From NCBI GenBank assembly GCA_903918755.1, contig CAIXFN010000046.1:1-64000 (forward strand): 64,000 nucleotides of DNA. The letters are read 5' to 3'. Under the pieces are notes generated by a model. That model ran no database searches, was not told where the DNA came from, and saw nothing but the letters and a program-made list of their open reading frames with translations. Both the position numbers and the translations under genes were made by a program. Source of the DNA: an uncultured Pedosphaera sp. (lineage in GTDB: Bacteria; Verrucomicrobiota; Verrucomicrobiia; Limisphaerales; Pedosphaeraceae). Shown here in pieces: positions 1 to 64,000 of the stretch; positions within the stretch are counted from its first letter, which is position 1; each line of letters opens with the position of its first letter.

Positions 1-188
1 AGGTGATGCGGTTCAAACGCTTTTCCTTCCGCACCGAGGGGACCTATTGGGACTGGGTTAAGCGCTTTATCCTGTTCCATGGCAAACGGCATCCGCGTGA
101 GATGGGGGAAGCCGAAGTGACAGCCTTTTTGACCCACTTGGCGGCACGGCGGAACGCCGCCGCCTCGACCCAGAACCAAGCCCCGTGA
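1..188 (+). pseudogene. integron-type tyrosine recombinase, N-terminal fragment (truncated)
   Basis: About 61 residues that read like the N-terminal SAM-like (core-binding) domain of integron integrases: the segments YWDWVKRFILFHGKRHP and EMGEAEVTAFLTHLA followed by AASTQNQA match that family's usual opening. In intact members the next residues are LNALLFLYR and a catalytic domain with the R-H-R-Y residues follows; here the frame stops two codons after QNQA (Pro, then TGA at 186-188). No catalytic domain is present in any frame downstream. The frame is open to the left edge, so the true start may lie outside the window; a GTG at 3 and ATG at 6 are the first starts inside it. The break lies against the transposase remnant that follows on the other strand. 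Family assignment is from recognised motifs, not a search. Confidence 0.7.
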
Positions 189-225
189 TTTCTGTTGATC
201 CACCCGGCGGAGCAAGCCGGCGGCA

Positions 226-896
226 TCACGCCAACGAAACGAGCATCCAACGGGTGATGAAGGACACGGTGCGCGCCTCTGGAATTGCCAAGGCGGCCAG
301 TGCCATTTTCCCCGCGTCCCCTTTCCTGCGCTGCTCCAAGTCCGCTGGGGTCCAACCCAAGCGGGCCAGTTCCTCGGCAATAATTCGTTCAGCCTTTGCT
401 TGCGCCGTTTCACGCTTTAGTCCCCCGGAGTGGTGCTCGCCCAGACCTTCCATCTGGGCGAGCACCTTCCTCTTGAAATCGTCGCCGCCGAGATACCACC
501 CGCGTGCGAGCGAGCCCCGCTGCCCTGCGTCGGTTGGTTCGGCTTGACGCCGCGCTTCCATCCGGCGTTCGAATTCCTGGCGTCCCTCCGCGCTGTCGAC
601 TTGGATTCCGTGGGCGCCAAGCAATCGATCAGTGCGGAGCCAACGCGGCCGATGCGGTTGGGCCGCCAAATACCAGGCGAAGCTGCTCCAGGGATACGAC
701 AACAAGCGATCGTCGGCACCAAGCAGGTTTGCCCGCGCCGGGTTGAGATGGACGTAATCACAAACCGTTTTGAGATAATCGTCGACGCTGCCGTCGACCA
801 GGATTGCCTTGTAGCGTCCGGAAAAGACGTGTCCCGTGAGTTTGCGCCGGTGGTTCTTCCTTTGCGCGAATTTGGCTCGCCTCCCATCAAGCCAGT
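226..896 (-). pseudogene. REP-associated tyrosine transposase (RAYT/Y1_Tnp), N-terminally truncated
   Basis: Read on the minus strand from about 896, the frame gives RRKLTGHVFSGRYKAILVD, then VCDYVHLNPARANLL and YPWSSFAWYLA, then a tail with RMEARR, LGEHHSGGLKRETAQAKAE and LARLGWTPADLEQRRKGD. These are the C-terminal two thirds of REP-associated tyrosine transposases, including the YVHLNP block. The N-terminal part with the HUH metal-binding histidines and the usual NRG motif is missing: upstream the frame runs into low-complexity sequence and the tandem repeat at 1011-1037. The last 20 residues also drift from the family. RAYTs mobilise or maintain REP palindromes; this copy should be inactive. 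It lies tail-on to the truncated integrase. Confidence 0.75.
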
Positions 897-1010
897 TTCT
901 TTTTGTGAATTTTGCGCCTCTTGGCGGCCATTCTTTGGCACCTCAGTCGCAACCCCTCCGCATCTTCCTCGTTTGTTTCTCTGTGTTTTCCGCTCAACCC
1001 CCATCCTCCC

Positions 1011-1037
1011 AATCCTGTGAATCCTGTGAATCCTGTC
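1011..1037. repeat. tandem 9-bp repeat (AATCCTGTG x3)
   Basis: Three direct copies of AATCCTGTG/C at 1011-1019, 1020-1028 and 1029-1037, next to pyrimidine-rich sequence. It sits where the N-terminal half of the transposase would be expected, so it may mark the junction that truncated it. From 1038 to 1221 I see no gene. Confidence 0.8.
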
Positions 1038-1221
1038 AAAATTTCCCGCTCCAAATTTCCCCAATACCGTCCCTGCAAACCGGGGCATCGCGCCACCCCG
1101 CCACCCATCATCCCCAGATTAGGGGATGCACAAACCTGATTTTTACCGCATAATGAAGGGATTCCGCTCACCGCGAATATTAATTTGAAAAACTGATTTT
1201 CAGCAACCGCCCCTCATCCGA

Positions 1222-4200
1222 ATGACGTTTAATCATCTGTTCCGCGCCCCCGGCAAGTCCGCCTTCCCCCTGGTTTTTGCTCTTTTGCTGATTTTTACCG
1301 TTTCCGCCCAATCCACGCTGGTGATCACCACGACCAACCAGATGGGCTTGGTGCCTTTCACCCCCACCTGGTTGCCGGCCCCGGACAGCTTGATCGCCGG
1401 GCTGACGCCCAGCACCGCGACGGGAAATTTCAGCGAGGAAGCCAGCGGGCGGAACGTGAACACCCTGACCGCGGGCGGCAGCCTCACGCTGACCTCGCTG
1501 ACGAATCCGGGCGGGGGAACCACCGCCGGGATCAATTACGTGACCTGTGGCAACGCGGGCGGTGCCGGCAGCACGATCATCTATACGCTGCCGGTGACGC
1601 CCAGCGGCTATAATTTGACCAACATCACGGTTTTCAGCGGGTGGCAGGACAATGGCCGCGACGCCCAGGCGTACACGGTTTCCTTTTCCACGGTGGTGAA
1701 TCCGGCGGTGTTCACGGTGCTGACCGCGGTCAATTACAACCCGCCCGTCCCCGCCGGCGTGGCCTCCGCCAATCTGGCGATTTTGAACGATTCGGCGGGC
1801 GGCTTGATCGCCAGCAACGTGGCCGCGGTGAAATTTGATTTCACCACCCCCGGCTCCGAGAATGGGTATTGTGGCTACGGCGCCATCACGGTCCAGGGGA
1901 CGGCCGCCACCAAAGTGGCGGGTCAATTCATCGTCATCACGCCGTCCAATCAGTACAGCAGCGCTTCATTTGTCCCCACCTGGCCGATCGAAACCAACAA
2001 TCTGATCGCGGGGAAGTTGCCCAGCTCGGTCGGGCCCGGCAATTTCACGATCGAATCCGGCGTGGCCGGGGTCAGTGCGCTCACGGACGGCTCGTTCGGC
2101 GCGGTGAATAACAAGGCCGCTTACGCCACCTGCGGTGCCCTTGCCGGCCAGTCGGTCACCTACGCCCTCGGCAACGCGACCATTGCCAACCTGGTGGTTT
2201 ATAGCGGCTGGCCGGATCAAAATCGGGACGGCCAATTCTACAATATTACGTATTCCACCATCGCCGCCCCCGCGACCTTCCGGCCCCTGACGAGCGTGAA
2301 TTACAATCCCCCGGCCACCGGTGTCTCCGCCTGCCGGGTGGCGATTGCCACGTCCGACGGCTCGCCGCTGGCCACGAATGTGGCTTTCCTCAATTTTGAT
2401 TTCACGCCCCAGGACAGCGGCACCGACTATGGCTATTCCGGCTATGCGGAAATCGTGGTGGGCGGCGTCGCGCCTCCGCAGGCGTTCACCCCGGTGGCGG
2501 CCCCAGGCATCAACTTGTTCGTCGGCGGCTCGGTGGTGCTATCCGAATTTGCCCAGGGCCTGACGCCTTTCCGCTATCAATGGCTCACCAACGGTTTCCT
2601 CCTGCCGGGCGCCACCAACAGTTCCCTCAGCCTCAGCAATCTCACGCTGGCCGCCGCGGGCAATTACAGCGTGATCGTGAGTAACAATTACGGCGCGGTC
2701 ACGAGCGCGGCCGTAACGCTTGCGGTAACGTTCGACACCAACCCGCCGGTGGTCCTGCGCGCGTTCAACATCGGCCCCACGAATGTCGAACTGGATTTCT
2801 CCAAAACCGTCGAGGCCGCCAGCGCCACGAATCTGGCGAATTATCACTTCACCAATGCGTTGGTGATTACTGCCGCCGTGCTCGCGACCAACAATACCAC
2901 CGTTCTGTTCACCACCGCTCCGGTTGTTTATGGCAGCAATTACAGCCTCATAATCAATGCGGTCCGCGACCGGGCTCTCCCGCCGAATACGATCGCCGCC
3001 AACACGCCCGTCAGCTTCTCGGCGTCACCCTTTGCGCCGCAGGACATCGGCAGTCCTGCCCTCGCTTCCAGCGATCTCAACTCCACCAATGGCGCGGTCA
3101 TCAGCAGCGCCGGCACCTCCATCGGCGGCACCAGCGATCAGTTTAATTTTGATTATCAACTCCAGTCCGGAAACTTCGACGTCTTGGTGTGTTTGGCCGG
3201 TTTGGGTTTGTCCGATCTTTGGGCGCAGGCCGGCCTCATGGCCCGGGCCAGCCTGGCGACGGGCAGTCCCTTCGCTGCCGCCATCGCCACGCCGGGCTTG
3301 AATGGCGAATTCTTCACCGCGCGCACCGCTACCAACGGTCCGGCCGCAACCTCAGGCAGTTTTCCGGTCAACTACCCCAACACCTGGCTCCGCCTGAATC
3401 GCGTGGGAAACGTGTTCACTGGTTTCGGCGGCTACGACGGCACCAACTGGACGCAGTTGGGCACGGTCACCCTCGTGCTGCCCGCCCGGATTTACCTGGG
3501 ATTGGTGGTCGCGAGCCACAACTCCAATCAATTCACGACCGCGAAGTTTGTGAATTATCAAACGACCCCTGCCAGCGCGCTGCTTGCCACGCCCCGGAAT
3601 CCTCACGAACCGCTGGGACCTTCGAGTCGCAAGACCGGGATTGTCATTTCCGAAATCATGTACAAGCCCGCCCCGCGCGCGGACGGCAATAATGTGGAGT
3701 TCCTGGAAATCTATAATTCGAACCCGTTCTTCCAGAATATCAGCGGCTATCAAGTGGTTTGTGCGGACATGAGTTTTACCTTTCCGGCCAACACCCTGAT
3801 CCCGGGCGGTGCCTTTTTCGTTTTGGCTGCTTCTCCGCCGGGTATGCAGAACGTTTATGGCCTGACGAACAATGTCTTCGGACCCTATACCGGCAGCCTC
3901 AAAAAGTCCGAGACCCTCCAGTTGCTGGGAGAGCAGGGGAATGTGCTGCTCACGGTGCCTTATTCCAATCTCGCTCCCTGGCCGGTGGCGGCGGATGGCG
4001 CGGGGCACTCCCTCGTGCTGGCCAATCCCACCTACGGCGAGGGCGATCCCCGCGCGTGGGACATCAGCGAGGTCGTGGGCGGCTCGCCCGGCCAGATGGA
4101 ATCGTTCCGGCCGGGTCCCCTGCGCAATGTGGTGATCAACGAAATTCTGCCGCACTCCGAAAATCCCGCGGTGCCCCAGTTCATCGAACTTTACAATCAC

Positions 4201-7200
4201 GCCACCAATAGCGTGGACGTTTCCGGCTGCATCCTCACGGATGATCCGACCACCAATAAATTTGCTCTTCCGTCTGGAACGGTCTTGGCCGCAGGCGGCT
4301 TCGTTTCTTTCCCGCAATCCCAATTGGGATTCACCCTCAATGGTGCAGGCGCGACGCTGTATTTCATCCAACCGGACGGCAACCGCGTTCTGGACACCGT
4401 GCAGTATGGCGCCCAGGCGAATGGCGTTTCCTACGGCCGCTGGCCGGATGGCGCGAATGATTTTTATGCCTTCACCACCAACACCCCGGGATCGCGCAAC
4501 AGCAGCCTCTTCATCGGCGACATCGTCATCAACGAGTTGATGTACGATCCCATCAGCGGCAACGACGCCGATCAATACATTGAACTCTACAACCAGGGCA
4601 CCAACAGTGTTAACCTGGCCGGTTGGCAGTTCACCTCCGGGGTGACGTTCACATTCCCCAGTGTGACCATGGCCCCACGCAGTTACCTGGTGGTCGCCCA
4701 AAACCTGACGAATCTGCTCGCGCGCTACCCCAACCTTAACAGTGGCAACACCGTGGGCAATTACAGCGGCAAGCTATCGCACAACGGCGAACTCGTGCGC
4801 TTATCCCGGCCGCAGGCGTTTTACACGAACACGACGATCCTGGTGGCCGAGGATGAAGTGGCTTATGGCACGGGCGGACGCTGGGGGGAATGGTCCGCCG
4901 GTGGCGGGAGCAGCCTGGAATTGATTGACCCGCATGCGAATCATCGGCTCGCGGCCAATTGGGCGGACAGCGACGAATCGCAAAAATCCGCTTGGGTGAA
5001 CATCGAAAACACCGGGGTGCTGGATAACGGCGGGAATTACGATCCGTCAATCGATTACGCGCAAATTGGGCCACTGGATCTCGGGGAATGCCTGGTGGAC
5101 AACCTCGAGGTGGTGTTCAACGGCATCAACTATGTTTCCAACGGCACGTTTGAGAGCGGCCTGGGCGGCTGGTCATTGCAAGGCGATATGGTGCGTTCCA
5201 GTCTGGAGAACAGCGGCTATGGCGGCAGCGGACATTCCCTGCACATCCGGTGCAGCGACCGCCTTTGGACGGGCGTCAATTCCTGTCAGGTGGCCTTGAA
5301 CGCCAATTCCATGAGCGCTGGCCAGACCGCCACGCTGCGGTTCAAAGCCCGCTGGATTCATGGCTGGCCGGAAGTCCTGCTGCGGCTGAATGGCAATTGG
5401 TTGGAAGCCACGGCCGCTCTGCCCCTGCCGGCGAATCTGGGTTCCCCGGGCGGCCCCAACACCCGTTACGTGACCAATGCCGGACCGGCGGTTTACCAGG
5501 TGACCCACACGCCGAGTCTCCCGGCTGCCAACCAGGCGGCGGTGGTGACGGCCCAGGTGCATGATCCGGAAGGGCAGCAAAACCTGACGCTTTATTATCG
5601 GATTGATCCGGCCACCACATATACCGCCGTGCCCATGACCGACAACGGCACCGGCGGCGACGCGATCGCAGGTGATGGCATTTTCAGTGCCACCATTCCG
5701 GGACAAAGCGCGAACACCCTGGCGGCGTTCTACGTTTCCGCCACGGACAACCGCGGGGCCGTCACCCGCTTTCCCGCGGTGCGCGCCAATGATAATGAGC
5801 CGGTCCGCGAAGCGCTCGTACTGTTCGGCGACGCCAATCCGGGGGGCAGTTTCGGCGTCTATCATTTGTGGCTGACCCAGGCCAACGTGGCCCGCTGGGC
5901 CGGTTTGTCCGATTTGAGCAACGAGGGAACGGACGGAACTTTTGTCAACAATTCCCGGGTGATCTACAATATGCAGGGCCGGTTTGCCGGCAGCCCGGCG
6001 CACCAGGTGTTTGACACCCCATCCGGCAATCTTTGTCACTACAAGTGGATCTTCAATGATGATGACAAATTTCTGGGCGCCACGTCTTTCAACAAAATCC
6101 ATCAACCCGGGAACAGCCCGGGCGATGATACCAGCATCCAGCGCGAGCAATTGGCCAACACGTTTCTGCGCGCGCTGGGGGTGCCGTGGCTTTATCGCCG
6201 CTACGCGGCAGTCTATGTGAACGGCAACCGGCGTGGCACCCTGATGGAGGACACCCAATTGCCCGATAGCGACATGGTGAAGGAGTATTTTCCCAACGAT
6301 ACCGGCGGCACGCTTTATAAAATGCAGCCCTGGTTTGAAATGGCGCCCTTTCCCTCAGGTTCGAGCATCGGCGTGGCCCTGCAGTCCTGGTGCTGCCTGA
6401 TGCCCTACACCACCACCGGCGGTTTTAAAAAACCGGCCCGCTATCGCTACATGTTTGAAATCCGGCGCACCCCGGGTTCGGACAACGACTTTACGAACAT
6501 CTTTTCCCTGGTGGATGCGGCCAGTTCGTACGGCACCCCCAATTATGTGGCCAACATGGAGAACCTGGCCGACATGGAAAACTGGATGCGCGTGTTCGCC
6601 GCCAACCACGCGGCGGGAAATTGGGATTCCTTCGGGGCGCAAAACGCCCAGAATCTTTACGGTTACATTGGCGCCCTGGGCACCAAGTACAGCCTGATGA
6701 TGTGGGACTTCAATATTGTCCTGGGCGTCCCCGGCGCCGGTTACTCCCCTTGGCTGCCGGGCCAAAATCTCTTCACCGTGAATGGTGCCGATTCCAACAC
6801 GCAAAACATTTTCAACCATCCCACTTTCCGTCGCATGTATTGGCGCGCCTTGTCCGAACTGGTCAATGGCCCTCTGGACGTCAGCAACAGTGGCCCCTTG
6901 CTCGTGGCCAAGTACAATGCGTTCGTCGCCAATGGCCTCAGCGTGGAAGATCCGACCGTAAACATAGAACCGTGGCTGACCCAGGCAAAACTCAGCATCG
7001 CCGCGCAACTGGCTGCGGTGAATGCGCCCGGATTCACCGTCAATCCGGCCGTCACCCTCAACAATAACGTTGCCTTTCTCACCGGCCAGGCGCCCATCAA
7101 TGTGGACACCATTTGGATCAACGGCGCAGCTTATCCGCTGAGTTGGACCAGCCTGACCGCCTGGAGTGTCGCCTTCCCGCTGGCCCGTGGCACCAACCGG

Positions 7201-9204
7201 TTGAGCGTGGTTGGCGTGGACCGCCACGGCCAGCCCCTCGCGGGCGCCAGCAACACCGTCAGCGTCGTTTACAATGGCACCGGCGCCGCCCCCGCCGGTC
7301 ATCTGGTCATTAATGAAATCATGGCGGCCCCGGCGGCCAATCATGCGGAGTTTGTGGAGCTTTATAATAATTCCACCAACACGGCGTTTGATTTATCGGG
7401 CTGGCAGTTGTCCGGGCTGGCCTACACTTTCCCACCGGGTTCACTCCTCGCTCCCACCAATTTTCTGGTTCTGGCCGCGAATGGCGCGGCTTTCGCCAAC
7501 GCCTACGGCGCAACCATCCCGGTCTTTGGCACTTTCAGCGGCACCCTGTCTCCGAACGGCGAAGCCCTCACCCTGACCACGTCCAGCGACCAGACGGTTA
7601 CCCAGGTGAAATACGAGACTCAGCCACCCTGGCCAGCCCTTGCCAATGGCACGGGTGCATCCCTGCAATTGATCGATGCGCTGCAGGACAACTGGCGTGC
7701 CGGCAATTGGTCCGCCACCGACTTTTCCGCCACGCCGGCGGCCCCCAACAGCGTCGCCGCGTCCTTAACCCCGTTTCCCTCGCTGTGGATCAACGAAGTG
7801 CAGGCGGACAATCTGAACGGCATCACGAACCGCGCAGGACTGCACACCAGCTGGTTGGAGCTTTACAATCCTGGCACCAATTCCGTTTCGTTGAAGGGGC
7901 TCTATCTGGCCAACAACTACACCAATCTCCTCCAATGGGCCTTCCCCACGAACGCCAGCCTCAACGCCGGACAGTTCAAAATTGTGTTTGCCGACGCGCA
8001 GACCACCCTGACTACGACGAATGAATTGCACGCCAGTTTCCTGCTCCCCAGCGGCTCCGGCTCCGTGGCGCTGACCCGGCTCGCGGCCAATGGCCGGCAA
8101 CAGGTGCTGGACTACGTGAACTACCAGAACATCGCTCCGAACGATTCCTACGGCTCCCTGCCGGATGGCCAAAGCTTCAGCCGCCAGGAGTTCTTTGCGG
8201 CGACCCCCGGCTCAGTCAACAATGGCACGGCCGCACCGCCGGCTTCCTTTGTCGATTATGTTTCCCCGGGATCCGTTTACACCCAAAACTTTGATGCCTT
8301 GCCCAATCCGGGCGCCACTTCGGTGAACACCGCCAATACCGTTACCATAAACGGCGTCACGTATTCCCTGGCCAACCCCTATGACTTCGCCTACCCAACG
8401 GTCGCCAGCGGGGGCAGTGGCGGATTGGGCATCTCGGCCCTAGCCGGATGGTACGGCTCCGGCGCCTTGGTTTCCCGCTTTGGGGCCACCGACGGCGACC
8501 AAACCACCGGGGGCCAGCTCAGTTTCGGTTTGCCCGGCAGCCCCAATCGTGCCCTGGGTCTCCTCGCCACCAGTTCGACCGGCGGCACTGCCTTCGGGCT
8601 GCGGCTCATCAACGGCACCGGTCTAACCCTCACCCGGATAAACCTGCAATTCACCGGCGAACTCTGGCGGCAATCCAATCTCCCGAAAACCCTGCCCTTC
8701 GGTTATTTCATTGATCTGACCGGTACCGCCCCGTTCCCAACCAGCCGGACCGCGGCCATTCCCGCCTTGGATGTCAATTTCCCCACCGTGCCCGCCGCGG
8801 TCAATGGCGTGGCTGCCGACGGCACGTCGCCCCTCAACCAAACCAATCTGAGCGTGCTGAATCAGACCATCACCAACTGGCCGCCGGGGACCGCCTTGTG
8901 GCTGGTTTGGCAGATGGCCGACAGCACCGGCAAAGCGCAGGGCCTGGGAATTGATAATTTAACCTTTTCCGCCACCGTCCCGTTGCCCGTGCCGTTGAGT
9001 TTTCAATCCACCGGTCCCAACCTGATCCTCAATTGGCCGGGAATTGCCGGTCAGGTCTATCAATTGGAATACACAGACAGCCTCAATTCGCCAACCTGGA
9101 CGCCGCTCGGCAGCGCCTTGACCGGAACCGGCGGGACGCTGTCGCTCACCAATAGCCCCGCCGCCGCGACCCAGCGCTTTTTCCGGCTGCGGCTCGTGAA
9201 TTAA
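1222..9204 (+). CDS. giant secreted lamin-tail-domain / CotH kinase-like protein (2660 aa)
   Basis: Signal peptide: residues 1-29 have a hydrophobic core LVFALLLIFTV ending in SAQS. Domains follow in order: two similar beta-rich modules (about 30-230 and 235-420), an Ig-like domain (about 425-505), an SbsA-type Ig-like domain (about 510-595), a concanavalin-like module (about 625-780), and three lamin-tail domains (about 804-930, 970-1085 and 1100-1230), each opening with I(S/N)E(I/L)-type motifs and an E(I/L)YN core. A CotH kinase-like region (about 1540-1880) contains FNDDDKFLGATSFNK and MMWDFN with Asp1829. Two further lamin-tail domains follow (about 2027-2150 and 2187-2310). The last 55 residues carry a Y-Q-L-E-Y ... 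W ... FFRLR module also found in the 5094-residue protein in this window. CotH domains phosphorylate proteins in spore coats; whether this one is active is unknown. No Shine-Dalgarno motif is evident before ATG 1222, but the signal peptide supports it. Probably cell-surface or released. Confidence 0.85.
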   Translation: MTFNHLFRAPGKSAFPLVFALLLIFTVSAQSTLVITTTNQMGLVPFTPTWLPAPDSLIAGLTPSTATGNFSEEASGRNVNTLTAGGSLTLTSLTNPGGGTTAGINYVTCGNAGGAGSTIIYTLPVTPSGYNLTNITVFSGWQDNGRDAQAYTVSFSTVVNPAVFTVLTAVNYNPPVPAGVASANLAILNDSAGGLIASNVAAVKFDFTTPGSENGYCGYGAITVQGTAATKVAGQFIVITPSNQYSSASFVPTWPIETNNLIAGKLPSSVGPGNFTIESGVAGVSALTDGSFGAVNNKAAYATCGALAGQSVTYALGNATIANLVVYSGWPDQNRDGQFYNITYSTIAAPATFRPLTSVNYNPPATGVSACRVAIATSDGSPLATNVAFLNFDFTPQDSGTDYGYSGYAEIVVGGVAPPQAFTPVAAPGINLFVGGSVVLSEFAQGLTPFRYQWLTNGFLLPGATNSSLSLSNLTLAAAGNYSVIVSNNYGAVTSAAVTLAVTFDTNPPVVLRAFNIGPTNVELDFSKTVEAASATNLANYHFTNALVITAAVLATNNTTVLFTTAPVVYGSNYSLIINAVRDRALPPNTIAANTPVSFSASPFAPQDIGSPALASSDLNSTNGAVISSAGTSIGGTSDQFNFDYQLQSGNFDVLVCLAGLGLSDLWAQAGLMARASLATGSPFAAAIATPGLNGEFFTARTATNGPAATSGSFPVNYPNTWLRLNRVGNVFTGFGGYDGTNWTQLGTVTLVLPARIYLGLVVASHNSNQFTTAKFVNYQTTPASALLATPRNPHEPLGPSSRKTGIVISEIMYKPAPRADGNNVEFLEIYNSNPFFQNISGYQVVCADMSFTFPANTLIPGGAFFVLAASPPGMQNVYGLTNNVFGPYTGSLKKSETLQLLGEQGNVLLTVPYSNLAPWPVAADGAGHSLVLANPTYGEGDPRAWDISEVVGGSPGQMESFRPGPLRNVVINEILPHSENPAVPQFIELYNHATNSVDVSGCILTDDPTTNKFALPSGTVLAAGGFVSFPQSQLGFTLNGAGATLYFIQPDGNRVLDTVQYGAQANGVSYGRWPDGANDFYAFTTNTPGSRNSSLFIGDIVINELMYDPISGNDADQYIELYNQGTNSVNLAGWQFTSGVTFTFPSVTMAPRSYLVVAQNLTNLLARYPNLNSGNTVGNYSGKLSHNGELVRLSRPQAFYTNTTILVAEDEVAYGTGGRWGEWSAGGGSSLELIDPHANHRLAANWADSDESQKSAWVNIENTGVLDNGGNYDPSIDYAQIGPLDLGECLVDNLEVVFNGINYVSNGTFESGLGGWSLQGDMVRSSLENSGYGGSGHSLHIRCSDRLWTGVNSCQVALNANSMSAGQTATLRFKARWIHGWPEVLLRLNGNWLEATAALPLPANLGSPGGPNTRYVTNAGPAVYQVTHTPSLPAANQAAVVTAQVHDPEGQQNLTLYYRIDPATTYTAVPMTDNGTGGDAIAGDGIFSATIPGQSANTLAAFYVSATDNRGAVTRFPAVRANDNEPVREALVLFGDANPGGSFGVYHLWLTQANVARWAGLSDLSNEGTDGTFVNNSRVIYNMQGRFAGSPAHQVFDTPSGNLCHYKWIFNDDDKFLGATSFNKIHQPGNSPGDDTSIQREQLANTFLRALGVPWLYRRYAAVYVNGNRRGTLMEDTQLPDSDMVKEYFPNDTGGTLYKMQPWFEMAPFPSGSSIGVALQSWCCLMPYTTTGGFKKPARYRYMFEIRRTPGSDNDFTNIFSLVDAASSYGTPNYVANMENLADMENWMRVFAANHAAGNWDSFGAQNAQNLYGYIGALGTKYSLMMWDFNIVLGVPGAGYSPWLPGQNLFTVNGADSNTQNIFNHPTFRRMYWRALSELVNGPLDVSNSGPLLVAKYNAFVANGLSVEDPTVNIEPWLTQAKLSIAAQLAAVNAPGFTVNPAVTLNNNVAFLTGQAPINVDTIWINGAAYPLSWTSLTAWSVAFPLARGTNRLSVVGVDRHGQPLAGASNTVSVVYNGTGAAPAGHLVINEIMAAPAANHAEFVELYNNSTNTAFDLSGWQLSGLAYTFPPGSLLAPTNFLVLAANGAAFANAYGATIPVFGTFSGTLSPNGEALTLTTSSDQTVTQVKYETQPPWPALANGTGASLQLIDALQDNWRAGNWSATDFSATPAAPNSVAASLTPFPSLWINEVQADNLNGITNRAGLHTSWLELYNPGTNSVSLKGLYLANNYTNLLQWAFPTNASLNAGQFKIVFADAQTTLTTTNELHASFLLPSGSGSVALTRLAANGRQQVLDYVNYQNIAPNDSYGSLPDGQSFSRQEFFAATPGSVNNGTAAPPASFVDYVSPGSVYTQNFDALPNPGATSVNTANTVTINGVTYSLANPYDFAYPTVASGGSGGLGISALAGWYGSGALVSRFGATDGDQTTGGQLSFGLPGSPNRALGLLATSSTGGTAFGLRLINGTGLTLTRINLQFTGELWRQSNLPKTLPFGYFIDLTGTAPFPTSRTAAIPALDVNFPTVPAAVNGVAADGTSPLNQTNLSVLNQTITNWPPGTALWLVWQMADSTGKAQGLGIDNLTFSATVPLPVPLSFQSTGPNLILNWPGIAGQVYQLEYTDSLNSPTWTPLGSALTGTGGTLSLTNSPAAATQRFFRLRLVN

Positions 9205-9690
9205 TTCCAACTCCCCAACTTTTCCGAAAATATCGGATCTACCATTTGTGGCAGGTTTGTGGTGAAAGCCAGTTTTTAGTGGCCACCCGACCTAAATTCC
9301 TCCCATAGGAATACCAAACCCCAAAACCCATGCAACAATCGGGCTGGGATCGGCTGCCCACTGCTCAAAACGAAGTAGCCCACCGGCCACCCGAGCAATT
9401 TGTCCGCCCGACAGCCCATTTTTGGCTCCGGCGGATTCGCTCTTTGACATATTGAAATGATTTCGGGCAACTGCTCGCCGAATCAGCTGCGAACGGCGGG
9501 ATGTCGCGTGGCGCCGCCCCAACCGGCCGCGCCGGCGGCACTCCAATCCGCGACGCGCTTTATCCATCCCCGACCGCGATCCAGTAGTCAGGTGTGCTGA
9601 CAATCCCGATGGATGCAGTCGAGTATAATCACCCAGGATCAAACTGGTATTTCGTGAATTCCTGGGATCCGCAATCCCCGAGTCCAGGTT

Positions 9691-9838
9691 CCGGACACTT
9701 AATCCAACTTCCCGACAGTTAATCCAGTTTCAGCAGTCCCGGCTTAGCCGGCCTGCCCTGCGTAGCTCCGAGCGAAGCGGGGTCGGCGCATCCGCCAACC
9801 ACCTCGTTGTCGCCCTTCCGGACACTTAATCCAACTTC
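9691..9838. repeat. dispersed repeat unit, copy 1
   Basis: Bounded by GGACACTTAATCCAACTTC and its relative CGACAGTTAATCCAGTTTC at the left and another GGACACTTAATCCAACTTC at the right. The interior (GTCCCGGCTT.., then GCGAAGCGGGGTCGGCGCAT and CCGCCAACCACCTCGTT) is shared with copy 2. Closely spaced related 19-bp motifs at an edge resemble the multiple subterminal repeats of IS21-type elements, but no transposase gene is present. Confidence 0.75.
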
Positions 9839-9918
9839 GCGAAACTTGACGGGTTGCGATCGATCCAGTGCACCGAAAGGAGTCAGCAGTGGATCGGTCC
9901 ACGCCTGATTGGTATCAG

Positions 9919-9965
9919 CACGGCCTGAAGGGCTGTGATTCCTCAGCCCGGCCTAACAGGCTGGG
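9919..9965. repeat. pair of REP-like imperfect hairpins
   Basis: Two small imperfect palindromes in tandem: CACGGCC/GGCTGTG (9919-9937, 5-nt loop, one G-T mismatch) and CCCGGCCT/AGGCTGGG (9947-9965, 3-nt loop, one mismatch). A paired arrangement of short hairpins is the typical form of REP sequences acted on by RAYT transposases, and a truncated RAYT lies 9 kb upstream. Confidence 0.5.
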
Positions 9966-10050
9966 TTTGACGCAATGGATTCCGGCGCCCTGAAAGAGGC
10001 GCGACACCATTGTAGCCAAAGCCCCCCCAGATCTCGTCAGCGTCCAAGTC

Positions 10051-10230
10051 CCGGACAGTTAGTCCAGTTTCGGAAGTCCCGGCTTCCCCGGCCTGCCCTG
10101 CGACCTGTCCGGCATAGCTGCCTGCGAAGACGGAAGCCCCGAGTGAAGCGGGGTCGGCGCATCCGCCAACCACCTCGTTATCGCCTCTTCGGACACTTAA
10201 TCCAACTTCAGGACAGTTAATCCAGCTTCG
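10051..10230. repeat. dispersed repeat unit, copy 2
   Basis: Second copy of the unit at 9691-9838, in the same orientation, with 19-bp relatives GGACAGTTAGTCCAGTTTC at the left and GGACACTTAATCCAACTTC plus GGACAGTTAATCCAGCTTC at the right. Its interior is about 30 bp longer because of an insertion around 10102-10135; the rest is nearly identical to copy 1. Confidence 0.75.
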
Positions 10231-10396
10231 CTCCCCACGGCCCCAGGCCGGCCCGCCCCGTTCTCCCCATTCAATCCCCATTCTGCCGGCCATTTCGCTA
10301 TACAATTCCACCGGATGGCGGTAGATTTGCTGGTTGAAATCCCCGGTCGGGGAAGCATCGGGTTCCAGCGGGAAAATCGACCAGATTCATTTAAAT

Positions 10397-11749
10397 ATGC
10401 GCAATCGCAACGAAAGCAATTTTTGTGGCAGCCAGGAACACGGCGGACTCCCCAGCCGCCGCAATTTTCTTTACGTGGGCCTGCTGGGCAGCCTTGGTCT
10501 GACCCTGGGCGACTGGCTCAAGCTGGAAGCGCGGGCGGCGGAAGTCGCCGGACCGACCGCGGCGGGGAATCGCAAGGAGCCGGCGGCCCGCTCCGTGATC
10601 CAGATTTATCTGCCGGGCGGCATGGCGGCGCAGGAGAGCTTTGACCCCAAAATTTACGCGCCGATCGAATATCGGGGTCCGCTGGGATCCGTGGCGACCA
10701 AGTTGCCCGGGGTGCATTTTTCCGAGCATTTAAAGAAGACGGCTGCCATCGCCGACAAGTTGGCGATCGTTCGCTCCATGACCCATGGCGAGGCGGCGCA
10801 CGAGCGGGGGCAGCACAATATGTTCACGGGTTACCGGCCGAGCCCGGTCCTGACCTATCCCAGCTTCGGGAGCGTGGTTTCGCACGAGCTGGGGCCGCGC
10901 GAGAACCTGCCGCCATACGTGTGCATCCCCAATGAAGCGAATCCGTTTGCCGGCACCGGCTTCCTGGGTTCCTCCTACGGGGCGTTCAGCCTGGGGGCGG
11001 ACCCGGCCAATGGCAATTTTTCGGTGCGCGATCTCAAACTGCCCAACGGGGTGGATACCGCGCGCTTCGACCGTCGCCGGCAGATGCGGGCGGTGGTGGA
11101 TGAGCATTTCAGCCAGTTGGAGAAGTCGGATGTGCTCGAAGGGATGGACACCTTCTACCAGCGGGCCTACAGCCTGATCAGCTCGGACAAGGCGCGGGCC
11201 GCGTTCGCCATCAATGAAGAACCGGGGGCCCTGCGGGATACCTACGGTCGGAACGAAGCCGGGCAACGGATGTTGCTGGCGCGCCGCCTGGTGGAGGCCG
11301 GCGTGCGAATGGTGTCGCTGAGCTATGGCGGTTGGGATCACCATGACAACATCAAGAACGCGATGGCCGGGGGAATGCCGGCCTTTGATCAGGCGTTCAG
11401 CGCGTTGATCAATGATTTGGACAACCGGGGGCTGCTGCAAACCACGCTGGTAATGGTGACGACTGAATTCGGGCGCACCCCAAAAATCAACGCCACCGCT
11501 GGACGCGATCACTGGCCCAAAGTCTTCAGCATTGCCCTGGCGGGGGGCGGTCTCAAGCGCGGGTTGGTTTATGGGGCCTCCGATGCCACCGGCGGAGAGC
11601 CGGAGACCGATCCGCTGACGGTCGAAGATTTTGCCTGCACGCTTTACACCCAGCTGGGTATTGATCCGGACAAAGCCCTGATGGCACCCGGGAACCGACC
11701 GGTGCGGATTGTTTATGGTGGGAAAGTGGCGAAGGATCTCCTCGCCTGA
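10397..11749 (+). CDS. DUF1501 family protein, Tat-exported
   Basis: A 450-residue DUF1501 protein (alkaline-phosphatase-like/sulfatase-related fold, no proven activity). The N-terminus FCGSQEHGGLPSRRNFLYVG has the twin-arginine motif (SRRNFL) and hydrophobic stretch of a Tat signal, so it is folded in the cytoplasm and exported. Internal landmarks are YLPGGMAAQESFDPK, MTHGEAAHERGQHNMFTGY, SYGGWDHHDN and VTTEFGRTPKIN..GRDHWP, where conserved His, Asp and Thr residues suggest a metal site. I chose ATG 10397 because the family usually begins just before the FCG..SRR block; a TTG at 10334 would add 21 residues without resemblance. It is the first gene of a four-gene run; the next starts 20 bp downstream. 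In Planctomycetes and Verrucomicrobia DUF1501 genes commonly sit beside DUF1549/DUF1553 genes, as here. Confidence 0.9.
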   Translation: MRNRNESNFCGSQEHGGLPSRRNFLYVGLLGSLGLTLGDWLKLEARAAEVAGPTAAGNRKEPAARSVIQIYLPGGMAAQESFDPKIYAPIEYRGPLGSVATKLPGVHFSEHLKKTAAIADKLAIVRSMTHGEAAHERGQHNMFTGYRPSPVLTYPSFGSVVSHELGPRENLPPYVCIPNEANPFAGTGFLGSSYGAFSLGADPANGNFSVRDLKLPNGVDTARFDRRRQMRAVVDEHFSQLEKSDVLEGMDTFYQRAYSLISSDKARAAFAINEEPGALRDTYGRNEAGQRMLLARRLVEAGVRMVSLSYGGWDHHDNIKNAMAGGMPAFDQAFSALINDLDNRGLLQTTLVMVTTEFGRTPKINATAGRDHWPKVFSIALAGGGLKRGLVYGASDATGGEPETDPLTVEDFACTLYTQLGIDPDKALMAPGNRPVRIVYGGKVAKDLLA

Positions 11750-11769
11750 GCCGCTGGCGTAAAGGGGCC

Positions 11770-14268
11770 ATGACTAGAAAACTCCTGATCCCTTGGGTCC
11801 GCGGGAGATTGTTGCCCGTCGTGGCCCTTTTGTGGGGCATCGCCGCTGCCCGGGCGACTTCCCCGCAATTAAGCGCCACCACGCCGCTCGGCGCCCAACG
11901 GGGGACGGAAGTCGAAATTGCCCTCCACGGGGAACGGCTGGCGGATGCCCGGGAAATTCTGTGGTATTCACCGGGAATTGAAGTCCTCAAATTGGAAGTG
12001 CCCACGAATCAGGCTGCGGTGGTGAAGGTCCGGTTGAAGATCGCTGCCGATTGCCGTTTGGGGGAGCACGCCCTGCGGATTCGGTGCGCTTCCGGGATTT
12101 CCGATTTGCGGACGTTTTGGGTGGGACCTTATCCCACCGTGAAGGACACCGCTCCGAACTCCGAATTCGCGCAGGCCCAGTTGATTCCTGCCAACGTCAC
12201 GGTGGAGGGGGTGGTGGAAAATGAAGCGGTCCACTACTACCGGTTTGAAGCCCACAAAGGGCAACGGCTTTCCGCGGAAGTGGAGGGCATGCGTCTGGGC
12301 CGGTCCCAATTTGATCCGTTCGTCGCCATCCTGAATGCCGGGCGCTTCGTTCTGGCCTCCTCGGATGACACGGCGCTTTTGCTGCAAGACCCGGCCTGTT
12401 CCGTGATCGCCCCCGCGGATGGCAACTACTATGTGCAAATCCGGGAAAGCTCCTATGGCGGCAACGGCAATTGCCATTTTCGCTTGCATGTGGGCGGATT
12501 CCCGCGACCTACCGGAGTATATCCCGCAGGCGGAAAAGCCGGGGAAACTTTGAGTGTCCAGTTTCTCGGTGACGGGGTGGGGGACCTGACGCGGCAAATC
12601 AAATTACCCGAGGGACCCCGCGAGCAATGGGCCGTGTACGCGGAGCATGACGGCCAGACCGCGCCTTCGCCCAACTGGCTCCGGGTTTCGCCCTTTCCGA
12701 ATGTCTTGGAGACGGAGCCCAACGACGACTGGGAACACGCCACCGCAGCCGGCACAAATTATCCCGTGGCCTGCAACGGCATTATCAGCCGTGATGGGGA
12801 TGTGGATTGGTTCCGTTTCACCGCCACCAAAGGGCAGGTGATCGAAATCAATGTCTATGCCCGCCGGTTGCGGTCCCCGCTGGATTCGGTCCTGAGCGTG
12901 CATGACGCCAAAGGCCGGGAATTGGCCAGCAATGATGATTCCTCAGGGCCGGACAGCTACCTGCGCTTCACCGCCCCGGAGGCCGGGGATTTTCTTCTGC
13001 GCATCAGCGACCATTTGAAGAAGGGTGGGGCGGACTATGTTTACCGGGTGGAATTAACCCCGGTGGCGGAAGCGCTCACGCTGAAAGTGCCGGATGTTTC
13101 CCGGAACAACGCTCAGGAGCGCAAATCCATTGTCGTGCCCCGGGGCAACCGGTTCGCCCTGCTGGTGCAGGCGGAACGGAAGAATTTCGGCGGGGAACTC
13201 CAAGTGCAGGCAACCGGGCTTCCCGCGGGGTTGAGTTTTGCCTGCGACCAACTGGCGTCCAGTCAGAACCAGTTGCCCGTGGTTTTTGAGGCCGCCGCCA
13301 ACGCCCCCATCGGGGGCAAACTGTCCCATTTGTCGGCCCAGCCGACGAACACTTCCCAGCATGTGACCGGCGGCTTGCGCCAGGATTATGTTTTTGTGCG
13401 GGGAGAACCGGGTGATGCCATTTATTCGCAGACCTTCGTGGAAGAGATCGCGGCCGCGGTCGTGGATGAGGTGCCTTTCCGAATCAAGGTGATCGAACCC
13501 CGGGTGCCACTCGTGCGCAGTGGTGCCATGGATCTGCGGGTGCAGGTGGAACGCCAGCCAGGCTTTGATGATCCCATTACGTTGCGAATGCTGTACAATC
13601 CGCCGGGAGTGGGTTCCGCGAGTGAAGTGGTGGTGCCGAAAGGCGAAACTAACGCCCTTTACCGGCTCAATGCGAACGGCGATGCCGAACTCCGCATTTG
13701 GAAAATCGCCCTGCTGGCGGAAGCCAAGATCGGGGGATCATCCGTGTGGGTTTCCTCGCAATTGACGAGCCTGACCGTGGCCGAGCCGTTTTTAACCATG
13801 AAAATTGAGATGGCCTCGGCGGAGCCGGGACAGTCGGCCAAGGTGTTTTGCGCACTGGACCAGAAGATTCCTTTCGCCGGCCCGGCCAGTTGCACCCTGC
13901 TCGGTCTGCCGAACGCCGCCACGACCAAGGAAGCCAGCTTTACCAAAGACGACAAGCAATTGGTGTTTGAGGTGAACACCACGACGAATACACCACTCGG
14001 GCAACATCGCACGTTGTTCTGCTCGGTGACGATCACGAAAGACGGCGAGCCGATCCAGCACAGTCTGGGCGGGGGAGGGATCCTGCGGATTGATCCGCCA
14101 AAACCCGCGCCAAAAGTCACGGCTCCGCCCGCGACCGCGACCGCACCTACGCCAGCCAAGGTGACCACCCCCGCGCCACCGGTCGACAAGCCACTGACGC
14201 GATTGGAAAAACTCCGTCTGGAGCATGCGGAAAAACTCAAGCAAGCCCGCGAAGGGCAGGCAAAATGA
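11770..14268 (+). CDS. secreted protein with two bacterial pre-peptidase C-terminal (PPC) domains
   Basis: 832 residues with an N-terminal hydrophobic signal (LLPVVALLWGIAAARA) and a good Shine-Dalgarno (AAGGGG, 3 nt before ATG). Two PPC-type beta-sandwich domains are visible: about 125-240 (ending YYVQIRESSYGG) and about 314-430, which opens with the typical ETEPNDDWEHAT and has DVDWFRFTATKGQ and FLLRISD. Between and after them are Ig-like segments. The tail (about 775-832) is Pro/Ala/Thr-rich, then strongly charged and basic. No catalytic motif is seen. PPC domains usually act as binding or secretion modules; within this cluster it is probably a structural or carbohydrate-binding partner. 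Its stop overlaps the next start (ATGA at 14265), implying translational coupling. Confidence 0.85.
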   Translation: MTRKLLIPWVRGRLLPVVALLWGIAAARATSPQLSATTPLGAQRGTEVEIALHGERLADAREILWYSPGIEVLKLEVPTNQAAVVKVRLKIAADCRLGEHALRIRCASGISDLRTFWVGPYPTVKDTAPNSEFAQAQLIPANVTVEGVVENEAVHYYRFEAHKGQRLSAEVEGMRLGRSQFDPFVAILNAGRFVLASSDDTALLLQDPACSVIAPADGNYYVQIRESSYGGNGNCHFRLHVGGFPRPTGVYPAGGKAGETLSVQFLGDGVGDLTRQIKLPEGPREQWAVYAEHDGQTAPSPNWLRVSPFPNVLETEPNDDWEHATAAGTNYPVACNGIISRDGDVDWFRFTATKGQVIEINVYARRLRSPLDSVLSVHDAKGRELASNDDSSGPDSYLRFTAPEAGDFLLRISDHLKKGGADYVYRVELTPVAEALTLKVPDVSRNNAQERKSIVVPRGNRFALLVQAERKNFGGELQVQATGLPAGLSFACDQLASSQNQLPVVFEAAANAPIGGKLSHLSAQPTNTSQHVTGGLRQDYVFVRGEPGDAIYSQTFVEEIAAAVVDEVPFRIKVIEPRVPLVRSGAMDLRVQVERQPGFDDPITLRMLYNPPGVGSASEVVVPKGETNALYRLNANGDAELRIWKIALLAEAKIGGSSVWVSSQLTSLTVAEPFLTMKIEMASAEPGQSAKVFCALDQKIPFAGPASCTLLGLPNAATTKEASFTKDDKQLVFEVNTTTNTPLGQHRTLFCSVTITKDGEPIQHSLGGGGILRIDPPKPAPKVTAPPATATAPTPAKVTTPAPPVDKPLTRLEKLRLEHAEKLKQAREGQAK

Positions 14269-16919
14269 AGATGCTTCAGAAACATTTCACTGCTCCCATG
14301 CTGCCGCGCACCAGCCTTCGGACTCCTGATCTGAAGGAATCTGCAAGGCCCGCAACCATGGCCGCCCCACCCTTTTCCCCCTCTCCGCCATTCCGAATGG
14401 GGGAGAGGGCCGGGGAGAGATGGCGCCAGCAATCTCCCACGCCCGCCATTAATCCCGCCGCAGGGTCATTTGTTTCGAGCCTTTGCCGCCTGCTCATTGT
14501 TTTGCTTGGCATTGGCTTGCTGATTACGGGCCGGGTCATTGCCGGCACCGAACCAGCCGCCAGCCCACTGACCGAATTGAAGGTGTTTCCCACCAAGGTC
14601 GAACTCAACGGCAAGCGCGATCGGCAGTCGCTAGTGGTCCAGGCCATCTATGCCGACGGTACTACCCGGGATGCCACGAGCCTGGCCGCGTACTCCTTGA
14701 CCCAGAGCAACGTCGCGAAGCTCGACCAGGCGATCTTGCAACCGGTGGGCGATGGGACAACGGAGTTGAAAATCAGCTTTCAAGACAAGGCACTGATCGT
14801 ACCGGTCAAAGTGGCCAAAGCGGCGGAAGAACGCCCCATCAGTTTCAAGCTCGACGTGATGCCAGTGTTCATGAAGGGCGGTTGCAATTCCGGCGGGTGC
14901 CATGGGGCAGCCCGGGGCAAGGATGGCTTCCGGCTCTCCCTGTTTGGCTTTGATCCGGAGAGCGATCACAAACGGTTGACCACCGAATTCATCGGTCGCC
15001 GGGTGAACCTGGCCAATCCGCGCGAGAGCCTGATGCTGGAGAAATCCACGGGCAAAGTGCAGCACACCGGCGGCGAGCGGTTCACTGAGAATTCGGAGAT
15101 GTATGCCACGCTGCTGCGCTGGCTGGAGGCCGGGGTGCCGATGGATGGCCCGGCGGTGGCCCGGTGTGTGGATTTGCAGATCCAACCGCGGCAACTCGTG
15201 CTGGAAAGCGGCTCGCGGCATCGGGTGACCGTGACGGCAACCTATTCGGATGGCACCCATGCGGATGTCACCAGCATGGCGCTCTATCTTAGCAACAACG
15301 ATCCTTCCGCCAAAATATCCCCGGAAGGGATGGTGACGGCCGACGCGCGGGGCGAGGCCTTCGTGATGGCCCGCTACGCAACGTTCACAGTCGGTTCCCA
15401 GGTCATTGTGATTCCGAAAGGTCTGCAATACACCTGGTCCGGGGCCCCGGAAAACAACTACATCGATACCCTCGTCAACGCGAAACTCAAAAAACTGCGG
15501 CTCTTGCCTTCCGAACTGTGCAGCGACGCCACCTTTCTGCGGCGGGCGCAACTCGACATCACGGGCACCATGCCTTCGCCGGAGGAAGCCGCCAAATTCC
15601 TGGCGGACCCTTCGCCCAAGAAACGCGAGCGGGTGGTGGATGAATTGCTGACGCGCAAGGAATTCGTGGACCTCTGGGTGATGAAATGGGCGGAGTTGCT
15701 GCAGATTCGTTCTGCCCCGAACAAGCTCAGCTATAAGGCCGCTTTGCTCTATTACAATTGGTTGCAGGACAAACTGGCCAACAACCAGCCCATCAACCGG
15801 ATCGTCGCGGAACTGCTGACCGCCTCCGGCGGCACCTTCAAGAACCCGCCGAGCAATTATTACCAAAACGAAACCGAGACCCTGAAAACCGCCGAGAACA
15901 TTGCGCAGGTGTTCATGGGCATCCGGATTCAATGCGCCCAATGCCATAACCATCCCTTTGACCGCTGGACGATGAATGACTACTACAGCTTCGCGGCGTT
16001 CTTCCCGCGCATCGGGCGCAAGGCCGGCGAGGACCCGCGGGAAACGATTGTCTTTGCGGCCAAGGATGGCGAAGTGAACCATCCGGTGGACAAGCGGGTG
16101 ATGGCCCCGAAATTTCTCGGCGGAGCCCAACCCGATTGTGGTGACAAGGATCGCCGGGTGGAAATGGCCAACTGGCTCACCGCTCCGGAGAATCCCTTCT
16201 TTGCGCGCAACGTCGTGAACATCATTTGGTCGCATTTCATGGGGAAAGGGATCGTCGAGCCGGTGGACGATGTGCGGGCGAGCAACCCGGCGGCCAACCC
16301 GGAACTGCTGGCGGCCCTGGCCAAACAATTCGTCGAGCAGAATTTTGATTTCAAGAAACTCGTGCGGGACATCTGCTGTTCCCGCACTTATCAATTGGCC
16401 ACCGCCGTGAATGAGACCAATGCTGGAGACACGCGGGACTTTTCGCACGCGCCCATCCGTCGCCTGCGCGCCGAGGTATTGCATGATTGCCTCAGCCAGG
16501 TGACCGAGACGAAGGACAAGTTCCAGGGCCTGCCGCGCGGCGCCCGCGCGGTGGAAATCGCCGATGGCACCGTCTCCAGCTATTTCCTGACGACCTTTGG
16601 TCGCGCGAGTCGGGAAACCTGTGCCGCGAGTGAGGTCAAGACGGATCCGACTCTGAGCCAGGCGCTGCAACTTTTGAACGGGGATTTGGTACAGCAGAAG
16701 ATCGACGAGGGTGGGGTGATCAGCCGGTTGCTCAAGGAAGGCAAAACGCCGCGGCAAGTGCTCGAGAATCTGTATTTGCGGTGTTTCGGGCGGGCACCCA
16801 CAGACCCGGAATTCCGGAAGTTGGAGGAGTTTCTGGTGGGACAAAAAGATCCGGAACCGACGCTCAAGGATCTTTTCTGGGCGCTCCTCAATTCGAAAGA
16901 GTTTCTCTTCAACCATTGA
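14265..16919 (+). CDS. DUF1549/DUF1553 protein with BIG2-like domains and haem-type motifs
   Basis: 884 residues. After an unusually long N-terminus (about 70 residues, carrying a DNA palindrome) comes a membrane/signal segment LLIVLLGIGLLITG. Then follow a BIG2-like Ig domain (about 105-190), a CNSGGCH motif at Cys207, a second BIG2-like domain (about 302-385), DUF1549 (about 400-490, with LRRAQLDITGTMPSPEEA), a CxxCH motif CAQCH at Cys557 followed by NHPFDRW, and DUF1553 (about 635-880, with NPFFARNVVNIIWSHFMGKG). The family is very common in Planctomycetes and Verrucomicrobia and is exported; CxxCH suggests covalent haem, but biochemistry is lacking. The start overlaps the upstream stop; a downstream ATG at 14370 is an alternative that would remove most of the extension. 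Confidence 0.88.
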   Translation: MKMLQKHFTAPMLPRTSLRTPDLKESARPATMAAPPFSPSPPFRMGERAGERWRQQSPTPAINPAAGSFVSSLCRLLIVLLGIGLLITGRVIAGTEPAASPLTELKVFPTKVELNGKRDRQSLVVQAIYADGTTRDATSLAAYSLTQSNVAKLDQAILQPVGDGTTELKISFQDKALIVPVKVAKAAEERPISFKLDVMPVFMKGGCNSGGCHGAARGKDGFRLSLFGFDPESDHKRLTTEFIGRRVNLANPRESLMLEKSTGKVQHTGGERFTENSEMYATLLRWLEAGVPMDGPAVARCVDLQIQPRQLVLESGSRHRVTVTATYSDGTHADVTSMALYLSNNDPSAKISPEGMVTADARGEAFVMARYATFTVGSQVIVIPKGLQYTWSGAPENNYIDTLVNAKLKKLRLLPSELCSDATFLRRAQLDITGTMPSPEEAAKFLADPSPKKRERVVDELLTRKEFVDLWVMKWAELLQIRSAPNKLSYKAALLYYNWLQDKLANNQPINRIVAELLTASGGTFKNPPSNYYQNETETLKTAENIAQVFMGIRIQCAQCHNHPFDRWTMNDYYSFAAFFPRIGRKAGEDPRETIVFAAKDGEVNHPVDKRVMAPKFLGGAQPDCGDKDRRVEMANWLTAPENPFFARNVVNIIWSHFMGKGIVEPVDDVRASNPAANPELLAALAKQFVEQNFDFKKLVRDICCSRTYQLATAVNETNAGDTRDFSHAPIRRLRAEVLHDCLSQVTETKDKFQGLPRGARAVEIADGTVSSYFLTTFGRASRETCAASEVKTDPTLSQALQLLNGDLVQQKIDEGGVISRLLKEGKTPRQVLENLYLRCFGRAPTDPEFRKLEEFLVGQKDPEPTLKDLFWALLNSKEFLFNH
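14379..14409. repeat. 31-bp perfect palindrome inside the coding sequence
   Basis: CCCTCTCC-G-CCATTC, a single central C, then GAATGG-G-GGAGAGGG: arms are exact reverse complements around 14394 apart from the paired single bases at 14387 (G) and 14401 (G), which mismatch. It encodes residues about 39-49 of the DUF1549/DUF1553 protein, ahead of the signal segment. It looks like an inserted REP-type element tolerated in frame. Confidence 0.8.
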
Positions 16920-16926
16920 TTTGCTC

Positions 16927-19900
16927 ATGGGCTCACCCAGCACACGGATTTCCGCTTTAAATTGCCCCGCACGCCGGGCTGGGCGACCGGCTTTGTTTCT
17001 CTTGGCGGCGCTGGTCCTGGCGGGTTACGACCACCGGGCGGGGGCGGCCGAAAAGGTCACTTACGACGACCAGGTTACGCCCATCCTGCGCAACAGTTGC
17101 TTCAAATGCCATAATCCGGACAAGGCGAAAGGGGAATTGGATCTCACCACCTACGGGGCAGTGATGAAGGGCGGTGGTGCGGGCAAGTCGGTGGTGCCGG
17201 GTGATGCGGCAGGCAGCAAGTTGTTCAAATCCATTGCCCGGACGGAAGAGCCCTTCATGCCCGACAAGGGGCCCAAAATGTCGGATGCGGAAATTGAGGT
17301 CATCCGCAATTGGATCGCCGGCGGCTTGTTGGAGAAAGCTTCCTCCCAGGCAGCGGTTGCGAGTGGCCCAAAGATGGCGCAAATGCGGGCCACGGCCGCG
17401 GCGGGCAAGCCCGAAGGTCCCGCGGTGCTGCCGGTGGATTGGCTGCTGGACCCGGTGGGGCGGACTGAACACGAAACTGCGATTACCGCCCTGGCCGCGA
17501 GCCCTTGGTTTCCGGTGATCGCGGTCGGCGGGCAGCACCAACTTTTGCTTTACCAATCTGGGACTCGCCAACTTGCGGGCGTGCTGCCTTTTCCCGATGG
17601 CAGCCCGACCTGCCTGCAGTTCAGTCGCGACGGCCGGTTGTTGGTGGTGGGCGGGGGGCGCGGCGGCCAGTTCGGGGTCGTGGATATTTACGACGTCGCC
17701 ACCGCCGAACGGGTCGCGCGCGTCGGCAACGAATACGACGCGGTCCTGGCGGCGGACCTGAATTCCGACCAAACCGAAGTGGCCCTCGGAGGACCGGGCA
17801 AGCGGGTCAAAATTTTTGCCACTCGCACCGGCCAGTTGCTGCGGGATTTGAAGAAGCACACCGACTGGATCACTGCGATCCAATACAGCCCCGACAGCGT
17901 GTTGCTGGCGACTGGGGACCGCAACGGTGGCCTGGTGGTCTGGGAGGCGGACAGCGGGCAGGAATTATATACGTTGACGGGACATCAGTCCGCAATCACT
18001 GCGCTGAGTTGGCGGGACGATTCGGATATTCTGCTTTCCGCCAGTGAGGACGGATCGGTGCGCCTCTGGGAAATGCGGGATGGCCGGCAAGTATCGAATT
18101 GGAACGCGCACAAAGGCGGAGTTTTAGATGCCCGGTTCAGCCATGACGCTCGGATTGTGAGTTGCGGTCGCGATGAGGAAATCGCCGTTTGGGACGCCAG
18201 CGGCAAGAAACAACGGGGTTGGAAGGCGGGGGGCGAGTTGCCGGTGCGGGTGGCGTTCAACCACGATGCCAGTCAGGTGGTGGCGGGATCCTGGCAGGGG
18301 AAGGTCGGACTATGGACCACTGCCGACGGCAAGCCGGCCGGCGAGCTTTCCTCCAATCCGCCCACGCTGGCCGAACAGCTCTCCAAGACGACCGTCGAAC
18401 TGACCGAGCGGGAAGCGCGCGCCTCCAAGGCGGATGTCGCACTGGCCAGCGCTGAAGGCGAGGTCACCCGACTGAAGACCGCCCTTGGCGCACTGGATCG
18501 AAGCTCACCCGCGTTCCAGTTGTTGGCCGCCACCGCCCAATCCCGGACCGAGCAGGGAAAAGCCACCGCGGCTGCCAATCGGGCCCTCGAGAAGCGGCAG
18601 TCCCAAGCCACCAAATCGGCATCAGAATTGACCGCCTGGGAAGCCGAAGCCACGAAGTTGCAAACGGCCCTGGACAAGACGGAAAAAATCGCCGCCCCTT
18701 ATCAACAACTCACCCGGGAATTCGATGCAGCGGCCAAAAAGGTCGAGGCGGCCACCGCCAAAGCGACCGAGGCAGGCCAGGCCCTGACCAACAAAACTGC
18801 CGCGGTCAGTGCCGCAAATGCGGAATGGGGCGCGAAGATCACGGCTGCGACGGCGGCCCGTGAGAAGGCCGACGCTCCCCTCGCCGAGTTAGGGACTAGG
18901 TTGGCGACCGCGACCAAAGCGGCCATGCAAGCCCAGACGAATGCCGCTCCGGACAAAGCGAAACTGACGCAGCTGCAGGAAGCGGTGAAGCAATTGCAAG
19001 CAACGCTCGCGACCGCGGAAGCCGACCTTGCCAAGTTGGCGCAAACCGGCACCAACGCTGATCAGTCCTCACCCCAAGGGCAGGCCTTTAGCCGCCAGTT
19101 GGAAGCCGCCCATGGTCGGGTGGCCGAGTCCCGCCTGGCATTGGACAAGGCCCAGAAGGCGCTGCCTGGGTTCCAAACCGAGGCCGACAAATCAGGCGCC
19201 TTGGTGGCCAGCGCCGACGCCGAGGCGTCGAAGGCCGGTGCCGCGTTGGAAACCGCCATCCGCGATCGGGACGCCGCGCGGGCGGCTCTGGATAAGCTGG
19301 AAATTTCCCGGACTGCATCAACGGAGGCCGGGGCAAAGGAAGTCGCCGCGCTGCAGGCCGGTTTAACCCAGGCCCAGGCCGGATTATCCACGGCGAAAGC
19401 CGAACGGGATGAACTGCAAGGCAAGTTGGACAAAACTGAAAAGATGGCCCCGGCTTATCGCGAAGCGAGTCAAAACCTGGAGGCCGCGAAAAAGAAGGTA
19501 ACGGCGCTCCGCACAGCCATGGAATATGATCGGAGCGAAGCCGCGGATCTACTATCCGCCCGCGACAAATTATTGGCGGCGGCCGGCGCCTTCGATGCCG
19601 AGGCCCAAAAGACCCTCACGGTATTGCAGAAAGCGGATCCCGACTTTCAACATTTTCAGGAACTGGAGCAACAATTGGACAAGGCAAACAAGGCCGCCGG
19701 CGAAGCGAAAATCCAGGCGGGCCAGGCGCAAAAGGAACGTGACGACATCCGTAAATCTGTGGCGCAGTTGCAGGTGGCCCAGGCCCATGCCACGCTGTAT
19801 CACGCTCGCGAGTCCCTGGCGAAGCGCAAAGAAGAAGGCGACAAGGCCGCGGCGCAGAAAGTCGCCGCCGAGGAAGAGGCGGGAAAAGTGGCCAAGGATT

Positions 19901-20121
19901 TGCAAGCCGCCCAAACGAAGTTGCAGGAGTTGAGCCGGCAGGTCACCTCTCTGACCCAAATGCAGTCCAGCAATGCGGTGTCACTCACCTCCGCGCAGCA
20001 AGCCGCGGCCGAAGCGGCCCGCTTGCTTAGCGCCGAGGAAGCCCGGGTGCAACAACTCACCGCCGACCATCAGAAGCTGAAGGCAGCGCTCGACGGCCCA
20101 AAAGCGGAAGCCAAACACTGA
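16927..20121 (+). CDS. planctomycete-type cytochrome c / WD40 / coiled-coil protein
   Basis: About 1064 residues. A signal peptide (ALFLLAALVLAG) is followed by a planctomycete-type cytochrome c domain with NSCFKCHNPDK (haem motif CFKCH, Cys58) and EPFMPDKGPKMSDAEIEVIRNWI. Residues about 180-470 form a WD40 beta-propeller (repeats with HTDWITAIQYSPDSVLLATGD, HQSAITALSW, DGSVRLWEMRDG). From about 475 to the end is an almost uninterrupted Ala/Lys/Glu-rich coiled coil of some 590 residues. I chose ATG 16927; TTG at 16921 in the same frame is possible. It follows the previous stop by 7 bp and closes the four-gene cluster, suggesting it scaffolds or receives electrons for the other exported members; that role is inference. 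The coiled coil is far longer than the usual fusion. Confidence 0.85.
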   Translation: MGSPSTRISALNCPARRAGRPALFLLAALVLAGYDHRAGAAEKVTYDDQVTPILRNSCFKCHNPDKAKGELDLTTYGAVMKGGGAGKSVVPGDAAGSKLFKSIARTEEPFMPDKGPKMSDAEIEVIRNWIAGGLLEKASSQAAVASGPKMAQMRATAAAGKPEGPAVLPVDWLLDPVGRTEHETAITALAASPWFPVIAVGGQHQLLLYQSGTRQLAGVLPFPDGSPTCLQFSRDGRLLVVGGGRGGQFGVVDIYDVATAERVARVGNEYDAVLAADLNSDQTEVALGGPGKRVKIFATRTGQLLRDLKKHTDWITAIQYSPDSVLLATGDRNGGLVVWEADSGQELYTLTGHQSAITALSWRDDSDILLSASEDGSVRLWEMRDGRQVSNWNAHKGGVLDARFSHDARIVSCGRDEEIAVWDASGKKQRGWKAGGELPVRVAFNHDASQVVAGSWQGKVGLWTTADGKPAGELSSNPPTLAEQLSKTTVELTEREARASKADVALASAEGEVTRLKTALGALDRSSPAFQLLAATAQSRTEQGKATAAANRALEKRQSQATKSASELTAWEAEATKLQTALDKTEKIAAPYQQLTREFDAAAKKVEAATAKATEAGQALTNKTAAVSAANAEWGAKITAATAAREKADAPLAELGTRLATATKAAMQAQTNAAPDKAKLTQLQEAVKQLQATLATAEADLAKLAQTGTNADQSSPQGQAFSRQLEAAHGRVAESRLALDKAQKALPGFQTEADKSGALVASADAEASKAGAALETAIRDRDAARAALDKLEISRTASTEAGAKEVAALQAGLTQAQAGLSTAKAERDELQGKLDKTEKMAPAYREASQNLEAAKKKVTALRTAMEYDRSEAADLLSARDKLLAAAGAFDAEAQKTLTVLQKADPDFQHFQELEQQLDKANKAAGEAKIQAGQAQKERDDIRKSVAQLQVAQAHATLYHARESLAKRKEEGDKAAAQKVAAEEEAGKVAKDLQAAQTKLQELSRQVTSLTQMQSSNAVSLTSAQQAAAEAARLLSAEEARVQQLTADHQKLKAALDGPKAEAKH

Positions 20122-20152
20122 CTCAAACCCGCGATCAGATCTGCGGCCGGAG

Positions 20153-20665
20153 CTACCGGGTGCTGCTTTTTGCCGTCTTCGCTGGTTTCCGCCGCGGGCG
20201 CTGCTTCGCCGAAATCGACTTGATTACTGTGTAAACTCCGCCACTGGAAGGGAAGGGGGTGGTTGATTGCGCCACGGCCGACTGGATCAGGGCCAACACC
20301 GCGGGATTTCGCAGCGGTTCGAGCGTGGGTAACCGTATGAAGCGGTTCTGTTTGCCCTCCCCTTGGAGGAGTCCCAGGGGATCCGGCAACGTGGCCCCGT
20401 GCAGAAACGCCAGGCCTACCCCGTTCGCCGCAGCGGCGATGGAAAGGATCGCCTCGGAGGCCCGTTCATTGGGACCATAACCGATCACAAAGAAGTTGTA
20501 ATTGTCGTAAACCATTTCGACCGCATGCGGGAGCAATTGGCGCAACTCCGCCCGGCACACCCGGATATGGGCGGCGACTGCCGGCTCAAACTTATTAATG
20601 AACGAGGCCAGTTGGGTCTCAACGGAGGCGCCGGATGGCGGGGTGGATTCGGCAGGAGGATTCAT
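20153..20665 (-). CDS. DUF1801 domain protein
   Basis: 170 residues with the DUF1801 (YdhG-like) core: FINKFEPAVAAHIRVCRAEL, PHAVEMVYDNYNFFVIGYGP, VGLAFLHGATLPDP..LLQGEGKQNRFIRL. The family folds like YdhG and is cytoplasmic with no established function. The Lys/Arg-rich tail (RPRRKPAKTAKSSTR) is an addition to the domain. It converges with the cytochrome-WD40 gene (31 bp apart) and reads in the same direction as the oxidoreductase gene upstream (41 bp), so it may be the last gene of that transcript. Confidence 0.8.
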   Translation of the reverse strand: MNPPAESTPPSGASVETQLASFINKFEPAVAAHIRVCRAELRQLLPHAVEMVYDNYNFFVIGYGPNERASEAILSIAAAANGVGLAFLHGATLPDPLGLLQGEGKQNRFIRLPTLEPLRNPAVLALIQSAVAQSTTPFPSSGGVYTVIKSISAKQRPRRKPAKTAKSSTR

Positions 20666-20705
20666 AACCTGGATTACGCCAGCAGGGAGCTTCGCTTGGG
20701 CTCGT

Positions 20706-22043
20706 TTACAAAGACCAGCCTTTCCGGTAATGGCGATGGATTAACTGATCGGCTTCCGGGGCATTCTTGGCCCGCATTTTTTTGGCGTTCCATTCCAGCT
20801 TCTTCCCCACCCGGTAGGCAACGTTGCCCAGATGGTTGGCCTCGGTCAGCCAGCCGGAATATTGAAAGTCGGCGCTGGTCGCCGAGCCAGTTTTGCAGGC
20901 GGCCAGCCATTCAGCGTGGTGTCCCGGAGAGCGGGGAATGAAAGGATCGGGCCGGTGGAAACCGGCGAAATCCTTTTCGGGCAGGAGCACATGTTTATCG
21001 TAATCGGACAGGATCATACCCTTGCTCCCGATAAACAGGCACCCGCTATCCCATTGGGGAATGCCACCGCTTTTCCATATCTCCGGACGCTCCACTCCCT
21101 GGTGCCATTTGACCTTCACAGGTGGCAGGTCCCCTCGTTGACCATACTCATACGTGGCGGTCATCGAAGCGGGAGCGATCTCGGGGTGGGGCGGGGGGCC
21201 GCTGGCTTCGATGGTGAGGGGCGCTTGCAACTTCAGGGCCCAAAACGGCAGGTCGTTCCAGTGGCTGCCGAGGTCGCTCATGGTTCCGTTCCCGAAGTCC
21301 CACCAGCGATACCACTTGGGACCAGGAAAATAGACCGGGTTGTAAGGCCGTTCCGGGGCGGGGCCCAGCCAAAGATCCCAGTCCAATCCCGGAGGCGGCG
21401 GGGCGGATTCTTGCGGACGCTCCTGCACCGAAACGATATCCCCATGAAGTTTGGCGTCCGCCGAGCTTTGCCAGCCCCAAGCACGCGAAACCCAGACGTG
21501 GGCCTCCGACACAGGGCCGATGGCACCCGATTGTACCAATTCCACCACCCGCCGATAGTTCTCGGTGGCGTGAATCTGGATTCCCATCTGGGTGGCCACC
21601 CGGGCTTTGGCAGCGGCCTCACGAATGCGGCGCGCCTCCCAAATGCCGTGCGTGAGCGGTTTCTCGCAATACACATGCTTGTGGTGATGCAATGCGAGCA
21701 TGGTGGCGAACGCGTGGGTGTGCTCACAGGTGCTCACAACGACCGCGTCGAAGTCGCGGTGGTGGTCGAACAAGGCGCGGAAATCACGGAACTTTTTCGC
21801 TCCCGGGTGTTTGGCTGCGGCTGCGTCCAGATTGCGCTGATTAACATCGCACAAGGCGACAATGTTTTCCGAGGAGACGGATTCGAGATTGCTCCCCCCG
21901 CGTCCGCCGGTGCCGATGACGGCGATGTTGAGTTTGTCGTTCAGGTTGCGGCCACGCAGAATGGCCGGCGCCAGCGCGATCGCGCCGGCGGCGGTCGCCA
22001 GGTAGCGGGTGAACTGACGGCGGGTGACAAGTTTCGTTGGCAT
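20706..22043 (-). CDS. Gfo/Idh/MocA family oxidoreductase, Tat-exported
   Basis: 445 residues. A Tat signal ([21 protein letters not shown]) precedes a Rossmann domain with the NAD(P) loop VIGTGGRGG and the family's EKP motif ([11 protein letters not shown]), then a C-terminal alpha/beta domain with [19 protein letters not shown], the His-containing block usual in the exported subfamily. Members oxidise or reduce sugar hydroxyls; Tat export fits folding around the nucleotide before translocation. It lies 23 bp downstream of the TIM-barrel gene, on the same strand, and the two are likely co-transcribed. The substrate cannot be told from sequence. Confidence 0.92.
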
Positions 22044-22066
22044 TATGGATAAACGGGGTGGTCGAT

Positions 22067-23041
22067 TTACTGACCGGCCTCAATCAAATCAAACCGGCGG
22101 CGAAACTCGGTGAGCGGCAGGCCACCATCTTCAATGCTGGCCCAGCCATCATAGCCGACCTGGTCGAGGGCCTGGCGAACGGCTGGCCAGTCAATGCTTC
22201 CATCCCGCGGGTGGACAAACTCCCCGCCGTGGCCGTCGGGGTTGAGTTTGAAATCTTTCACGTGGAGTTTCACGATGAGCGGACCGAGGGCTTTGACCCA
22301 GTCCTGCGGCGGAGCATATTTGACATGGTTGCCGATATCGAAGTACGCCTTGACGAAGGGATGTTTGAAGGAGGCGACGAAATGTTGGAACAGGTCGGGC
22401 TTCACCCAAAGATTATTCCAGACGTTTTCGATGCCGATGATGACCTTTAATTCCTCGGCCAGCGGGATGAGCTTTTCCACCGCGGCCCGGGAGGTGTCGG
22501 TGGCGCGGTTTTGCGCTTTAATGTAGGCGGCATAGCGAGAGTTATCGCCCGCAGCCACGCGCGTGATATGGCCGCTGCCACGGTCAAAATCGATATCGAA
22601 ATCCCAGGGTTCGGGCATGGGCATCCCGCCCACCCGGCAGGTCACGAGCAAAATGTCGTCTGCGCCATAGGCATGGGCGGCCCGCAAGGCCTTCCTGGTT
22701 TGTTCCAGTGAACCTTCCACTTTGGCGGGATCCTCACTATTGAACTCCATCCAGCCGCGTAGCACGGAATGAACGCGCATCCCCATGCCTTCGGCGATTG
22801 CCCGTCCCTTGGCCGCTTCCTCCTCGGGACAAATGTGGGTGGTCTCCACACCATCAAATCCGGCTTCCTTCAGCGGTTTGAGCGCGGCTTCGGTCACTTG
22901 TCCCACAATCATAGCCTTGCGGATCCGGTGTTTGAATTGGCCCGCCGACGCGGAAAAACCCGGGACCAGGGCAAAGGCGCTGGCGGCGACGGCGGAAGCC
23001 GCCAGGAAGCGGCGACGATTAAGGGGATGCTTCGTGGACAT
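22067..23041 (-). CDS. sugar phosphate isomerase/epimerase family (AP endonuclease 2-like TIM barrel), Tat-exported
   Basis: 324 residues. Tat signal [21 protein letters not shown]. The barrel has [13 protein letters not shown], the metal-ligand strands IGIENVWNN and [24 protein letters not shown] (metal ligands Glu, Asp, His) and a C-terminal [12 protein letters not shown]. This is the xylose-isomerase-like family (Pfam AP_endonuc_2). Related enzymes work with Gfo/Idh/MocA oxidoreductases in ketosugar and inositol pathways; the same pairing here, with both exported, suggests a joint step on an extracytoplasmic sugar. It is transcribed away from the sialate O-acetylesterase gene; about 230 bp lie between the two starts. 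Confidence 0.9.
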
Positions 23042-23273
23042 GATGGTATGATGCTGGATTCGGGGCGCGACCCGGGCGCCGGTTCATTACGCTGCTGGGA
23101 AACCAAACTAGCAATCCGTCCCGATGGACGCAAGCGGCAACGCACCGACATCCGAAATCGAAGGAAACGTCGTGGTGTGGCGATTTTGGGCTAGGCGGTT
23201 CAAACGCGCTTTTTTCTCCAGAGTTGCCTTTTGTCTGGCAATGGTAGCAAGCTGGAGACCTCATAAAGAAACT

Positions 23274-24866
23274 ATGAAAATCCAACCCATTCTCCAACGA
23301 AGCGTCGCCAAGCCGGCCCTCCTCAGCCTCATCATGGCATCCGCACTCTCGGCCGCAGCGGAGGTTCGGCTGCCCAGAATTTTCACCGATAACATGGTGT
23401 TGCAACGGGAGATGCCGGTACGCGTCTGGGGTTGGGCGGATGCTGGCGAAGATGTGACCGTAAGCTTGGCGGGCGCCAATGCTGCCACCAAGGCAGATCC
23501 AAGCGGACAGTGGTCGGTGGAAATGCCACCCCTGAAGTCAGGGGACAACCTGGAGTTGGTCATCAATGGCAAGAACAGCCTGAGGTTGAAAAACGTCGCG
23601 ATTGGCGATCTTTGGGTTTGCTCAGGGCAATCGAATATGGAGATGGATCTGGGTGGCTGCCTGGGCGCTGCGGAGGATATTAAGGCGGCGAATTTGCCAA
23701 AAATCCGGCGGATCAAGATCAACCATGAACAGGCCGGCCAGCCGGCCGCGGAAGCGCCGACCGCCACTCAGTGGCAGGTTTGTTCGCCGGATACCGTCCG
23801 CGGATTTACCGCCGTGGGATTCTATTTTGCCCGGGAAATTCAACAGAAAACCGGGATCACCATCGGCATCGTGGACGATAACTGGGGCGGGACGCCGATT
23901 GAGCCCTGGGTGCCTACGGAAGGCATGGGGTTGGTGGCTGAGCTCAAGCCGGATCTCCTCGCGCGCCAGGAAGCCATTAAATCCTATCGCGCCGAGCTGC
24001 CCAAGGCTTTGACCGGGGTGGAAGATTGGATCGCCAAGACCCGCCTCGCTCTGGCGAACGGAACGGAGACGAGCCCCATCCCGACGATTCCGACCCATCC
24101 AGGTGGCAATGGCTGGAGCGGCATGTATAATGCCATGATCCATCCCTTTGTGAAGCTGCCGATTAAGGGCGCACTCTGGTACCAGGGGGAATCCAATGGG
24201 GGCGAAGGCGAAACCTATTATCACAAGATGCAGGCCTTGATTGGCGGTTGGCGTCACCAATGGAATCAGGGTGATTTCCCGTTTTATTTCGTGCAACTAG
24301 CGAGCTTCCAGTCGCCCAACAACAATCCCGGCGACGCCAGCGGCTGGCCCAAACTTCGCGAGGCGCAATCCAAGTCGCTCACCATTCCCAACACCGGCAT
24401 GGCGGTCATTACGGATACGGTGCCCTTGGCCGAAGCCGGCGACATTCACCCGAAGAACAAATATGACGTGGGGCTGCGACTGGCCCGCTGGGCGCTCAAC
24501 CGCGATTATGGACTCAAGGACGTGGAGGTTTCCGGACCGTTGTTCAAAGCCCTTAAAATCGAAGGCAACCGGGCGCGGGTAACATTTGACCACTTGGGAA
24601 CGGGCTTGATGGTGGGCGCGAAAGTTGGCCGGACCCCGGCCACCGAGAACAAAGAGGGCAAGCTCAAGCGTTTCGCCGTGGCTGGGGCTGACAAGCAATG
24701 GCACTGGGCCGAGGCCGTGATCGAGAACAATACAGTCATCGTTTCCGCTCCCGAAGTGGGTGAGCCCGTGGCCGTTCGTTTCGCCTTTCAAATGAACCCG
24801 GACGGCGCCAACCTCTACAATCGCGAAGGCCTCCCGGCCTCCCCTTTTCGGACGGACAACTGGTAA
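23274..24866 (+). CDS. sialate O-acetylesterase-type SGNH esterase, secreted
   Basis: 530 residues with a signal peptide (LSLIMASALSAAAE). A beta-sandwich leader with IFTDNMVLQREMPVRVWGWA, then an SGNH esterase domain: nucleophile Ser120 in CSGQSNMEMD, YFAREIQ, WYQGESNGGEGETY, and the Asp390-x-His392 pair in GDIHPKNKYDVG. These are the family's catalytic residues. It removes O-acetyl groups from sugars such as sialic acid or xylan. I chose ATG 23274 because it starts the signal peptide; the open frame reaches 23124. It is divergent from the oxidoreductase/isomerase pair and may share a regulatory region, making a small glycan-processing group. Confidence 0.9.
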   Translation: MKIQPILQRSVAKPALLSLIMASALSAAAEVRLPRIFTDNMVLQREMPVRVWGWADAGEDVTVSLAGANAATKADPSGQWSVEMPPLKSGDNLELVINGKNSLRLKNVAIGDLWVCSGQSNMEMDLGGCLGAAEDIKAANLPKIRRIKINHEQAGQPAAEAPTATQWQVCSPDTVRGFTAVGFYFAREIQQKTGITIGIVDDNWGGTPIEPWVPTEGMGLVAELKPDLLARQEAIKSYRAELPKALTGVEDWIAKTRLALANGTETSPIPTIPTHPGGNGWSGMYNAMIHPFVKLPIKGALWYQGESNGGEGETYYHKMQALIGGWRHQWNQGDFPFYFVQLASFQSPNNNPGDASGWPKLREAQSKSLTIPNTGMAVITDTVPLAEAGDIHPKNKYDVGLRLARWALNRDYGLKDVEVSGPLFKALKIEGNRARVTFDHLGTGLMVGAKVGRTPATENKEGKLKRFAVAGADKQWHWAEAVIENNTVIVSAPEVGEPVAVRFAFQMNPDGANLYNREGLPASPFRTDNW

Positions 24867-25002
24867 AACAGCAGCGCAGGCCCCCCAAATCCCGAAGCAG
24901 GCCAGCGCATAGCGCGATGCACTTTGCTGTAGTTTAGTCAGGAACCGTTTGAGGGCGACTGCTGTCCACGGGGTGTGTCGATCGGTTATGCCAGAGGGAA
25001 GA

Positions 25003-25077
25003 TGGTGCGCGCTGCAGGTTTCGAACCTGCGACCCCTACCGTGTGAAGGTAATGCTCTACCACTGAGCTAAGCGCGC
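25003..25077 (-). tRNA. tRNA-Val (anticodon CAC)
   Basis: Folds as a full cloverleaf on the minus strand: acceptor GCGCGCT/AGCGCGC, D-arm GCTC..GAGC, anticodon stem TTACC/GGTAG with loop TTCACAC (anticodon CAC, reading GUG), and T-arm GCAGG/CCTGC. The discriminator A is followed by an encoded CCA (25003-25005). Confidence 0.95.
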
Positions 25078-25720
25078 AGCACAGAATTGAACATAATGAA
25101 TGCCCTCCGGGGCTGCAAGGAAAAATCGGTGGTGAAATTGCGGACTGCTGGGTTGGGGAGGCGGGCATCCGCCAAATCCAATTTGGACCGTCCAGTTCGC
25201 CGTTCAGGAAGTCGATGATGGCGGTGCGATGCCGCCGCTGAAACTCAATGCTCAAAATGTCAGGCGAAAGGTAATCCATCGCCTCGGCGGCGGCTTTGGA
25301 CAGCCCTCCGCCGTAGGGTGCCATGTTCAGGGACATGGACTTTTCCCCGTGATCAAATTCGAAAGTGGCCGGGGTCGCACCGGGTTCGTCCGCGTCCAAC
25401 CGGGCCAGGGGCTCCCCGTAGCGGGGGGGGCGGCTGACTGGTTCCATTCGCCCGAATTGATCGTTCCCTATTTGCGGGGCCAGCGCGTAGTGCGGGAACA
25501 AAATCGGCAGGCGACGGAAACCTTCGGCGATGACCTTGCGTTTGGCTTGCGCCCTGAGTGCCGTTTTGCATTGATTTGGACTTCGGAAAGTGCTATATAA
25601 GGACCCGTTAAAATTACCATTCACACGGTTTGGCGCGAAGGGGAAAATGCCAGCCACGCGGGAATATCCGGGAGTGATTGAGCGTGGCGCTCAGAGAACT
25701 CAGGCAAACAGAATGTTGTC
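25078..25720. other. 640 bp between tRNA-Val and the giant gene; possible decayed gene
   Basis: A minus-strand frame from 25657 is protein-like between about 25590 and 25200 (ILFPHYALAPQIGNDQFGRM, SLNMAPYGGGLSKAAAEAMD, RRHRTAIIDFLNGELDGPNW) but then runs on through the tRNA on the same strand to 24986, which a real gene would not be expected to do. I do not recognise it. It could be a small unknown gene whose stop was lost. Nothing else is evident. Confidence 0.3.
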
Positions 25721-28700
25721 ATGAAGAATCCAACTTGGAATAAACTCTGGCTCTTGCTTTTCATCACAGCGGCGGTGGTGGATACCCGCGCCGCCACCTT
25801 TACTTGGATCGCCGCCGGGGGCGGGAACTGGACGAATGGGGCAAATTGGGACCGGAATCAGGCACCCGCCGCGGGGGATGACGCGGTGTTTTCCCAGGGC
25901 GGCGCTTATTCGGTGACGATTGACCAGGGTATAATCCTAAACAACCTCGCGATCACGGCCGGCGGGGCTACCCTGAATATTGCCAGCAACGCCGGACTGA
26001 CCGTTTCCTCGGGTTTCAATCTCGCCGCCGGGGTCGTCAATGTGGCTGGCGAGTTGGCGGCGGGCGGAATGATTCTGGGAGGGGGGACGCTGAACGGTCC
26101 GGGAAACATCAGTCTGGGCGGAAGCAATACCTGGGTTTTGGGCGGGTTGGGTTCCGGGGGTGGCCTCACGATTGCCACCGGTGCGACCTTGGCAATTGCC
26201 AGTGCCAATGATCATAATTTTCCCGGCTGGGCTTTGACCAATCAAGGTACGGTAATCCATCTCGACGGAGGAGTGTTGCGGGGGGCGGGCACCAGCATCA
26301 TCATGAATCAAGGCCTGTGGTTGGAGCAAACCGATGCCGAAATCAATAATGCTTATGGCGGTGGCCCCACGCCATTTTGGAATAGTGGGACATTGCGCAA
26401 GGCCGCGACCGCCGGCACTTCCACCCTGCAACCCGGTGTCCCACTTTACAATAGCGGATTGGTGGATGTCCAAAGTGGCAATCTGGCACTGAATGGGGGA
26501 GGTTCAGCCACCAGCGTTTTCAATGTTGCGACCAACTCCACCTGCAACTTCAACAGCCCCTTCACCATCAACGATGGCGTCAGGTTCACGGGGACCGGAA
26601 TTAACTTTTTGAATACCACCATATCATTCAATGGCACGATCACGGCGTCAAATCTGCAGTGGTACGCCGGCACCTGGTTGGGCAATTTGACGGTGCCGGC
26701 AAGCAGTACCATCCAGATCGTCAGCGGCAACGATCACAATTTGGTTGGGTTGGGTTTCACGAATCAGGGAATCGTCAGTCACACCGGCGGCAGGATTCGG
26801 GGCGGATCCGGCGCCGTGGTGGCAAATCAAGCGCTTTGGTTGGAGTCGGCGGACACGGATTTCAACAATGATCTGGGAGGGGTTGGCATGTTGGTTTTGA
26901 ATACCGGGACATTCCGCAAAACCGCGAGCACCGGCGGTACCCGTATGCTGGGGGGGGTGACATTGCAAAACGATGGACTGGTCGATTTGACCAGCGGAAC
27001 GGTCGAAATCCAGGGTGGTGGCGCCAACACGGGAGCGTTTGCCGCGGCCACCAATACTGCCTGTTATTTCGAGAACGGCTACTACTTCGCCGACGGAAGT
27101 TCCTTTTTCGGCCAGGGAGGCATCTATTTGTACAATGGGACAATGACCTTCGGCGGCGCGATCCACTCCACAAATTTGCAGTGGTATGGCAGTTCGTTGG
27201 CCGGCACGCTGACTATTCCCGCCACCAATGTGCTTTATGTGGTTTCGGACAATGATCACAATTTTCCCGGGGTAACCATTACCAATCAGGGCACGGTAAT
27301 CCACAACGCTGGAAGAATCCGCGGCGGGAACGGCGCGGTGCTGATGAACGGTGGCCTGTGGCTGGAGATGGCTGGTCTGGACTTCAACAACGATTATGGC
27401 GGTGCCGCCACCACACTGCTGAATGCCGGCACGTTCCGGCAGACCGTCACAGCCGGGGATACGCGGTTTTTGGGGGGGGTGGTGTTTAACAACACCGGTT
27501 TGTTGGATCTGCAAAGTGGCGAGATGGAAATCGTGGGTGGCGGGCTCAACACTGCCACCGTCAATATTGCATCCGGGGCGAGTTGCTATTTCGAGAACAG
27601 CTACAATTTCGCGGACAACTGCGCTCTGAGTGGGCCGGGTCCGGCGTATTTGTACAGCGGGTCCATGACGTTCAACGGGACGGTCAATTCGACCAATCTG
27701 CAATGGTTCGCCAGCACGCTCGTCGGTTCCCTGACCATCCCTTCCGGGGGCGTCCTCAACATCATTTCCGGCAACGATCACAATTTTCCGGGCGCAGCCT
27801 TGACGAATAACGGGACGGTAATCCATACGGGCGGGAGGGTGCGGGGCGGCAACGGGTCTTTGCTTGTGAACGCGGGGACGTGGTTGGAAAACTTGGATTC
27901 TGATTTTAACAACGATTACGGCGGCACGGCCTCGGTGCTTATCAATTTGGGCACTTTCCGCAAATCGGCCACCACCGGCGACACCCGTTTTCTCGGCGGT
28001 TTTATGGTCAATAATTCCGGCTTGATGGATTTTGCCACCGGGGAAGTGGAAATCGCCGGCGGGGGGACAAGTAGCGGCGAGTTTGCCGTGAGCACGAATG
28101 CCTCCTGTTATTTTGAAAACACTTATTCCTTTGGCCCGGGGAGCGCCTTCACCGGAGGCGGACTGCAATATCTCTACTCCGGTGCGATGTACTTTGCGGG
28201 GCCCATTTCATTAAACAACCTGGAGTTTTTGGGTGCGATGATCGTTCCCACCGGCGTGGTGAATCTGGTGGGCACCAATTATTGGGCCAGTGGCAGATTG
28301 TCCGGCCCCGGGGGGATCGTGATTTCCACCAACGGGATCTTGAACATCATTAGCGGGAGCGACCACGATTATCCCGGGGCCAGCCTTACGAACTTCGGGA
28401 CCGTAATTCATACCGGGGGTCGTTTGCGGGGTGGGGATGGGGCACTGGTCGTGAATGCCGGCCTCTGGTTGGAAGAAGCGGATTCTGATTTCAACAATGA
28501 CTTTGGCGGGGCGGCTTCGACCTTCGTAAATGCCGGGATTTTCCGGAAATTAGCGACCAGCGGCGATACCCGGTTTCTCGGTGCAGTGGTTTTCCAGAAT
28601 TTCAACCTGCTGGACCTACAAACCGGTGAGATGGAAATCGCCGGCGGCGGTGCGAATTCGGGAACCATCAATGTCGCGACCAACGCCATCTGCTATTTTG

Positions 28701-31700
28701 AGAATAGCTTTAGTTTCACTGACGGCTCGATTTTCCCGGGCGACGGCCCGGCGGTGATGTATTCCGGGAGCATTTCCTTTAGTGGAAACTGCCGCGGTCA
28801 AAATTTGGAGTTTTACTTTGCCCAAAACTCGATTGCTGGAGAGTTACGTCTGGCTGGCACGAATAGCATGTGGGTGACCGGTTCTTTTACCGGCCCCGGT
28901 ACGCTGCTGGTTCCAGCTGGCGCCGGGCTTTCCCTGACCGCCGGCAGTTCGCACGATTTCATCGGCTTCCATTGGACAAATCGCGGAACCATTTTCCACC
29001 TGGGGGGAGAGGTTCGGGGTGGGAACGGTTCCGTTTTGGCAAATGAGGGAGAGTGGCTCGATTACGCCAACGCGAACTTCAATAACGCTTTTGGCGGCGC
29101 GGCAACGATGCTGGTGAATAGCGGGATATTTCGCAAAATGTCCTCCGGAAGCGTGCAGTTGCTCGGTGGTTTGGACTTGGAAAATCAGGGCCTGATTGAT
29201 TTGTCGGGTGGGACGTTTGAGGTGGCGGGAGGTGGTTCCAGCACCGGTACCTTCAATGCCGCGGCGGGCGCGATTTGTTATTTTGAGAATACTTACACCC
29301 TGAATGATGGCAGCCAGTTGACGGGCGCGGGGCTGAAAGTGCTTTACAACGGGGGGTTGACTTTGAATGGCAACATCGCCTGCCAAAACGTCCAATTCGT
29401 GGGGGGCAATTTGTACGGCACAAACAGCATCACCGGCGGGACCAATTTTCCCGGATCGTTTGCCTGGTTGGGTGGCAGCATGCAATTGCCGGGGGCAATG
29501 AGCGTGGCGGCGGGAACGACCCTGACCATTGGGCCGGCCAGCAACCTGGATATGAATGGTCGCGCCCTCTTGAATAATGGGACAGTGATGCATTTGGGGG
29601 GGATCATTCGCGGGGGCAACGCCGCCACGATTCAAAACAACGGGATTTGGCTGGAGGAAGGCGACAATGGCTTCAACAATGCTTACGGCGGAAGCCCGTC
29701 GAGTTTTATGAACACCGGCACCTTTCTCAAAACCACTGGGACTGGCACGACCTCGTTGGATAGCAGCTTCAGTTTCGCCAATCTGGGGATTGTGGACATC
29801 GAGACGGGGGTGCTGAATCTGGCGGGCGGATACACCCAAACGAATGGGACACTGCGCTTTGGGGTCAGTGCCCCGGCCAGCTTGGGGGCGGTGGTGATTC
29901 CCGGAAGCATGGGGCTGGAGGGAAAATTGGAAGTCAACTTGCTGAACGGATACCATCCCGGCGCCGGTGATTTTTTCACCCCCATCAATTATGGAATCCA
30001 TACCGGCACTTTCACCGACTTCAATTTGCCTCCCCTGGGTGGCGGAGCCGGTTGGACGGTAATTTATGGCGGCGGCGGCGTTAGCCTGAGCGTGGTGGGG
30101 GCGGCGACCAACCACGATCGGCAGATCACTGGAACGGTGACCGACAGCCACGGGCAACCAGTCGCCGGGGCGGCGGTTTATGCGGCCATTGATCCCGCCA
30201 GTCTGACCAACCCGATTATCAATGGAAGTTTTGAAATGCCCCCGGTTGGGGGGAATGCTTATTTGCTCTTTGGCCCCGGATCCACGGGAGTGCCAGGATG
30301 GAGCGTCATTGGTCCGCCCGGGGACAATGTGGCGGTAGTGGGACCCTTTTTGGGTGTCGCAGCGGAGGGGGATCAATATCTGGACCCCACCGGCTTGACC
30401 GGGAACGCCGGGATTTCCCAGACTTTTCCCACCCTGGCGGGGCGGAGTTATTCCCTGGTATTTTTCCAGGGGACCTATAGCGCGCACGGGTATGCGAGCG
30501 CCCTGGGTGTCACCATTGGCCCGGACTCATACGCTTTTGGCGAGGTGACGGGCGGATCCGGGTTGCATTGGACCCAGCGGATTATCTCATTTACCGCCCA
30601 ATCCAATTTGACGACCGTGACCTTCCAAGATCTGACGGGCGGCAATGCGGATGACAATTTTGTGGATAACGTCCAGGTGGCGCCGCTGGATTACGGGAAC
30701 GTCCTTGGTGCGATAACGGATGGAGCGGGCCATTTCCAGATCGCCGTCGCCGCGGGTCCCTTTTCTGTGGGCGTGAATGGCCTGGCGGCGCTGGGCTTTG
30801 GTTCGGTAAGTAACCAGACTGCCCTCGTTGGAACTGGGGATGCCGTCGTGAATTTCATCGCCCCGGTATTCGCCGGACCATCGTTCTCCGTGGCCGTGTC
30901 CGGAAGCCCCGGCAACGCGGCAATCGTTTCCGGTGCGGGGACGTACGCGGCGGGGGCACCGGTTACCGTCAGTGCTGCGGCGAACACGAATGCCCCGTGG
31001 ATTTTCACGGGGTGGCGCGAAAACGGCGTGTTGCAAAGCACGAACCCGATCTACGCATTTGCGATTGCCTACAACCGCCAATTGATCGCTGATTTCACCC
31101 TGCCGACCTACCAGCTGGCGGCGAGCAATTCCCCCGCGGAGGCCGGCAGTGTCAGTGGCACCGGTACGTTTGGCTGGGGGACGACCGCACTGCTGACCGC
31201 GACGCCGGTTTTCGGTTATAGTTTTTCCAATTGGACGGAAGCGGGCATTTTGGTGGGGGGCACGCCGGTTCTATCTGTGACCGTATTCACCAACCACTCC
31301 TATTCCGCCAATTATGCGGAGGCGAATTTGACGCACACGTTGGTGACCTCCAGTTCGCCAGCCGGATTGGCCAGTGTCACGGGATCGGGCACCTTCACCA
31401 ATGGCCAGACCGGTCATTTCTCCGCACCTCTGGTGGTGACGAATGGGGCCAATCGATTCTTTTTTGACCGGTTCACTCTGAACAATTTGGCGGTCACCAA
31501 TGCCCCCAATTGGGTGAAGACCTTTTCGACTCTGGACGCAACCAACCTGGTCTTGGTCGCGGTCTACTCCGCCCAGTCCATTTTGCCCCAGGTGGTCAAC
31601 TCGAGCGTGAACCTGCCAAACCCGGTTCCGGCCACGAGTAATCTTGTCATTAGTATTCAATTTGACCGTTCCATGAATCCCGCCATCGGGCCATCCGTCG

Positions 31701-34700
31701 TGCTCACCAATCTCGCCGCCTTGATTCAGCCCACGGTGGCAACCGGCGGGGTGTGGAGCGCCTCGGTCGTGGCCAACGACACCTACCATACCCCCCCTAT
31801 TACGATTACCAATGGGATGGATGGCACGAATCTGGTGTTTGTCTCCGGAGCTCAGGCTCCGGATGGGACGGTTTTGCCCCTGACCGGACTGCCGGCGGTG
31901 GTGGCTGACACCGTCCCACCGGTTCTCAGTCAGATCGCCGCCGTTCCGGGATCCTTTTCCGTGCTGGTCACCTGGAATTCGGATAAACCAGCGTCCTCCC
32001 AGATCGAATTTGGCGCGACTTCTGGCTATGGCACTGCGACGGCCTTGGATGCCCAGTTGCTCTTGATGCATGCGGTAACCATCAGCGGGCTGACTCCCAC
32101 GGCAGCCTATCATTTCCGGGTACGGTCCCGCGATGTCGCCGGCAATGAATCCATTTCCAGCGATGCGCGATTTACGATGCTCGGGGCGCCAGATCTGGCT
32201 TTGGGCGGCGTGACGGCTCCCGTCAACGCGTTGATTGGTCAAATTATTCCGTTGGTATTCGCCATCACCAACCAGGGCAACGGCGCGGCCAACGGACCCT
32301 GGGCCAATCAATTCCTGATCAGCCCGAACGCCAACGGGTCCGGTGCCCAGGTCATTGGCGTTGCGTCGTACCCAGGCAATCTGGGAGTGGGTGGGTCCCT
32401 GACCCTGACCCAAATGGTGACCTTGCCCGGCAATTTCGCAGGGACGCAATTCCTCGGCGTGACCGTGGACAGCGCGAACAACCTGGCCGAATTGAATGAA
32501 GGTAATAATACCGCGTTCAGCGCGACGGGAATTCAAATTCTGGCGCCTGACTTGACCGTGGCGGGTGTCTCAGCGCCTGCGAATGCGGCCTTGGGACAAA
32601 CCATTCCGGTGGCTTTTACCATCCAAAACTCTGGCAATGCCGCCGCGAAGGGCCCTTGGACCAACCAGTTTTTCCTGGCCGCCGACGCCTCGGGTTCCGG
32701 TGCCCACGTCTTTGCCAGTGCGCCTTTTACCAATGATCTGGCCGCCGGAACATCCCTCACTATTACGCAAAATGTCCAATTGCCCTTGCAATCTTTTGGC
32801 CCCCTCTATGTAGGGGTGGCGGCCGACAGCGCCCTGAACGTTCCGGAATCGAACGAGGGCAATAACCTGGCGTTTGCCGCCGCGGTCACCCTGATTTCCC
32901 CGCCTGATCTGGCGGTTCGGCACGTTATCGGTCCAGCGAGTGCCACGCCTGGTCAGACTGTCTCGCTGGTATTCACGATTACCAACAGCGGCGTCGCGGC
33001 GGCCGTTGGTCCCTGGCAGAATCAGGTCCTTTTGGCGACAAATGCTGCCGGGGGCGGGGCGCTGTCGCTCGGAACCGCTCCGGCAAACCTGGTGCTGGCC
33101 GCCGGGGAATCCACCACGATAACCCAGTCGGTGATCCTGCCCGCCGGCGTTTTGGGAGCGCGGTATTTTGGCGTGACCGTAAATAACGATGGCGGTGTGG
33201 CGGAACTGAACCACACTAATAATACCACCTTCTCAACGGCGCCGATTCTGATCAGTGCCGCGGACTTGGCGGTGGTGCAAATCAGCGCGCCAGCAGCGGT
33301 GCTTTACGGTCAGACTTTCAATTTGACTTATGCCGTCACCAACGTGGGAGGGACCGTCGCCGGGACAACTTGGAATGACGCGGTTTATCTGAGCCCCTAT
33401 TCCAATTCCCTCGCGGGCTCAACCCGGTTGGTTGAACTCAACGGCGGCTCATCCCTGGCAGCGGGAGCGGGGTATGCGCACATGGTCCCGGTATCCATCC
33501 CGCTTGGACCCGATTCAATTCCGCGAAACTTCTATTTATTGGTGATCGTGGACACCGCGGGGGGGCAACCCGAGGCGTCCCGCGTAAACAATACGGGCTT
33601 CAAAGCAATTGCCGTGGGGTTGCCACCCCTGCCGGATCTCACCGTCACCCAGTTGGCGGCGCCCGGCCAGGCCCGGGGCGGACTGCCTGTGGCCCTTTCC
33701 TGGACCGTGACGAACCAAGGTACGAAGGGCATCACGAACGGAATCTGGAGTGAATCGGTGGGCTTCTCCAACTTGGATGGCACGGTCACGACCCTGGTCG
33801 AATACCGGTTTACGAATTCCCTGGCCATCGGCAGTTCCGTTGTTCGCACCCAGAGTTTTGTTGTGCCTTCCAGCATTCGGGCGGGAAGTTTCAACTGCTT
33901 CGTGACCGTGGACGAACTCGGGGAAATTGCGGAATCCAGTGAAGCCAACAACACCGCCCTCGCGACTAATGTGACGATCGTCCCCGCACAACTCTCCCTG
34001 ACGCTGGCCTTGGGGGATGTGAGGGAGGGGGATGCGGCCTTCCTCGGGACAGTTTATCGGAGCGGGGCCTTTAATACGAGCCTGGCGGTGGCCATCACGA
34101 ACAGCCGTCCGGACAAATTGGAGGTAACAAATCTGGTCATGATTCCACCGGGTGCGGCTTCGGCCGATTTCACAGTGCAGCCTCGGGTGAACCGGGTGGT
34201 GGATGCCGATGCCCTGGTCACCCTCTCCGTAAGTGCTCCCGGACAATTGGGGGCTGTTGCCGCCGTGACTGTGCGCAACGTGGATCTGCCGGCGTTAAAT
34301 TTGACCTTGGCCACCAACGTGTTGGCCAAGGGAATGACCGTCGCCGCGACCGTTTCCCGGGCCGGCGCGACCAACCAGGATTTGACCGTGGCGATAATAA
34401 GCTCCGATCCCTCGCGACTTTTTGCCGCCTCGTCCGTGCTCATTCCGGCGGGCCAGACGAATCAATCTTTCCCGGTGCTCGCGGTAGACAATTTGACCGC
34501 CGAGGGCACCATCTTGAACACCATCACAGTTCGGGCCGGTGGGTTCGTGCCGACCAACGTGGTGGTGACCGTTTTGGATACGGATTTACCGAATCTCATC
34601 GTCACACTCGGCTCCACCAATATTAGCGAAAGTGACGGGCCGCTGGCCACACTGGGCACCGTAACGCGCTCGCCGGTCACCGCCAGTTCGGTGGTGGTGG

Positions 34701-37700
34701 ATTTGGTGAGCACCAACGCTGCCAAGGTGATGGTGCCGGCCACGCTCGTGATTCCGGCTGGCCAGGCTTCCGTGCGGTTTCCGGTTGCGGCGGTGGACAA
34801 CCAAATTGTGGATGGTGACCAATATTCTTTGATCCGGGTGTTTGTCCGGGGGGCGGGAACCAGTGTTGACATCGCGGAGGGCGTCGGGGCGCTGGTGTTG
34901 GTGCGTGATGATGATGGGCCAACGCTGCGTTTGACCCTGGGGCGGGACGTGGTGCCCGAGGGATTGAGTCCCGCCACCACGGGGACCGTGACGCGCAACA
35001 CGCTGGACACTTCCACCAATCTGGTGGTGAACCTGACCAGCAGCAATACGAACGCCGCCTTCGTGCCTGCGTTCGTGACGATTCCCGCGGGCTCTAGCAG
35101 CGCCGGGTTTGAACTTGGAACGATTAATCCCGGGGTGCCGCGGGGCAATCAAAGTGTGTTGTTCCAGGCCGCGGCGAAAGGCTTCTCCCCGGGGATCAGC
35201 AGTCTGGTAGTTTCGGATGTGAATCTTCCCGACCTGATCGTCACCAGCGTCCGCGTGGGGACTAACGGCTTTACGGACAGTTATCAATCGCTAACTTACC
35301 GGGTCGAGAATCACGGGGTGGCGCCGGCGGGGACCAATTTCACCACCACCTTCTCACTGAGTGCTTCGCCGTTGGGTACCAGTCCCGTGCCACTCGGCAG
35401 CTACACGTTCAATGGGACCCTGGGGCCGGAGCAATTTTATGACCAAACGATTCCGGTTCGCCTGCCCTCAGCCGGAGGAAATTATTGGGTTTCGGTCATG
35501 GTTGATTCAGCCAACCAGATCAATGAAATCCGTGAAGATAACAACACCACGATTACGGCCGTGCCCCTGACCGTGGCCTCGGCCTACACCGCCACCGTGA
35601 CTACGCCGGTGACCCTGGCAAACATTCCGACCAACGTTCCCTTGAGCGGGAGCGCCGTGATGCGGGCCAACGGTCAGCCGGCCCAGTTCGTCCCGGTGAA
35701 CATCCACATTCATCTGCGGGACACCCACCGGATTATCCAGGCCATCACGGATGCCAGCGGTAATTTTACCAGTGTGTTTCCGCCCCTGCCCAATGAAGCC
35801 GGCACCTACTGGTTGGGCGCGGCCCATCCGGGGGATGCTGATGCGCCCACGCAGGCGACCTTTACTTTGCAAGGGATGAACCTTTCTCCGGCCAACGTGC
35901 CGGTAATATTGGTGGAAGGTTCCACGACCACCGGTCAGGTGGCGGTAGTGAATCTCGGGGACACCGCGCTGCACGGTCTCACGGTGGGCATTCTGAGCCA
36001 ATCGAACAATCTCAATGCGAGCCTGACTTTGAGCACGAACCAACTGAATGGTTCAGCCAGTATCTTCCTGAATTACCACGTTTCGGCAACCAGCCTCAGC
36101 CAATTGCAGGCGGCGGTGAATTTCCAGGTGAGCAGCACCGATGGTCCGCTCACCCAGGGCACGCTTTTTGTGGCCATTGAGCCGCTGCGTTCCCGTTTGG
36201 TGGTGAATCCAATTTCGCTCTACTCCACCATGGTGGTGGGGGGACAGCAGCGATTACAATTTTCGGTCGCCAATTTAGGCGGAGTGACTTCCGGTCCAGT
36301 GACATTGTCCCTCCCGAATTTGCCGTGGCTCAGCGTGGCCGGGGCAAACCCGCTGCCCCCGCTGCCACCTGGAACCACCAATACGGTTACCCTTTTGCTC
36401 ACGCCACCGGCTGACCTGGTGCTGGGGGCTTATCCGGGCTCGCTCGCCGTGGCCGCGGCGGATTCCAGTGTGACCGTCCCTTTCAATTTCCTGGCGGTGA
36501 GTGAAGCCATCGGGGATCTGCGGGTGACCACGGTGGATGAATTCACTTATTACGCGGCGGGCGCTCCCAATGTCACGAACGCGGCGGTGACGATCATTGA
36601 TGCCAATACCAAAACGGTGATTACGAATGGCCTGAGCGGTCCTGATGGCACGTTTTATTTGCCGCGCCTGACCGAGGCTTATTACGACGTTACCGTAACG
36701 GCACCGCAACACAGTTCGTACCAGGGCACAATTCTCGTGCGGGGCGGCATTACCAATGATTTAAAGGCGTTCTGCTCCCGGCAGATGGTCCAATACACGT
36801 GGACCGTGGTGCCGACAACCATCGAGGATCGGACCCGGATTACGCTGGAGACGACGTTTGAGACGGTGGTCCCCATTCCCGTCATCACCGTGATTCCATC
36901 GCTGATTGATCTGGCCGATATCGTGGGGGATTTGGCGCAAATCACCCTGGAGGTAACCAATCACGGTTTGATCGCCGCCAACGATTTCAAGCTGGTAACC
37001 GGTACCCACCCGGATTGGGAGATTACGCCCCTGATCACGGATTTTGGCCATTTGCCCGCCAACAGTTCACTGTCTGTACCCGTCACCATCCGCCGGATTC
37101 ATGGAAATATTGGGCCGCTGAGCACGGACAATGTTCCGGCTCCCTGCGCCTTTTCCATGGCGGCCAGATGGACCCTGCAATGCGGTGGTCAAACCAATGA
37201 CTACGCCGCGAATATTCCGATCATCAATGCGGGAAATTGTGTTGGCACCATCGGTGGTGGCGGCGGCGGGGGTGGTGGTGGTGGTTGGCCTTCCATCCCG
37301 GGGCCGCCCGGTGTGGGAACTCCGTTCGTAAGCGCGCCAAATTACGACACCCCGCACACTTGTTCCTGTGATCCGGCCAATTTCTCGCCGAACTGTGTGG
37401 GACTGCCCGGCGCCGGCACGATTGTGGGGCAGGCGATCAATGCCGTGATCGCCGGTTTGGCCGAGGCGCCCCATTTGGCCGGCCTCCGGGTCTTGAATTA
37501 TCCGCCGGCCGAGGTGTGCACTTGTTGCGATGGCGATGGCATGGGGTTGAAACTGTCCGGGGGCGGCAGCTTCGGTTTTGCCGGTGAGTTCGTGGTACCC
37601 AACGCAGGACTGATTACCAATACAATCCTGGTTACCAACGCCTCCCTTACCAACATATATTTGGTGGGTTACCAACTGAATTACACGTGTGATGCCAGCG

Positions 37701-40700
37701 CCACGTTTACCAGCTCCGGAACCGCCTCCGGATCGACCGACTGTCATTATGCGCACCCCCAGGCCTGTGCCAGCGCCGGGTTGGCGGTTGGAGTGAATCA
37801 AAGTTGTCCGGCGACGGGAACGGTCACGGTATGGCGCACAAATCTCGTCAATGGCATCCCGAGTTTGGTGGTGGTCACTAACTTCCCGGTGAACCCCTTG
37901 GCGGCGATCGCGAGCAGTGTTAGTGGATCCGTCAAGTACTGCCTCGACAGCGGATTGACGGAAAATATCTGTTTCAGTCCCACCGTATTCAGTTTCAGCG
38001 TGGCTTTCGGGGTGGAAGGCACCAACATCACCCTGAATCTCAGCCAGCAATTGGATGGGGGGGGCTGTTTCCCCACGAGTTCCATGAATCTCACCTCCCT
38101 GGACGCGGTCGCGTATCAAAAGGCGCAGACGGCGCTGAAGAAGCTGCCCGGGGCCGGTTCCATCGCCTCGGCCAATTCTTCGAATTCTCCTCCCACGATC
38201 ACCTCACTCTCCGGTTCCGCGGGCTCCCAGCCGCATCCCCTGGATACCGGCAGCGGGAGCGGCGTCTGCGCCAAGGTCCAATTGCGGTTGACCCAGGACC
38301 TGGTCCTGACGCGGGCCGCCTTCAATGCGACCCTGGAACTCGACAACATTTCCGATACCTCCTCGTTGAGCAACATCCAGGTGATCGTCAACATCACCGA
38401 TACCAACGGGGCCCCCGCCAATGACCTGTTCGGGGTGGAATCGCCCGTGGTTTCGGGGATGGGTGCGGTGGATGGCACCGGGCATTTGTCCCCGGGCGCC
38501 ACCGGGACCGCCTCCTGGATTTTGATTCCGACGCGCTCCGCCGCGCCGAATGGACCGACCTTGTACGGAGTTGGTGGGGTGTTGACGTATTATCAGGATG
38601 GCAAGAGCATCGCCATCCCGCTCTTCAGCGCGCCAATCACGGTTTATCCCGACCCCATTCTCACCGTGCAGTATTTTCATCAAAGGGATGTGTATGCCGA
38701 TGACCCATTCACTCCCGCGATCGAACCCAGCATTCCCTACGTTCTCGGCGTCGTGGTGAAAAACCATGGTCTGGGAACGGCCCATAACGTCAAGATCATC
38801 TCCGGGCAGCCGCAAATCATCGATAATGAGAAGGGTTTGCTGATTGATTTCAAAATTATTGGCAGCCAGGTCGGCACCCAATCGCAAAGCCCTTCCTTGA
38901 CGGTCACCTTTGGCGACATCGGTCCCGCCCAAGAGGGCATTGGGCTTTGGTACCTCACCTCCACCCTGCAGGGCTTCTTCAGCGATTATACCGCCACGTT
39001 TCAGCACATTGACGACCTGGGGAAAACAAATCTGTCGCTCATTGACGATCTTTCGATTCACGAATTGACTCATCTGGTGCGGGCGCCCGGGGCGCTGGAA
39101 GATGGCTTGCCAGATTTCCTCGTGAACGACATTCCGGATCCGGACAATTTACCCGACACCATTTATCTAAGCAACGGCAGCACCAACTCAGTTCAGGTCG
39201 TGCAATCCGCCACTACCGACGGTTCGGCGAGTGCGGGACACCTGCAAGTGCATTTGAGCGCTCTGCTGCCCAAGGGGTGGGTTTACCTGGATGTGCCGGA
39301 TCCCGGGGCCGGGCAATTCACGCTTCAAAGAGTGGTGCGCTCGGATAATGTGGAAATTTACATGAACACGAATGTCTGGACAACGGACCGGACCTTCATC
39401 GGAGGCGGGCGACGGCCCCGGCTCGAAAACGTTCTGCATTTGTTGGACTACAACAGTACCGGCTCGTACACCCTTTATTACAGTGCCCCGCCGCCGCCGG
39501 ATACCACGCCCCCCACCAGTTCGGTGGCCGCGCTTCCGGCGACCAGTTATCAACAATTCAACGTGACTTGGAGCGGTGTGGATGATCCGGGCGGGAGCGG
39601 GATTGCGTCCTACGACATTCTGGTGAGCGAGGACGGAGGATTATTCTCGACCTGGTTGCGGGGGACCACGCTGGGGAATGCGGCCTACCGGGGTCAACTC
39701 GGGCACACATATGCCTTTTACAGTCAAGCCACGGATGCGGCGGGCAACCAGGAAGCCCCGCCCCTGGCACCCCAGGCGACCACCCGCTTGAGTCGCACCA
39801 ATTCGCCACCATCTATCGCTCCGCTGTTGCGGATCACTGCGGACGCGGGGCAGATTGTTTCCGCAGCCGTTGCGGCAACCGACCCTGATCCAGCCGATTC
39901 ACTGTTTTTCAGTCTGGGGGCTGGGGCTCCGGCTGGAGCGATTATTGATTCGTTAACCGGCCACTTCACCTGGCCCACCAGTGTTGCCCTCGGCGGGACG
40001 ACCAATGACATCGCGGTCATTGTCCAGGACAATGGTTTGCCCGCCCTAAGTGCCACGGGCATCGTCCGAGTCGTGGTACGGAAAATCAATACCGCTCCGA
40101 TTCTTGCCCCGGTCGCCAATTACCTCGCCAGCGAAGGCGGTCTCCTGGTGATCACGAACGCCGCTGTCGACTTTGATTTGCCGGCCAACCAACTGACGTT
40201 CTCCCTCGGTAGTGGCGCGCCCGCCAATCTCACCATCAATCCGACCACCGGACTCATCCAATGGCGCCCCACGGCGGCGCAAGCTCCCAGCACCAATATG
40301 ATCACCGTGGTCGTCACGGACAATGGAGTACCCCCCTTGAGCGCCAGTCGCCAGTTCACGGTGACGGTGCGCCGGGCCGCGAATTATTTTGTTTTGCAGA
40401 TGGGAGCCACCAATTTGTTGGCCGGGGAAACCAATTCGGTACCGGTTATCCTGCAAAGCGAAGTTGAATTAACGGGCGTGACCGCATTGCTGCAAGCTTC
40501 CGCCGCGCGACTCAACAACCTGCAGTTGCTGGGCACCTCGCCGGAAGTCCTGTCTTCGATCCTACAACCCGCGGGGTCTGATCTATATTCCCTGAGTTTC
40601 GGTTTGGATCCGGCCTTTGCCGGGGCCACCGGCACACGGTCGATCGCCCGGTTGAGCTTCGTGGCGACCGCCGCGCAATCATCCTCCTTCGTTCCTTTGA

Positions 40701-41005
40701 CACTCTTGCAGCCCGCCGGGGTGGGGGTTGACGGCCAACTGGTGCCGAAGCCTGGCGCGGTCGCCGGACGGGTGGTCGTGGTCGGCCGTGAGCCGCTGTT
40801 GGAGGCGAATGCGGTGGGGAACCGCCGATTGGCCCTCTCGCTCTTTGGCCGCCCCGGTACAAACTACCTGCTCGAAAGCGCTGCGAATCTGACGCAACTC
40901 GGCGGCTGGCAGCCATTTATGGGTTATCGGCAGACCAATTCCTACCAAATCCTCAGCCTTGATATGACCAACACCAGCGGCTTTTTCCGCCTGCAGTCGC
41001 AATAG
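25721..41005 (+). CDS. giant secreted multidomain protein (5094 aa)
   Basis: Signal peptide 1-24 (LWLLLFITAAVVDTRA). Residues about 166-1385 hold seven copies of a unit of roughly 175 residues, each with (G/S)NDHN(F/Y)PG-like opening, TNQGTVIH.GGR(I/L)RGG, a (D/E).(D/N)FNN..GG block, GTFRK and CYFEN: probably a long beta-helix. Then come a carboxypeptidase-regulatory-like segment (about 1470-1700), InlB-B-like repeats (about 1725-1895), an SbsA-type Ig-like domain (about 1960-2065), an FN3 domain (about 2068-2150), five CARDB modules (about 2156-2755), Calx-beta-like repeats (about 2757-3165), another CARDB (about 3170), an 11-glycine run (3845-3855), a Cys-rich region (about 3880-4170), cadherin-like domains (about 4694-4886) and a C-terminal FFRL module. 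No catalytic domain is seen. Likely a surface filament, adhesin or S-layer-like component. One open frame of 15.3 kb with no breaks argues that it is expressed. Confidence 0.85.
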   Translation: MKNPTWNKLWLLLFITAAVVDTRAATFTWIAAGGGNWTNGANWDRNQAPAAGDDAVFSQGGAYSVTIDQGIILNNLAITAGGATLNIASNAGLTVSSGFNLAAGVVNVAGELAAGGMILGGGTLNGPGNISLGGSNTWVLGGLGSGGGLTIATGATLAIASANDHNFPGWALTNQGTVIHLDGGVLRGAGTSIIMNQGLWLEQTDAEINNAYGGGPTPFWNSGTLRKAATAGTSTLQPGVPLYNSGLVDVQSGNLALNGGGSATSVFNVATNSTCNFNSPFTINDGVRFTGTGINFLNTTISFNGTITASNLQWYAGTWLGNLTVPASSTIQIVSGNDHNLVGLGFTNQGIVSHTGGRIRGGSGAVVANQALWLESADTDFNNDLGGVGMLVLNTGTFRKTASTGGTRMLGGVTLQNDGLVDLTSGTVEIQGGGANTGAFAAATNTACYFENGYYFADGSSFFGQGGIYLYNGTMTFGGAIHSTNLQWYGSSLAGTLTIPATNVLYVVSDNDHNFPGVTITNQGTVIHNAGRIRGGNGAVLMNGGLWLEMAGLDFNNDYGGAATTLLNAGTFRQTVTAGDTRFLGGVVFNNTGLLDLQSGEMEIVGGGLNTATVNIASGASCYFENSYNFADNCALSGPGPAYLYSGSMTFNGTVNSTNLQWFASTLVGSLTIPSGGVLNIISGNDHNFPGAALTNNGTVIHTGGRVRGGNGSLLVNAGTWLENLDSDFNNDYGGTASVLINLGTFRKSATTGDTRFLGGFMVNNSGLMDFATGEVEIAGGGTSSGEFAVSTNASCYFENTYSFGPGSAFTGGGLQYLYSGAMYFAGPISLNNLEFLGAMIVPTGVVNLVGTNYWASGRLSGPGGIVISTNGILNIISGSDHDYPGASLTNFGTVIHTGGRLRGGDGALVVNAGLWLEEADSDFNNDFGGAASTFVNAGIFRKLATSGDTRFLGAVVFQNFNLLDLQTGEMEIAGGGANSGTINVATNAICYFENSFSFTDGSIFPGDGPAVMYSGSISFSGNCRGQNLEFYFAQNSIAGELRLAGTNSMWVTGSFTGPGTLLVPAGAGLSLTAGSSHDFIGFHWTNRGTIFHLGGEVRGGNGSVLANEGEWLDYANANFNNAFGGAATMLVNSGIFRKMSSGSVQLLGGLDLENQGLIDLSGGTFEVAGGGSSTGTFNAAAGAICYFENTYTLNDGSQLTGAGLKVLYNGGLTLNGNIACQNVQFVGGNLYGTNSITGGTNFPGSFAWLGGSMQLPGAMSVAAGTTLTIGPASNLDMNGRALLNNGTVMHLGGIIRGGNAATIQNNGIWLEEGDNGFNNAYGGSPSSFMNTGTFLKTTGTGTTSLDSSFSFANLGIVDIETGVLNLAGGYTQTNGTLRFGVSAPASLGAVVIPGSMGLEGKLEVNLLNGYHPGAGDFFTPINYGIHTGTFTDFNLPPLGGGAGWTVIYGGGGVSLSVVGAATNHDRQITGTVTDSHGQPVAGAAVYAAIDPASLTNPIINGSFEMPPVGGNAYLLFGPGSTGVPGWSVIGPPGDNVAVVGPFLGVAAEGDQYLDPTGLTGNAGISQTFPTLAGRSYSLVFFQGTYSAHGYASALGVTIGPDSYAFGEVTGGSGLHWTQRIISFTAQSNLTTVTFQDLTGGNADDNFVDNVQVAPLDYGNVLGAITDGAGHFQIAVAAGPFSVGVNGLAALGFGSVSNQTALVGTGDAVVNFIAPVFAGPSFSVAVSGSPGNAAIVSGAGTYAAGAPVTVSAAANTNAPWIFTGWRENGVLQSTNPIYAFAIAYNRQLIADFTLPTYQLAASNSPAEAGSVSGTGTFGWGTTALLTATPVFGYSFSNWTEAGILVGGTPVLSVTVFTNHSYSANYAEANLTHTLVTSSSPAGLASVTGSGTFTNGQTGHFSAPLVVTNGANRFFFDRFTLNNLAVTNAPNWVKTFSTLDATNLVLVAVYSAQSILPQVVNSSVNLPNPVPATSNLVISIQFDRSMNPAIGPSVVLTNLAALIQPTVATGGVWSASVVANDTYHTPPITITNGMDGTNLVFVSGAQAPDGTVLPLTGLPAVVADTVPPVLSQIAAVPGSFSVLVTWNSDKPASSQIEFGATSGYGTATALDAQLLLMHAVTISGLTPTAAYHFRVRSRDVAGNESISSDARFTMLGAPDLALGGVTAPVNALIGQIIPLVFAITNQGNGAANGPWANQFLISPNANGSGAQVIGVASYPGNLGVGGSLTLTQMVTLPGNFAGTQFLGVTVDSANNLAELNEGNNTAFSATGIQILAPDLTVAGVSAPANAALGQTIPVAFTIQNSGNAAAKGPWTNQFFLAADASGSGAHVFASAPFTNDLAAGTSLTITQNVQLPLQSFGPLYVGVAADSALNVPESNEGNNLAFAAAVTLISPPDLAVRHVIGPASATPGQTVSLVFTITNSGVAAAVGPWQNQVLLATNAAGGGALSLGTAPANLVLAAGESTTITQSVILPAGVLGARYFGVTVNNDGGVAELNHTNNTTFSTAPILISAADLAVVQISAPAAVLYGQTFNLTYAVTNVGGTVAGTTWNDAVYLSPYSNSLAGSTRLVELNGGSSLAAGAGYAHMVPVSIPLGPDSIPRNFYLLVIVDTAGGQPEASRVNNTGFKAIAVGLPPLPDLTVTQLAAPGQARGGLPVALSWTVTNQGTKGITNGIWSESVGFSNLDGTVTTLVEYRFTNSLAIGSSVVRTQSFVVPSSIRAGSFNCFVTVDELGEIAESSEANNTALATNVTIVPAQLSLTLALGDVREGDAAFLGTVYRSGAFNTSLAVAITNSRPDKLEVTNLVMIPPGAASADFTVQPRVNRVVDADALVTLSVSAPGQLGAVAAVTVRNVDLPALNLTLATNVLAKGMTVAATVSRAGATNQDLTVAIISSDPSRLFAASSVLIPAGQTNQSFPVLAVDNLTAEGTILNTITVRAGGFVPTNVVVTVLDTDLPNLIVTLGSTNISESDGPLATLGTVTRSPVTASSVVVDLVSTNAAKVMVPATLVIPAGQASVRFPVAAVDNQIVDGDQYSLIRVFVRGAGTSVDIAEGVGALVLVRDDDGPTLRLTLGRDVVPEGLSPATTGTVTRNTLDTSTNLVVNLTSSNTNAAFVPAFVTIPAGSSSAGFELGTINPGVPRGNQSVLFQAAAKGFSPGISSLVVSDVNLPDLIVTSVRVGTNGFTDSYQSLTYRVENHGVAPAGTNFTTTFSLSASPLGTSPVPLGSYTFNGTLGPEQFYDQTIPVRLPSAGGNYWVSVMVDSANQINEIREDNNTTITAVPLTVASAYTATVTTPVTLANIPTNVPLSGSAVMRANGQPAQFVPVNIHIHLRDTHRIIQAITDASGNFTSVFPPLPNEAGTYWLGAAHPGDADAPTQATFTLQGMNLSPANVPVILVEGSTTTGQVAVVNLGDTALHGLTVGILSQSNNLNASLTLSTNQLNGSASIFLNYHVSATSLSQLQAAVNFQVSSTDGPLTQGTLFVAIEPLRSRLVVNPISLYSTMVVGGQQRLQFSVANLGGVTSGPVTLSLPNLPWLSVAGANPLPPLPPGTTNTVTLLLTPPADLVLGAYPGSLAVAAADSSVTVPFNFLAVSEAIGDLRVTTVDEFTYYAAGAPNVTNAAVTIIDANTKTVITNGLSGPDGTFYLPRLTEAYYDVTVTAPQHSSYQGTILVRGGITNDLKAFCSRQMVQYTWTVVPTTIEDRTRITLETTFETVVPIPVITVIPSLIDLADIVGDLAQITLEVTNHGLIAANDFKLVTGTHPDWEITPLITDFGHLPANSSLSVPVTIRRIHGNIGPLSTDNVPAPCAFSMAARWTLQCGGQTNDYAANIPIINAGNCVGTIGGGGGGGGGGGWPSIPGPPGVGTPFVSAPNYDTPHTCSCDPANFSPNCVGLPGAGTIVGQAINAVIAGLAEAPHLAGLRVLNYPPAEVCTCCDGDGMGLKLSGGGSFGFAGEFVVPNAGLITNTILVTNASLTNIYLVGYQLNYTCDASATFTSSGTASGSTDCHYAHPQACASAGLAVGVNQSCPATGTVTVWRTNLVNGIPSLVVVTNFPVNPLAAIASSVSGSVKYCLDSGLTENICFSPTVFSFSVAFGVEGTNITLNLSQQLDGGGCFPTSSMNLTSLDAVAYQKAQTALKKLPGAGSIASANSSNSPPTITSLSGSAGSQPHPLDTGSGSGVCAKVQLRLTQDLVLTRAAFNATLELDNISDTSSLSNIQVIVNITDTNGAPANDLFGVESPVVSGMGAVDGTGHLSPGATGTASWILIPTRSAAPNGPTLYGVGGVLTYYQDGKSIAIPLFSAPITVYPDPILTVQYFHQRDVYADDPFTPAIEPSIPYVLGVVVKNHGLGTAHNVKIISGQPQIIDNEKGLLIDFKIIGSQVGTQSQSPSLTVTFGDIGPAQEGIGLWYLTSTLQGFFSDYTATFQHIDDLGKTNLSLIDDLSIHELTHLVRAPGALEDGLPDFLVNDIPDPDNLPDTIYLSNGSTNSVQVVQSATTDGSASAGHLQVHLSALLPKGWVYLDVPDPGAGQFTLQRVVRSDNVEIYMNTNVWTTDRTFIGGGRRPRLENVLHLLDYNSTGSYTLYYSAPPPPDTTPPTSSVAALPATSYQQFNVTWSGVDDPGGSGIASYDILVSEDGGLFSTWLRGTTLGNAAYRGQLGHTYAFYSQATDAAGNQEAPPLAPQATTRLSRTNSPPSIAPLLRITADAGQIVSAAVAATDPDPADSLFFSLGAGAPAGAIIDSLTGHFTWPTSVALGGTTNDIAVIVQDNGLPALSATGIVRVVVRKINTAPILAPVANYLASEGGLLVITNAAVDFDLPANQLTFSLGSGAPANLTINPTTGLIQWRPTAAQAPSTNMITVVVTDNGVPPLSASRQFTVTVRRAANYFVLQMGATNLLAGETNSVPVILQSEVELTGVTALLQASAARLNNLQLLGTSPEVLSSILQPAGSDLYSLSFGLDPAFAGATGTRSIARLSFVATAAQSSSFVPLTLLQPAGVGVDGQLVPKPGAVAGRVVVVGREPLLEANAVGNRRLALSLFGRPGTNYLLESAANLTQLGGWQPFMGYRQTNSYQILSLDMTNTSGFFRLQSQ

Positions 41006-41014
41006 GCCGGACAC

Positions 41015-41051
41015 CCCGGCCCGGGCTTTGGAGAATATTCCCCGGGCCGGG
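41015..41051 (+). terminator. strong GC hairpin after the giant gene
   Basis: Perfect 11-bp stem CCCGGCCCGGG (41015-41025) and CCCGGGCCGGG (41041-41051) with a 15-nt loop, 9 bp after the stop codon. No T-run follows, so termination is inferred from stem strength and position only. Confidence 0.5.
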
Positions 41052-41176
41052 AGGCCCCGGTTGGCGAGGGGGATGCCAGCCTGATACGCTGCCCGCGACT
41101 AAACCGCACCCGACAATGTGATTTGCATGGGCCGGGGATTTAACGTAGATATTCCTCCCCGCTACGGCGGGAATTT

Positions 41177-42730
41177 ATGAAACCCGAAGTGGAAATCTAC
41201 GATACGACCCTGCGCGATGGCAGTCAGGGCGAAGGCATCAATTTCTCCGTCATGGACAAATTGCGAATTGCCGAACGGCTGGAACAATTCGGGGTTCATT
41301 ATATTGAAGGCGGCTGGCCGGGTTCCAATCCGAAAGACATCGAGTTTTTTGAGCAGGCGAAACGCCGGAAGTTCAAACGGGCCAAATTGGCGGCTTTCGG
41401 CGCCACCCGGCGCAAAGGGGTGGCGGTGGAGGATGATGATCAGGTGCGCTTGTTGCTGGAGGCCGAAACCCCCGTTATCACTCTTGTGGGCAAAACGTGG
41501 CTGATGCACGTCAAAGAAGTGCTTCGGACAACCCCGGATGAAAATCTGGCGATGATTGGGGATACGATCAGGTACCTGAAGGATCAAGGCAAGATCGTCA
41601 TGTACGATGCCGAGCACAGTTTTGACGGTTTTGCGGACGAGCCGGAGTACGCACTGGCCACGTGGCAGGCGGCCGAGAAGGCCGGGGCCGATGTGGTGGT
41701 TTTGTGCGATACCAACGGGGGACGTTTGCCCGCGGAAATCTCCCGCACCACCGCGCACGCGCTGGGCAAGCTGAACGTCCGACTCGGCATTCATACGCAC
41801 GACGACATCGGCTTGGGTGTGGCGAATGCCCTGGCTGGCATCGAAGCCGGCGCCACGCAGGTGCAGGGGACGATCAACGGCTATGGCGAACGGACAGGGA
41901 ATTGCAACCTGACCAGCGTCATTCCCAATCTGGCCCTCAAGCTTGGCAAAACGTGTGTGCCCCCTGCGTCGCTGGCCAAATTGAAGGAACTTTCCCAATT
42001 CGTCGACGAGATCGCGAATTTCCGTCACAACCCGCGCCTGCCCTGGGTGGGATCCGCGGCGTTTTCGCACAAGGGGGGCCAGCATGTGAATGCTGTCCAG
42101 AAGTTGGCTCGCAGTTACGAGCATATCGACCCCGCACTGGTGGGTAATCAACGCACGGTGTTGATCAGCGACCTGGCCGGACGTAGCAATATCGTCATGA
42201 AGGCTCAGGAGTTGGGTTTCAAGGTTTCCAACGAGACCCCGGAATTGAAGGACATCCTGGCCCGCATCAAGGAATTGGAGCATCAGGGGTATGAATTTGA
42301 GGCGGCCGAGGCGTCGCTGGCTTTGTTGATCCGCAAAATGCTCACCCGCGAGGAGGCGCCATTTCAAGTCGTGGGGTACGAGGCGATGGTTCGTCGTGAT
42401 CAGGCGCTTTCCGTTTGTCAGGCGACCGTCAAAGTGCGGGTGAAAGGACAGGTGGCCCACACGGTGGCGGAAGGGGATGGCCCGGTTAACGCCTTGGACT
42501 CCGCCCTGCGGGCGGCGTTGGAGCGCTTTTTCCCCAAGGTAAAGAAAATCCAACTCACGGACTACAAAGTCCGCATCCTGGATTCTGCCACCGGCACCCG
42601 GGCGGGCACCCGGGTATTGATCGAGTCCACAGACGGTCGCCGGGAGTGGGGCACCGTGGGGGTGAATGACAATATTATCGAAGCCAGCCTCCAGGCACTT
42701 GTGGAGAGCATGGAATTTGCGCTCATGTGA
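41177..42730 (+). CDS. cimA: (R)-citramalate synthase
   Basis: 517 residues. Condenses pyruvate with acetyl-CoA to (R)-citramalate, the first step of the threonine-independent route to 2-oxobutyrate and isoleucine. The TIM-barrel signature YDTTLRDGSQGEGI is at the N-terminus, then IHTHDDIGLGVANALAG and VQGTINGYGERTGNCNL; a LeuA-type regulatory domain is at the C-terminus (about 395-517, with ATVKVRVKGQVAHTVAEGDG). Length and motifs fit CimA of the isopropylmalate-synthase superfamily better than LeuA or homocitrate synthase; the choice among these is by motif. A short hairpin CCCGC/GCGGG lies just before ATG 41177. valS follows 110 bp downstream. Confidence 0.9.
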   Translation: MKPEVEIYDTTLRDGSQGEGINFSVMDKLRIAERLEQFGVHYIEGGWPGSNPKDIEFFEQAKRRKFKRAKLAAFGATRRKGVAVEDDDQVRLLLEAETPVITLVGKTWLMHVKEVLRTTPDENLAMIGDTIRYLKDQGKIVMYDAEHSFDGFADEPEYALATWQAAEKAGADVVVLCDTNGGRLPAEISRTTAHALGKLNVRLGIHTHDDIGLGVANALAGIEAGATQVQGTINGYGERTGNCNLTSVIPNLALKLGKTCVPPASLAKLKELSQFVDEIANFRHNPRLPWVGSAAFSHKGGQHVNAVQKLARSYEHIDPALVGNQRTVLISDLAGRSNIVMKAQELGFKVSNETPELKDILARIKELEHQGYEFEAAEASLALLIRKMLTREEAPFQVVGYEAMVRRDQALSVCQATVKVRVKGQVAHTVAEGDGPVNALDSALRAALERFFPKVKKIQLTDYKVRILDSATGTRAGTRVLIESTDGRREWGTVGVNDNIIEASLQALVESMEFALM

Positions 42731-42739
42731 AGTGATTGA

Positions 42740-42838
42740 CATTTATACATTGTCGTGATGCAGCGACTCGGATTGCGCCGGGTGCTGACTTTCGATGACC
42801 ACTTCCGCCAATTTGGCGGGCTTGAAATTGTAAACTGA
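42740..42838 (+). pseudogene. C-terminal scrap of a PIN-domain (VapC-like) toxin
   Basis: The open frame after a TGA at 42737-42739 reads HLYIVVMQRLGLRRVLTFDD then HFRQFGGLEIVN and stops at 42836-42838. The pattern (V)M.R.G..RVLTFD.HF..FG is the C-terminal end of VapC-type PIN domains (the TFD..F block carries a late acidic residue). The first 100 residues of a PIN domain and any antitoxin gene are absent. An ATG at 42758 would give a 26-residue peptide, but I treat it as a fossil. Confidence 0.6.
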
Positions 42839-42840
42839 CC

Positions 42841-45693
42841 ATGTCCGAAATCTCCAAAGCATACGAATCCCAGGCCGTGGAGGCCCGGTGGTACCAATTC
42901 TGGCTCGACAACAAATTGTTCGTGGCTGATCCGGCTTCGCCCAAACCGCCGTACTCGATTGTCATTCCACCCCCGAACGTCACGGGTGTTTTGACGCTGG
43001 GCCACGTGCTCAACAACACCATTCAGGACATCCTGGCGCGGAAGGCGCGTATGGACGGCAAGGAAGTGCTTTGGCTGCCGGGGACGGATCATGCGGGGAT
43101 TGCCACGCAGACGGTGGTGGAGCGGACCCTGAAGAAGCAAGGTGCCATCAAGCACCGGGATGATCTGGGCCGCGAAAAGTTCCTCGAAAAAGTCTGGGAA
43201 TGGAAAGAGAAGCATGGCGGGATCATCATCGAGCAGTTGAAGCGGTTGGGAGCATCCTGCGACTGGACGCGCGAGCGTTTTACGATGGATCCCGAGTATT
43301 CGCGCTGCGTGCAGCGGGTGTTCGTGGACCTTTACCAGAAAGGCATGATCTATCGCGGCAAACGGATGGTGAACTGGTGCCCGGTCTCCCTCACGGCGCT
43401 CTCTGATGAGGAAGTAACCATGAAGGAGCAGAAGGGGCTGCTCTATTATTTCAAAGTGGAAGTGGCGGAACAGCCCGGCACCTTCCTGACCATTGCCACC
43501 ACCCGGCCCGAGACCATTCCGGCGGATACCGCCGTGGCCGTGAATCCAAAAGATCCCCGCTACGCCCACTTGATCGGGCAGCATGTCATCCGGGCCCTGC
43601 CGCCTGAGTTGCCCCGGGAGCAGCGGCTGATTCCCATCATCGGAGACGAGGAGGTCGATTTTGAATTCGGCACTGGCGTTTTGAAAGTCACGCCGGCGCA
43701 CGACAAGACCGACTTCGCCATCGGCTTGCGCCATCATCTGCCCGTGATCGAATCGATCAACGCGGACGGCACCATGAGCGAAGCGGCGGGGAGTGACCTG
43801 CGCGGGCTTGACCGTTTCAAAGCGCGTAAGATTGCCGCGGAGAAACTCAAGGAGTTGAACGCGTTGGAAAAGGAGGAGCCCTACACCAACAATGTCGGGT
43901 TCAGCGAACGGGCCGATGTGCCCATCGAGCCGCGCTTGAGTGAACAGTGGTTTTTGAAGTACCCCAGCACCGAGGTTTCCCGGGCCGTGGTGGCCGAAGG
44001 TCGGATGAAATTTTATCCAGATCGTTGGGCCAAGGTTTACGACCACTGGCTGGGCAACATCCAGGATTGGTGCATCAGCCGGCAACTTTGGTGGGGACAC
44101 CGGGTGCCAGTTTGGAGCCTCCGCGTCGCCGCCTCGGCGGTGACGGAAGTGGCCATCCCGCATCTGCGCGAGGCTCTGGTGTCGGAACGTGCCGACCAAT
44201 GTGCCCAGGGCTGGGCCGCCGGTCGGTTTCCTTTGCGGGAACCGGCAACTGAAACGACCTACTTCCGCTGGGAGTATGAAAAGGATGGCAATTTGACCAT
44301 CCACGCCGCCACCGATTCACCCGAAGACGCCCGGATATTGGAGGCCGCCGGGTTCGCGCAGGACACCGATGTGCTGGACACCTGGTTCAGTTCCTGGTTA
44401 TGGCCGTTTGCCACGATGGGCTGGCCGGAAATGACGCCCACGCTCCGGAAGTTTTATCCCACCACGGATCTGGTGACGGGGCCGGACATTATTTTCTTCT
44501 GGGTGGCCCGCATGATTATGGCCGGCTACGAGTACATGGGCGAAATGCCGTTCCAAAACGTGTACTTCACCGGCATCATCCGCGACAAGCAGGGGCGCAA
44601 AATGTCCAAGTCCCTCGGTAATTCGCCCGATCCATTGGATCTGATCGCGAAATTTGGGGCCGACGCGTTGCGGTTTGGCGTGATGCGCTCCGCGCCGATT
44701 GGGCAGGATATCTTGTTTGATGAACAAAACGTCGAACTAGGGCGCAATTTTTGCAACAAGCTCTGGAATGCGTGCCGATTCCGGCAGATGCAGGGCGGCG
44801 AAGTGCAGGGCGAGATCAATCCCGACCTGTTGACCGGCGATGATCGCTGGGTGTTGCTGAAGCTTGATGCCGCGATCCGGGAATTGTCGACCTCCCTCGC
44901 GGCCTACAACTTCAGCGAAGCGGCGCAAACGCTTTACCGGTTTTTCTGGAGTGAGTATTGCGATTGGTATGTCGAGGCGAGCAAAGCCGTGCTGCAGGGG
45001 ACGGACGAGGCCAAAAAGGCCAACACCGTGGCGGTCTTGGATTTTGTGCTTTCACACACACTGCGACTATTCCACCCCTTCCTCCCTTTCATTACCGAGG
45101 AGCTCTGGCAGGGGATGGGATACAACCTGGACATGCCGGCGGGGCAGGGGGGACTGACCATTATGTTTGCCCCTTGGCCAAAGCCTTTGGATGTGGATTT
45201 CCGACAGGCCTATGGTTTGGATGATGCCCGCTTTGCGGCGACCAATCGCCGCAATGAATTGGTGGTGCAGGGCCGGAATTTGCGCCGCGAGGGGAATATC
45301 GCTTCCAAGAAGAAGGTGCGGATGGTTTGGAAACCGCTGGCGGCAGTGGACGCGGATGATGTGGCCGTGATCAAAATGTTGCTCGATGCGGAGCCGCTGG
45401 AAGTTGATCGGAATTATCAGCCCCCCAAGGGCACCCTTGCCGTACGTTCAGAAGCGGGCGACTTGTACCTGCCGATGGAAGGGTTGATCGATGTGCCCGC
45501 GGAGATCGCGCGCCGGAAAAAAGAGCTCGAAAAAATTGCAGGCGAGATCGTCAAGGTCCAACAGAAGTTGGCCAATCCCGCCTTTGCGCAGAAGGTGCCG
45601 GCGGCTGTGCTGGCCGAGCATCAAAAGCGGCTTGCGGACTGGCAGTCGGAAGAGCAACATGTTCTCGCGGAGTTGCGCGCCCTGGAAGGTTGA
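42841..45693 (+). CDS. valS: valine--tRNA ligase
   Basis: 950 residues, usual for bacterial ValRS. Class I signature PPPNVTGVLTLGHVLNN (residues 42-58) and KMSKSLGNS (Lys587 onward). WCISRQLWWGHRVPVW and DTDVLDTWFSSWLWPFATMGWP are the typical ValRS blocks; the editing domain lies between about 200 and 400. The C-terminal 70 residues form the ValRS arm coiled coil (ARRKKELEKIAGEIVKVQQK). It charges tRNA-Val in the cytoplasm; tRNA-Val(CAC) is encoded 18 kb upstream. ATG 42841 begins 2 nt after the PIN scrap stop. Confidence 0.97.
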   Translation: MSEISKAYESQAVEARWYQFWLDNKLFVADPASPKPPYSIVIPPPNVTGVLTLGHVLNNTIQDILARKARMDGKEVLWLPGTDHAGIATQTVVERTLKKQGAIKHRDDLGREKFLEKVWEWKEKHGGIIIEQLKRLGASCDWTRERFTMDPEYSRCVQRVFVDLYQKGMIYRGKRMVNWCPVSLTALSDEEVTMKEQKGLLYYFKVEVAEQPGTFLTIATTRPETIPADTAVAVNPKDPRYAHLIGQHVIRALPPELPREQRLIPIIGDEEVDFEFGTGVLKVTPAHDKTDFAIGLRHHLPVIESINADGTMSEAAGSDLRGLDRFKARKIAAEKLKELNALEKEEPYTNNVGFSERADVPIEPRLSEQWFLKYPSTEVSRAVVAEGRMKFYPDRWAKVYDHWLGNIQDWCISRQLWWGHRVPVWSLRVAASAVTEVAIPHLREALVSERADQCAQGWAAGRFPLREPATETTYFRWEYEKDGNLTIHAATDSPEDARILEAAGFAQDTDVLDTWFSSWLWPFATMGWPEMTPTLRKFYPTTDLVTGPDIIFFWVARMIMAGYEYMGEMPFQNVYFTGIIRDKQGRKMSKSLGNSPDPLDLIAKFGADALRFGVMRSAPIGQDILFDEQNVELGRNFCNKLWNACRFRQMQGGEVQGEINPDLLTGDDRWVLLKLDAAIRELSTSLAAYNFSEAAQTLYRFFWSEYCDWYVEASKAVLQGTDEAKKANTVAVLDFVLSHTLRLFHPFLPFITEELWQGMGYNLDMPAGQGGLTIMFAPWPKPLDVDFRQAYGLDDARFAATNRRNELVVQGRNLRREGNIASKKKVRMVWKPLAAVDADDVAVIKMLLDAEPLEVDRNYQPPKGTLAVRSEAGDLYLPMEGLIDVPAEIARRKKELEKIAGEIVKVQQKLANPAFAQKVPAAVLAEHQKRLADWQSEEQHVLAELRALEG

Positions 45694-45723
45694 GGCCAGC
45701 CGGTGCGGAGCCAGCCCGCAGGT

Positions 45724-47181
45724 ATGAAAAGCCTCCTATTGCTGGGACTCCTTTGCGCCGGGTTAACCCGCTTGAGCGCCATGGCGGAAACCAACACCAT
45801 CGCCAATTTGGCAGGTCTGGAAGCGGCCGGGCGGTTTCGAGAAGCGGCCGCGGAAATTACCGCCGCCTTGAGTGTTGGCACGCTGCCGGCGGACGAGACC
45901 CGACGCCTGGCCTTTGAACGGGAGCGTTTGGACCGGATCCGGCTCGATTACTCCGACACCCGCGCCGAGCTTTTCCATGATTTGCAAGCAGCGGTGCGCG
46001 ATCTTACGTCGGCAGAGTTTGACGATTGGGTGAAGGCGGATTGGTTTGACAGCCGGGAGATTGACGGAACCGTTTACTTTTTCAGCTCGGGGGTCAGCAA
46101 TCTTTTCTTTCGCCACCCGGAATTGAATTCGCGGCGGTTGAAAGCCGCGGACCCCGCTCCGCGCGAACAATTGATTCTGGGAAATGTCCGGTCGATCCGC
46201 GCAGCGGCGCGGGAGGCCCAAACGCCCTACGTGCTGCCCCGGCAATTCCACGTCACGATGAAAGTGACGGTTAAGTCCAACGCGGTTCCCGCCGGGGAAC
46301 CTTTGAGGGTCTGGTTGCCAATCCCGCGCCGGTATCCTTTCCAATCGGATTTTAAACTGCTGGGGAGCAGCCTGCCGTTCAAATCGGTTGCCGCGGAGGA
46401 CAGCCCGATCCGCTCCGTTTATTTCGAGCAACCGGCGCTCGGGAAAGAACCCACAGAGTTCAAGATTGATTATGAATTCACCACGCGTGGGGTTTCTTTT
46501 CAATTCCAGCCCGAAAGGGTGCGCCCGCCCGACTTGTCCGACCCGGTCTTGAAACGGTTCACCTCGGAAGGGCCGCATGTGCGATTTACGCCGCAAATCC
46601 GGGAATTGGCTGGCCGGATTGTCGGTGAGGAATCCAACCCTTTGCTCCAGGCGCGGGCCATCTACAACTGGATGGCTGATCACCTGCTGTACAGCTACGC
46701 GTTGGAATACTCCACCATTCCCAACCTCAGCGAATACTGCCGGTCGAATGGCTATGGTGATTGCGGACAACAGGCCTTATTGTTCATCACCCTTTGCCGT
46801 TCCCGGGGGATTCCGGCCCGTTGGCAATCAGGTTGGAACCTGTTGCCTGGGGACACTACCAATCATGATTGGGCGGAAATCTACCTGGCGCCCTACGGTT
46901 GGGTACCGGTGGATTCCTACATGGGGAACTTTGCCATGCGCTATGTCCGGACGCTTCCCGAGGCCCAAAAACGGGAAATCCGTGATTTTTACTTCGGCGG
47001 TCTCGACCACTACCGGATGGCGGCCAACGCGGACCATAGCGCCGCCTTGGAACCCGCCAAAAACTCTTTCCGCTCGGATGATGTGGATTTTCAACGTGGC
47101 GAAATAGAAGCGGGGGGCAAAAACCTTTATTTCAACAAATTCTCCTATCATCTGGACTGGCATGAGGTGACGGCGCCTTGA
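45724..47181 (+). CDS. secreted transglutaminase-like protein
   Basis: 485 residues. Signal peptide KSLLLLGLLCAGLTRLSAMA. A C-terminal transglutaminase core has the catalytic triad: Cys347 in YGDCGQQALLF, His381 in NHDWAEIY and Asp397 in WVPVDSYMG. The middle part (about 190-290) is a beta-sandwich commonly found before this core. The reaction could be crosslinking, amide hydrolysis or peptidase activity on envelope proteins; the family is diverse. I chose ATG 45724 as it begins the signal peptide, though the frame opens at 45703. It starts 31 bp after valS and precedes mreB by 286 bp. Confidence 0.85.
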   Translation: MKSLLLLGLLCAGLTRLSAMAETNTIANLAGLEAAGRFREAAAEITAALSVGTLPADETRRLAFERERLDRIRLDYSDTRAELFHDLQAAVRDLTSAEFDDWVKADWFDSREIDGTVYFFSSGVSNLFFRHPELNSRRLKAADPAPREQLILGNVRSIRAAAREAQTPYVLPRQFHVTMKVTVKSNAVPAGEPLRVWLPIPRRYPFQSDFKLLGSSLPFKSVAAEDSPIRSVYFEQPALGKEPTEFKIDYEFTTRGVSFQFQPERVRPPDLSDPVLKRFTSEGPHVRFTPQIRELAGRIVGEESNPLLQARAIYNWMADHLLYSYALEYSTIPNLSEYCRSNGYGDCGQQALLFITLCRSRGIPARWQSGWNLLPGDTTNHDWAEIYLAPYGWVPVDSYMGNFAMRYVRTLPEAQKREIRDFYFGGLDHYRMAANADHSAALEPAKNSFRSDDVDFQRGEIEAGGKNLYFNKFSYHLDWHEVTAP

Positions 47182-47364
47182 AGCCGGAAAATGCTACTCC
47201 CAACATAATGAAAGTTCATTGAGCGGGTTTTGCACTCAATATTCGGGCGTTGCAGGTCACTTGCCCGGAAAAAACTCGCGACTCCCCGGAGTATGCAAAA
47301 GTCCAGTAAAAAGGCCGCAAAACGCCAGAATTGTGCCAAAGAGTGCGGATGTTATGAACGGCGT

Positions 47365-47374
47365 GGGGGGGGGG
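47365..47374. repeat. 10-G homopolymer upstream of mreB
   Basis: An uninterrupted run of ten G between the transglutaminase gene and mreB, about 45 bp upstream of the predicted mreB promoter. Such a tract can slip during replication. Confidence 0.7.
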
Positions 47375-47417
47375 AAGGAGTTTTTGGGATTGCTTGGCGC
47401 ACAAAGTGCTAATAATC

Positions 47418-47446
47418 TTGACGTTAGGTGGAACCGGTCTTAGTTT
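47418..47446 (+). promoter_or_regulatory. predicted sigma-70 promoter for mreB
   Basis: TTGACG (47418-47423), a 17-bp spacer, then TAGTTT (47441-47446), 21 bp before the mreB start. The -35 is 5/6 and the -10 only 3/6, so this is a modest prediction. Confidence 0.35.
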
Positions 47447-47467
47447 GCCCCCCGTTAGGCACAATTC

Positions 47468-48496
47468 ATGTTTGCGCAATTTAAAAGTCTGTTTTCCAAC
47501 GATATTGGAATCGACTTGGGAACTGCCAACTCGCTCGTTTACGTGCGGGACCGGGGGATCGTCTTACGCGAACCTTCGGTGGTGGCTATCCAGGCGGGCA
47601 CCACAACTGTACTGGCGGTGGGCGAAGAGGCCAAACGAATGCTCGGACGCACTCCAGGCAATATCGTAGCCATCCGGCCCATGAAGGATGGAGTCATTGC
47701 CGATTTTGAAATTACCGAGGCAATGCTCCGCCATTTCATCCAGAAGGTCCACCACCGCAAGCTAATAGCTCCGCGCGTGGTTGTGGCGGTCCCTTCGGGG
47801 ATCACGGAAGTGGAGAAGCGGGCCGTGAAAGATTCGGCTACGCACGCGGGCGCGCGTGAAGTTTATCTCATTGAACAGCCCATGGCCTCGGCCATTGGGG
47901 TGGGATTGCCGGTGCATGAGCCGGCAGGCAATATGATCGTGGATATCGGCGGGGGAACTTGCGAAATCGCAATCATCTCCCTCGCCGGAATCGTCTTCAG
48001 CCGCAGCCTCCGGGTGGGCGGGGACGAGTTTGACGAAACAATTGTCGCACACATGAAGCGGGCCTACAACTTGATGATCGGCGAACGCACGGCGGAGGAG
48101 ATCAAGATCCGGATCGGATCGGCCTTCCCGCTGGAGCAGGAATTGACCATGGAGGTCAAGGGCCGCGATCTGAGCGCGGGGTTGCCGAAGACCCTGACCA
48201 TTCGCTCAGAAGAGATTCGCGAGGCCCTGCAGGAGCCGCTTTCAAGCATTTTGGAGTCCGTCCGGATTACCCTGGAACGTTGCCCGCCCGAACTGTCCGC
48301 CGATTTGGTGGACCGCGGGTTGGTCATGGCCGGTGGGGGGGCGTTGTTGCGCGGAATCGACCGGTTGGTGGCGGAGGAGACGGGATTGCCGGTGCACATT
48401 GCCGATGATCCGCTCAGCGCCGTGGCCGAAGGTACGGGACGTGTGTTGCAGGAACTCCAATTTTTGAAGCAGGTGTCCTCCAGCTCCAAGGTTTGA
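47468..48496 (+). CDS. mreB: rod shape-determining protein MreB
   Basis: 342 residues, standard for MreB. Actin-fold signatures: [17 protein letters not shown] (phosphate 1), [17 protein letters not shown] (phosphate 2), and [20 protein letters not shown] (adenosine). The N-terminal [17 protein letters not shown] suits membrane association. It forms filaments that guide the elongasome. First gene of mreB-mreC-mreD-mrdA-rodA; mreC starts 38 bp after. Confidence 0.98.
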
Positions 48497-48534
48497 TGCT
48501 CGAGACGTTCGCCCGGAGAGCCGCCGGGTGAAGC

Positions 48535-49353
48535 ATGCTTAATAAGGCACACTTTAAGGCCCTTGGATTCGTGGGCCTGCTGACGATTGTACTTGTTTTT
48601 GGACTGCCCCGGCAAACCGCCGCGCAGTTCAAGCTCGCCATCGGCAGCCTTTTTCTACCCCTTTTTGGTCTCAGCCGGACCGCCCACCACCTGACCCGGG
48701 AGGCCGGCGATGCCCTCGTTTCCCGTGGCGAATTGCTCCGGCTGAATGAAGCCTTGCGGCACACCAATGCCGTGCTGCAGTTGCAGGGGCAGCAATTGGC
48801 CGCCGTCATCGCTGAGAACGACCGGTTACGAGCCTACTACAACTGGCAACGGACCACCCTTTGGAAGGATCGTCTCCGCCTCGCGCGAGTGGTGGCGCGG
48901 GATCCCGCGAATTGGTGGCAGACCATTTCCATCGACCTCGGGAGTTTGCAGGGCATGCGGGAGGATCTCCCGGTTCTCAGCCAGGAAGGTCTTGTGGGCC
49001 GGATCAAGTCCGTGAGCTTGACGCGATCCCAGGTCGTGCTGATAAGCGATCCGGGTTGCAAGGTGTCGGCTGCGATTGAAGGAACCCGTGAATTGGGGGT
49101 CATTACGGGCAGCGCCAGCCCGATCAATCACACGCTGGTCAGGCTAAGTCACCTCGCCAGCACCACCGTGATCAAGCCCGGGCAAACGGTGCGGACCAGC
49201 GGTTCCGGGGGCGTTTTTCCCGCCGGAATTCACATCGGCAAGATCGCGGAGGATCCCCAGGCGGTTGATTTTGGTCAATCCAGCGAGGCGAGGGTCAAAT
49301 TGGGGGCCGATTTGAATGCCTTGGATGAAGTTTGGGTTTTGACCATGCCATGA
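48535..49353 (+). CDS. mreC: rod shape-determining protein MreC
   Basis: 272 residues. One N-terminal membrane segment (LGFVGLLTIVLVFGLP), a coiled-coil stretch (about 60-100, LLRLNEALRHTNAVLQLQGQ), then two beta-barrels with ARVVARDPANWWQTISIDLG, SLTRSQVVLISDPGCKVSA and TSGSGGVFPAGIHIGKI, the typical MreC landmarks. A periplasmic scaffold linking MreB to PBP2. Its stop overlaps the mreD start (ATGA at 49350). Confidence 0.95.
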   Translation: MLNKAHFKALGFVGLLTIVLVFGLPRQTAAQFKLAIGSLFLPLFGLSRTAHHLTREAGDALVSRGELLRLNEALRHTNAVLQLQGQQLAAVIAENDRLRAYYNWQRTTLWKDRLRLARVVARDPANWWQTISIDLGSLQGMREDLPVLSQEGLVGRIKSVSLTRSQVVLISDPGCKVSAAIEGTRELGVITGSASPINHTLVRLSHLASTTVIKPGQTVRTSGSGGVFPAGIHIGKIAEDPQAVDFGQSSEARVKLGADLNALDEVWVLTMP

Positions 49354-49898
49354 ACTCCCTCAGCCCCATTCTCATCTTGCTGACAGCTTTTATCGCGGTT
49401 TTTCTGGAAGCCTCTTTCGATGGCTTCCGCCACTGGCTGGGGGTCCAGATTGATCTGCTGCCGAGCCTGATTGTTTATGCCAGTCTGAGTTCGAGCATGG
49501 TGACCATCACGTTGCTAGCCGTTCTGGGGGGGCTTTGGTTTGACTCGCTCTCGGCCAATCCCTTGGGGATCACCGTTTTGCCATTATTTCTCGCGGGATT
49601 TTTGATCTACCTGCGGCGGGGGCTGATCCTGCGGGAACAGATATTTGCCCGCTGGGTTCTGGGATTGGCCGCGAGTGGTTTTGTGCCCTTGGTGACCATC
49701 GTGCTTTTGCTGACCTTGCGGCAGGCTCCATTGCTGGGTTGGGAATTTGTCTGGCAATGGATGGTGATGACTGCCAGCGGCGCGCTCCTGACACCGGTTT
49801 GCTTCCGATTTTTTGATGGGTTGGATCATTTGCTGGTTTACCGACCAGCCAAGGAAAGCAGTTTCCGTCCGGACCGGGAGATTCGTCGGGGGCGCTGA
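49350..49898 (+). CDS. mreD: rod shape-determining protein MreD
   Basis: 182 residues, almost all membrane-embedded (segments such as LSPILILLTAFIAVFLEASF, LLAVLGGLWFDSLSANP, ITVLPLFLAGFLIYL, and PLVTIVLLLTLRQ). Sequence similarity in MreD is low; the call rests on topology, length and its place between mreC and mrdA. ATG 49350 overlaps the mreC stop and fits better than TTG 49332. Confidence 0.88.
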   Translation: MNSLSPILILLTAFIAVFLEASFDGFRHWLGVQIDLLPSLIVYASLSSSMVTITLLAVLGGLWFDSLSANPLGITVLPLFLAGFLIYLRRGLILREQIFARWVLGLAASGFVPLVTIVLLLTLRQAPLLGWEFVWQWMVMTASGALLTPVCFRFFDGLDHLLVYRPAKESSFRPDREIRRGR

Positions 49899-49903
49899 AC
49901 CAT

Positions 49904-51919
49904 ATGCTCATCCTCGACCAACTTAAGAAAGACGACCCGCACTTGCGCCTGATGGCCACCGTGGTGGCGGGCGGCCTGCTGATTTTGCTCGCGGGTCTGT
50001 GGTGGGTTCAGGTGGTTTCCTCGGAATATTATCAGCAGAAATTGGATGTGCAGTCGCAACGCACTGTGCGCATCCCCGCGCTGCGCGGCAGCATCCTGGA
50101 CCGCGACGGTCGGCCATTGGCGGAGAACCGGCCAAACTACAACGTGGATTTGTATCTCGAGGATTTGAGCCCGAAATTTGACGCGGCCTATTTGACTGCC
50201 TTGCGGACAGCGCGGCAGCAACTGGCCCGAGAGGCCGCGGACAAGGCGCGGCAATTGGGCCGGAAACTGACCGCGGCGGAAAAAAAGCAATTCGTGGTGA
50301 CCGATGCGCTCGTCAACGAACTGCACCGCACCACTCGCTTCGAAGTCAGCAGCCAGATCGTCGCCGAGGTGGGGGTGCGATTGCAACAACCAGTCAATTT
50401 CACCGAAAAGGTCTTCGAGCGGCGTTATTCCGAATCCCGGGCGTTGCCACTGCCCATCTTAAGGCAATTAAACGTCACCAACGTGGCCCGATTTGAAGAG
50501 CAATCCATGCACACCCCGGGACTGGAATTGGATGTGCAATCATTGCGCTACTATCCTTATGCCGGGCTGGCGGCGCATGTGTTGGGTTATGTGACGCGGA
50601 ATGAAATTGCGACGGACGGGGAGTTGGCGGAATATAGCTACCGCCTCGAAGATTACGCGGGTAAGAGCGGGTTGGAGCAACTATTTGATAAGGAACTCCG
50701 GGGCGTGGCGGGAGCAAAATCCGTCCTGGTAAATAACCAGGGATACCGGCAAAGCGAAGCGGTATGGGCGCCGGCGGAGCCCGGGGCGAGTTTGGTTTTG
50801 ACATTGGATTTGGAGGTGCAAAAAGCCGCCGAATCCGCGCTGCAGGCCCACGGTCGGGGCGCGGTCGTGGTAATGGATGCGCAGAATGGGGATGTCCTCG
50901 CCCTGGCTTCCGCCCCGGCATATAATCTGAACATGTTCGTGCAAGGGCTGAGCCCGGCTGACCAGGTCCGGGAATGGCAGCATTTCAGTGATACCAACTC
51001 CCGGCCCCAGATGAATCGCGCCACCTATGAGAACTATCCGCCCGGCTCGATCTTCAAGATTGTGGTTGCCCTAGCTGCCTTGGAAGCGGGCGTGCTGAAT
51101 CCCAAGGAGATGTACCACAGTCTGGGGTATCGCATGGTGGGCCGCCGGCGGATCAATGACACGGCCAGCGCGGGGTTGTATGATCTTGATCGCGCCTTGG
51201 CGAAATCGTCAAATTCCTATTTCATCGAGCAGGGGCTCAAGCCGGGCGTATTGGCAAGGATCATCACGCTGGGACAGCGACTTCACCTGGGAGAAAAGAC
51301 CGGTTTACTACCTGGGCAGGAAACCAAGGGCGTTTTTCCCACCCCGGAGGAGACCATCAATTGGGGTGACGGTACGACGGCAAATCTCAGTATTGGACAG
51401 GGACCAATTGAAGTCACTCCGCTCCAGATGGCGGTAATGACTGCGGCAGTAGCGAACGGCGGTCGGGTGCTGGCGCCCCGGCTGGTGAGCCGGGTGCAGG
51501 CCTACGGTGCGGATCAGCCTTCGCAGGTCTATCCGGCTGGCGAGATCCGAGACAATCTGGGCGTCAGCCGGCACAGTCTGGATTTGGTCCGGGAAGCAAT
51601 GGTGCACGATGTGGAGGACGCCTCGGGGACGGGCCATCCCGCCCAGATTCCGGGCTTCCGCATCGGAGGCAAGACGGGGACTGCCCAGGTGGAAAAAAAT
51701 GGCCACATTGCCCGTGGCGCCCAAATCACCTGGTTTGTTTCGTTTGCCCCTTACGAAAATCCGCGCTACGCAGTGGTGGTCATGGTCGAAGGCGGGGCCT
51801 CGGGTGGGGGCACCTGTGCCCCGATGGCACGCCAGATTTATCAGGCTTTACGGGACCGCGAAACGCAACGAGAACGCAAGGTCACACCCAAGGTGGGAAT
51901 GTTAGGCCAAATCCCATGA
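49904..51919 (+). CDS. mrdA: penicillin-binding protein 2 (elongasome transpeptidase)
   Basis: 671 residues. One N-terminal membrane segment (VVAGGLLILLAGLWWVQVVS), a dimerisation domain with ALRGSILDRDGRPLAENRPN, and a transpeptidase domain with all three motifs: Ser382 in PPGSIFKIV (SxxK), Ser435-Ser-Asn437 (SxN) and Lys590-Thr-Gly (KTGTAQ). Crosslinks peptidoglycan of the lateral wall and is a beta-lactam target. It follows mreD by 5 bp and overlaps rodA by ATGA at 51916, consistent with one transcript. Confidence 0.96.
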   Translation: MLILDQLKKDDPHLRLMATVVAGGLLILLAGLWWVQVVSSEYYQQKLDVQSQRTVRIPALRGSILDRDGRPLAENRPNYNVDLYLEDLSPKFDAAYLTALRTARQQLAREAADKARQLGRKLTAAEKKQFVVTDALVNELHRTTRFEVSSQIVAEVGVRLQQPVNFTEKVFERRYSESRALPLPILRQLNVTNVARFEEQSMHTPGLELDVQSLRYYPYAGLAAHVLGYVTRNEIATDGELAEYSYRLEDYAGKSGLEQLFDKELRGVAGAKSVLVNNQGYRQSEAVWAPAEPGASLVLTLDLEVQKAAESALQAHGRGAVVVMDAQNGDVLALASAPAYNLNMFVQGLSPADQVREWQHFSDTNSRPQMNRATYENYPPGSIFKIVVALAALEAGVLNPKEMYHSLGYRMVGRRRINDTASAGLYDLDRALAKSSNSYFIEQGLKPGVLARIITLGQRLHLGEKTGLLPGQETKGVFPTPEETINWGDGTTANLSIGQGPIEVTPLQMAVMTAAVANGGRVLAPRLVSRVQAYGADQPSQVYPAGEIRDNLGVSRHSLDLVREAMVHDVEDASGTGHPAQIPGFRIGGKTGTAQVEKNGHIARGAQITWFVSFAPYENPRYAVVVMVEGGASGGGTCAPMARQIYQALRDRETQRERKVTPKVGMLGQIP

Positions 51920-53139
51920 TGCTCTTCCCGGCGCCCAAAGAGCATCAATCCCGGCTGGACGGCCTTCAGTTAGCCGCCGTCTTGGCGTTGATCGCCATCA
52001 GCGTGGCATTCGTTTACAGCGCGACGGCGGCGAGCGAAGCCGGGGCGAATCTGGCCTGGCACCGGCACACTTATTTTCGGCAAATCATCTGGTTTTCGCT
52101 GGGGTTGGGCTCGGCGGCAGCAGTCTGCCTGATTGATTATCATATTTTGTCCCGCTGGTCGTTGGTAATCTATTGGGGCTCCATCCTTACTTTGGTGGTC
52201 GTCCTGATTCCCGGGCTGGGGTCTTCTCACCATGGGGCAGGCCGCTGGATCGAGTTTGGCGGGATCCAGTTGCAACCCTCGGAATTCGCCAAACTGGCAT
52301 TCATCATGGCCCAGGCGCATTACCTCAGCCGGCCAGTGGATGAATTGCGGCAGTTGCGGATCTTCTGGAGCGCCATCGGCCTGATGGTACTCCCCTTTTT
52401 GCTCATCATGAAGGAACCCGATCTGGGGTCCGGCTTGGTGCTGCTTCCCACCGGGATCACGATGTTGTATTCGGCGGGGGCGCCCGGCCGTTATCTTGGT
52501 CGTTTGCTGACTATAGGCGGACTGGCGACACTGCTGGTTCTGGCGGATCTTTTATTTGCTCCGCCCCGGTTCCAGGTGGTCAAAATCCATGACTACCAAA
52601 AGAGCCGGTTGCTCGTTTATTTTGGGTTGGATTACGCCAGCTATGCCGGCCGGGATATCACCCCGGCCGAGCGGCAGCGGCTGCGCGAAAAACAGTTCAA
52701 CGCCTCGCTCAACGTTCGGCAATCGTTGATCGCGGTGGGTTCCGGCGGTTTGGGCGGGAAGGGCTGGCGGCAGGGCCAGCAAAACGGCCTGGGGTTTCTG
52801 CCCCAGGCCAGCAAGCATAATGATTTCATTTTCTCCGTGATTGCCGAGGAGAAGGGATTCATCGGGAGCGTGACGATTCTCACGCTGTACGCCGTGATTC
52901 TGTTCACCGGGATCAGAATCGCGGGCCAGGCGCGCGATCGTCTGGGTAAATTGTTGGCCGTGGGGGTGGTGACACTCCTTTTCAGCCATATCTTCATCAA
53001 CATTGGAATGAACATTCGCATCATGCCCGTGACGGGGGTGCCACTGCCGTTGCTCAGTTATGGCGGATCCTCAGTGCTCTGCTCGTTGATCGCGATCGGC
53101 ATGTTGCAGAATGTCCACATTTATCGAAAGGCTTATTGA
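51916..53139 (+). CDS. rodA: RodA peptidoglycan glycosyltransferase (SEDS family)
   Basis: 407 residues, about ten membrane segments. Conserved SEDS blocks: GAGRWIEFGGIQLQPSEFAK, MKEPDLGSGLVLLPTG, GLGGKGWRQGQQN..FLPQASKHNDFIFSVIAEEKGFIG and VTGVPLPLLSYGGSSVL. It polymerises lipid II with PBP2, its genetic neighbour. The FLPQASKHNDFIF block replaces the more usual FLPEQHTDFIF. The stop lies just before the RNase gene start. Confidence 0.96.
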   Translation: MMLFPAPKEHQSRLDGLQLAAVLALIAISVAFVYSATAASEAGANLAWHRHTYFRQIIWFSLGLGSAAAVCLIDYHILSRWSLVIYWGSILTLVVVLIPGLGSSHHGAGRWIEFGGIQLQPSEFAKLAFIMAQAHYLSRPVDELRQLRIFWSAIGLMVLPFLLIMKEPDLGSGLVLLPTGITMLYSAGAPGRYLGRLLTIGGLATLLVLADLLFAPPRFQVVKIHDYQKSRLLVYFGLDYASYAGRDITPAERQRLREKQFNASLNVRQSLIAVGSGGLGGKGWRQGQQNGLGFLPQASKHNDFIFSVIAEEKGFIGSVTILTLYAVILFTGIRIAGQARDRLGKLLAVGVVTLLFSHIFINIGMNIRIMPVTGVPLPLLSYGGSSVLCSLIAIGMLQNVHIYRKAY

Positions 53140-53144
53140 GTAAT

Positions 53145-55106
53145 ATGAGTGACCGGAATTTTTCACGGCGGCGCCGCGGCGGTATGCGCTTCCGACCTGC
53201 CCGGGGATTGACCCCGGATCCGAAACGCGAGGAACGCGCCGCCACGGAGGCGCGCGCCGAAATTGTCGGGGAAGAGGCCCCGCAGGACAAGGTGTACGAC
53301 AAAGGCCGCCATTCGGAGGAAATCGATCGGGCCGAAAATCTCGCGGCTGGCCTGCCCGCGGAAGGTGTGCCGGAGTCGGTGAGTGAGGCGGCTGTGGACG
53401 GGGAACACGACTTTCGCGAACCACATCTGGAAAGTCCCGCGGAGGAACCGGAAGAGAAGCCGTTTGAACCGGTCAAGGTACCCGAACGGCCCCAGGGCAT
53501 TGTGGAAACCATCCGCCTCGCGGCGTCCTCGGTGCTCAAGCGCGTGCAGCGCCTGATCAAGCCGGTTAAGCGCACGCACAAGGAAGTCATCATCAATGCG
53601 GAATCACTCGAAACCCGGGTCGGCGTCCTGGAGGAAGGCAAGCTGGAGGAATTTACGATCGAGCGGACCACCGAGGAACGCCTGGTGGGCAGCATCTTTA
53701 AGGGCAAAGTCCGCAATTTGGAAGATGGCTTGAAGGCTGCGTTTGTGGACATCGGGTTCGAGAAGAACGCCTTTCTCCATTATTGGGATATCGTGCCGAG
53801 CAGTTTCGACAGCGGGGTGGAATTGGTGGAACGCGAAACCAAGCGCCGCGAAAAGCCGCGCATCACGCAGAAGGACATTCCCCGTCTTTATCCCCCAGGC
53901 AGCGATATCATTGTTCAGGTCACCAAGGGGCCAATCGGCACCAAGGGGCCCCGGGTCACCACCAACGTTGTGTTGCCAGGCCGTTATCTGGTGCTGCTGC
54001 CGAATTCCGACCAGAGTGGCATCTCCCGCAAAATCGAAAACCAGCAGGAACGGCAACGCCTCAAAAAGATTCTCCGCACCCTCGATATCCCGGATGGCAT
54101 GGGCGTCATCATGCGGACGGTCGGTGAAGGCCAGCAGGTTCGTTATTTTGTGCGCGATCTCGCCCTCTTGCTGGAGGAATGGCAATTGATCCAGGAGCGC
54201 ATCAAGAACCAGCCCTCCGCCACCTGTGTTTTCCAGGAGCCTGACCTGATCGAACGCACCGTGCGGGATTTTCTCACGGAGGACGTCGAACGCATCGTCG
54301 TGGACAGCCAGAAGGCCTGCGACCGCATGCGGGACATGATTTCGAAGATCTCGAAGCGCTCGGCCAGCAAGGTGAAGTTGTATTCCGAGTCCCAGCCGAT
54401 TTTCGACCGGTTCAACATCAGCCGCCAGTTGGAGAATGCCTTCTCCCGCACGGTGCATCTCAAGAGCGGTGGATACATCGTGGTGGATGAAACCGAAGCG
54501 TTGGTGGCTATCGATGTCAACACTGGCCGGCATAAGGGAGGCAAAGATCAGGAAACGGCAATTTTAAAGGTGAATCTCGAGGCCGCGGAGGAAATCTGTC
54601 GGCAATTGCGTTTGCGCAACATGGGCGGATTGATCGTCCTCGACTTCATCGACATGAAACACCCCCGCGACCGTCAGGCGGTCTATCAGAGGGTTAAGGA
54701 TGGCTTGCGCCGCGACAAGGCCAAGACCCATATCCTGCCGATCTCCCAGCTCGGGCTGATGGAAATGACCCGTCAACGCCATTCCGAGAGCGTCCATGCC
54801 GCGGTGTATGAGGAATGCCCGTACTGCAAAGGCCGGGGCAAGGTGAAGAGCGCACTGACGATGAGTGTTGAAATCCAACGCAAGCTCAGCGAAATCCTGA
54901 AGAAGCGTTCCCGGGATGAATCCGACTTCCAGTTGCGGATCGTGGTCCATCCCAGTGTGATGGAGCGCTTGCGCAACGAGGATGAAAAGCATCTGATCGA
55001 AATGGAGAAACGCTACTTCGGCAAACTCTCCTTCCGGGGCGACCCGGCGTTGCACGCCGAGACGTTCAAGATCGTAAATGTGGCGACCAACGAAGAATTG
55101 AAGTAA
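53145..55106 (+). CDS. rng: ribonuclease E/G family protein
   Basis: 653 residues. An Arg-rich start (NFSRRRRGGMRFRP) and acidic region (about 1-150) precede the catalytic core: INAESLETRVGVLEEGKLEE, an S1 domain (GSIFKGKVRNLEDGLKAAFVDIG), ETEALVAIDVNTGRHKGG with Asp457, GGLIVLDFIDMKHPRDRQ with its metal-binding Asp, and a zinc-link CPYC (Cys558, Cys561). It matures 5S/16S rRNA and starts mRNA decay. It lacks the long C-terminal scaffold of RNase E, so RNase G-like; the N-terminal extension is unusual for RNase G. ATG 53145 is preferred; TTG 53136 would overlap the rodA stop. In Proteobacteria too, rng lies near mre genes. Confidence 0.93.
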   Translation: MSDRNFSRRRRGGMRFRPARGLTPDPKREERAATEARAEIVGEEAPQDKVYDKGRHSEEIDRAENLAAGLPAEGVPESVSEAAVDGEHDFREPHLESPAEEPEEKPFEPVKVPERPQGIVETIRLAASSVLKRVQRLIKPVKRTHKEVIINAESLETRVGVLEEGKLEEFTIERTTEERLVGSIFKGKVRNLEDGLKAAFVDIGFEKNAFLHYWDIVPSSFDSGVELVERETKRREKPRITQKDIPRLYPPGSDIIVQVTKGPIGTKGPRVTTNVVLPGRYLVLLPNSDQSGISRKIENQQERQRLKKILRTLDIPDGMGVIMRTVGEGQQVRYFVRDLALLLEEWQLIQERIKNQPSATCVFQEPDLIERTVRDFLTEDVERIVVDSQKACDRMRDMISKISKRSASKVKLYSESQPIFDRFNISRQLENAFSRTVHLKSGGYIVVDETEALVAIDVNTGRHKGGKDQETAILKVNLEAAEEICRQLRLRNMGGLIVLDFIDMKHPRDRQAVYQRVKDGLRRDKAKTHILPISQLGLMEMTRQRHSESVHAAVYEECPYCKGRGKVKSALTMSVEIQRKLSEILKKRSRDESDFQLRIVVHPSVMERLRNEDEKHLIEMEKRYFGKLSFRGDPALHAETFKIVNVATNEELK

Positions 55107-55141
55107 TCAGCGGATCTGACCCGCGCGGGTCATCCGATTCA

Positions 55142-55169
55142 GGGCGGCAGGTGCGAGCACCTGCCGCCC
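55142..55169 (+). terminator. hairpin terminator after the RNase gene
   Basis: Perfect 12-bp stem GGGCGGCAGGTG / CACCTGCCGCCC with a CGAG tetraloop, 36 bp after the stop, followed by CTTGTGTT. Probably ends the mreB-to-rng transcript. Confidence 0.7.
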
Positions 55170-55236
55170 CTTGTGTTCCCAGTGTCTCGTTGCGCGGCGA
55201 TCGCCGCAACGGATGGTTTTGTGGGGGCATTCAGCC

Positions 55237-55258
55237 GTTACAAAAACGTAACTTGACG
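55237..55258 (+). promoter_or_regulatory. inverted repeat abutting a -35 box before the cyclic-nucleotide-domain gene
   Basis: GTTAC-AAAAAC-GTAAC (55237-55252) immediately followed by TTGACG (55253-55258); 16 bp on is TACGCT, a weak -10. An operator touching the -35 is a usual regulatory layout. The regulator is unknown. Confidence 0.45.
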
Positions 55259-55307
55259 ATCTTCCGCCGCGCCCTACGCTCGCATGGCGTTAAGATCGCT
55301 TATAGCC

Positions 55308-55673
55308 ATGAATCCAGCAGACCTGTTTCGACAAGATGATAATCCAGTAATCCTGGCCCCCGGGGATTCGCTTTTTGCCGAAGGCGATCCCGGCACGGAG
55401 ATGTTCGTGCTGCTGGAAGGCAGCGTAAATGTGGTGATCAAAAACCGCGTGATCGAAAATCTGGGAGTTGGGTCGTTGATTGGCGAAATGGCCTTGATCG
55501 ACGAATCACCCCGCGCCGCCAGCGTGGTGGCCACGACCCCGTGTCGCCTGGCGCGCATCAATCTGCGCCGGTTTCATTTTCTCGTGCAACAGAACCCGTT
55601 TTTTGCTTCCCACGTCATGAAGGTTTTGGTGGAAAGAATTCGCCGGATGAATCAGCAATTGGTGGCCAAGTGA
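55308..55673 (+). CDS. stand-alone cyclic nucleotide-binding domain protein
   Basis: 121 residues, only a CNB (cAMP-binding-like) beta-barrel: LAPGDSLFAEGDPGTEMFVL, LEGSVNVVIKNRVIENLGVG, and the phosphate-binding cassette IGEMALIDESPRAASVVATT, where the Glu and Arg that contact cyclic nucleotide are present. There is no DNA-binding helix-turn-helix, unlike CRP, and no kinase or channel domain. It may be a regulatory subunit acting on a partner protein. ATG 55308 is chosen over ATG 55284 because the predicted promoter leaves little room for the latter. A terminator-flanked single gene. Confidence 0.8.
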   Translation: MNPADLFRQDDNPVILAPGDSLFAEGDPGTEMFVLLEGSVNVVIKNRVIENLGVGSLIGEMALIDESPRAASVVATTPCRLARINLRRFHFLVQQNPFFASHVMKVLVERIRRMNQQLVAK

Positions 55674-55691
55674 GCGCCCACCGGGGGAATG

Positions 55692-55724
55692 AAAAAGGGG
55701 ACGCCCGATCCCGCGGACGTCCCC
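55692..55724 (-). terminator. intrinsic terminator of the sugar dehydrogenase gene
   Basis: On the minus strand the stem GGGGACG (55724-55718) pairs with CGTCCCC (55703-55697) and is followed by TTTTTC. It lies 44 bp beyond the stop of the gene read leftward from 58317. Confidence 0.7.
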
Positions 55725-55767
55725 CTGACTAGTTACCAACCTACAAAATCTTCGCGCGATTTTTACC

Positions 55768-58317
55768 TCATGGCTTGGTCAATCGGCGGACATCGCCGGT
55801 CCTTCCGGAGGGGCCCAGCGCGGTCGATGACAGGACGTAAATTTCTCCCGCTTCATCCTCGCCGAACCCCTTGAGGAAGCGTCCCAAGCGGGCGTTGGCG
55901 GGCCAGAGTTGAACGGGAAAGCGCTCCCAAATTCCCGGGCGGGTTTGGGCGAGGTAATAGATTTGCCCGTCCGGACTGCCGAAACTCGTGCTGAAATCAC
56001 CAAAGACGTAAAGTCCATTCAAGGCGGGATAATTTGTCCCCCGATAAACGTAGCCGCCAATGACCGCGATTCCCACCGGCCCGTGGCCGTATTCGTGAAT
56101 GGGCTGATCCAGAGTCGTCACGTCCACCGCCAGTCTACCCGCCACGGTCGTATCAAACGCATGGCTTCCTTCCAGAATCCGCCACCCGTAGTTGGCCCCT
56201 TTGCGCAGAAGATCGATTTCCTCCCATAGATTCTGTCCCACATCGGCGATAAATCCTTGATGGGTGCCGCCCCGGTCAAAGGAAAACCGCCAGGGATTGC
56301 GCAGACCGTAGGCGAAAATCTCCGGCCGGGCGCCCGGGGTGCCGATGAACGGGTTATCCTGCGGGATGCCGTACGGTGAACCGGAATCGACATCCAGACG
56401 CAAGATCTTGCCTAAGAGCGTTGCCAGGGATTGACCATTTCCCGTGGCACCGTGTTGGTCCCCGGCGCCACCCCCGTCTCCCGGTCCAAGGTAGAGATAG
56501 CCATCCGGGCCGAAGGTGATGTCGGCACCCTCATGATTGAACTCCGGCTCGTTAATCGTCAGGAGAATCCGCTCGCTGGTGGAATCCGCCTGGTTGGGAT
56601 TGCCGGTGGAAACCCGGAATTCCGAGAGCACCGTGACATTGTCGTAATTGGTCGCGGGTGAAGGGGCGGAATAATAGACAAAAAACCGGCCATTCGTCGA
56701 GTAGCCGGGGTGGAACGTCAAGCCCAACAAGCCCCGCTCATCATAGCCTGATTGTAACGAAGCAAGGCGGTTAGAGATGTCAAGGAAGGGGGTTGGGAGC
56801 AGATTTCCAGCGGCGTCGACAATGCGGATTTGACCAATTTGATCGGCAATGAACAACCGCCCGGAGCCGTCATGGGCGTGGGTCAAAACCGTGGGAGAAA
56901 CCAGATTGGTGGCAACCGTCTGCAAGCGGATGGCCAACCCCGGACTTTGGGACGGCAACGCATTCATCCGGTAGAACAAATTCGTATTGGGTCCGTAAGC
57001 GGAGCTGGCCAGGAAGGGCGGATCGGTCAAGGTGTTGGTGCCCGAGGGATCGCCGACAATGTTGGGTTGTGCGAGGCGCCAGAGGCCCCCGGCCTCGAGA
57101 TGGTCGGCGAAAAGCAGGTCAAACCGACTGCGGGTGTCGCCGGTCCACCGCAACGTGTCCAGACCGTTGGTTATAATGGGGACGTTCGCCACCGAAAGTG
57201 GGGGGCTCGGGTATTTATTGGTTACCGACAAGCTGATGAAACTGGGGGCCGACGGAGTTCCGGCGGCCAGAACGGTTACCGCCACCGCAGTCGTGGTGCT
57301 GGTGCCTCCGGAGTTGTCGGCGGCCACGGCCCGCAGGCTGTGGCTTCCCACCGGCAGGGGGGTGAGCAAGCTGAACGGGGGGGCGGAAACGTGCCCGAGG
57401 GAAGCGCTGTTGTCAAAAAACTCCACGTTCGTCACGCTGCCGTCCGCGTCACTGGCGTTTGCTGCCAGAATCAACGTGGCCGGTGCGGTGTAAATTGCTC
57501 CATTCGTCGGGGTGATGAAACCGACCGAAGGAAGCGTGTTTGCGATCACCGTGATGGTGACGGGAGCGGAGGTGCTCGTGGCCCCGCCATTATCCGTGGC
57601 CACGGCCAGCAAAGTGTGGCTGCCCGCGGCGAAGTTCGTCGTGGTGCGGAAGGGGTTGGCCGCTACGGACCCCAGCAAGGTTGTCCCCTCAAAGAATTTG
57701 ACGTTCGTGACCGAGCCATCCGAATCCGTTGCAGAGGCCGCGATCGTCACGCTCGCGGGAGCGACGAAGGTGGCTCCACTGGTTGGGTTGGTGATGGTCA
57801 CCGAAGGCGGAACATTGGCGGCCGGGGGAGTGGCCCGGTCATAGGAATATGGACCGAAGGTACCCCAGGAGGTGAACACGATATCCACATAAATGTCCTC
57901 GGAGACCAGGTGGACGACGGCCGGCACACCGATGGTGCCCGGCGGGCCGCCATGCAGGTTTTTGGACCAGGTGTTCCAATCTGTGAAGGACAAATTTCGG
58001 TAATTCGCGGTGGTTCCGTCCGCCCAAAGCGTGTCTTTTGGACTGAGGAAGTGGGTGAATCCACTCTCCGTTTTGGCGTTGTAAAGTCCCTGGGAACCTC
58101 CCCGCGTGAGCCACACTTTGGTTGTCATTTGATCGGGGTCCGTCACATCGCTCACGCTGATTTTGGGCCCATTCCAAATGGTGGCGGCGGGAGAGAGACC
58201 GGGGCGCGCCAGTCCGAGCAGGAGCAGGAGTCCCAGGGCCATGCCACGGTGCGGTGCGTTCCGGGATTTGGATTTTGCTAGGTTTTGCAATTTGGTCATA
58301 ACGAGAGGCTTATCCAT
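55768..58317 (-). CDS. PQQ-type glucose/sorbosone dehydrogenase with Ig-like domains, secreted
   Basis: 849 residues. Signal segment (MALGLLLLLGLARPGLSPAA); a small beta-rich module (about 45-170, with LWADGTTANYRNLSFTDWNT); two Ig-like domains (PPSVTITNPTSGATF and LPSVGFITPTNGAIY, each with SDGSVTNV(K/E)FF); a short linker module ending NLFYRMN; and a C-terminal GSDH beta-propeller (about 500-849) with RGLLGLTFHPGY, EFNHEGADITFGPDG, YGLRNPWRFSFD and DVGQNLWEEID. The family oxidises sugars using PQQ and needs Ca2+. I chose ATG 58317, near the signal; the frame runs up to 58491. Divergent from the ECF sigma gene, with an inverted repeat between. Confidence 0.88.
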   Translation of the reverse strand: MDKPLVMTKLQNLAKSKSRNAPHRGMALGLLLLLGLARPGLSPAATIWNGPKISVSDVTDPDQMTTKVWLTRGGSQGLYNAKTESGFTHFLSPKDTLWADGTTANYRNLSFTDWNTWSKNLHGGPPGTIGVPAVVHLVSEDIYVDIVFTSWGTFGPYSYDRATPPAANVPPSVTITNPTSGATFVAPASVTIAASATDSDGSVTNVKFFEGTTLLGSVAANPFRTTTNFAAGSHTLLAVATDNGGATSTSAPVTITVIANTLPSVGFITPTNGAIYTAPATLILAANASDADGSVTNVEFFDNSASLGHVSAPPFSLLTPLPVGSHSLRAVAADNSGGTSTTTAVAVTVLAAGTPSAPSFISLSVTNKYPSPPLSVANVPIITNGLDTLRWTGDTRSRFDLLFADHLEAGGLWRLAQPNIVGDPSGTNTLTDPPFLASSAYGPNTNLFYRMNALPSQSPGLAIRLQTVATNLVSPTVLTHAHDGSGRLFIADQIGQIRIVDAAGNLLPTPFLDISNRLASLQSGYDERGLLGLTFHPGYSTNGRFFVYYSAPSPATNYDNVTVLSEFRVSTGNPNQADSTSERILLTINEPEFNHEGADITFGPDGYLYLGPGDGGGAGDQHGATGNGQSLATLLGKILRLDVDSGSPYGIPQDNPFIGTPGARPEIFAYGLRNPWRFSFDRGGTHQGFIADVGQNLWEEIDLLRKGANYGWRILEGSHAFDTTVAGRLAVDVTTLDQPIHEYGHGPVGIAVIGGYVYRGTNYPALNGLYVFGDFSTSFGSPDGQIYYLAQTRPGIWERFPVQLWPANARLGRFLKGFGEDEAGEIYVLSSTALGPSGRTGDVRRLTKP

Positions 58318-58397
58318 TAATATTTCGTCGGTTTTGGGTTCCGCTGTGGAATCTGACACCCAACGGCTTGCACGAGGGTAGGAGTGGCCGGCGCGGG

Positions 58398-58441
58398 ATT
58401 TGTTCCCGGAGATTTCAGGATTGTGATTCCCGGGAACAAAT
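58398..58441. promoter_or_regulatory. perfect 12-bp inverted repeat between divergent genes
   Basis: ATTTGTTCCCGG (58398-58409) and CCGGGAACAAAT (58430-58441), 20 bp apart. Each arm, read outward, has GGAAC, the usual -35 core of ECF sigma promoters, 42 bp before the sigma gene and 86 bp before the dehydrogenase start. I see no convincing -10. It could be a bidirectional ECF promoter or an operator for a dimer. Confidence 0.55.
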
Positions 58442-58477
58442 GCTCGACTGGCGCCTCGAACAATTGATGAACATGGT

Positions 58478-58999
58478 ATGGCGGAAAGCATAGATTTTGA
58501 GAGCTTGGTGACCCGGTTTTACGGGCCGCTCTACCAGTTCGCCTTCAGCCTGAGCCGTTCCGAGGCGGACGCCTGCGATCTGACGCAACAGGCCTTCACG
58601 ATTTGGGCGGCCAAAGGGAAGCAATTGCGGGATACCTCCAAAGTGAAAACATGGCTTTTCACCACGCTTCACCGGGAGTTTCTCAATTCCCGCCGGCGCC
58701 AGACCCGTTTTCCCCATGCCGAGCTGGGGACGGTGGAGGCGGAACTGCCCACGGTTTCGCCGGCCTCGATGAACCGGCTTGATTCATCCCAAGTTGTCGC
58801 GACTCTGGCCCTAGTGGATGAGGTGTTTCGCGCCCCGGTGGCGCTGTTTTACCTGCAGGACTATTCGTACCTGGAAATCGCGGAAATTCTGGGAGTGCCC
58901 CTGGGAACCGTCAAGTCGCGCCTGGCGCGCGGCATCAGTCAATTGCAACAACTTTTGGCGCGCGATATCGCCGCCGACCGATCGCCCCCCCAATTGTGA
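58478..58999 (+). CDS. ECF-type RNA polymerase sigma factor
   Basis: 173 residues. Region 2: FYGPLYQFAFSLSRSEADAC, DLTQQAFTIWAAKGKQLRD and KTWLFTTLHREFLNSRRR. Region 4: LDEVFRAPV-like VDEVFRAPVALFYLQDYSYL, then EIAEILGVPLGTVKSRLARG, the -35-binding helix-turn-helix. No region 1.1 or 3, as expected for ECF. Its stop overlaps the start of the next gene (GTGA at 58996), a membrane protein that is probably its anti-sigma factor. The upstream inverted repeat contains GGAAC and may be its own promoter. Confidence 0.93.
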   Translation: MAESIDFESLVTRFYGPLYQFAFSLSRSEADACDLTQQAFTIWAAKGKQLRDTSKVKTWLFTTLHREFLNSRRRQTRFPHAELGTVEAELPTVSPASMNRLDSSQVVATLALVDEVFRAPVALFYLQDYSYLEIAEILGVPLGTVKSRLARGISQLQQLLARDIAADRSPPQL

Positions 59000-59751
59000 A
59001 CATCAACGAAGCCCAACAAGTGCTCTTGTACTACCGGCCCGGGATGGCTGGCCGGGAGGATCCGGAAATGCTGGCCGCTTTGGACCTGGCGAAGACCAGC
59101 CCCGAACTCGCGAAATGGCTGGCCGAACATTGCGCGCGGCAGGAGCTGTTGTGCGAAAAGTTCCGACAATTGTCACCCCCTCCCGGTTTGCGGGAACAGA
59201 TCATTTCGGAACAAGCCGCCCGTGACCGGCAAATTCGTCAACGTCCGCGAAAGGTGCTCGCCATGGCCCTGGGCGCGGTGGTGCTCCTTGTGGTAGGAGG
59301 AATTTGGTGGGGGCATGGCCCGGCGGAAAACAGCCTGGTCAACTACCAGAATCGGATGGTCGGCGGGGCATTGCGGTCGTACGTCATGGATCTCACCACC
59401 AATAGCCAAGCCCAGATCCGGTCCTACCTCATGAGCAGCGGGGCGCCTTCTGATTTCAAACTCCCGACTGGGCTCCAGCGGGCCACCCTCGTGGGATGTG
59501 CCGTTGAGGGTTGGCAGGCGGGCAAAGTTTCCATGATTTGTTTTCAGACCGGCCGACGACTGGCAGCCGGAACGCAAAGTGATCTGTGGCTGTTTGTGGT
59601 GGACCGGGCCACGGTCAGCGGTGCTACCGACCATAGTGATCCACAATTTTCACGCATCCACGATAAGGTCTCCGCCACCTGGACGCACGGTGACAAACTT
59701 TACCTCCTCACCATTGACGGTGATGAGCGGACCCTGCGGCAATATTTATGA
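58996..59751 (+). CDS. probable anti-sigma factor, membrane protein
   Basis: 251 residues with a GTG start inside the sigma gene stop. An N-terminal cytoplasmic part (about 1-85: LLYYRPGMAGREDPEMLAAL, ELAKWLAEHCARQELLCEKF) is followed by one membrane segment (VLAMALGAVVLLVVGGIWW, about 88-106) and a 145-residue outer domain. The LxxHCxxCxxL-type zinc motif of ZAS anti-sigmas is not present: there is a HCARQELLC arrangement instead. The role is inferred from overlap with the ECF gene and topology. Confidence 0.75.
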   Translation: MNINEAQQVLLYYRPGMAGREDPEMLAALDLAKTSPELAKWLAEHCARQELLCEKFRQLSPPPGLREQIISEQAARDRQIRQRPRKVLAMALGAVVLLVVGGIWWGHGPAENSLVNYQNRMVGGALRSYVMDLTTNSQAQIRSYLMSSGAPSDFKLPTGLQRATLVGCAVEGWQAGKVSMICFQTGRRLAAGTQSDLWLFVVDRATVSGATDHSDPQFSRIHDKVSATWTHGDKLYLLTIDGDERTLRQYL

Positions 59752-59781
59752 ACCGAATCCCGATTTCGCTCTGGATGGAGG

Positions 59782-60654
59782 TCAATTTCCAGTGCTCATG
59801 TGCTGAATTATCCAGTCAAAATCCCGGGAAGATCCGGGCTCCACAAAAAACGGTAAAGCGGCCGCGTCGGGTCGAGCTGGACGGACTGTATTGGGATCCA
59901 GCCATTTATGGGCGGTGGCATGTCCGTCGGCGAAGGCAAACGCAGTGGCACCGTTGTGGAAAGAAGCCGGCAAGTCCGTCCATTCGTTATACCCTTCCGA
60001 ATCGCCGTCCGAATTCGAGTACTTGAGCGCGGCTCGATTCAGGAAATAACCGTCCCCGACGCTGTCCGGGTGTTCATCCAAAAAGGTAAAAATGTCCGCG
60101 GGTCGCGGAATCTGGGTGGATTTGAAAAATTGGCGGTAATTGGGATTGTTTAGATTCACACCCGTGGTCGAATACTTCCCGGCATCCCCCACCATGGCAT
60201 TCAGGGAATAACTGCGCACCCGGTGATCCCACCCGGCGCTGCGCTGTACGGCGGCCAAAGTGCGATCGGAAGGACAGCGGTAAACCGAGACCTTTCCGCT
60301 GGTGTAGGCTCCCAAACTGGCTCCGGTGATGGTGGCGGCGTTGGTATTATCCGGACTCAGGTCCCAGGTCATGACGTTGTTGACCCAGTTGAGATTCGTC
60401 CGATAGGCAGATCCCCCCAAACCGAGATTATAAGGCAGGTAATTTTCGTGTTCGTCCGCGTACAACTGGCAAGCCAGTTCCAATTGCCGGGTATTGTTCA
60501 GGCAGGCAAGACCATTGGCCCGTTCGCGCGCGCGCGCCAGAGCGGGCAACAACAATCCGGCCAGGATCGCAATAATCGCGATCACCACCAACAATTCGAT
60601 CAGGGTAAACCCGCGCTGGGATCGGACCCCGTTGTTGATTTGTTTGGACTGCAT
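59782..60654 (-). CDS. prepilin-type cleavage/methylation domain protein
   Basis: 290 residues. Prepilin signal [20 protein letters not shown] (cleavage after Gly, then FTLIE) and a hydrophobic helix, then [20 protein letters not shown], a usual follow-on in Planctomycetes and Verrucomicrobia pseudopilins, and a C-terminal [21 protein letters not shown] block with the conserved FADGHA. Processed by prepilin peptidase and likely part of a type II secretion or pilus-like assembly. These genomes often carry dozens of these proteins. The frame opens at 60741; ATG 60654 gives the normal short leader. Converges with the anti-sigma gene. Confidence 0.88.
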
Positions 60655-60979
60655 GACCAGCAAGAGCTTGATTAATCTAATTTGGAGCAACCATCCCCGG
60701 ACAAGCCGCACCATGCTCAATCGCCCGTCCCGGATAACCAACAGGCGCGCTATTCATAGCACGGCGGGTCCGAAATGGCAAGTTGACCCCACACGCAAGC
60801 CGGGAAGGGGCTTGCGGCCGGCCTTGCCGAAGGTGTCATACGGAAAAGCAAGAACCGCCCGCCCTCATTTGAGGACGGACGGTCGAAGTTTTCACAGGCA
60901 ACAAGCTTTGGAATCTCGCGGGGTTCCACTTAAAACCCGTGCCCGAAAATGAACCGGCGCGTTCCGCACCGGCGTAAAC
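60655..60979. other. 325 bp between pseudopilin and glnA
   Basis: Both neighbours read leftward. It contains the glnA terminator (60841-60882) and, presumably, the pseudopilin promoter. No gene is seen. Confidence 0.6.
60841..60882 (-). terminator. intrinsic terminator of glnA
   Basis: Minus-strand stem CCGTCCGTCCTC (60882-60871) with GAGGGCGGGCGG (60866-60855), AAAT loop, 12 pairs of which two are G-T, followed by TTCTTGCTTTTCC. About 100 bp after the stop. Confidence 0.7.
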
Positions 60980-62011
60980 TCACTTGCCGGGCAGGGGCAC
61001 CGTGGCAATGGTCTGCAGGATGCGGCCAGCGATTTTGTACGGGTCGCCCTGTGAATTCGGCCGGCGGTCTTCCAGATACCCTTTGTAACCATTGTTGACA
61101 AAGCTGTGCGGGACGCGCACGGAGGCGCCGCGATTGGCGATGCCGTAGTTAAACTTGTCAATCGACTGGGTTTCATGCAGCCCGGTGAGGCGGAGATGGT
61201 TGTCCGGCCCGTAAACTGCAATGTGTTCGTTCTTGTATTTGTCGAACGCGGCCATGAGGGCTTCAAAGTAGGCCTTGCCGCCGACTTCGCGCATGTACTT
61301 GGTGGAGAAATTGGAGTGCATCCCGGAACCGTTCCAGTCGACATCCTTGCCCAGCGGCTTGCAGTGCCAGACGACGGTGACTTCGTACTGTTCGCAGAGG
61401 CGCATCAGGAGGTAACGGGCCATCCACATCTGGTCGGCGGCCGTTTTCGAGCCTTTGCCGAAGATCTGGAATTCCCACTGGCCCTTGGCCACTTCGGCGT
61501 TGATGCCCTCGTGGTTGATGCCGGCATCCAGGCAGATGTCCAAGTGGGTGTCCACGATTTCACGGGCGATTTCGCCCACGTTTTCATAGCCCACACCGGT
61601 GTAGTACTTGCCTTGGGGAGGGGGGAAACCGCCGCCCGTGGGGAAGCCCAGGGGGACGCCGTCACGATACAGAAAATACTCCTGCTCGAAGCCAAACCAG
61701 GTATCGGGGTCATCCAGGATCGTGGCGCGGGCGTTCGTCGAATGCGGGGTCTTGCCATCCGGCATCATGACTTCGCACATTACCAACACGCCGTTCTTCT
61801 TCGTCGGATCGGGATACACCGCCACGGGCTTGAGCATGCAATCCGAGCTGTGGCCTTCGGCCTGGCGGGTCGAGCTGCCGTCAAATCCCCACATGGGGAG
61901 CTGTTCCAGGGTCGGGAAGGCATCGAAATCCTTGATCTGGGTCTTGCCACGGAGGTTGGCGACGGGTTCGTAGCCGTCCAGCCAAATGTATTCGAGTTTA
62001 TATTTCGCCAT
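60980..62011 (-). CDS. glnA: glutamine synthetase, GSII (eukaryote-like) type
   Basis: 343 residues, far shorter than GSI (about 470) and right for GSII. Makes glutamine from glutamate, ammonia and ATP. Signatures: [11 protein letters not shown] (beta-grasp), [39 protein letters not shown] and [16 protein letters not shown] (catalytic domain with metal and ammonia-site residues). GSII is decameric and not adenylylated, so control would be at transcription. It reads leftward, ends in an intrinsic terminator, and has a sigma-54 promoter match upstream. The other side of the upstream gap holds the kinase-like gene. Confidence 0.94.
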
Positions 62012-62327
62012 GTCTGTAATGGTAAGAAGTTATTGTTGTACTATTGTTGATTTCCACTGTCCGACTTCGTCAGTGGTGATCCAATTAGCACATGAAGTGC
62101 CAGTTCGGAAGAAAAATTTCGCGGCCGCTCAAAATGTTCTTCTGGACCGAAATTCCCTCCGAAAATGCGTTGGCAAAATTCACTGTCCGGGCCTCGAGGG
62201 GGTAGATCGCGTTGGTCAATTTTGCACACGCTGCCTAATTTGAATCCAATTGGTTGACCTCGTGCAGCGTTTTCTGGCAAGGAGAAGGCTTTGCAGTTCG
62301 TCGCGGTTACGGCATATTGCCGCACAC
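62012..62327. other. 316 bp divergent gap between glnA and the kinase-like gene
   Basis: It holds the sigma-54 promoter for glnA (62089-62103). I find no clear NtrC site, no hairpin and no convincing promoter for the rightward gene. Confidence 0.6.
62089..62103 (-). promoter_or_regulatory. sigma-54 (-24/-12) promoter of glnA
   Basis: On the minus strand: TGGCAC TTCATG TGC, that is GG at 62102-62101 and GC at 62090-62089 with exactly 10 bases between them. TGGCAC is a full match for the -24 element; the -12 element is GTGC against TTGC. The start site would be near 62077, giving a 65-nt leader to ATG 62011. Position and gene (glutamine synthetase) fit nitrogen control. Confidence 0.72.
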
Positions 62328-62726
62328 ATGTTGCAGGTGAAGGACACCCTGCGGGCGACGGTACAATTGACGTTCGACGGCCGGGTTTTCAAAACCTACC
62401 ATGGCCCGGACGCCCAGTCCCGTTTTGCCCGTGAAGTGCAGGTCCTTCGGCATCTTGCCGCGCGGGGGTGCGACTTCGTGCCGCGCCTGCTGGAGGCGGA
62501 TCCTGGTATCCCGCGTATTATCACGACCAACTGTGGCAGCCGGGTGGAGCACCTGGACGAGGCCCGTTCCCGGGAAATTTTTGCTGAGCTCGAAAATTTC
62601 GGGGTACGGCATGACGACCAAGACAAGCGCAATATCACTTACCGGCAGGCCGACGGCCGGTTCTGCATCATTGATTTCGAGTACGCCACCCTGCTGGACC
62701 CGTTGCAAATTCCACCCCATGATTGA
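62328..62726 (+). CDS. miniature protein-kinase-like protein (132 aa)
   Basis: 132 residues with kinase-like landmarks in order: a Lys in GRVFKTYHG (about 24), a Glu in REVQVLRHL (about 39), a hinge-like IITTNCGS, then GVRHDDQDKRNI, resembling the catalytic HxDxxxxN loop (Asp, then Asn), and CIIDFEYATLLDP, resembling the DFG metal loop as DFE. The C-lobe after DFE is almost absent, so it is half the size of a normal kinase domain. It may be an active minimal kinase, a pseudokinase or related to small-molecule kinases. I chose ATG 62328; the frame opens at 62250. Its last 8 bp overlap the PP2C gene, implying coupled expression. Confidence 0.65.
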   Translation: MLQVKDTLRATVQLTFDGRVFKTYHGPDAQSRFAREVQVLRHLAARGCDFVPRLLEADPGIPRIITTNCGSRVEHLDEARSREIFAELENFGVRHDDQDKRNITYRQADGRFCIIDFEYATLLDPLQIPPHD

Positions 62727-63582
62727 AAATTCCCCGGAGGTTTCCCCACCATATCCCCAAAAGCTCCTCTGGCATGGCTGGACGGATCGCGGGCGCGTTC
62801 GGCGCAATAATGAAGATTCCTTTCTGGGGCTGCGCTTTGATGCCCGGGAAGTCCAGATATTGGGGAAATTTGGGGAAGCCCCCACCGCGAACATGGATTT
62901 TGCTTTTGCCGTGAGCGACGGGATGGGCGGAGCCATGGCGGGCGAGTTCGCCAGCCGGATTGCCGTGGAAAAAATCACCACCCTGCTGCCACGGACGTTC
63001 CGCCAGACCGCCAGCGGTTTCCAAGCCGGCTTTGGGGATTTGTTCACCGAATTGTATGATCAGGTGCACCGGGCCTTGCGGTACGTGGGGGGCAGCTATG
63101 AGGAATGCTCGGGAATGGAAACGACGCTGAGCCTGTGCTGGTTCACCCCGGGATGGATGTACTTTGCGCATATTGGGGACAGCCGCATCTATTATCTACC
63201 GGCCCGCGAAGGCGGTCTTAAACAACTGAGCCACGACGACACCCATGTGGGATGGCTGTTTCGCCAGGGGCAGCTCAATGAGCGCGAAGCCCGCAATCAT
63301 CCCCGTCGCAATGTGCTGCAGAAAGCGCTGGGCGGAGGGAATCAATTTGTGGATCCGCAGGTCGGCGCGGTCGCCATTGAACCGGGAGACATGTTCCTCC
63401 TGTGTTCGGATGGCTTGACCGAAGGCCTTTACAACCACCACATATTGGAAATCCTGCGCCCGGCAGCGGCAACCCCGGACGGTCCGGCATTCCCGGAGAA
63501 TCCCGCCCGGGAATTGGTCAATACGGCGGTGGAGCGAGATGGGCGCGATAACACAACCGCCGTAGTCATCGCACTCAAATGA
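62719..63582 (+). CDS. PP2C-type serine/threonine phosphatase
   Basis: 287 residues. PP2C motifs: TDRGRVRRNNEDSFLG (motif 1, metal Asp in NNEDS), FAVSDGMGGAMAGEFAS (motif 2, metal Asp in SDGMGG), GMETTLSLCWF, YFAHIGDSRIYYL (GDSR), FLLCSDGLTEGL (SDGLT) and GRDNTTAVVI (RDN metal). All metal ligands are present. It dephosphorylates Ser/Thr proteins in the cytoplasm; no membrane segment is seen. It overlaps the small kinase-like gene by 8 bp and is followed 25 bp later by a sulfatase gene. The open frame reaches 62401 but the ATG at 62719 fits the domain. Confidence 0.95.
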   Translation: MIENSPEVSPPYPQKLLWHGWTDRGRVRRNNEDSFLGLRFDAREVQILGKFGEAPTANMDFAFAVSDGMGGAMAGEFASRIAVEKITTLLPRTFRQTASGFQAGFGDLFTELYDQVHRALRYVGGSYEECSGMETTLSLCWFTPGWMYFAHIGDSRIYYLPAREGGLKQLSHDDTHVGWLFRQGQLNEREARNHPRRNVLQKALGGGNQFVDPQVGAVAIEPGDMFLLCSDGLTEGLYNHHILEILRPAAATPDGPAFPENPARELVNTAVERDGRDNTTAVVIALK

Positions 63583-63607
63583 AAGCCCGGACGGCTTGAA
63601 TCCATTT

Positions 63608-64000
63608 ATGCAAGCCTCCCCCCAAGCCATGAATCCTAACCCAGCCGGGCGAAAAAACGGAATCGGGCTGCTCGCCCTGGCGATCAGCTTTTTCCTCACC
63701 GGCCCCGTTTTTGCGGGCGCGGTGGAATCGCGGAAGCCTAATGTCATCATGATCATGGCGGATGACCAGGGGAGTGTGGACGCCGGCTGTTACGGCGCAA
63801 AGGACCTGGTCACACCCGGCATCGATGCGCTCGCGGCGCGGGGCGTGCGCTTTACGCAATTTTATTCCGCGGCCCCGGTCTGCTCGCCCTCCCGGGCCGG
63901 GTTTTTGACCGGCCGCTATCCCTGGCTGGCGGGCATGCCGAACAACGGTCCCGGACCACCGACAGAAAAGGACGACCTGTTGGACACGTTGACGGGAGAC
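63608..64000 (+). CDS. secreted sulfatase (partial, cut by window end)
   Basis: The first 131 residues of a type I (formylglycine-dependent) sulfatase. A signal peptide (GLLALAISFFLTGPVFAG) is followed by RKPNVIMIMADDQGSVDAGC, with the Asp-Asp metal site, and the modification motif CSPSRAGFLTGR (Cys becomes formylglycine). Related enzymes remove sulfate from polysaccharides and are numerous in Planctomycetes and Verrucomicrobia. ATG 63608 and ATG 63629 are both in frame. The C-terminus lies outside the window. Confidence 0.92.
   Translation, partial: MQASPQAMNPNPAGRKNGIGLLALAISFFLTGPVFAGAVESRKPNVIMIMADDQGSVDAGCYGAKDLVTPGIDALAARGVRFTQFYSAAPVCSPSRAGFLTGRYPWLAGMPNNGPGPPTEKDDLLDTLTGD

Follow-up and report, generated by a model that had tools for sequence, protein, structure and literature searches.

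A conserved sigma-54 promoter and a divergent kinase–phosphatase pair as candidate two-layer control of a verrucomicrobial GSII-type glutamine synthetase

The gene for a GSII-type glutamine synthetase (glnII) in an uncultured Pedosphaera species was found to lie behind a conserved sigma-54 promoter and beside a divergent pair of genes predicted to encode a very small kinase and a PP2C-type phosphatase (Table 1). The best explanation of this arrangement, to which we assign a probability of roughly 55 %, is that glnII belongs to a sigma-54-dependent nitrogen (Ntr) regulon and that the divergent pair acts, most likely, on GSII itself. The sigma-54 promoter would set the amount of GSII, and the kinase–PP2C pair would set its activity as a second, post-translational layer. 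The wider proposal, that the tiny kinase, paired or fused with PP2C, reversibly phosphorylates bacterial GSII across the class in place of adenylylation by GlnE, is put forward more tentatively, at slightly under even odds. Coordinates refer to the window, the whole stretch of 64,000 nucleotides of contig CAIXFN010000046.1 that was analysed.

Table 1. Features of the glnII region of the window
Feature	Position	Strand	Basis
glnII, GSII-type glutamine synthetase, 343 aa	60980..62011	-	Profile and end-to-end structure-neighbour alignment
Divergent intergenic region, glnII to mini-kinase gene	62012..62327		Counterpart region examined in 84 loci
Sigma-54 -24/-12 promoter TGGCACTTCATGTGCT	62087..62102	-	Upstream of glnII; sequence match and conservation across relatives
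Predicted minimal kinase-fold protein, 132 aa	62328..62726	+	Invariant K22, E36, H95, D97, N102, D116; fold model
Predicted PP2C-type Ser/Thr phosphatase, 287 aa	62719..63582	+	Start overlaps kinase gene end; metal-ligand Asp 33, 67, 231, 277

The first-pass annotation had placed a sigma-54 promoter in front of a GSII glutamine synthetase. The identity of the enzyme was borne out by end-to-end alignment with solved GSIIs (E 2.2e-91 to 4bax), although its score against the NCBIfam GlnII model, 374 bits, lay below the cut-off of 500. The other GS-family protein of the window's genome scored below every cut-off and adjoins dehydrogenase-like ORFs as judged by eye, and from these comparisons the glnII product appears to be the main glutamine synthetase of this genome. 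The annotation had also assumed that the enzyme escapes adenylylation, and this premise agreed with the gene content, in that no GlnE was found in the window's genome. The only match to PF03710 was GlnD (662.6 bits, over a cut-off of 519.4), and GlnE was rejected as a rival control of glutamine synthetase on that ground. A second GSII gene, 86 % identical, was located on contig C86 of the same genome (L150:3308-4342, minus strand), with neither a sigma-54 site nor a kinase pair beside it, which weighs against the proposed coupling. By eye, ORFs downstream of this copy resemble a TIR-domain protein, a formylglycine-generating enzyme and an IS21-type transposase. Elsewhere in the window, the minus strand at 55768-58491 holds a large ORF that, as read from its translation, looks secreted, has repeated Ig-like segments and resembles a glucose/sorbosone dehydrogenase towards its end.

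On the minus strand, TGGCACTTCATGTGCT has its -24 T at 62102, GG at 62101-62100, GC at 62089-62088 and its last T at 62087. The exact GG-N10-GC spacing and the complete TGGCAC box that had been claimed for this site were both confirmed, with a single mismatch in the -12 box (GTGCT for TTGCW). The range originally given, 62089-62103, identified the right site with ends one to two bases off. The earlier estimates of about 90 bp to the start codon and of transcription beginning near 62077 also held, as the glnII ATG at 62011 was counted to be 91 nt downstream of the -24 T and the implied start site agrees. When TGGCACN5TTGCW was searched with at most two mismatches, the 64 kb window yielded 37 matches against 36 expected from shuffled sequence. 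Since such a match is no commoner than chance, the case for a promoter rests on its position and its conservation.

For the conservation analysis, 83 GSII loci were fetched, of which four had too little upstream sequence and were dropped, leaving 79 to be scored. A TGGCAY-N6-TGCW site with at most about one mismatch was present within 200 bp before the glnII start in 73 of them, comprising 64 of the 69 non-alphaproteobacterial and 9 of the 10 alphaproteobacterial loci. The corresponding controls gave a mean of 1.4 and a maximum of 5 for first-order Markov shuffles, 0 for the reverse strand and 1 for the region from -400 to -200. The scoring consensus had been adjusted to this form after an early look at the loci, and a sample of 288 Verrucomicrobiota genomes, consisting mostly of fresh loci, provided the cleaner test. 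Here the site preceded glnII in 54 of the 58 genomes with GSII (shuffles mean 0.9, maximum 4; reverse strand 0), the four without it being G117, G281, G208 and G060. Among the aligned sites of the 79-locus set, flanking positions hold almost no information; the near-invariance of the boxes is partly by construction, as the scan demanded GG, GC and a high score, and the weight is therefore carried by the counts relative to shuffles. The frequency of matches within the window would be compatible with a chance occurrence of TGGCAC and a different promoter driving glnII, but the site is kept at -67 to -142 across the scored loci and at -75 to -137 across the genomes, and we regard this reading as extremely improbable. 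Judged by its conservation, the nitrogen-type sigma-54 promoter before glnII is real, in agreement with the first-pass annotation and with the comparison of relatives that it had suggested. The promoter resembles that of rhizobial glnII. NtrC control of Bradyrhizobium japonicum glnII was reportedly described in a 1988 study, and the alphaproteobacterial loci that scored here carry the TGGCAC-type site about 80–110 bp before the GSII start.

A sigma-54 promoter had been taken to imply RpoN and an NtrC-type activator in this organism. A single copy of rpoN was indeed detected in the window's genome (profile search, 8e-59). It was present in 282 of the 288 phylum genomes and was for that reason dropped as a discriminator; the association of GSII with the kinase pair does not follow rpoN. 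The genome encodes 18 strong Sigma54_activat (PF00158) proteins; as this profile also matched in all 14 control genomes and is not specific by itself, the GAFTGA-like motif was used instead and was found in 17 of the 18. The expectation of an activator stood as far as enhancer-binding proteins are concerned. The response regulators nearest to NtrC, L085 and L086, one encoded on contig C72 and the other on C30, scored 514.4 and 501.4 bits against a model cut-off of 558.6.

Across the genome, TGGCAYN6TGCT showed a weak excess, with 50 matches versus 37 for the reversed pattern. Four of the sites precede PII or ammonium-transporter genes (C14:10195, C14:14825, C17:131058 and C34:144946), two transporters and two PII genes being checked; one further site lies before a histidine kinase/response regulator pair on C72. 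Seven PII-family hits were obtained in the genome, four of them with sigma-54 sites before the gene itself or its operon. The combination of rpoN, the GAFTGA-type activators and the four PII/transporter sites looks like an Ntr regulon, and sigma-54 nitrogen control is well supported. An NtrC-like activator would probably turn on glnII under nitrogen shortage. Seven PII hits is a large set relative to the 288-genome sample. A PP2C-like ORF (L146:7872-9632) was seen by eye between two sigma-54-preceded PII genes on C14, and four TGGCAYN6TGCT matches fall on both strands within about 3.2 kb of C10 (L155:2650-5858).

No conserved dyad that could serve as an activator site stood out in the 84 divergent glnII–kinase intergenic regions, and GCAC-Nn-GTGC (n 3–11) gave four matches in all of them together. 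The hexamer CTTGCC occurred in 39 of the 84 regions (shuffles mean 10.3, maximum 19). Many copies lie about 30–40 nt upstream of the start of the kinase gene, and some lie at -9 from the -24 box; on account of these positions it was set aside as an activator site and would better fit a -35-like element. In one subgroup (L006, L013, L018, L021, L025, L029 and similar loci), CTTGCC is found some 9 nt upstream of the -24 box and is followed, after about 17 nt, by a hexamer rich in T and A. This arrangement overlaps the sigma-54 promoter and is possibly a second promoter, of the sigma-70 type.

The neighbourhood of glnII was compared among 64 non-alphaproteobacterial loci with at least 1.5 kb of upstream sequence. 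The kinase–PP2C pair lies divergently beside glnII in 48 of these and in the same direction as glnII in two (L081 and L082); 14 loci had no pair beside glnII, which counts against the coupling, and among their genomes the window's own (L004) was the one scanned whole. The glnII locus of the cultured Chthoniobacter flavus (L009) carries both the sigma-54 site and the pair. The search for the kinase beyond the phylum covered the ten alphaproteobacterial loci, and none of them had the pair beside glnII. In the 288-genome sample, 94 members of which belong to the window's class, the kinase was found in 52 genomes, always as one copy, GSII in 58 and a close PP2C in 50. The two kinase genomes G238 and G241 have a diverged PP2C between the kinase and glnII, so that a PP2C accompanies the kinase in all 52. 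This set coincides with the GSII-bearing members of the class: GSII, kinase and PP2C occur together in 52 of the 94 class members, and the other 42 have neither GSII nor kinase. The kinase occurred without GSII in none of the 288, and the six genomes with GSII and no kinase are all outside the class.

Part of this co-occurrence may be due to common descent. Because the kinase and the close PP2C are limited to one class in the sample and mostly adjoin glnII, the three genes could be an old cluster, inherited and lost together with no functional coupling, in which case the sigma-54 promoter alone would matter. This is very unlikely, as 9 of the 52 genomes have the kinase unlinked from glnII, five of them with the PP2C unlinked as well, and all nine keep the three genes. 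Moreover, families f3, f5 and f11 each include genomes with all three genes and genomes with none, and fusions and rearranged operons recur. Kinase and PP2C are fused in nine distinct ORFs of 398–417 residues from three groups (three Spartobacteria loci, genus g14 and genus g42), and some genomes have all three genes in the same orientation, in the order kinase–PP2C–glnII, the sigma-54 site again lying directly before glnII. The best explanation of the pattern is that kinase and PP2C form a putative obligate functional unit with GSII across the class. The earlier argument that transcriptional control matters for an enzyme without adenylylation therefore stands with respect to the promoter and is probably incomplete as a whole, given a kinase–phosphatase pair tied to GSII.

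The kinase residues listed in Table 1 were invariant in all 49 aligned homologues, and we take them to be the beta3 Lys, the alphaC Glu, the HxD motif, the Asn and the Asp of the DF(E/G) motif. The fold model of the 132-residue protein was very confident (pLDDT 95, pTM 0.87). Its C-lobe is short, which hints that the fold may be completed by a partner. The nearest solved fold by Foldseek was Ark1, with Bud32/PRPK and RIO also among the neighbours, and VIA-align placed protein kinases and Bud32 level with Ark1. In Pfam, the matches were APH and Kdo. The protein is thus predicted from sequence and model to be a kinase of the protein kinase superfamily fold with its catalytic set intact. It shares this compact fold with Bud32/PRPK, RIO and Ark1 (Foldseek E-values of around 1e-5 to 2e-6; VIA Z-scores of about 11–13), but is only about 15–25 % identical to them, is still shorter and, in the phylum sample, is confined to genomes with GSII. 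In the phosphatase, D33, D67 and D231 were present in 107 of 107 aligned sequences and D277 in 106. The window's PP2C scored 61 bits against PP2C_2 (cut-off 24), and its nearest NCBIfam models were the Stp1/IreP protein Ser/Thr phosphatases (173 bits, below the cut-off of 230).

The substrate of the pair is most likely GSII, as suggested by gene association. No class-specific Ser/Thr/Tyr column was found in GSII when 119 class sequences (L004, L050 and L107 left out) were compared with 16 from genomes outside the class, a comparison that counts all non-alphaproteobacterial class loci as pair-bearing, only some of those genomes having been scanned whole; R330 alone differed between the two sets. 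GSII as the substrate is therefore deduced from the association of the genes alone. Thr276, in the RLTG motif of the glutamate flap, was present in every one of the 136 aligned GSIIs, whether or not the pair accompanies them, and 17 other Ser/Thr/Tyr positions were conserved at 98 % or more. The flap Thr301 of mammalian glutamine synthetase presumably sits in the same RLTG motif; the likeness stops at the distribution of the residue, which here is independent of the pair. PMC6536897 describes inactivation of the mammalian enzyme by a PKA phosphate on Thr301 and states that prokaryotic glutamine synthetases lack the PKA consensus sites of that enzyme.

The same lack of a class-specific phosphosite would also suit a pair that phosphorylates RNA, a metabolite or another protein relevant only when GSII is the main synthetase, with GSII providing the genetic context. 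Ark1 is an RNA kinase, and APH and Kdo are small-molecule kinases, which point in that direction, but the partner or fusion domain is a PP2C closest to protein phosphatases and the level VIA-align ranking favours protein kinases as much as Ark1. We consider a substrate of this kind unlikely. PII, or another protein of nitrogen signalling, is a more doubtful candidate still. This reading would keep the promoter and direct the pair at PII, as in some cyanobacteria, where the phosphatase PphA acts on phosphorylated PII in nitrogen control and the PII kinase is unknown, according to PMC4285133. The PII hits of the window's genome, with their sigma-54 sites, would also suit it, but the kinase follows GSII exactly and PII poorly: PII was detected in 210 of the 288 genomes without tracking the pair, G147 has kinase, PP2C and GSII with no detected PII, and the window's genome encodes GlnD, an enzyme that modifies PII in other organisms.

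With GSII as the preferred target, the mini-kinase would phosphorylate and the PP2C dephosphorylate the enzyme, as a GSII counterpart of GlnE for GSI. The class-wide tie of the pair to GSII speaks for a post-translational layer of control in addition to the promoter. No sigma-54 site was found for the kinase–PP2C genes beside glnII, which suggests that kinase and PP2C are probably produced at a steady level against which their target is induced.

Parts of this proposed system resemble known ones. PphA is itself a PP2C, and shares with the verrucomicrobial protein a place in nitrogen control; the verrucomicrobial system differs in having a candidate kinase and in its association with GSII rather than PII. 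AceK joins kinase and phosphatase activities for isocitrate dehydrogenase in one protein directed at one metabolic enzyme, comparable to the nine fusion ORFs. Unlike AceK, the verrucomicrobial system combines a separate predicted kinase, about 125 residues long, with a PP2C domain and has GSII as the candidate substrate, and no AceK model was among the Pfam or NCBIfam matches of either protein. The rhizobial glnII system has a similar promoter, but the ten alphaproteobacterial loci lack the neighbouring pair, whereas the GSII of the window appears to be the main glutamine synthetase of a genome in which GlnE was not detected. Open-access literature searches surfaced no description of the kinase–PP2C–GSII arrangement, which is not proof of its absence. 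The sigma-54 promoter of glnII therefore belongs to a well-known kind, and the linked kinase–PP2C–GSII unit would represent a new form of reversible enzyme phosphorylation.

Glutamine synthetase guards the entry to nitrogen assimilation and is the textbook example of an enzyme under covalent control. A kinase and a phosphatase whose presence and absence follow those of GSII offer a concrete, testable answer to how bacteria reliant on GSII adjust its activity. The kinase of about 125 residues, with its full catalytic set, would serve as a minimal kinase model, and TGGCAY-N6-TGCT provides a regulon-level motif of nitrogen control for a phylum that has received little study.

Follow-up and report, generated by a model that had tools for sequence, protein, structure and literature searches.

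In the bacterial phylum Verrucomicrobiota, a miniature kinase gene and a PP2C-type phosphatase gene occur together with a gene for type-II glutamine synthetase (GSII). We found the three genes near the end of a 64,000-nucleotide stretch from an uncultured Pedosphaera sp. (the window, Table 1). Kinase and PP2C may be a dedicated switch in which the kinase most likely phosphorylates the adjacent GSII and PP2C removes the phosphate, a reading we consider evenly balanced between right and wrong. Slightly below even, in our judgment, is the fuller proposal: reversible phosphorylation by the dedicated couple would switch GSII, much as GlnE adenylylation does type-I enzymes, and the kinase, at about 125 residues and with almost no C-lobe, would be one of the smallest active protein kinases in nature. 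GSII as third partner was not in the sequence-only reading of this DNA; it was revealed by neighbor clustering and likely gives the kinase/PP2C pair a purpose. In the open-access literature, we found nothing relevant on the mini kinase or on a GSII kinase in Verrucomicrobia, and a kinase/PP2C/GSII switch appears to be undescribed so far.

Table 1. Positions of the three genes and their landmarks in the window
Feature	Position	Strand	Remarks
GSII (type-II glutamine synthetase, glnII type)	60980..62011	-	343 aa; divergently transcribed partner
Sigma54-type -24/-12 element TGGCACTTCATGTGCT	62087..62102	-	reads towards GSII
Mini kinase	62328..62726	+	132 aa; kinase fold cut down to N-lobe, helix E, catalytic loop, DFE
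K22, ATP-anchoring (beta3) lysine, in VFKTY	62391..62393	+	no variation in 80 sequences; placed by homology to kinase beta3
E36, alpha-C glutamate	62433..62435	+	invariant (80 sequences); inside model helix 29-45
Catalytic loop H95-D-D97-QDKR-N102 (HxDxxxxN)	62610..62633	+	H95, D97, N102 invariant (80 sequences)
Metal-binding D116-F117-E118 (DFE)	62673..62681	+	invariant (80 sequences)
Overlap of mini kinase and PP2C frames	62719..62726	+	8 bp; from ORF coordinates
PP2C-type Ser/Thr phosphatase, Stp1/PphA-like	62719..63582	+	287 aa; all metal motifs

The sequence-only reading was correct about the 132-residue kinase-like ORF and its 8-bp overlap with the PP2C ORF, and the Lys, Glu, HxDxxxxN and DFE landmarks that it described are indeed present in kinase order. 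The genomes sampled in this work are species representatives, many of them metagenome-assembled genomes (MAGs). One scan of species genomes, which reaches close relatives only, recovered 80 loci with 60-80% identity to the mini kinase. An alignment of 80 homologues contains 34 invariant columns and every catalytic landmark is among them, so conservation of the landmarks in homologues is borne out. The aligned homologues coincide at Met1, and since in several of them a stop lies just 0-3 codons before it, the N-terminus is genuine. Homologues end about 8-30 residues past DFE (14 in the window protein). Invariant residues, common N-terminus, and length rule out a chance ORF, a truncation or a frameshift remnant.

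We read the distribution of the family within Verrucomicrobiota, as our search beyond the phylum was shallow. The mini kinase has matches in 90 of 383 near-complete Verrucomicrobiota genomes and is present in 26 of 58 close relatives, with orthologues spread over class Verrucomicrobiae; plasmids gave just three weak partial matches, from Streptomyces. Three genome records with this verrucomicrobial locus (L002, L007, L043) go under the names Akkermansia muciniphila, Proteobacteria or Klebsiella, titles that look like wrong MAG names. Flanking the three genes, the window contains a gene for an ECF-type sigma factor that shares 4 bp with a likely membrane anti-sigma gene (58478-59751, +), a prepilin-like protein with a leader typical of verrucomicrobial pseudopilins (59782-60741, -) and the start of a sulfatase gene that is cut by the window end (63596-64000, +).

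To describe the fold, we used an AlphaFold2 model run with the 80-sequence alignment (pLDDT 89.7, pTM 0.84). The predicted order is beta1-beta2-beta3, helix C, beta4-beta5, one helix (78-89), the catalytic loop, two strands, DFE, and 14 residues. A five-strand N-lobe with helix C, the hinge and the catalytic loop are all seen in the model, while the activation segment and helices F to I are absent. Thus, the earlier expectations of a kinase-like structure and of almost no C-lobe both hold: N-lobe, one helix and catalytic core are present, the remaining C-lobe is missing, and kinase folds are what the model matches in the PDB, with Z up to 12.8. The top Foldseek match was Ark1 (E 9.6e-7, TM-score 0.69 by query), and Foldseek also matched OspG, with a TM-score of 0.59-0.61 by query; with VIA-align, the top PDB matches were PRPK/Bud32 (Z 12.8) and Rio2 (Z 12.6). 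Searching PDB sequences with the mini kinase profile gave nothing significant, and Ark1 was absent at E up to 1. The family is thus remote from solved kinases.

In the mini kinase, the beta3 Lys, alpha-C Glu, HxD Asp, Asn, and DF(x) Asp follow one another as in protein kinases and are invariant in the 80 sequences. The glycine-rich GxGxxG loop of Hanks-type kinases is not in the mini kinase, whose residues 3-14 (QVKDTLRATVQL) have conserved K5, T7, and R9 instead, nor is there a Hanks-type activation segment ending in APE followed by helices F-I. Pfam APH matches the window protein at 30.0 bits (curated cut-off 23.2) and all 80 family members; Kdo scores 17.4 bits, below its cut-off of 21.3, and Kdo/WaaP matches 58 of the 80. 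For both models, the best stretch in the window protein is the catalytic core only. This likeness to the Kdo/WaaP (PF06293) and APH (PF01636) kinases does not extend to size or known targets, as those families have about 200-300 residues and act on lipopolysaccharide or small molecules; a full C-lobe with substrate-binding helices, a trait of both, is absent from the mini kinase model. As modeled, the mini kinase is among the smallest complete kinase cores known and, judged from its intact residues, it is probably catalytic.

Other small kinases share some of these traits. OspG and SteC, minimal kinases with a depleted C-lobe, are secreted pathogen effectors (PMC13395416). The mini kinase has likewise lost most of the C-lobe, but both effectors are larger (OspG chain, 169-171 aa; SteC core, 210-429). 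We know of no cognate phosphatase for either. The atypical kinases Bud32/PRPK and RIO also have a compact kinase core, but more of the C-lobe helices remain in them (223-292 residues in solved chains), and they function within KEOPS or in ribosome assembly. Ark1/ArkI (PDB 8yv5, 7vnx), another small kinase fold, is an archaeal RNA kinase that acts on tRNA U47 (PMC9095486). It differs from the mini kinase in that target, in its size (solved chains of 171-216 residues), in being unpaired with PP2C or GSII and in giving no sequence-profile match. That Ark1 is the best single Foldseek match and that the Pfam match is to APH, a small-molecule kinase family, could mean that the mini kinase acts on RNA or a small molecule, or carries out another transfer such as AMPylation. 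We regard this as very improbable, since the fold is equally similar to Bud32 and RIO, the profile fails to recognize Ark1, and a PP2C partner, several times fused to the kinase, fits a phospho-Ser/Thr protein.

The phosphatase gene is complete, as had been proposed: all metal-ligand motifs (RRNNED, SDGMGG, GDSR, SDG, RDN) are present, and the PP2C_2 match (1.4e-16) is above cut-off. Against the Stp1/IreP model, the protein scores 173 bits, under the equivalog cut-off of 230. The search for the pair in other genomes revealed a conserved association of kinase and PP2C, in some cases as a natural fusion of the two genes. PP2C lies directly 3′ of the mini kinase in all but one of the first 106 loci. 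In a larger locus set, where some genomes are counted more than once through duplicate records, PP2C is downstream of 136 kinase ORFs, 14 (13 distinct) are fused to it in frame and 6 have no PP2C nearby. The fusion state undergoes 6 changes on the mini kinase tree. A model of the fused protein (pTM 0.62) has no fixed domain arrangement and no defined interface. In L043 (6001-9000), the kinase gene is beside GSII with no adjacent PP2C, followed by amt and PII genes on the other strand.

The kinase, PP2C, and GSII genes remain linked through rearrangement. Among the larger loci, GSII is divergent from kinase-PP2C in 75 and the order kinase-PP2C-GSII is codirectional in 8. In nine loci of family f53, it is PP2C that is divergent from GSII, and the kinase gene lies at a separate site in the genome; one such genome has it directly after a gene that we assigned from its sequence as mgtE-like. 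In L143 (3788-4183), a kinase gene apart from PP2C/GSII shares 4 bp with the tail end of a gene for an mgtE-like magnesium transporter. In genome G383, there are two kinase-PP2C fusions with a separate GSII beside each; the second GSII is only 47% identical to the window's. Such co-movement and co-duplication are as expected of a functional unit.

The constant coupling and repeated fusion to PP2C could also mean that the mini kinase is a nucleotide-binding regulatory subunit of the phosphatase that senses ATP/ADP, with another kinase doing the phosphorylation. The lack of a glycine-rich loop, activation segment, and C-lobe helices F-I would agree with such a role. We nonetheless think it improbable, because invariance of all catalytic residues, including D97, in 80 sequences is unusual for a pseudokinase, and because in the nine loci with PP2C beside GSII the kinase does not adjoin.

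Association with GSII is strong across genomes. In 52 of 100 loci, a count not adjusted for short contigs, GSII lies immediately upstream of the mini kinase and on the opposite strand. Across the 383 phylum genomes, 89 carry kinase and GSII, 9 carry GSII only and 1 carries the kinase only. Eight of the nine GSII-only genomes carry a GSII that is ~60% identical, and the sole kinase-only genome (G259) has just a remote paralogue, which forms part of a methyltransferase-kinase protein encoded in a glycan-type cluster. At L142 (5580-5876, within ORF 4635-6002), where the gene cluster is of glycan type, a methyltransferase-like domain is followed by a remote kinase relative fused to it. Within the 58 relatives, GSII is present in 26/26 genomes with the kinase, directly adjacent to it in 23, versus 3/32 genomes without it (one of the 3 fragmentary). 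Fisher tests, which do not correct for kinship, gave p = 3e-13 for the 58 relatives and 2e-75 for the 383 genomes. When ancestry was taken into account on a GlnD tree of 52 relatives, we obtained about 8 concordant and 0 discordant independent pairs (median p 0.008). Diverged GSII (73-74%) and diverged kinase (51-53%) also go together in the same genomes. The co-occurrence is evidence of shared function; it does not single out the substrate.

Comparison of 135 kinase-positive with 11 kinase-negative GSII sequences gave no clean candidate for a Ser/Thr that tracks the kinase. T70, S188, T237, and S303 track it partially, with T237 and S303 looking ordinary for GSII. The window's own genome carries a second GSII, 86% identical, on contig C86 (L211: 3326-4342) with no adjoining kinase/PP2C and no sigma54-type promoter.

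The intergenic region contains a conserved promoter-like element. GGCA-N7-TGC[T/A] reads towards GSII in 69 of 75 GSII/mini-kinase intergenic regions and towards the kinase in none, typically 70-100 bases ahead of the GSII start. A related strict pattern occurs in 60 of the 75 regions, compared to 0-1 in mononucleotide shuffles. Some GSII genes without the kinase also carry the element. By its sequence, the element fits a sigma54 nitrogen promoter for GSII.

A different placement of the pair within nitrogen metabolism is that it modifies PII/GlnK, AmtB, GlnD, or an NtrC-type regulator, with the GSII link reflecting a common pathway only. The mini kinase neighborhoods include amt in 24 of 100 and PII in 17 of 100, and one linked PII has a Ser in an RGSEY T-loop. 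A cyanobacteria-like variant would have PII phosphorylated at Ser49 and the PphA-like PP2C reversing this; the structure matches of the window PP2C include cyanobacterial PphA (2j82, 2xzv), which dephosphorylates PII-Ser49 in cyanobacteria, where the PII kinase is unidentified (PMC4285133; PMC11863333). The resemblance lies in the use of a PP2C phosphatase in nitrogen control. Here, in contrast, kinase and phosphatase are encoded together and it is GSII that tracks with the pair, while GlnD, which implies ordinary uridylylation, is still present. Since PII and GlnD occur in nearly all relatives irrespective of the kinase, and only GSII tracks it, PII is a less likely target; the same distribution weakens the idea that PII phosphorylation takes the place of GlnD. 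Taken jointly, the variant and the other nitrogen-protein targets seem unlikely to us.

GSII in general does not need the mini kinase, since none adjoins rhizobial GSII (Sinorhizobium GSII is 76-78% identical to the window's over 99%). The divergent neighbor there is a DUF2735 gene, which we take to be gstI. In S. meliloti, the small gene upstream of glnII carries the annotation gstI, glutamine synthetase translation inhibitor (PMC3596328). Both gstI and the mini kinase gene are small and divergent from GSII genes that are closely related to each other, but the gstI product is no kinase: it is a small DUF2735 protein to which inhibition of translation is ascribed. It thus seems that unrelated small regulators, two in number, have taken up one and the same position next to these closely related GSII genes.

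Under the proposed switching of GSII, mini kinase and PP2C would be the two arms of a reversible-phosphorylation switch in ammonium assimilation. The kinase would transfer phosphate to a Ser/Thr (possibly Tyr) of the neighboring GSII, presumably GSII itself rather than a GSII-bound protein, and PP2C would take it off; the direction of the effect on GSII is a step that we infer. From the lack of most of the C-lobe, we would expect the substrate to be bound by docking that involves the target itself, PP2C or oligomerization.

Type-I glutamine synthetase is controlled by adenylylation. To our knowledge, bacterial type-II enzymes have no dedicated covalent switch; if our reading is true, the conserved kinase-phosphatase-GSII module would be one. 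Such a module would also demonstrate that a small part of the kinase fold suffices for regulated phosphotransfer, as the homologues end so soon after DFE, and it would suggest a function for proteins that the profile libraries we used recognize only as distant APH/Kdo kinases.
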